The position numbers were made by a program, and so were the translations under genes. From assembly GCA_025351615.1 (NCBI GenBank), contig JANXVP010000042.1, forward strand, positions 1-15,651: a stretch of DNA of 15,651 nucleotides. The letters run 5' to 3'. The DNA comes from Ramlibacter sp. (GTDB lineage Bacteria > Pseudomonadota > Gammaproteobacteria > Burkholderiales > Burkholderiaceae_C). This document shows, one piece after another, positions 1 to 15,651 of the stretch. Positions within the stretch are counted from its first letter, which is position 1; the number at the start of each line of letters is the position of its first letter. The notes under the pieces were generated by a model, which saw nothing but the letters and a program-made list of their open reading frames with translations, searched no databases and was not told where the DNA came from.

Positions 1-148
1 GGAACATCGGCAGCGATTTTTCCAGGTTGATGATGTGGATCTTGTTGCGATGGCCGAAGATGAAGGGGGCCATCTTGGGATTCCAGAAGCGGGTCTGGTG
101 GCCGAAATGGACACCTGCTTCCAGCATTTCGCGCATGGAGACTGACAT
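1..148 (-). CDS. rpsB: 30S ribosomal protein S2, N-terminal part (runs off the window)
   Basis: The reverse strand from an ATG at 148 reads [20 protein letters not shown], continuing through [20 protein letters not shown] to NLEKSLPMF at the window edge. This is the highly conserved N-terminus of bacterial ribosomal protein S2, a component of the small-subunit head needed for S1 binding. Only 49 codons are present; the rest lies to the left, where tsf usually follows in proteobacteria. A Shine-Dalgarno CGGAG (160-156) sits 7 nt before the ATG and confirms the start. The internal ATG four codons in lacks a comparable site. It is preceded by a long structured leader and an extended -10 promoter. 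Confidence 0.97.
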
Positions 149-300
149 GGATGAACTCCGAAGGTTGGGTCTAAAATCCAGCCCGAAATCGCTTTCGTCG
201 TTTTGACGAATGCGACACCTTGGTGGGCCGGTTTGTGGATGGCTTCGCGACGCAGGTCGCGTTGCCTGTTCGGCAAGGCAGCTCGCGCCACCAGCCAAAC
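149..300 (-). promoter_or_regulatory. Putative structured 5' leader of rpsB (candidate S2 autoregulatory RNA)
   Basis: This is about 150 nt between the predicted start site (near 300) and the rpsB ATG. On the minus strand, GUUUG (300-296) can pair with CAAAC (235-231), and GGUGGC (292-287) with GCCAUC (243-238, one G-U). This closes a domain containing two perfect hairpins: UUGCC/GGCAA (276-262) and CGCGAC/GTCGCG (261-246, loop 4). A third hairpin, TTCGTC/GACGAA (210-194, loop 5), follows before the ribosome site. Known: in gammaproteobacteria rpsB is autoregulated by S2 through its leader. That this leader does the same is inference. Folding was done by eye only. Confidence 0.5.
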
Positions 301-305
301 CCATA

Positions 306-318
306 GATCATAGCAGAG
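306..318 (-). promoter_or_regulatory. rpsB promoter, extended -10
   Basis: On the minus strand the -10 hexamer is TATGAT (312-307), preceded by TGC, giving an extended -10 (TGnTATGAT). No good -35 is visible 16-18 bp upstream, as expected for an extended -10 promoter. The predicted start is near 300, exactly where the outer stem of the leader begins. The 13-mer at 306-318 is identical to one at the tRNA-Val promoter. The element lies only about 20 bp before the divergent amidase start, so transcription of the two directions may interfere. Confidence 0.55.
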
Positions 319-336
319 AACAGGCCGTTTCCACCC

Positions 337-1680
337 ATGTCCACCGACCTCCACACCACCCGGGACCGCCTGCGCGCGGGACTGACTTCAGCTCCTGCCG
401 AGCTTGAACAGGCGATCGCCATCGCCCAGTCCAGGGCCTGCGAGCATGTGTTCCTGCACACGCGCTTCGATGCGGCCCGCGCCGAGGCCGCCAACCCGGC
501 GCAGTCGTTGCGGCCCCTGGCCGGACTGGCGGTGTCGGTGAAGGATTTGTTCGACGCTGCCGGAGAAGTCACTGCGGCCGGTTCCTCGGTCCTGGCTGAC
601 GCCGCAGTTGCAACGCAGGACAGCGCGGCCGTCGCCCGCCTGCGCGCCGCCGGCGCGGTCGTGTTGGGCCGCACCAACATGAGCGAATTCGCGTTTTCGG
701 GGGTGGGGGTCAATCCGCACTACGGCACCCCCGCGAATGCCGCCGATGCCGCGGTCGCACGGATTCCGGGCGGATCGTCCTCGGGCGCGGCGGTGTCGGT
801 CGCCACCGGCGCCGCGTTCATCGGCCTGGGTTCTGACACCGGCGGCTCGATCCGGATTCCCGCGGCACTCAATGGCATCGTCGGCTTCAAGAATACCGCG
901 CGGCTGGTGCCGCTGGAAGGCGCGTTGCCGCTGTCGAGCACGCTGGACACGGTGTGCGCGATGACGCGGTCGGTGCGGGATGCGATCCTCGCCCACGAGG
1001 CGCTGGCCCACCGCACCGTCACGCGCAGCAACGCGCCCCTTTCCAGCTACCGGTTCGCGGTGGCCCGCACCCAGATGCTGGACAGCCTCGACGCCACAGT
1101 GGCGCGCGCTTTCGAACGCAGCGTCCGCGCTCTGCGCGATGCGGGCGCCCAGGTCACGGAGATCGACCTGTCCGGCATCCAGGACCTGGGCACCATCCAG
1201 GCCACGGGCGGCTTCTCCGCGGCGGAAAGCTATGCCTGGCATCGCCAGCTGCTCGAAACGCGTGGCAACGGCTATGACCCCCGGGTGCGGATCCGCATCG
1301 AGCGGGGCGCCACGATGAAAGCCTGCGAGTACATCGATTTGTTCGGCGCCCGCCGCGAATGGATTGCGCGCATCGATGCGGCACTGCGCGGCTACGACGC
1401 CGTGCTGTCGCCCACGGTACCGATCGTGGCACCGCCCATCGCGTCGGTCGCGCCGGGGAAGGAACGCGACGCGGAATTCTTCCGCGTCAATGCGCTGCTG
1501 CTGCGCAACCCCAGCGTGGTCAACATGCTCGACGGATGCGCGATCTCGATTCCGTGCCACGCGCCCGGTGAACTGCCGGTCGGGCTGATGCTGTGGCACG
1601 GCGCGATGCGCGACGACACCATCCTGAACATCGCGCAGCAGGCCGAAGCCGCACTGGCTCCAGTTTCAGGGACTGAATGA
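337..1680 (+). CDS. Amidase-signature family hydrolase
   Basis: This 447-residue protein belongs to the amidase signature (AS) family, which hydrolyses C-N amide bonds with a Ser-cisSer-Lys triad. Visible motifs: SVKDLF with K69; GGSSSGAAVSVATG with S147 as the cis-serine; GSDTGGSIRIPAALNG with S171 as nucleophile. The 24-residue gap between S147 and S171 matches the family. The length suits a stand-alone amidase and is slightly short for GatA; without a GatB/GatC neighbour a tRNA-amidotransferase role is unlikely. There is no signal peptide, so it is cytoplasmic. The ATG has only a weak ribosome site. Its stop codon overlaps the first of two tiny ORFs before dadA, so it probably heads an operon with dadA. 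The substrate cannot be told. Confidence 0.9.
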   Translation: MSTDLHTTRDRLRAGLTSAPAELEQAIAIAQSRACEHVFLHTRFDAARAEAANPAQSLRPLAGLAVSVKDLFDAAGEVTAAGSSVLADAAVATQDSAAVARLRAAGAVVLGRTNMSEFAFSGVGVNPHYGTPANAADAAVARIPGGSSSGAAVSVATGAAFIGLGSDTGGSIRIPAALNGIVGFKNTARLVPLEGALPLSSTLDTVCAMTRSVRDAILAHEALAHRTVTRSNAPLSSYRFAVARTQMLDSLDATVARAFERSVRALRDAGAQVTEIDLSGIQDLGTIQATGGFSAAESYAWHRQLLETRGNGYDPRVRIRIERGATMKACEYIDLFGARREWIARIDAALRGYDAVLSPTVPIVAPPIASVAPGKERDAEFFRVNALLLRNPSVVNMLDGCAISIPCHAPGELPVGLMLWHGAMRDDTILNIAQQAEAALAPVSGTE

Positions 1681-1712
1681 AAATCGCCAGCGCAGTCAAA
1701 GGACGGCGATGA
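1677..1712 (+). CDS. Mini-ORF 1 (MKIASAVKGRR), coupled to the amidase stop
   Basis: This 11-codon ORF starts at an ATG overlapping the amidase TGA (ATGA at 1677-1680) and ends at TGA 1710-1712, which overlaps the next start. A purine-rich AGGGA lies about 4 nt upstream, inside the amidase C-terminus. The peptide opens MKIA, like DadA, and ends RR. I recognise no function. It may be a passive by-product of duplication or a translational relay between amidase and dadA. Translation is unproven. Confidence 0.35.
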   Translation: MKIASAVKGRR

Positions 1713-1744
1713 AGATCGCCCATACAGCAGGAGCACGGCGATGA
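1709..1744 (+). CDS. Mini-ORF 2 (MKIAHTAGARR), coupled to the dadA start
   Basis: This second 11-codon ORF starts at the ATGA (1709-1712) that ends mini-ORF 1 and stops at TGA 1742-1744, overlapping the dadA ATG at 1741. It has a good ribosome site, AAAGGA (1698-1703), 5 nt before the ATG. It shares MKIA at the start and RR at the end with mini-ORF 1 (6 of 11 residues identical). Its termination places ribosomes directly on the dadA start, so if translated it would modulate dadA by reinitiation. That role is inference. Confidence 0.35.
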   Translation: MKIAHTAGARR

Positions 1745-3018
1745 AGATCGCCGTCGTGGGCGCCGGCATCATTGGCGTGACCACTGCTTACGAACTGGCG
1801 GTCGATGGCCACCAGGTCACCGTGTTCGAGCGCCGTGGCGCTGTCGCCGAGGAAACCAGCTTTGCCAACGCGGGCGTCGTCGCACCCGGCGCCGTGACTC
1901 CCTGGGCCGCACCGGGTATGCCGGGCAAGGTCGCGCGCTACCTGTTCAGCCGGCATGCGCCAGTGCGGCTGTGCCTGCCTCTCACATCGGCCGAGATCGG
2001 CTGGATGTGGAAATGGTGGCGCGCCTGCACGCTCGAAACCTATCTTGCGAATCGCGCGCGGATGCAGCGGTTGGCGTTCTACAGTCGCGAGCGCCTGCAC
2101 CGCCTGACCGAGGACCTGAAGCTGGAGTACGACCATACCCCCGGCTACATGGTGCTGCTGCGCTCGGAAAATGACAGCAAGCTGGCGCAGCCGGGCTTGC
2201 AGGTGCTGCGCGACGCGGGCGTCGCCTTTCGCGAAATCGACGCCGCACAGGCGCGGCTGCTGGAGCCCGCGCTCAATCCCGACACCGACTTTCTGGGCGC
2301 GGTGCACCTGCCCGATGACGAAGTGGGCAATTGCCGGCAATTCGCGCTGCTGCTGAAAACCCAGGCCCAGCGCCTGGGCGTCGATTTCGAATTCAACAGC
2401 ACCGTCGCGCCGCTCGACCCCGCTGCGCCGTCGACCCTGCGGATCGCGGCGGATGGCGCGCAGCCGCGCCAGCAGCGCTTCGACGCGGTGGTCATCTGCG
2501 GCGCGCTCGAGTCGGCGCCGCTGCTGCGTCCGCTCGGTCTGAAGCTGCCATTGGCCGCGGTGCACGGCTACTCGATCAGCGCGCCGATTCGCGAACCGCT
2601 CAACGCGCCTCGCAGTGCCTTGATGGACGAGCGTTACAAGGTCGCGATCTCCAGGCTCGGCAACCGCGTCCGGGTGGCCGGCAGCGCCGAGATCGGAGGG
2701 TCGCCCACCGCCAGGCGGCCTGCCGCAATCCAGACGCTCTACAAGGTGCTGCACGACTGGTTCCCCGGCGCAGCGCAGATCTCCAACACCGGCGCCGCAG
2801 TGCAGGAATGGAAAGGCGCGCGGCCGATGCTTCCCGACGGGCCGCCGGTGCTGGGCGCCACCGGCATTCCCGGCGTCTGGATCAACATCGGGCACGGCTC
2901 TAGCGGCTGGGCACTGGCCTGCGGAAGCGCCCGTGCCATCGCCGACCTGATGGGCGGCCGCGCGCCGGACCTGGACATCGAAGGGCTGGGCGTCGAGCGC
3001 TTGACCGCGCTGCGATGA
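1741..3018 (+). CDS. dadA: D-amino-acid dehydrogenase, DadA-type FAD oxidoreductase
   Basis: This 425-residue FAD-dependent oxidoreductase oxidatively deaminates D-amino acids to 2-oxo acids and ammonia, passing electrons to the respiratory chain at the inner face of the membrane. The N-terminus has the dinucleotide fold VGAGIIG (G7, G9, G12) with E30 ending strand 2. DadA hallmarks follow: ETSFANAG (39-45), PWAAPG (54-59), and near the C-terminus WKGARPMLPDG and INIGHGSSGWALACGS (from residue 381). Length fits the family. The start is fixed by AGGAG (1729-1733) 7 nt before the ATG. The ATG overlaps the stop of mini-ORF 2. Its TGA (3016-3018) also overlaps an ATG, though nnr probably starts later. 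Pairing with an amidase suggests amide or D-amino-acid catabolism. The exact substrate is open, since glycine or sarcosine oxidases share the fold. Confidence 0.85.
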   Translation: MKIAVVGAGIIGVTTAYELAVDGHQVTVFERRGAVAEETSFANAGVVAPGAVTPWAAPGMPGKVARYLFSRHAPVRLCLPLTSAEIGWMWKWWRACTLETYLANRARMQRLAFYSRERLHRLTEDLKLEYDHTPGYMVLLRSENDSKLAQPGLQVLRDAGVAFREIDAAQARLLEPALNPDTDFLGAVHLPDDEVGNCRQFALLLKTQAQRLGVDFEFNSTVAPLDPAAPSTLRIAADGAQPRQQRFDAVVICGALESAPLLRPLGLKLPLAAVHGYSISAPIREPLNAPRSALMDERYKVAISRLGNRVRVAGSAEIGGSPTARRPAAIQTLYKVLHDWFPGAAQISNTGAAVQEWKGARPMLPDGPPVLGATGIPGVWINIGHGSSGWALACGSARAIADLMGGRAPDLDIEGLGVERLTALR

Positions 3019-3032
3019 CCTGTGCGTCTGGG

Positions 3033-3041
3033 TGCCAGAAT
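3033..3041 (+). promoter_or_regulatory. Candidate leaderless promoter of nnr (extended -10)
   Basis: TGC followed by CAGAAT (3036-3041) forms an extended -10-like element. CAGAAT ends exactly 6 nt before the ATG at 3048, so the predicted start site is the A of that ATG. A partial -35 match, ATGACC at 3015-3020, has a short 15-bp spacer. No Shine-Dalgarno is present before 3048, which fits a leaderless mRNA. By-eye call. Confidence 0.35.
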
Positions 3042-3047
3042 CCGTCC

Positions 3048-4553
3048 ATGCAACGCATCACGCCCGATCGGCGCCGGCCCCTGTTCGACGTCGCAGCGAC
3101 GCGGCAGATCGAGCAGGCAACTGCTTCGATCCTGCCTCCCCATGCCTTGATGCAAAAGGCCGGCCTGGCAGTGGCGCGACTGGCGCTCGCGCTGATGCCA
3201 CATGCCCAGCGGGTCTGGATCGCGTGCGGTCCCGGCAACAACGGTGGCGACGGTCTCGAAGCTGCGACGCATCTGCAGCGTTGGGGCAAGCAGGCCATCG
3301 TGACATGGATGGGCAACGAAGCCCAGGCTCCAGCGGACGCACTCGCGGCGCTACGACGGGCCCGGCAGGCCGGGGTGACCGTTGGGGAAACGGCGCCGCC
3401 CCAGTTCGATCTGGCCATCGATGCGCTGCTTGGCCTCGGAAGCTCCCGCGCCATCCAGGGACGCATGGCGCAATGGGTCGTGCACATGAACGCAGGATCG
3501 GCGCCGGTGCTCGCCGTCGACCTGCCGTCGGGGCTGAACGCCGATACCGGAACCGGGATCGAGGTGCGGGCGACGCACACGCTTTCGCTGCTCACGCTCA
3601 AACCCGGCCTCTTCACAGCACACGGTCGCGATGCTTCCGGCGAGATCTGGTTCGACGATCTCGGTGCCGACTGGAGCGACGCGAATGACTGCAAACCGAC
3701 CGCCTGGCTGGGCGTGGATCCCCTGCCCCGCGTCCGCCTCCACGCCTCACACAAAGGCAGCTACGGCGACGTCGCGGTGATCGGCGGCGCGCCGGGCATG
3801 ACGGGTGCGGCCCTGCTTGCCGCGGCCGCGGCGCTGCACAGCGGTGCGGGCCGGGTCTTGGTCGGCCTGCTCGACGCGGCTTCGCTGGGTGTGGATGCGG
3901 CGCAGCCCGAGCTGATGCTGCGGCCGTGGGACTCGCTCGACCTGGCAGCGATGAGCGTGGCTTGCGGATGCGGCGGGGGTGAGGCAGTCCGCGCCGTGCT
4001 GCCCAAAGTACTGTCGACTGCACGCGCGCTGGTGCTCGACGCCGACGCGCTGAATGCAATCGCAGGCGACCCGCAATTGCAGGCCCAACTGACAGCACGC
4101 GCGGGCCGCAGCGGTCGGGCCACGGTCATCACGCCGCACCCCCTGGAGGCGGCTCGCCTGCTCGCCTGCAGCAGCGCCGAGGTGCAGGCCGACCGTCTCG
4201 CTGCAGCCGCTGAACTGGCCGATCGCTATCGCTGCGTCGCCTTGCTCAAGGGATCAGGCAGCATCACGGCGCAACCGGGTCGGTTGGCGGTGATCAACTT
4301 CAGCGGCAATGCCAGACTGGCGACCGCAGGAACCGGTGACGTGCTGGCCGGGATGATCGCCGCGAGGTTGGCGCAAGGCGAACCCGCTTTCGACGCAGCC
4401 AGCCAGGCCACCCACATCCACGGACGGACGGCGGACTGCTGGCCCGCAGACCAGCCCCTGACGGCAATGCGGCTTGCAACACGGTCGGGCGGCACTGGTG
4501 CGGAACTCACCGAGGCAGCCAAACATTTCGAGGCAAAGGAGACGCCCCAATGA
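3048..4553 (+). CDS. nnr: Bifunctional NAD(P)HX epimerase / ADP-dependent NAD(P)HX dehydratase
   Basis: This 501-residue fusion repairs hydrated NADH and NADPH (NAD(P)HX). The N-terminal YjeF_N/NnrE domain epimerises the R and S hydrates: GPGNNGGDG (residues 61-69), then AVDLPSGLNADTG. The C-terminal ribokinase-like NnrD domain dehydrates S-NAD(P)HX using ADP: SHKGSYGDVAVIGG (from about 234), TPHPLEAARLL, ALLKGS, and the anion-hole and catalytic motif GTGDVLAG (428-435). Both halves look intact and length is normal. I start at 3048 (MQRITPDRRR) because the protein begins there by analogy with homologues and a -10-like element lies 6 nt upstream. An in-frame ATG at 3015, overlapping the dadA stop as ATGA, would add 11 residues. 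Nnr is a cytosolic housekeeping repair enzyme. The gene overlaps the next by ATGA. Confidence 0.93.
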   Translation: MQRITPDRRRPLFDVAATRQIEQATASILPPHALMQKAGLAVARLALALMPHAQRVWIACGPGNNGGDGLEAATHLQRWGKQAIVTWMGNEAQAPADALAALRRARQAGVTVGETAPPQFDLAIDALLGLGSSRAIQGRMAQWVVHMNAGSAPVLAVDLPSGLNADTGTGIEVRATHTLSLLTLKPGLFTAHGRDASGEIWFDDLGADWSDANDCKPTAWLGVDPLPRVRLHASHKGSYGDVAVIGGAPGMTGAALLAAAAALHSGAGRVLVGLLDAASLGVDAAQPELMLRPWDSLDLAAMSVACGCGGGEAVRAVLPKVLSTARALVLDADALNAIAGDPQLQAQLTARAGRSGRATVITPHPLEAARLLACSSAEVQADRLAAAAELADRYRCVALLKGSGSITAQPGRLAVINFSGNARLATAGTGDVLAGMIAARLAQGEPAFDAASQATHIHGRTADCWPADQPLTAMRLATRSGGTGAELTEAAKHFEAKETPQ

Positions 4554-5590
4554 CCGAGAGCGTGTCAGGACCAGTGGTGGTCCTGGTCGACGATGACCAC
4601 GATTACCTGGAGACGGCGGCCGAATTGATCCGGCCGTCCGAGTACGCGATCCACACGGCAACCAGCATCAAGGAGGCGCTCGATTACGTGCACGCACTGG
4701 CCGGGCCCGCCGTGCTGTTCACCGACTACACCATGAAGCCCTACAACGGGATCGCCAATGGGCTGGAGCTGATGAATTACGTTTACCGGAACACCCGCTT
4801 CCCTGTGGAATGCGTCCTGGTCACAGGACACAAGGACCACGCGCTGTTTGTCCAGGCGCTCGACCTCGGGGGCCGCTACTTCGTGAAGGAAGCGACCGCG
4901 GAAAGCGAGATGAATCTGGGCGAGCTGTATATCGCCGAGATCAAGGCCGCCTGCACCGCGCTGAACAAGCGCATTCAGGCCATGGGGCAAAAGCTCGACC
5001 CGCTCACCGGTGCCCTGGATCGCTCAAGCGCGCATGACCGCTGGGTCCAGGAGTGGAACCGGATGAGCCGGCATCGCACGCGGACCACTTGCATCTTCAT
5101 GGACGTCAACGACCTGAAAAAGATCAACGACAACCACGGCCACAAGGCCGGCGACCTGATGCTGACCACGATCGCCAACGCGATCAAGCACCATATTCGC
5201 GCCCTCGATTTCGTGTACCGGCACGGCGGCGACGAGTTTGTCGCAATTCTTCCCGAAACGACGCATGCCGACGGCAACCACATCGTTCAGCGGCTGACGC
5301 AATACCTGAAAAACACGCCGGTGGAAGTGGCCAGCGGCGTCTTCGAAACGTTCTCGATTTCCTGCGGCGTCGCGGTGCTCGAATCCGGCGCACTGAGCAA
5401 ACCCGGACCCGAAGCACACAACAGCGAGGAACAGCTGTACGCGCTGGCCCTTCACGACCTGACGGCGCTGATCAACGAAGCCGACAAGCTGATGTACGTC
5501 GCCAAGAAGGAATACAAGGCGATGCCCTGGCAGGTGCTCTGGAAAAAACTGGCTGAGGCGGTGAAGCGCCGCCGCGACCGGGAGTTTTAA
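4550..5590 (+). CDS. REC-GGDEF response regulator, diguanylate cyclase
   Basis: This 346-residue cytoplasmic protein makes cyclic di-GMP from two GTP. Residues 8-140 form a receiver domain: acidic DDD (14-16), phospho-acceptor D59 in FTDYTMKP, T92 and K113. A helical linker leads to the GGDEF domain at about 150-325: DPLTGALDR, metal-binding D185 in FMDVNDLKKIND, and active-site GGDEF at 226-230. An intact inhibitory site RALD (217-220) sits five residues before GGDEF, so feedback inhibition by c-di-GMP is expected. The receiver has an extra stretch after D59 (PYNGIANG), and an insertion (VLESGALSKPGPEAHNSEEQ) precedes the last GGDEF helix. The C-terminus is basic (KRRRDREF). AAGGAG lies 8 nt before the ATG, which overlaps the nnr stop as ATGA. 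No partner kinase is in the window. Confidence 0.92.
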   Translation: MTESVSGPVVVLVDDDHDYLETAAELIRPSEYAIHTATSIKEALDYVHALAGPAVLFTDYTMKPYNGIANGLELMNYVYRNTRFPVECVLVTGHKDHALFVQALDLGGRYFVKEATAESEMNLGELYIAEIKAACTALNKRIQAMGQKLDPLTGALDRSSAHDRWVQEWNRMSRHRTRTTCIFMDVNDLKKINDNHGHKAGDLMLTTIANAIKHHIRALDFVYRHGGDEFVAILPETTHADGNHIVQRLTQYLKNTPVEVASGVFETFSISCGVAVLESGALSKPGPEAHNSEEQLYALALHDLTALINEADKLMYVAKKEYKAMPWQVLWKKLAEAVKRRRDREF

Positions 5591-5624
5591 AGGACGCGCA
5601 GATCCGGCGCCTCGCCTCTCGCCG

Positions 5625-6389
5625 TCAGCCGCGCCCGACGAACGGCATCTTGGTGGCCATCACGGTGTGGAACAGCACGTTGGCTTCCAGCGGCAGGTTG
5701 GCCATGTAGAGGACCGAGCGGCCGACGATGTCCACGTCCATCAAGGGCTCGGCCCTGATCTCCCCGTTGGCCTGCGGCACGCCCTTGGCCATCCGCGCGG
5801 CGAGTTCGGTCACGGCATTGCCGATGTCGATCTGGCCAACGGCGATGTCGTACTTGCGCCCGTCCAGCGCCGCTGTCTTGGTCAGTCCCGTCACCGCGTG
5901 CTTGGTCGCGGTGTAGGCGATCGAGCCAGGCCGCGGCGCGTGGGCCGAGATCGAGCCATTGTTGATGATGCGGCCGCCCATCGGTTGCTGGGACTTCATC
6001 ACGCGGAAGGCCTGCTGGATGCAATAGAACATTCCGTTCAGGTTGGTATCCACCACCCGCTTCCAGTCGTCGATCGCGATGTCCTCCAGCGCAGCGCCGC
6101 CCAGCCCCATGCCTGCGTTGTTGAACAGCAGGTCGACCCGGCCCCAGGTTTTCACCGCCGTCTCGAACAGCGCCTTGACCGAGGCCGGGTCGGTGACGTC
6201 GGTCGGAACCGCCAGCGCCTTGCCCTTTGCATCGGAACCATCGGCCACCTGCTCCAGCGCCTCGGCACGCCGTCCGGCCAGCGCGACACTCCAGCCATCC
6301 CCGAGCAGCGCCAACGCGGCGGCCTTGCCGATGCCCGAGCCGCCCCCGGTGACGATCGCCACCTTCCCCTGGTTTGCATTCACAGCCAT
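5625..6389 (-). CDS. Short-chain dehydrogenase/reductase (SDR)
   Basis: This 254-residue classical SDR is an NAD(P)-dependent oxidoreductase of unknown substrate. It shows the cofactor motif TGGGSGIG (14-21), NNAG (90-93), and the catalytic set S146 (NNGSIS), Y159 and K163 (YTATK). Basic residues at the end of strand 2 (AGRRAEA, R40-R41) favour NADP(H). That is inference. AGGAG about 8 nt before the ATG supports the start. It lies 24 bp downstream of rnr on the same strand, so the two are probably cotranscribed, and it converges on the diguanylate cyclase with a 34-bp gap lacking a clear terminator. The C-terminus ([17 protein letters not shown]) is unlike the 3-hydroxybutyrate dehydrogenase at the other end of the window. 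Confidence 0.88.
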
Positions 6390-6413
6390 TTCTGCTCTCC
6401 TGTGCTTGTTGGT

Positions 6414-8627
6414 TCAACGCCGGCTCTTGCGGCTCTTCTTGGCGGCAGCTTTTTTCACTGCTGTCTTCAACGCCTGGATCGGCAAGCGCGCCGCACGGTC
6501 GGTGACAGGCGCCGTCTTCCTGGCGGCGCGCTTGGTCGATGCCTTGGCCGGCACGCCGGCGCCACCCGTCACCGGCAGGCCTTTGTCCTTGAGCGCGCGA
6601 TTGACCAGTTCCTCGCCGTCCCGCACCAGCCTGAAGTCGATCTTGCGACCGTCCAGATCGACCCGGCTGACCTGCACCCTCACCCGCGTGCCGATGGCAT
6701 AGCGGATCCCCGTTCGCTCACCACGCAACTCCTGGCGCGCTTCGTCGAACTTGAAGTACTCGCCCCCCAGTTCAGTGATGTGAACCAGCCCTTCGACATA
6801 CATCGCGTCGAGCGTGACGAAGATTCCGAAGGTGGTGGCCGCCGTGACGACGCCGCCATATTCCTCGCCGAGGTGCTCGCGCATGTACTTGCACTTGAGC
6901 CATGCCTCGACGTCACGGCTGGCCTCGTCCGCACGTCGTTCGTTCGCGCTGCAATGCAGGCCCGCAGCTTCCCAGGCCTGGACTTCGCGGGTGGGCGGCA
7001 GCACCGGTTTTTTCAGCTTCTGGTTCGGTGCCTTGACCCGTGCCGCGAGCCGTCGCGCCAGCTTCTCATGCGCCTCCCCGGGCGTGGGCAGCGTCGGCAA
7101 CTGGTAGCGTTCGCCCGCCAGGATGGCCTTGATCACGCGATGCACCAGCAGGTCGGGATAGCGCCGGATCGGACTGGTGAAATGGGTGTAGGCGTCGTAG
7201 GCCAGGCCGAAGTGGCCGCTGTTGATCGGCGTGTAGATCGCCTGCGACATCGAGCGCAGCAGCATGCTGTGGATCTGCAGCGCGTCGGGCCGCTCCTTGG
7301 TGGCTTCGGCGACGCGCTGGAATTCGCCTGGCGCGGGGTCTTCGCTGACCGTCTGGCCGACACCGATGGCCTTGAGATAATTGCGCAGCAACTCCACCTT
7401 CTCGGGCGTGGGACCTTCGTGCACGCGGTACAGGCCTGGATGCTTGCTCTCCTGGATGAAGTCGGCGCTGCAGACGTTGGCCGCGAGCATCGATTCCTCG
7501 ATCAGGCGGTGCGCCTCGTTGCGGGTGCGCGGCACGATCTGCTCGATCCGGCCGCTGTCGTCGCAGATGATCTGGGTCTCGGTGGTCTCGAAGTCCACCG
7601 CGCCACGGGCCTGGCGCGCCTTGAGCAGCGCGCGATAGACATCGGACAGGTTTTCCAGGTCGGCGACGCGCTCCTTGCGGCGGATGGCTTCCGGTCCGCG
7701 GGTGTTGGCGAGAATCGCGGCGACCTCGGTATAGGTGAAGCGCGCGTGGCTCCACATCACGGCCGGATAGAACTGGTAGGCAAAGATCTCGCCGCCGGTG
7801 TTGATCAGCATGTCGCAGACCATGCACAGCCGCTCCACCTCGGGATTGAGCGAACACAGGCCGTTCGAGAGTTTCTCGGGCAGCATCGGGATCACCCGGC
7901 GCGGGAAGTAAACGCTGGTCGCGCGCTCGTAGGCATCGACGTCGATCGCGCTGCCGGTCTCGACATAGTTGCTCACGTCCGCGATCGCGACCAGCAGGCG
8001 CCAGCCCTTGCCGCGTCCGACTTTCGCCGGCTCGCAGTACACGGCGTCGTCGAAGTCGCGGGCGTCTTCGCCGTCGATGGTCACCAGCGCAACGTCGGTG
8101 AGGTCGACGCGATTCCTCTTGTCCTGGGGCCGCACCTTGTCCGGCAAGGTGCGTGCCAGCGCGATGCAGGCGTCCGAGAACTCATGCGGCACGCCGTACT
8201 TGCGCACCGCGATCTCGATTTCCATGCCCGGATCGTCGATCTCGCCCAGCACTTCCTTCACCCGCCCGACCGGCTGGCCATAGAGGCTCGGAGGCTCCGT
8301 CAGTTCGACGACGACGACCTGTCCGGCTTTGGCCAGGCCGGTTGCGCTCTTGGGGATCAGCACGTCCTGCCCGTAGCGCTTGTCCTCGGGTGCAACCAGC
8401 CAGACGCCGCTCTCGTGCAGCAGGCGGCCGATGATCGGCTGCGGCGGCCGTTCGACGATCTCGACCACGCGTCCTTCGGCCCGGCCCTTGCGGTCGTGCC
8501 GCACGATGCGCGCCTTGACGCGATCCTTGTGCAGCACCGCGCGCATTTCATTGGGTGGCAGGTAGATATCTCCCTCACCGTCGTCGCGGACCACGTAGCC
8601 ATGGCCATCGCGATGGCCATTGATCAC
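6414..8627 (-). CDS. rnr: Exoribonuclease R, RNB family (start unresolved, no HTH domain)
   Basis: RNase R degrades structured RNA 3' to 5' and acts in RNA quality control and cold or stationary adaptation. From the GTG at 8627 the product is 737 residues. Two cold-shock domains (VINGHRDGHGYVVRDDGEGD; IIGRLLHESGVWLVAPEDKR) precede the RNB domain with catalytic DGEDARDFDDA (D185, D191, D193, D194). An S1 domain lies at about 588-668, then a Lys/Arg/Ala-rich tail (680-737) ends KKSRKSRR. The E. coli enzyme has about 80 more N-terminal residues forming a helix-turn-helix; here that space is occupied by tRNA-Leu. The reading frame is open back through the tRNA, but no ATG, GTG or TTG occurs in frame between the tRNA (8703) and this GTG, which lies inside the first beta strand. 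A non-standard start such as ATC 8678, 6 nt after AAAGGA, is possible. The SDR gene follows 24 bp downstream. Confidence 0.88.
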   Translation of the reverse strand: MINGHRDGHGYVVRDDGEGDIYLPPNEMRAVLHKDRVKARIVRHDRKGRAEGRVVEIVERPPQPIIGRLLHESGVWLVAPEDKRYGQDVLIPKSATGLAKAGQVVVVELTEPPSLYGQPVGRVKEVLGEIDDPGMEIEIAVRKYGVPHEFSDACIALARTLPDKVRPQDKRNRVDLTDVALVTIDGEDARDFDDAVYCEPAKVGRGKGWRLLVAIADVSNYVETGSAIDVDAYERATSVYFPRRVIPMLPEKLSNGLCSLNPEVERLCMVCDMLINTGGEIFAYQFYPAVMWSHARFTYTEVAAILANTRGPEAIRRKERVADLENLSDVYRALLKARQARGAVDFETTETQIICDDSGRIEQIVPRTRNEAHRLIEESMLAANVCSADFIQESKHPGLYRVHEGPTPEKVELLRNYLKAIGVGQTVSEDPAPGEFQRVAEATKERPDALQIHSMLLRSMSQAIYTPINSGHFGLAYDAYTHFTSPIRRYPDLLVHRVIKAILAGERYQLPTLPTPGEAHEKLARRLAARVKAPNQKLKKPVLPPTREVQAWEAAGLHCSANERRADEASRDVEAWLKCKYMREHLGEEYGGVVTAATTFGIFVTLDAMYVEGLVHITELGGEYFKFDEARQELRGERTGIRYAIGTRVRVQVSRVDLDGRKIDFRLVRDGEELVNRALKDKGLPVTGGAGVPAKASTKRAARKTAPVTDRAARLPIQALKTAVKKAAAKKSRKSRR

Positions 8628-8674
8628 GCCTTCGATTTCATCCAGCAGTCCGGTGCTGATGTGTCCAATATTTT

Positions 8675-8685
8675 TGATATAGAAT
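8675..8685 (+). promoter_or_regulatory. Candidate tRNA-Leu promoter -10 region
   Basis: TGATATAGAAT upstream of tRNA-Leu reads either as an extended -10 (TGa-TATAGA) or as TAGAAT (8680-8685). A start near 8690 would give a leader of about 14 nt, similar to that predicted for tRNA-Val. A partial -35 (CTGATG, 8656-8661) lies 18 bp upstream of TAGAAT. This is the only AT-rich patch in the area and also overlaps the 5' end of rnr on the other strand. Confidence 0.35.
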
Positions 8686-8703
8686 CCTTTTCTTTCCTGA
8701 GAT

Positions 8704-8788
<85 letters not shown>

Positions 8789-8793
8789 ATCAT

Positions 8794-8816
8794 AAAGCCG
8801 GCCTTGCCGGCTTTTT
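8794..8816 (+). terminator. Rho-independent terminator of tRNA-Leu
   Basis: AAAGCCGGC (8794-8802) pairs perfectly with GCCGGCTTT (8806-8814) across a CTT loop, 9 bp in all, with five Ts in 8812-8816. On the minus strand the run is only TTT, so termination of leftward rimO transcripts here would be weaker. Confidence 0.9.
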
Positions 8817-8856
8817 CGTTTCTGAAATCCTCTGCGTCGGCTACCTGCTCGCGCAT

Positions 8857-10263
8857 TCAAATTGGGACGGCAACGAGGTCGTGGCCGTCGGTATCGACGA
8901 CGCGCGCCCGCGTGAATTCGCCGACCTTGAGCTGCTTGCTGATCTTGTTCGGCGGCAGCAGTTTCACGACGCCATCGATCTCCGGTGCATCCGCGTAGGA
9001 GCGCCCGGTTCCACCCCTGCGGCCGAGCGCAGGCGCTGAATCGACCAGCACCTGCATGGTCGCGCCGATGCGCTGGCGCAGCTTGTGCGCGGAAACTTCC
9101 TCGGCGACGGCCATGAAACGGGCCTGTCGCTCTTCGCGCACCTCTTTGGGCAACATGCCGGGGATGTCGTTGGCCGCAGCCCCTTGCACCGGGCTGTACG
9201 CGAAGCAGCCGGCACGGTCGATCTGCGCTTCACGCACGAAGTCGAGCAGGTGCTGGAACTCGTCTTCGGTTTCCCCCGGGAAGCCGGCGATGAAGGTGCT
9301 GCGCACCACCAGTTGCGGACAGACCTCGCGCCAGCGCTGGATCCGCTCCAGGTTTTTCTCTCCGCTGGCGGGCCGCTTCATGCGCTGCAGCACATCGGGA
9401 TGGCTGTGCTGCAGCGGCACGTCCAGATAAGGCAGGACCTTGCCGGTCGCCATCAGCGGAATCACCTCATCCACAGATGGGTACGGATAAACGTAGTGCA
9501 AGCGCACCCAGGCGCCGAAGGGCTCGGCGATGGCGCCCAGCGCCTGCACCAGTTCCAGCATGCGGGTGCGAATCGGCTTGCCCTCGTCGAAGCCGGTGCG
9601 GTACTTGACGTCGACCCCGTAGGCCGAGGTGTCCTGACTGACCACCAGCAGTTCCTTCACACCACCTTCGAACAGCGCCCGCGCTTCCTTCAGCACATCG
9701 CCGATGGGCCGCGACACCAGATCGCCGCGCATCGACGGAATGATGCAGAAGGTGCAGCGGTGGTTGCAGCCTTCGCTGATCTTGAGGTACGCGTAATGGC
9801 GCGGCGTGAGCTTGATGCCCGCCACGCCAAACGAATTCCTCTGCGGATCGGGCAGCAGGTCGATGAAGGGATCGTGCGGCTTGGGCAGGTTGGCGTGCAC
9901 CGCGTCCATCACCTCCTGAGTCGCATGCGGGCCGGTGACAGCGAGCACGGACGGATGCATCTGCCGCACCAGGTTGCCGCCACCCTCGCCCGCCTTGGCG
10001 CCGAGGCAGCCCGTGACGATCACGCGGCCGTTTTCCGCCAATGCCTCGCCGATGGTGTCCAGGCTTTCCTTGACGGCATCGTCGATGAAGCCGCAGGTGT
10101 TGACGATGACGAGGTCGGCGCCTTCGAAGGTCTTGGAGGTTTGGTAACCCTCCGCGCTCAGCTGCGTGAGGATCAGTTCGGAATCGGTCAGCGCCTTCGG
10201 GCATCCGAGGCTGACGAACCCGACTGTGGGAATTCTGGTTTCTGGGGACAGGACTTCGCTCAT
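8857..10263 (-). CDS. rimO: Ribosomal protein S12 (Asp89) methylthiotransferase
   Basis: RimO is a 468-residue radical-SAM enzyme that adds a methylthio group to an aspartate of ribosomal protein S12. The N-terminal UPF0004 domain has three cluster cysteines: C21 (SLGCPK), C57 (VNTCGF) and C86 (TGCLGAK). The radical-SAM cluster is CNHRCTFC (C166, C170, C173). A TRAM domain forms the C-terminus, ending [15 protein letters not shown] and [10 protein letters not shown] are typical RimO signatures that separate it from MiaB. I start at ATG 10263 ([10 protein letters not shown]); a TTG 21 nt upstream is in frame but would run through a -10-like element. It lies downstream of phaR in the same direction with a REP-like palindrome between. 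It probably has its own promoter. Confidence 0.96.
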
Positions 10264-10269
10264 CGCCCT

Positions 10270-10278
10270 ATTGTCCCA
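10270..10278 (-). promoter_or_regulatory. Candidate leaderless promoter of rimO (extended -10)
   Basis: On the minus strand TGG then GACAAT (10275-10270) forms an extended -10-like element. It ends 6 nt before the ATG (10263), placing the predicted start site on the A of the start codon. A short AGGG between hexamer and ATG is too close to act as a normal ribosome site. The geometry is the same as upstream of nnr. Confidence 0.35.
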
Positions 10279-10310
10279 GAGCAAGCCCCTGGGTTCCCCA
10301 TCAAAGCCTG

Positions 10311-10335
10311 CCCCGGACCTGATCCGGGGTCCGGG
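10311..10335. repeat. REP-like GC-rich palindrome between phaR and rimO
   Basis: CCCCGGA (10311-10317) and TCCGGGG (10323-10329) form a 7-bp stem with loop CCTGA. An alternative stem, CCCGGACC (10312-10319) with GGTCCGGG (10328-10335), is mutually exclusive with it. The sequence resembles the short dispersed intergenic palindromes common in high-GC proteobacteria. No T-run follows on the minus strand, so it is a poor intrinsic terminator. Copy number cannot be judged from this window. Confidence 0.6.
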
Positions 10336-10350
10336 ATGCCCTTTCGGTCG

Positions 10351-10863
10351 CTAGCGCTTGAGGCCGAAGGCGCCCAGCATCTGCTCCTGCATCTTGTCGA
10401 ACATGGTCTTGGACTGCTCGACGTAGTTGCCCATCATCCCCTGCATCAGCGGGTTCTGCAGGCTGCTGAACTGGGCCCACATCTCGGGCGACATGGTCTT
10501 GGACTGCTCGGCCAGCTTGGCCTGGATGTCGGTGAAGGCCTGCACATTCTTCTCCAGGTAGGAGCCCATGAAGCCCTGCGCCGAGTGCCCGTAGAAACGG
10601 ATGATGTTGGCCAGTGCGCCCCCGCTGAACATCGGGGCGCCGCCGGCTTCTTCTTCCAGGATGATCTGCAGCAGGATGCTTCGCGTCAGGTCTTCGTTGC
10701 TCTTGGCGTCGCGCACCACGAACAGTTCGCTGTCCATCACCAGCTGTTTGACTTCGGTCAGGGTGATGTAGGTGGAGGTGTCGGTGTCGTAGAGCCGCCG
10801 GTTCGGGTACTTCTTGATGACGCGCTGCGCGGGCTTGGCCGCGCCGGCTTTCTTGCTTTGCAC
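10351..10863 (-). CDS. phaR: Polyhydroxyalkanoate synthesis repressor PhaR
   Basis: PhaR is a 170-residue DNA- and PHB-binding regulator. It represses phasin genes and often itself, and is titrated away when PHB granules form. The N-terminal PHB/PHA accumulation-regulator DNA-binding domain is clear: VIKKYPNRRLYDTDTSTYIT with LTEVKQLVMD. The C-terminal half has the amphipathic, Met- and Gln-rich repeats expected for granule binding (SKTMSPEMWAQF; SKTMFDKMQEQML). Length is close to the usual 180-200. The start is the GTG at 10863 (MQSKKAGAAK), set by AGGAG 8 nt upstream. A longer reading to 11043 would pass through tRNA-Val and is rejected. A TGC-rich stretch upstream may be its own operator. 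bdhA lies about 3.5 kb away. Confidence 0.95.
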   Translation of the reverse strand: MQSKKAGAAKPAQRVIKKYPNRRLYDTDTSTYITLTEVKQLVMDSELFVVRDAKSNEDLTRSILLQIILEEEAGGAPMFSGGALANIIRFYGHSAQGFMGSYLEKNVQAFTDIQAKLAEQSKTMSPEMWAQFSSLQNPLMQGMMGNYVEQSKTMFDKMQEQMLGAFGLKR

Positions 10864-10903
10864 TGAAGGCACTCCTGATCGCCGCGTGGCGCATGGCCCG
10901 CCG

Positions 10904-10931
10904 CGTATGTATTGCACTGCAGCACATTCTA
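10904..10931 (-). promoter_or_regulatory. Candidate phaR promoter with TGC-rich operator
   Basis: On the minus strand TAGAAT (10931-10926) is a -10-like hexamer, though no good -35 is seen. It is followed at the predicted start site by TGTGCTGCAGTGCAATACA, with several TGC/GCA half-sites around CTGCAG. Known: characterised PhaR proteins bind TGC-rich elements and repress their own gene. Assigning this stretch as the operator is inference. Confidence 0.35.
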
Positions 10932-11003
10932 GGGAGCATGGATCGCGCGGGCGGCCAAGGTTTACCCTACGGTCGCGCTGGGCGGAAGCAGGATCAGGAA
11001 TCT

Positions 11004-11080
11004 TGGTAGGCGCGATTGGACTCGAACCAACGACCCCCACCATGTCAAGGTGGTGCTCTAACCAGCTGAGCTACGCGCCT
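11004..11080 (-). tRNA. tRNA-Val (anticodon GAC)
   Basis: The minus strand gives a 77-nt tRNA with acceptor arms AGGCGCG and CGCGCCT, then A and an encoded CCA. The D arm is GCTCAGCTGGTTAGAGC. The anticodon arm is CCACC-TTGACAT-GGTGG with anticodon GAC, and the T arm carries GGTTCGAGTCC. It decodes GUC and GUU valine codons. It lies between relA and phaR on the same strand, with its own promoter just upstream and no clear intrinsic terminator after the CCA. Confidence 0.97.
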
Positions 11081-11092
11081 AAGAGTTTGTCC

Positions 11093-11123
11093 GAGCCCTC
11101 GATCATAGCAGAGGCGAGGGCTC
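11093..11123 (-). promoter_or_regulatory. tRNA-Val promoter, -10 inside a perfect 9-bp inverted repeat
   Basis: The extended -10, TGC-TATGAT (11107-11102), has a predicted start near 11095, about 15 nt before the tRNA. GAGCCCTCG (11093-11101) and CGAGGGCTC (11115-11123) form a perfect 9-bp inverted repeat with a 13-base loop holding the -10. The segment after the hexamer (CGAGGG) is a GC-rich discriminator, the class of stable-RNA promoter that ppGpp inhibits in E. coli. The same hairpin could form in relA read-through RNA, but no T-run follows it. Confidence 0.55.
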
Positions 11124-11134
11124 TCAGCGCGCCG

Positions 11135-13339
11135 TTAACGCCGCCGAGCGGAACGTACGCCCTGCACGTCCGCAACGATGGCGAGCACCTTGTTCAGACG
11201 GGCCGAATCCGCCACTTCGACCGTGAACGTCATCCACGCCGTGCCCTTGACGGACTGGGTCTGCACGCCGATCACGTTCATCTTTTCCTTCGCGAACACT
11301 TCCGAGATGTCGCGCAGCAGGCCCTGCCGGTCGGCCGCCTCGACCGCCACATCGACGGGGTAGACCGCAGCGTCGTCGCTGCGGACCTTGCCCCATTCGA
11401 CCTCGATCACGCGCTCGGCATTGCGGGCAGCGAGCTCGCGGAAATTGCTGCAGTCGGCGCGGTGCACACTCACCCCCTTGCCCCGGGTAACGAAGCCGCC
11501 GATGGCATCGGGAGGCGCCGGCTTGCAGCAACGCGCCAGCTGCGTCATCAACGAGTCGATGCCGACCACCAGCACGCCGCCCTTGGGCGTTTTCCCGTTG
11601 TTGCGCGCCTTCTTCAGCAGCGGGAAGTCGTCCGGCGCCAGCGGCGCTTCCGGCGGACGCAGCAGAGTTTCGATGGTGCGCAGCGAAAACTCGTCCTTCC
11701 CGACCACGGCGAACAGGTCCTCCGCCGATTTGAAGCCCAGCCGCGATGCCAGATCCTCCAGCTTCACCGCTGTTTTGCCCTCGCGCTGCAGCAGCTTCTC
11801 CACCAGTTCCCGGCCGCGCGCGATCGTCTCGTGTTTGACCTGCTCGTTGAACCACGCGCGCACCTTGGCCCGGGCGCGGTGGCTGGCCAGAAAGCCCAGG
11901 TCGGCATTGAGCCAATCGCGCGACGGCCCGCCTTCCTTGACGGCGGTGACCTCCACCGTCTGGCCGTTTTGCAAGGGCGTGTTCAACGGCACCTGGACCC
12001 CATCGACGCGGGCGCCGCGGCAGCGGTGGCCAAGGCTGGTATGCAGGGTGTAGGCGAAATCCACGGGCGTCGCGCCCTGCGGCAGTTCGACGATCGCCGC
12101 GTCCGGGGTCAGCACGTAGATGCGGTCATCGAACAGTCCCGCGCCCGAGCCGGCCAGGTCGCGTTCCCAGGCGAGCAACTGGCGCAGCACTGCGATCTTT
12201 GCGTCGTAGGCGCCGCCCGCGGTCACGCCGCCATAGCCCTTGCTGCCCGCCTCCTTGTAGGCCCAGTGCGCCGCCACGCCGTGTTCGGCATGGTCGTGCA
12301 TGGCCTGGGTGCGGATCTGGATCTCGATCGGCCGCCCGGCGTCGTCGCGAACCACGGTGTGCAGCGACTGGTAGCCGTTGGGCTTGGGCCGCGCGATGTA
12401 GTCGTCGAACTCGGAGCCGATGGCCTCGAACTGGTCATGCACCCACGACAGCGCGGCGTAACAGTCGCTGACGGCGGGCACGATGACGCGAAGCGCGCGG
12501 ACGTCGAACACCTGTTCGAAGTCCAGCGACTTGCCGCGCATCTTCTTGACGATGCTGTAGATATGCTTGGGGCGGCCGTGCACCTGGGCCTGGATGCCCT
12601 GCGCGTGCAACTCGGTCTCCAGCCGCGAGCGCAGGCCTTCGACATAGCCCTCACGCTCGGTCCGTTTCTGGTCGAGGTAGCGAGCGACCTGCTTGTAGGT
12701 GTCGGGTTCCAGGAAGCGGAAGGCAAGGTCCTCCATTTCCCACTTCACCTGCCAGATGCCCAGGCGGCTCGCGAGCGGTGCGAACACGTTCAGCGCCTCA
12801 CGCGCGACCGAAGGTGGAGCGGCGGTCTTGTGCGCGGCGTGGAAGCGCAGCGTCTGCAGCCGGGATGCCAGGCGCAGCATCACCACCCGCAGGTCGCGCG
12901 AGAAAGCCAGCAGCATCTTGCGCACGTTCTCGGTCTGCAGCTTCGGGTCGTCGAGCGGCCGGCCGGCTTCCCCGGCCTCGCGGGTCTGTTGCTGCACCTT
13001 GACCAGCTTGGTGGTCTCGATGGCGAGCGCCGCATAGTTGTCGCCGAACGCCTTGGCGATCACTTCCTGCGGCTTGTTCAGGTGGCTGCTGGCATAGACC
13101 AGATAGCTGGCCGCCTGCATCGCCTCCGAGCCGCCCATCGCCTTCAGGATCCGCGCCACCGCGTCGGCGTGGGCCAGCGTGTTTTCGCCGGTATCCAGTG
13201 TTTCGCCTGCGATGAATGGCTGCGCGAACGCCCGCGCCCGCGTCAACGCATCGGCCGTTGGCGGAAGCCTTTCTTCAGCCGCCGCGATCAGCTCGGGGAC
13301 TTGCCCGTGCTCGGGAAACTCCGTCGCCAGGCTTTTCAT
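11135..13339 (-). CDS. relA: (p)ppGpp synthetase, monofunctional RelA
   Basis: RelA is a 734-residue ribosome-associated enzyme that transfers pyrophosphate from ATP to GTP or GDP during amino-acid starvation. The N-terminal pseudo-hydrolase domain keeps the fold (LAHADAVARIL) but lacks the His-Asp metal pair: YLVYASSHLNKP (79-90) stands where SpoT has LLHDxxED. The synthetase core includes GRPKHIYSI (255-263) and EFDDYIARPKPNGYQSLHT (310-328). The EFDD form (EXDD) is the RelA type, not the RXKD of bifunctional Rel/SpoT. A TGS domain (from about LFDDRIYVLTPD), a zinc-finger-like region with ARCCKP and a C-terminal ACT domain (RQGLLRDISEVFAKEKMNVI) follow. Length is normal. The start ATG has only a weak ribosome site. 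It lies 33 bp after the alpha/beta-hydrolase, suggesting cotranscription, with tRNA-Val just downstream. Confidence 0.95.
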   Translation of the reverse strand: MKSLATEFPEHGQVPELIAAAEERLPPTADALTRARAFAQPFIAGETLDTGENTLAHADAVARILKAMGGSEAMQAASYLVYASSHLNKPQEVIAKAFGDNYAALAIETTKLVKVQQQTREAGEAGRPLDDPKLQTENVRKMLLAFSRDLRVVMLRLASRLQTLRFHAAHKTAAPPSVAREALNVFAPLASRLGIWQVKWEMEDLAFRFLEPDTYKQVARYLDQKRTEREGYVEGLRSRLETELHAQGIQAQVHGRPKHIYSIVKKMRGKSLDFEQVFDVRALRVIVPAVSDCYAALSWVHDQFEAIGSEFDDYIARPKPNGYQSLHTVVRDDAGRPIEIQIRTQAMHDHAEHGVAAHWAYKEAGSKGYGGVTAGGAYDAKIAVLRQLLAWERDLAGSGAGLFDDRIYVLTPDAAIVELPQGATPVDFAYTLHTSLGHRCRGARVDGVQVPLNTPLQNGQTVEVTAVKEGGPSRDWLNADLGFLASHRARAKVRAWFNEQVKHETIARGRELVEKLLQREGKTAVKLEDLASRLGFKSAEDLFAVVGKDEFSLRTIETLLRPPEAPLAPDDFPLLKKARNNGKTPKGGVLVVGIDSLMTQLARCCKPAPPDAIGGFVTRGKGVSVHRADCSNFRELAARNAERVIEVEWGKVRSDDAAVYPVDVAVEAADRQGLLRDISEVFAKEKMNVIGVQTQSVKGTAWMTFTVEVADSARLNKVLAIVADVQGVRSARRR

Positions 13340-13372
13340 CGGGTGTCGGTTCCAGTCGGGTGAGTCAAGGCG

Positions 13373-14293
13373 TCAAGGGTCTGGGCCGCAAGTCTCCAGG
13401 AGAAACGACGCGACGACGTCCACCTGGTCCGCGTTCACCAACGTGGGAGCGTGCCCGACGCCCTCGAATTCCACCAGCCTGGCCCTCGGTCCGCGCTGCG
13501 TCATGGCCTGCGCGGTCGCGCGTGACAGCAGGTCAGACTGCGCGCCCCGCGTCAGCAGCGTGCGCGCCGTCACGTTGTCATAAAGCTGCCAGAGCGCGGC
13601 CTCGCCTTGTGCGGCGGACGCTTCGGTCAGCGTCCGGAATGGCACTGCGATCGCCGGGTCGTAGTGCAGCGCATAGCCGCCTTCCGCCAGCGGCCGGACC
13701 ATGGCCTGCGACAGCGCCAGCCATTGCTCAGGGGTGTGCGGACCGAAGCTGGTCGAGATGGCCCACATCGCGTCGGCTGCCTTCTGGACCGAGCCGAAGT
13801 GGCCGGCCTGGCCCAGATAGGTGCCGATGCGCGCCAGCGCCTGCCACTGGATCGCCGGCCCCACGTCGTTGAGCACCAGTCGCCGGACGGGCACTGGCAA
13901 AGGCAGTTGCGGCGTGCCGCAGATGGCCAGCCCGATCAGCCCGCCCATGCTGGTGCCGACCCAATCGAGGGTGGTGACCGGCGCGTTCCGGTGCAGCTGC
14001 GCGAGCAGGGCCAGCATGTCGGCGGCATAGGTCGGGATCTGATAGCCCATCGGGTCCTTGAGCCAGTCGCTGCGGCCCCGGCCAACGACATCCGGACAGA
14101 CGACACGCAGCGCACCGCCAGCCCGCGCCACCAGCGCCTGGGCCAGGACGTCGAAGTCGCGGCCCTGCCTGGACAGGCCGTGGACGCAGACCACGGCGTG
14201 CGGTGCAGCCGCGTCGCCCCACGCCCGGAACGCCATGCGATGGGCGCCATTGGGTTCGGGGCAAGTGATGGAGTTGAGCGTGGACTCGGGCAT
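13373..14293 (-). CDS. Alpha/beta-fold hydrolase
   Basis: This 306-residue protein is a predicted cytoplasmic esterase or related hydrolase; the substrate is not identifiable. The oxyanion-hole motif VCVHG (34-39) is followed by GRGRSDW, the nucleophile elbow GTSMGG (S115), an acidic residue candidate D254 (GAQSDLLS) and the catalytic histidine H281 (VGHAPTL). The lid region (about 145-210) is typical of AB-hydrolase-1 members. I start at MPESTLNSIT (14293); an ATG at 14311 would add MRRPDF. Neither has a clear ribosome site. It is divergent from bdhA with under 80 bp between starts and precedes relA by 33 bp. A role in cleaving hydroxybutyrate esters is tempting from context but is only a guess. 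Confidence 0.85.
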   Translation of the reverse strand: MPESTLNSITCPEPNGAHRMAFRAWGDAAAPHAVVCVHGLSRQGRDFDVLAQALVARAGGALRVVCPDVVGRGRSDWLKDPMGYQIPTYAADMLALLAQLHRNAPVTTLDWVGTSMGGLIGLAICGTPQLPLPVPVRRLVLNDVGPAIQWQALARIGTYLGQAGHFGSVQKAADAMWAISTSFGPHTPEQWLALSQAMVRPLAEGGYALHYDPAIAVPFRTLTEASAAQGEAALWQLYDNVTARTLLTRGAQSDLLSRATAQAMTQRGPRARLVEFEGVGHAPTLVNADQVDVVASFLLETCGPDP

Positions 14294-14304
14294 AAAATCA
14301 GGAC

Positions 14305-14331
14305 GCCGCATTCACTGCGGCCGCATTTTTT
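14305..14331 (+). terminator. Terminator-like hairpin in the hydrolase/bdhA divergent region
   Basis: GCCGCA (14305-14310) pairs with TGCGGC (14316-14321) across TTCAC. Six Ts (14326-14331) follow after CGCA. A second palindrome TGCGGCCGCA (14316-14325) overlaps it. If bdhA is transcribed from the -10-like TAAAAT at 14293-14298, this would lie in its leader and could attenuate. It could also stop antisense RNA. The stem is short, so it may mean nothing. Confidence 0.3.
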
Positions 14332-14369
14332 CTGCTTCCACCCCATCCTAAATGAATCCGGAGACCCCA

Positions 14370-15140
<771 letters not shown>

Positions 15141-15156
15141 GCCGCTGTCGCTGCCA

Positions 15157-15651
15157 CTAGCGCAACTGCACCGAACCGTTCACGGTCACGACCACCGAAC
15201 TTTTTCCGGCTTCCACGGGGACCGGAGTGTCGGCCTGGGACGATTTGAGTTCCATCGCCAGCATCCGGGGCGGCCGCGGGTAGCCCTGGTCATTGGTGTT
15301 CACCGTCACTTCGCGCAGCGTGTAACCGGTAAAGCCGAAACCCCTGGCCAGGTCGGTCGCCTTGGCCTTGAAACGCTCGATCGCGATGCTCTGCGCTTCG
15401 CCTTCCACCCTGGCGCGCTGCTCCCGGCTGAGGCTGAAGCCCACGCCGCCCAGCGTCATCGTCTGGATCTTCGCCGCCGTGCCGGTGATGCGCGGGAAGT
15501 CGCGGCCTTCCAGCACCAGTTCCGCGGAGCCATTCCAGCCATTGATCCTGCCGTCGCGCCCATAGCGCGGATAGAGGCTGAAGTTGCCGGTGCGGACATC
15601 GAGCTGTCCTGGCGCTGCGGCCTTCTTCGCCTCGGTCAAGGCGGCATCGAG
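15157..15651 (-). CDS. SIMPL/DUF541 domain protein, C-terminal part (runs off the window)
   Basis: The reverse strand is open from the window edge (LDAALTEAKK) to a TAG at 15159-15157, 164 residues. It contains VRTGNFSLYPRYGRDGRINGW, the conserved core of SIMPL (DUF541) proteins, and a C-terminal strand VVVTVNGSVQLR. Family members are usually around 230-250 residues, often with a signal peptide, and sit in the periplasm or outer membrane. Their function is poorly defined. The N-terminus, including any signal peptide, is to the right. The TTG at 15639 is not the true start since homology continues upstream. Convergent with bdhA, no clear terminator between. Confidence 0.85.
   Translation of the reverse strand, partial: LDAALTEAKKAAAPGQLDVRTGNFSLYPRYGRDGRINGWNGSAELVLEGRDFPRITGTAAKIQTMTLGGVGFSLSREQRARVEGEAQSIAIERFKAKATDLARGFGFTGYTLREVTVNTNDQGYPRPPRMLAMELKSSQADTPVPVEAGKSSVVVTVNGSVQLR

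Follow-up and report, generated by a model that had tools for sequence, protein, structure and literature searches.

Introduction

Short open reading frames that end on the start codon of the following gene have been described in several settings. In mycobacteria, the TGA of some small ORFs overlaps the RTG that starts the following gene; one example showed conserved coupling without a conserved peptide, and ribosome delivery was proposed (Shell et al. 2015, PMC4633059). MIRUs are described in a review (PMC12548453) as dispersed, seemingly mobile start-codon repeats carrying an ORF with -4 nt coupling to the gene behind it. In the iraD leader of E. coli, the stop codon of a leader ORF overlaps the gene start, the ribosome site downstream is masked by RNA structure and repression by CsrA works via coupling (PMC5574718). 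Synthetic bicistronic designs, i.e. fore-cistrons, and nonsense nfORFs employ a short upstream ORF that delivers ribosomes with any peptide (PMC10367133, PMC13255528). Termination-reinitiation at overlapping pairs involves ATGA overlaps and a tight dependence on distance (PMC6728339, PMC10666635); in the E. coli and H. volcanii pairs tested, coupling was almost abolished at ~20 nt (PMC10666635).

Here, we analyzed a 15,651-nt stretch of Ramlibacter DNA (the window), in which two 11-codon mini-ORFs connect an amidase gene with dadA. The locus resembles these systems in its short ORFs and stop/start overlaps, has a predicted RNA structure at the downstream start, and differs from each of the described systems. 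In contrast to the mycobacterial small ORFs, which the cited account describes on leaderless transcripts (PMC4633059), it concerns dadA of Burkholderiales, in Ramlibacter within an operon-like pair, and the window additionally has a tandem duplicate and a predicted start-codon hairpin. Whereas MIRUs are dispersed (PMC12548453), the unit found here lacks a close copy elsewhere. The iraD ORF lies in a 5' leader under control of CsrA (PMC5574718), while the present chain begins at a complete gene. Fore-cistrons and nfORFs are engineered (PMC10367133, PMC13255528), whereas the mini-ORFs occur naturally, persist across species and form a series of two in one genome. Finally, the work on termination-reinitiation concerns gene pairs (PMC6728339, PMC10666635), while here mini-ORFs bridge a separated stop and start. 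Among the top-ranked literature matches, judged by title and beginning of the abstract, none dealt with mini-ORFs before dadA in Ramlibacter or Polaromonas. We propose that the mini-ORFs act as peptide-independent fore-cistrons in a termination-reinitiation relay combined with hairpin opening, which we consider the probable, albeit far from certain, explanation of the sequence data.

Loci and counting rules

Of 206 dadA loci, one (L217) had no match, and the remaining 205 junctions comprised 156 distinct ones. From the 54 genus matches G001 was left out, since its dadA start is missing. For 92 family matches initially lacking a locus, 49 loci were retrieved, including 11 genus matches; counts exclude the rest. 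The Ramlibacter-like set (58 junctions) and the Polaromonas set (29) were listed by hand according to genus membership, record titles and tree. In the former, 5 members are not represented by a protein in the tree, and the 48-row clade does not contain 5 others. Among the 69 junctions that belong to neither set, 17 have some mini-ORF and are absent from all structure groups.

The amidase was sought solely in the retrieved flank of each locus, and the 120 nt upstream served as shuffle region for L131 and for 7 loci without detected amidase. The L110 mini-ORF starts with GTG (19 codons), and its inner ATG (6 codons) was used for the Polaromonas count. In L101 the dadA start is GTG, giving a GTGA overlap, and its mini-ORF start was placed at 55 codons in Shine-Dalgarno scoring, the actual value being 18. 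For gene sampling in two genomes a crude caller was used (first ATG or GTG of long ORFs), and the farthest in-frame ATG was counted. Motif searches, exact and with one mismatch, covered the whole window, and the latter were compared with 200 shuffles.

Results

Two 32-bp units chain the amidase gene to dadA

The motif ATGAARATCGCC is present at 1677, 1709 and 1741, i.e. at a spacing of exactly 32 bp. When one mismatch was allowed, 4 matches were obtained in the window, the fourth at 14577 with one mismatch, as compared to a shuffle mean of 0.14; 0/200 shuffles reached 4. The amidase ORF, mini-ORF1, mini-ORF2 and dadA are joined by three 4-nt ATGA overlaps on the same strand at these positions, confirming in the sequence the chain reported by the first-pass annotation. 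The purine-rich putative ribosome sites that it had placed before all three starts are likewise recognizable by eye; two of them were scored, and the region upstream of mini-ORF1 gave a predicted anti-SD energy of -4.3 kcal/mol (dadA: Table 1).

Table 1. Features of the amidase-dadA junction in the window.
Feature	Position	Strand	Basis
Amidase ORF, 447 aa, first member of the chain	337..1680	+	Pfam PF01425 1.5e-75; NCBIfam NF005460
AGGGA, putative ribosome site of mini-ORF1	1668..1672	+	sequence, by eye; inside amidase tail
32-bp unit 1	1677..1708	+	motif spacing and unit alignment
Mini-ORF1, 11 codons, MKIASAVKGRR	1677..1712	+	start overlaps amidase stop (ATGA)
AAAGGA, putative ribosome site of mini-ORF2	1698..1703	+	sequence, by eye
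Alternative long hairpin joining both unit starts	1702..1755	+	inverted repeat and folding
Hairpin GGCGAT-GAAG-ATCGCC at mini-ORF2 start	1705..1720	+	6 bp, predicted -9.6 kcal/mol
32-bp unit 2	1709..1740	+	motif spacing and unit alignment
Mini-ORF2, 11 codons, MKIAHTAGARR	1709..1744	+	ATGA overlap at either end
AGGAG, putative ribosome site of dadA	1729..1733	+	predicted anti-SD energy -6.6 kcal/mol
dadA start-codon hairpin ACGGCGAU-GAAG-AUCGCCGU	1735..1754	+	8 bp, predicted ~-14 kcal/mol
dadA, D-amino acid dehydrogenase-like FAD oxidoreductase, 425 aa	1741..3018	+	Pfam PF01266 2.3e-62; NF001933

The amidase scored 618.9 bits against NF005460 (amidase; cut-off 447), and the dadA product exceeded the curated cut-off of NF001933 (418.8 vs 383 bits). 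As position 1 of the latter, a D-amino acid dehydrogenase model, aligns with residue 1, Met1 likely is the start of dadA, and a mis-annotated dadA start was dropped as an explanation. Neither a known RNA family nor an internal promoter was retained as an explanation of the junction: Rfam at the gathering threshold yielded two tRNAs only in the window, and a consensus scan of 1-3200 gave no sigma-70-like site.

As noted before, the ends of the two units are alike and the middle has diverged (start block 11/12 identical, middle 4/12, tail 7/8). The interpretation given in the first-pass annotation held in part. Frame and overlap are kept across relatives (see below), but the resemblance between start blocks may reflect homogenisation of the repeat instead of selection: in the window, mini-ORF2 and dadA both carry AAG as codon 2, and in the relative L004 both carry AAC. 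We also agree that duplication of an existing 3n-1 unit preserves the chain anyway, and therefore the second unit provides no independent evidence.

Of 60 genus genomes, one contained the exact tandem pattern, with two matches that both lie at the amidase-dadA junction; the two-unit junction is known from one genome only, that of the window (assembly of 583 contigs). A 301-bp query retrieved only a 35-bp match outside the locus in its own genome, and a loose tail pattern, which was poorly chosen (2 mismatches from unit 2) and hence weak evidence, gave 4 other near-matches. A dispersed mobile, MIRU-like repeat was dropped on the ground that no close copy was found, in a search that could miss diverged single copies. 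The position of the unit points to a local duplication at dadA.

Frame and overlap are retained in Ramlibacter relatives

In 50 of the 58 Ramlibacter-like junctions an upstream stop codon, belonging to the amidase or a mini-ORF, overlaps the dadA start or lies at most 7 nt from it. Amidase and dadA overlap directly by ATGA in 20 junctions, are spaced by -1 to +7 nt in 14, and are connected by a mini-ORF of 8-15 codons in 16, with exactly 11 codons in 12 of these; 8 dadA genes lack any coupling (no direct overlap, mini-ORF or near stop). Whenever an ATGA-ended amidase is 8 nt or more away from dadA, a mini-ORF bridges the gap (14/14, including L004 with a remnant). The bridged gaps measure 25, 28, 31 or 40 nt, and 60 nt with two units. 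Where a single unit separates dadA from an ATGA-ended amidase, the gap is congruent to 1 mod 3 in 13/13 cases, which comprise the four shorter lengths; among the one-unit rows, the amidase of L022 ends on TTGA and that of L004 is the remnant. Junctions of random length in relatives, which would have spoken against the first-pass annotation, were thus not what we found. Openness by itself is weak (multiplied across the 14 junctions, the no-stop probabilities give 0.19, and independence does not hold for related rows), and therefore the Ramlibacter case rests on frame and length. As coupling was almost lost at ~20 nt in the pairs mentioned above (PMC10666635), a 60-nt gap with no mini-ORFs in it would presumably leave dadA uncoupled.

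Unit number differs among species (0, 1 or 2). In L004 the amidase is deleted beyond residue 71, and the remnant frame stops exactly at the ATGA of the surviving mini-ORF. The alignment further demonstrates a feature that had previously escaped notice: the mini-ORF1 start corresponds to the position of the dadA start in a sister lineage (L065), the amidase tail of the window being identical at 31/40 positions to the 40 nt upstream of that dadA.

A mini-ORF precedes dadA throughout the Polaromonas clade

In the Polaromonas clade, 29/29 junctions contain a mini-ORF whose stop overlaps the dadA start, while shuffles predict 6.05 (sd 2.1). Each of the other two frames is open from ATG in 1/29. Although its length changed 13 times or more on the DadA tree, the mini-ORF was kept. 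Frame and overlap are hence conserved between species in both groups, as in RTGA-type small ORFs. Seven loci of this clade have a mini-ORF and no upstream amidase detectable in the retrieved flank. Therefore, the role of the mini-ORF would not be confined to tuning dadA relative to the amidase, which was the function inferred earlier.

No Shine-Dalgarno sequence was found before Polaromonas mini-ORF starts (mean +0.7 kcal/mol vs -2.2 at random positions). A-rich, TATAAA-like runs lie directly upstream of many of them. Leaderless mini-ORFs were considered and dropped, as the spacing from run to ATG seems too short by eye, which proves nothing.

Outside Ramlibacter and Polaromonas a mini-ORF is present in 16/58 junctions (9.7 expected). 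Paralogues with XTGA starts have one of 6-45 codons in 2/17 cases, and 5 further have an in-frame ATG whose farthest position exceeds 45 codons. In 400-kb samples of two genomes 19/85 genes, one being dadA itself, and 6/27 genes have a mini-ORF, approximately the shuffle rate.

These comparisons bear on the possibility that the units are a neutral relic, left as tandem copies by slippage at the dadA start, with a chain that merely follows from unit length and on which nothing depends. The free preservation of the chain upon duplication, the rarity of the exact two-unit pattern and the seemingly homogenised start blocks fit such an origin, as does the lability of the trait, with 7 or more switches between presence and absence of a mini-ORF in the Ramlibacter clade of 48 rows. 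However, it accounts neither for the excess in Polaromonas nor for the single gap phase across four lengths, nor for the chain retained in L004 despite loss of most of the amidase, and we regard it as unlikely. By sequence comparison, the candidate relay is an evolved trait.

The dadA start is predicted to be enclosed in a hairpin

Folding predicts a hairpin at the dadA start codon, which the earlier annotation did not include. Its 5' arm is formed by the mini-ORF2 tail and the dadA start, and its 3' arm by dadA codons 3-5. For region 1695-1765, the alternative long hairpin is predicted at -30.3 kcal/mol and the pair of local hairpins at -22.8 kcal/mol, the former being the more stable. Taken as a whole, the junction folds only modestly better than shuffles (z -1.86; 8/200 shuffles equally good).

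Perfect dadA start hairpins of 7-9 bp are predicted in 7/16 Ramlibacter mini-ORF junctions, including the window, and absent from the other 9; the remaining groups gave 0/29 (Polaromonas), 0/21 (direct overlap), 1/15 (near stop) and 0/58 (uncoupled). Hairpin and mini-ORF co-occur in 1.9 of 4 independent phylogenetic pairs and never show the opposite pattern, which is not significant. Starts of dadA preceded by a mini-ORF are more structured (z) than uncoupled ones in Ramlibacter (p 9.4e-5) and Polaromonas (p 1.1e-5), where these rank-test p values, like the Fisher p values, ignore relatedness. Compared to their own shuffles, Polaromonas dadA starts exhibit no extra structure (median z -0.08).

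According to PMC7518266, reinitiation is controlled by stable structure just 3' of stop codons (ribosome termination structure), which is enriched at sites that benefit from insulation. The units could accordingly work as a brake: strong hairpins at the mini-ORF stops would cut restart and separate dadA from the amidase, with more units giving less DadA. The predicted stability of the two-unit fold agrees with this, and every extra step could only lose ribosomes. Yet purine-rich sites precede all three starts in the window, the -4 overlaps are preserved exactly as coupling requires, and the seven Polaromonas-clade loci have no detected amidase to insulate against, leaving this reading quite improbable.

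The mini-ORF peptides are hardly retained

Over 16 mini-ORF pairs, pooled pN was 0.283 and pooled pS 0.312 (overlapping, non-independent pairs; no correction for saturation), and the peptides look unconstrained in this pooled comparison, as in RTGA-type small ORFs. In four closer pairs (L084/L085, L100/L107, L100/L108 and L095/L156) pN is clearly below pS, and there may thus be weak constraint on the peptide. By eye, no conserved peptide or codon run was found among the mini-ORFs beyond an RR C-terminal end, which recurs in several Ramlibacter mini-ORFs and can be explained by the ribosome site and hairpin arm falling there. Frame is kept more than peptide.

Leader ORFs by amino-acid genes often act through the nascent peptide by stalling or sensing. 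A leader controlling dadA through ribosome stalling by the mini-peptide, or through its sensing of an amino acid, could draw on the RR end and the four pairs, but is very improbable given that pooled pN is close to pS and no other common motif was seen, and was dropped.

A proposed relay of termination and reinitiation

Since relatives retain the frame but hardly the peptide, the mini-ORF probably exists to hand ribosomes on to the following gene and not to make a product. In the proposed fore-cistron relay, ribosomes would come off the amidase or load at the ribosome site preceding mini-ORF1. They would stop at 1678-1680 and restart at 1677 on mini-ORF1, stop at 1710-1712 and restart at 1709 on mini-ORF2, and stop at 1742-1744 and restart on dadA, the passing ribosomes opening the predicted hairpin that encloses the dadA AUG. 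We infer that the mini-ORFs are translated, that restart takes place at the overlaps and that the predicted hairpin prevents independent initiation at dadA. That unit number sets the DadA level is speculative.

A further-reaching reading, which we consider doubtful as a whole, would be a module-based supply of DadA in Polaromonas and Ramlibacter. It takes together that dadA would be translated almost only via a meaningless mini-cistron or the amidase itself; that the 32-bp ATGA-to-ATGA unit would be a self-contained reinitiation module with ribosome site, start hairpin and stop/start overlap; that whole modules would be gained or lost with the chain intact, 0, 1 or 2 in series setting DadA output; and that the two-unit RNA would act as a switch, alternating between a pair of local start hairpins and a single long one.

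The dadA start has several natural states, i.e. direct overlap, one mini-ORF, two in series, uncoupled, and a mini-ORF after loss of most of the amidase. Therefore, ribosome survival per stop-start step can be tested by junction swapping, and likewise whether hairpin opening or restart is the working step. Elements that can be traced solely by a conserved frame, the peptide not being conserved, can escape notice.

In the window, dadA also overlaps the next downstream ORF by ATGA. A -4 chain as a conserved feature downstream of dadA was rejected, with ATGA in 2/21 chosen loci, the window included; the overlap is GTGA or TTGA in 6/21.

An overlapping chain of frames between the amidase and dadA

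The first-pass annotation had described repeated starts upstream of dadA, and these were recovered: ATGAARATCGCC occurs at 1677, 1709 and 1741, a frequency far above chance. The proposed chain held as well, leading from the amidase through mini-ORF1 and mini-ORF2 to dadA with ATGA at every joint. As the two best named matches of the window DadA (88%) are Ramlibacter MAGs, the genome is Ramlibacter-like.

Frames of the chain in the window
Feature	Position	Remarks
Amidase ORF	337-1680	NF005460 match
mini-ORF1	1677-1712	MKIASAVKGRR
mini-ORF2	1709-1744	MKIAHTAGARR
dadA, D-amino acid dehydrogenase	1741-3018	NF001933 above cut-off, alignment from residue 1

Of note, ATGA also joins dadA to the next ORF, for an NAD(P)H-hydrate epimerase/dehydratase (3015-3018; start uncertain), and this ORF to a GGDEF response-regulator ORF (4550-4553), which makes a possible run of five consecutive overlaps starting with the amidase. 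Among relatives, the overlap 3' of dadA is inconsistent. Further downstream, the RNase R ORF (-), taken mechanically from a TTG at 8789, overlaps a tRNA-Leu gene (+, 8704-8788), and its real start therefore probably lies further inside.

Coupled mini-ORFs recur upstream of dadA

DadA orthologues (E <= 1e-140) were collected from 54 of 60 genus genomes and 122 of 399 genomes drawn from the family, and at least 80 named loci were added; the resulting 206 loci yielded 205 dadA junctions, 156 of them distinct. The 58 Ramlibacter-like junctions comprise 20 direct ATGA overlaps between amidase and dadA, 16 with a mini-ORF, 14 with spacings of -1 to +7 nt and 8 with none of these. Twelve of the 16 mini-ORFs have 11 codons, the others 8, 10, 12 and 15. 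Gaps of at least 8 nt occur in 24 junctions. A mini-ORF bridges all 14 in which the amidase ends in ATGA, counting L004 with its amidase remnant and L022, which ends on TTGA; with other amidase stops, a mini-ORF with its own start is present in 2 of 10 (L021, L023) and absent in 8. On a quick DadA tree, the 48-row Ramlibacter clade requires at least 7 switches between presence and absence of the mini-ORF. Two units in series were seen in one case, the window.

In the Polaromonas clade (29 rows, SH-aLRT 97), a mini-ORF stop overlaps the dadA start in 29/29 junctions (ATGA in 28, GTGA in L101), while dinucleotide-shuffled versions of that upstream DNA give 6.05 (sd 2.1), and the other two frames are each open from an ATG in 1/29. 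The tree requires 13 or more changes in mini-ORF length, with the frame intact in every row. In 7 of these loci, the upstream flank examined yielded no amidase. Among 58 other junctions serving as control, the excess was modest (16 versus 9.7 expected, sd 2.7), and a single clade of related loci contributes to it. Twenty paralogues were also retrieved, 17 of them with XTGA starts: two of the 17 are preceded by a mini-ORF of 6-45 codons, and five more have an in-frame ATG in long open frames, the farthest beyond 45 codons. A 400-kb sample of a Polaromonas-clade genome gave mini-ORFs before 19 of 85 genes, dadA included, and one of a Ramlibacter genome before 6 of 27. The coupled mini-ORF is thus a trait of dadA and not of the genomes as a whole.

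Judged by substitutions, it is the frame that is conserved and, overall, not the peptide: pooled over 16 pairs of related mini-ORFs, differences per site were 0.283 (nonsynonymous) and 0.312 (synonymous). Individual pairs scatter, and since pN is clearly below pS in four of the closer pairs, a weak constraint on the peptide is conceivable.

Origin of the repeat units

The 40 nt preceding mini-ORF1 match those preceding dadA of L065, a direct-overlap locus, at 31/40 positions, versus 12/40 for the 40 nt preceding the window dadA, which places the mini-ORF1 start at the position of the dadA start in the sister lineage. The more distant L066 and L067 gave 15/40 and 14/40, ungapped. Between this position and dadA lie one 32-bp unit in L063 and two in the window; insertion of units at the old dadA start is the simplest reading. 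The window forms a clade with L004 and L005 (support 98), and the neighbours L006, L007 and L008 have direct overlaps. L004 keeps one full unit plus an apparent tail of a first. Its amidase (L064, same contig, 2748-2972) has an internal deletion following residue 71; what is left of the frame reads ...SINMLGRR* and stops on the ATGA of the mini-ORF that survives. As the source is a metagenome assembly, this deletion is unproved. At codon 2, mini-ORF2 and dadA both have AAG in the window, and both have AAC in L004; this agreement within each genome points to exchange between repeat copies. The similarity between start blocks, initially read as a possible sign of selection, is thus no evidence of it by itself.

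Predicted ribosome sites and start-codon hairpins

At Ramlibacter mini-ORF junctions, predicted site energies average -5.2 kcal/mol (good) for dadA and -3.4 for mini-ORF starts, with random positions at -2.2. Polaromonas mini-ORF starts have no predicted ribosome site (+0.7 kcal/mol), and the sites of Polaromonas dadA average close to random positions (-2.6).

The tail GGACGGCG 5' of the ATG, which encodes the recurring RR end of the mini-ORF peptides, is complementary to dadA codons 3-5. GGCG immediately precedes dadA in 7/16 Ramlibacter mini-ORF junctions versus 0/140 others (Fisher 2.9e-8, relatedness ignored), and those seven are predicted to form stems of 7-9 perfect pairs. Elsewhere, such stems are absent from the 29 Polaromonas, 21 direct and 58 uncoupled junctions and occur in 1 of 15 near ones; swapping 5' flanks (2000 trials, again ignoring relatedness) gave 0.43 on average and at most 5. 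Start regions are predicted to be more structured at mini-ORF than at uncoupled junctions in a test that ignores relatedness. Polaromonas start regions were not more structured than their own shuffles, and in phylogenetically independent pairs the hairpin accompanied the mini-ORF in 1.9 of 4 and never went against it, which is not significant. For the window, local hairpins of 6 bp at mini-ORF2 and 8 bp at dadA are predicted; an alternative long hairpin from both units is predicted at -30.3 kcal/mol versus -22.8 for the two local ones, and the fold of the whole 120-nt region is only modestly more stable than that of shuffled versions (z -1.86).

A putative relay into dadA

The arrangement at dadA is real and conserved, and its favoured interpretation is a peptide-independent fore-cistron relay, in which translation of the short frames would leave ribosomes on the next start codon. 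In published work, coupling at overlaps is tight (PMC10666635; PMC6728339) and was nearly lost at about 20 nt in six tested pairs (PMC10666635). With a bare 60-nt gap, dadA would therefore be expected to lose coupling to the amidase; the two mini-ORFs bring spacing back to -4 nt at each step. The relay, with its predicted hairpin on the dadA AUG, resembles the iraD leader ORF as described in PMC5574718, and it is similar to mycobacterial RTGA-coupled ORFs, where the peptide need not be conserved (PMC4633059). Because a stable structure 3' of a stop can also insulate (PMC7518266), the effect of two units on dadA could have either sign. That unit number acts as a dial on dadA expression is a testable hypothesis.

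Other lineages

In a separate group of uncultured beta-proteobacteria (L121, L124, L127, L136), dadA has its own ATGA-coupled 11-codon mini-ORF, its peptide beginning MTLD in the first three and MTTT in L136. In the Pseudorhodoferax dadA (L140) and its relatives L178, L190 and L193, dadA starts with ATGC, so a TGA overlap is impossible, and the upstream flank examined yielded no amidase. Four Polaromonas and Rhodoferax loci (L081, L095, L123, L129) carry a similar TAGCTG...GGGCT.G.GGCC element directly 3' of the amidase stop, perhaps a dispersed hairpin or terminator.
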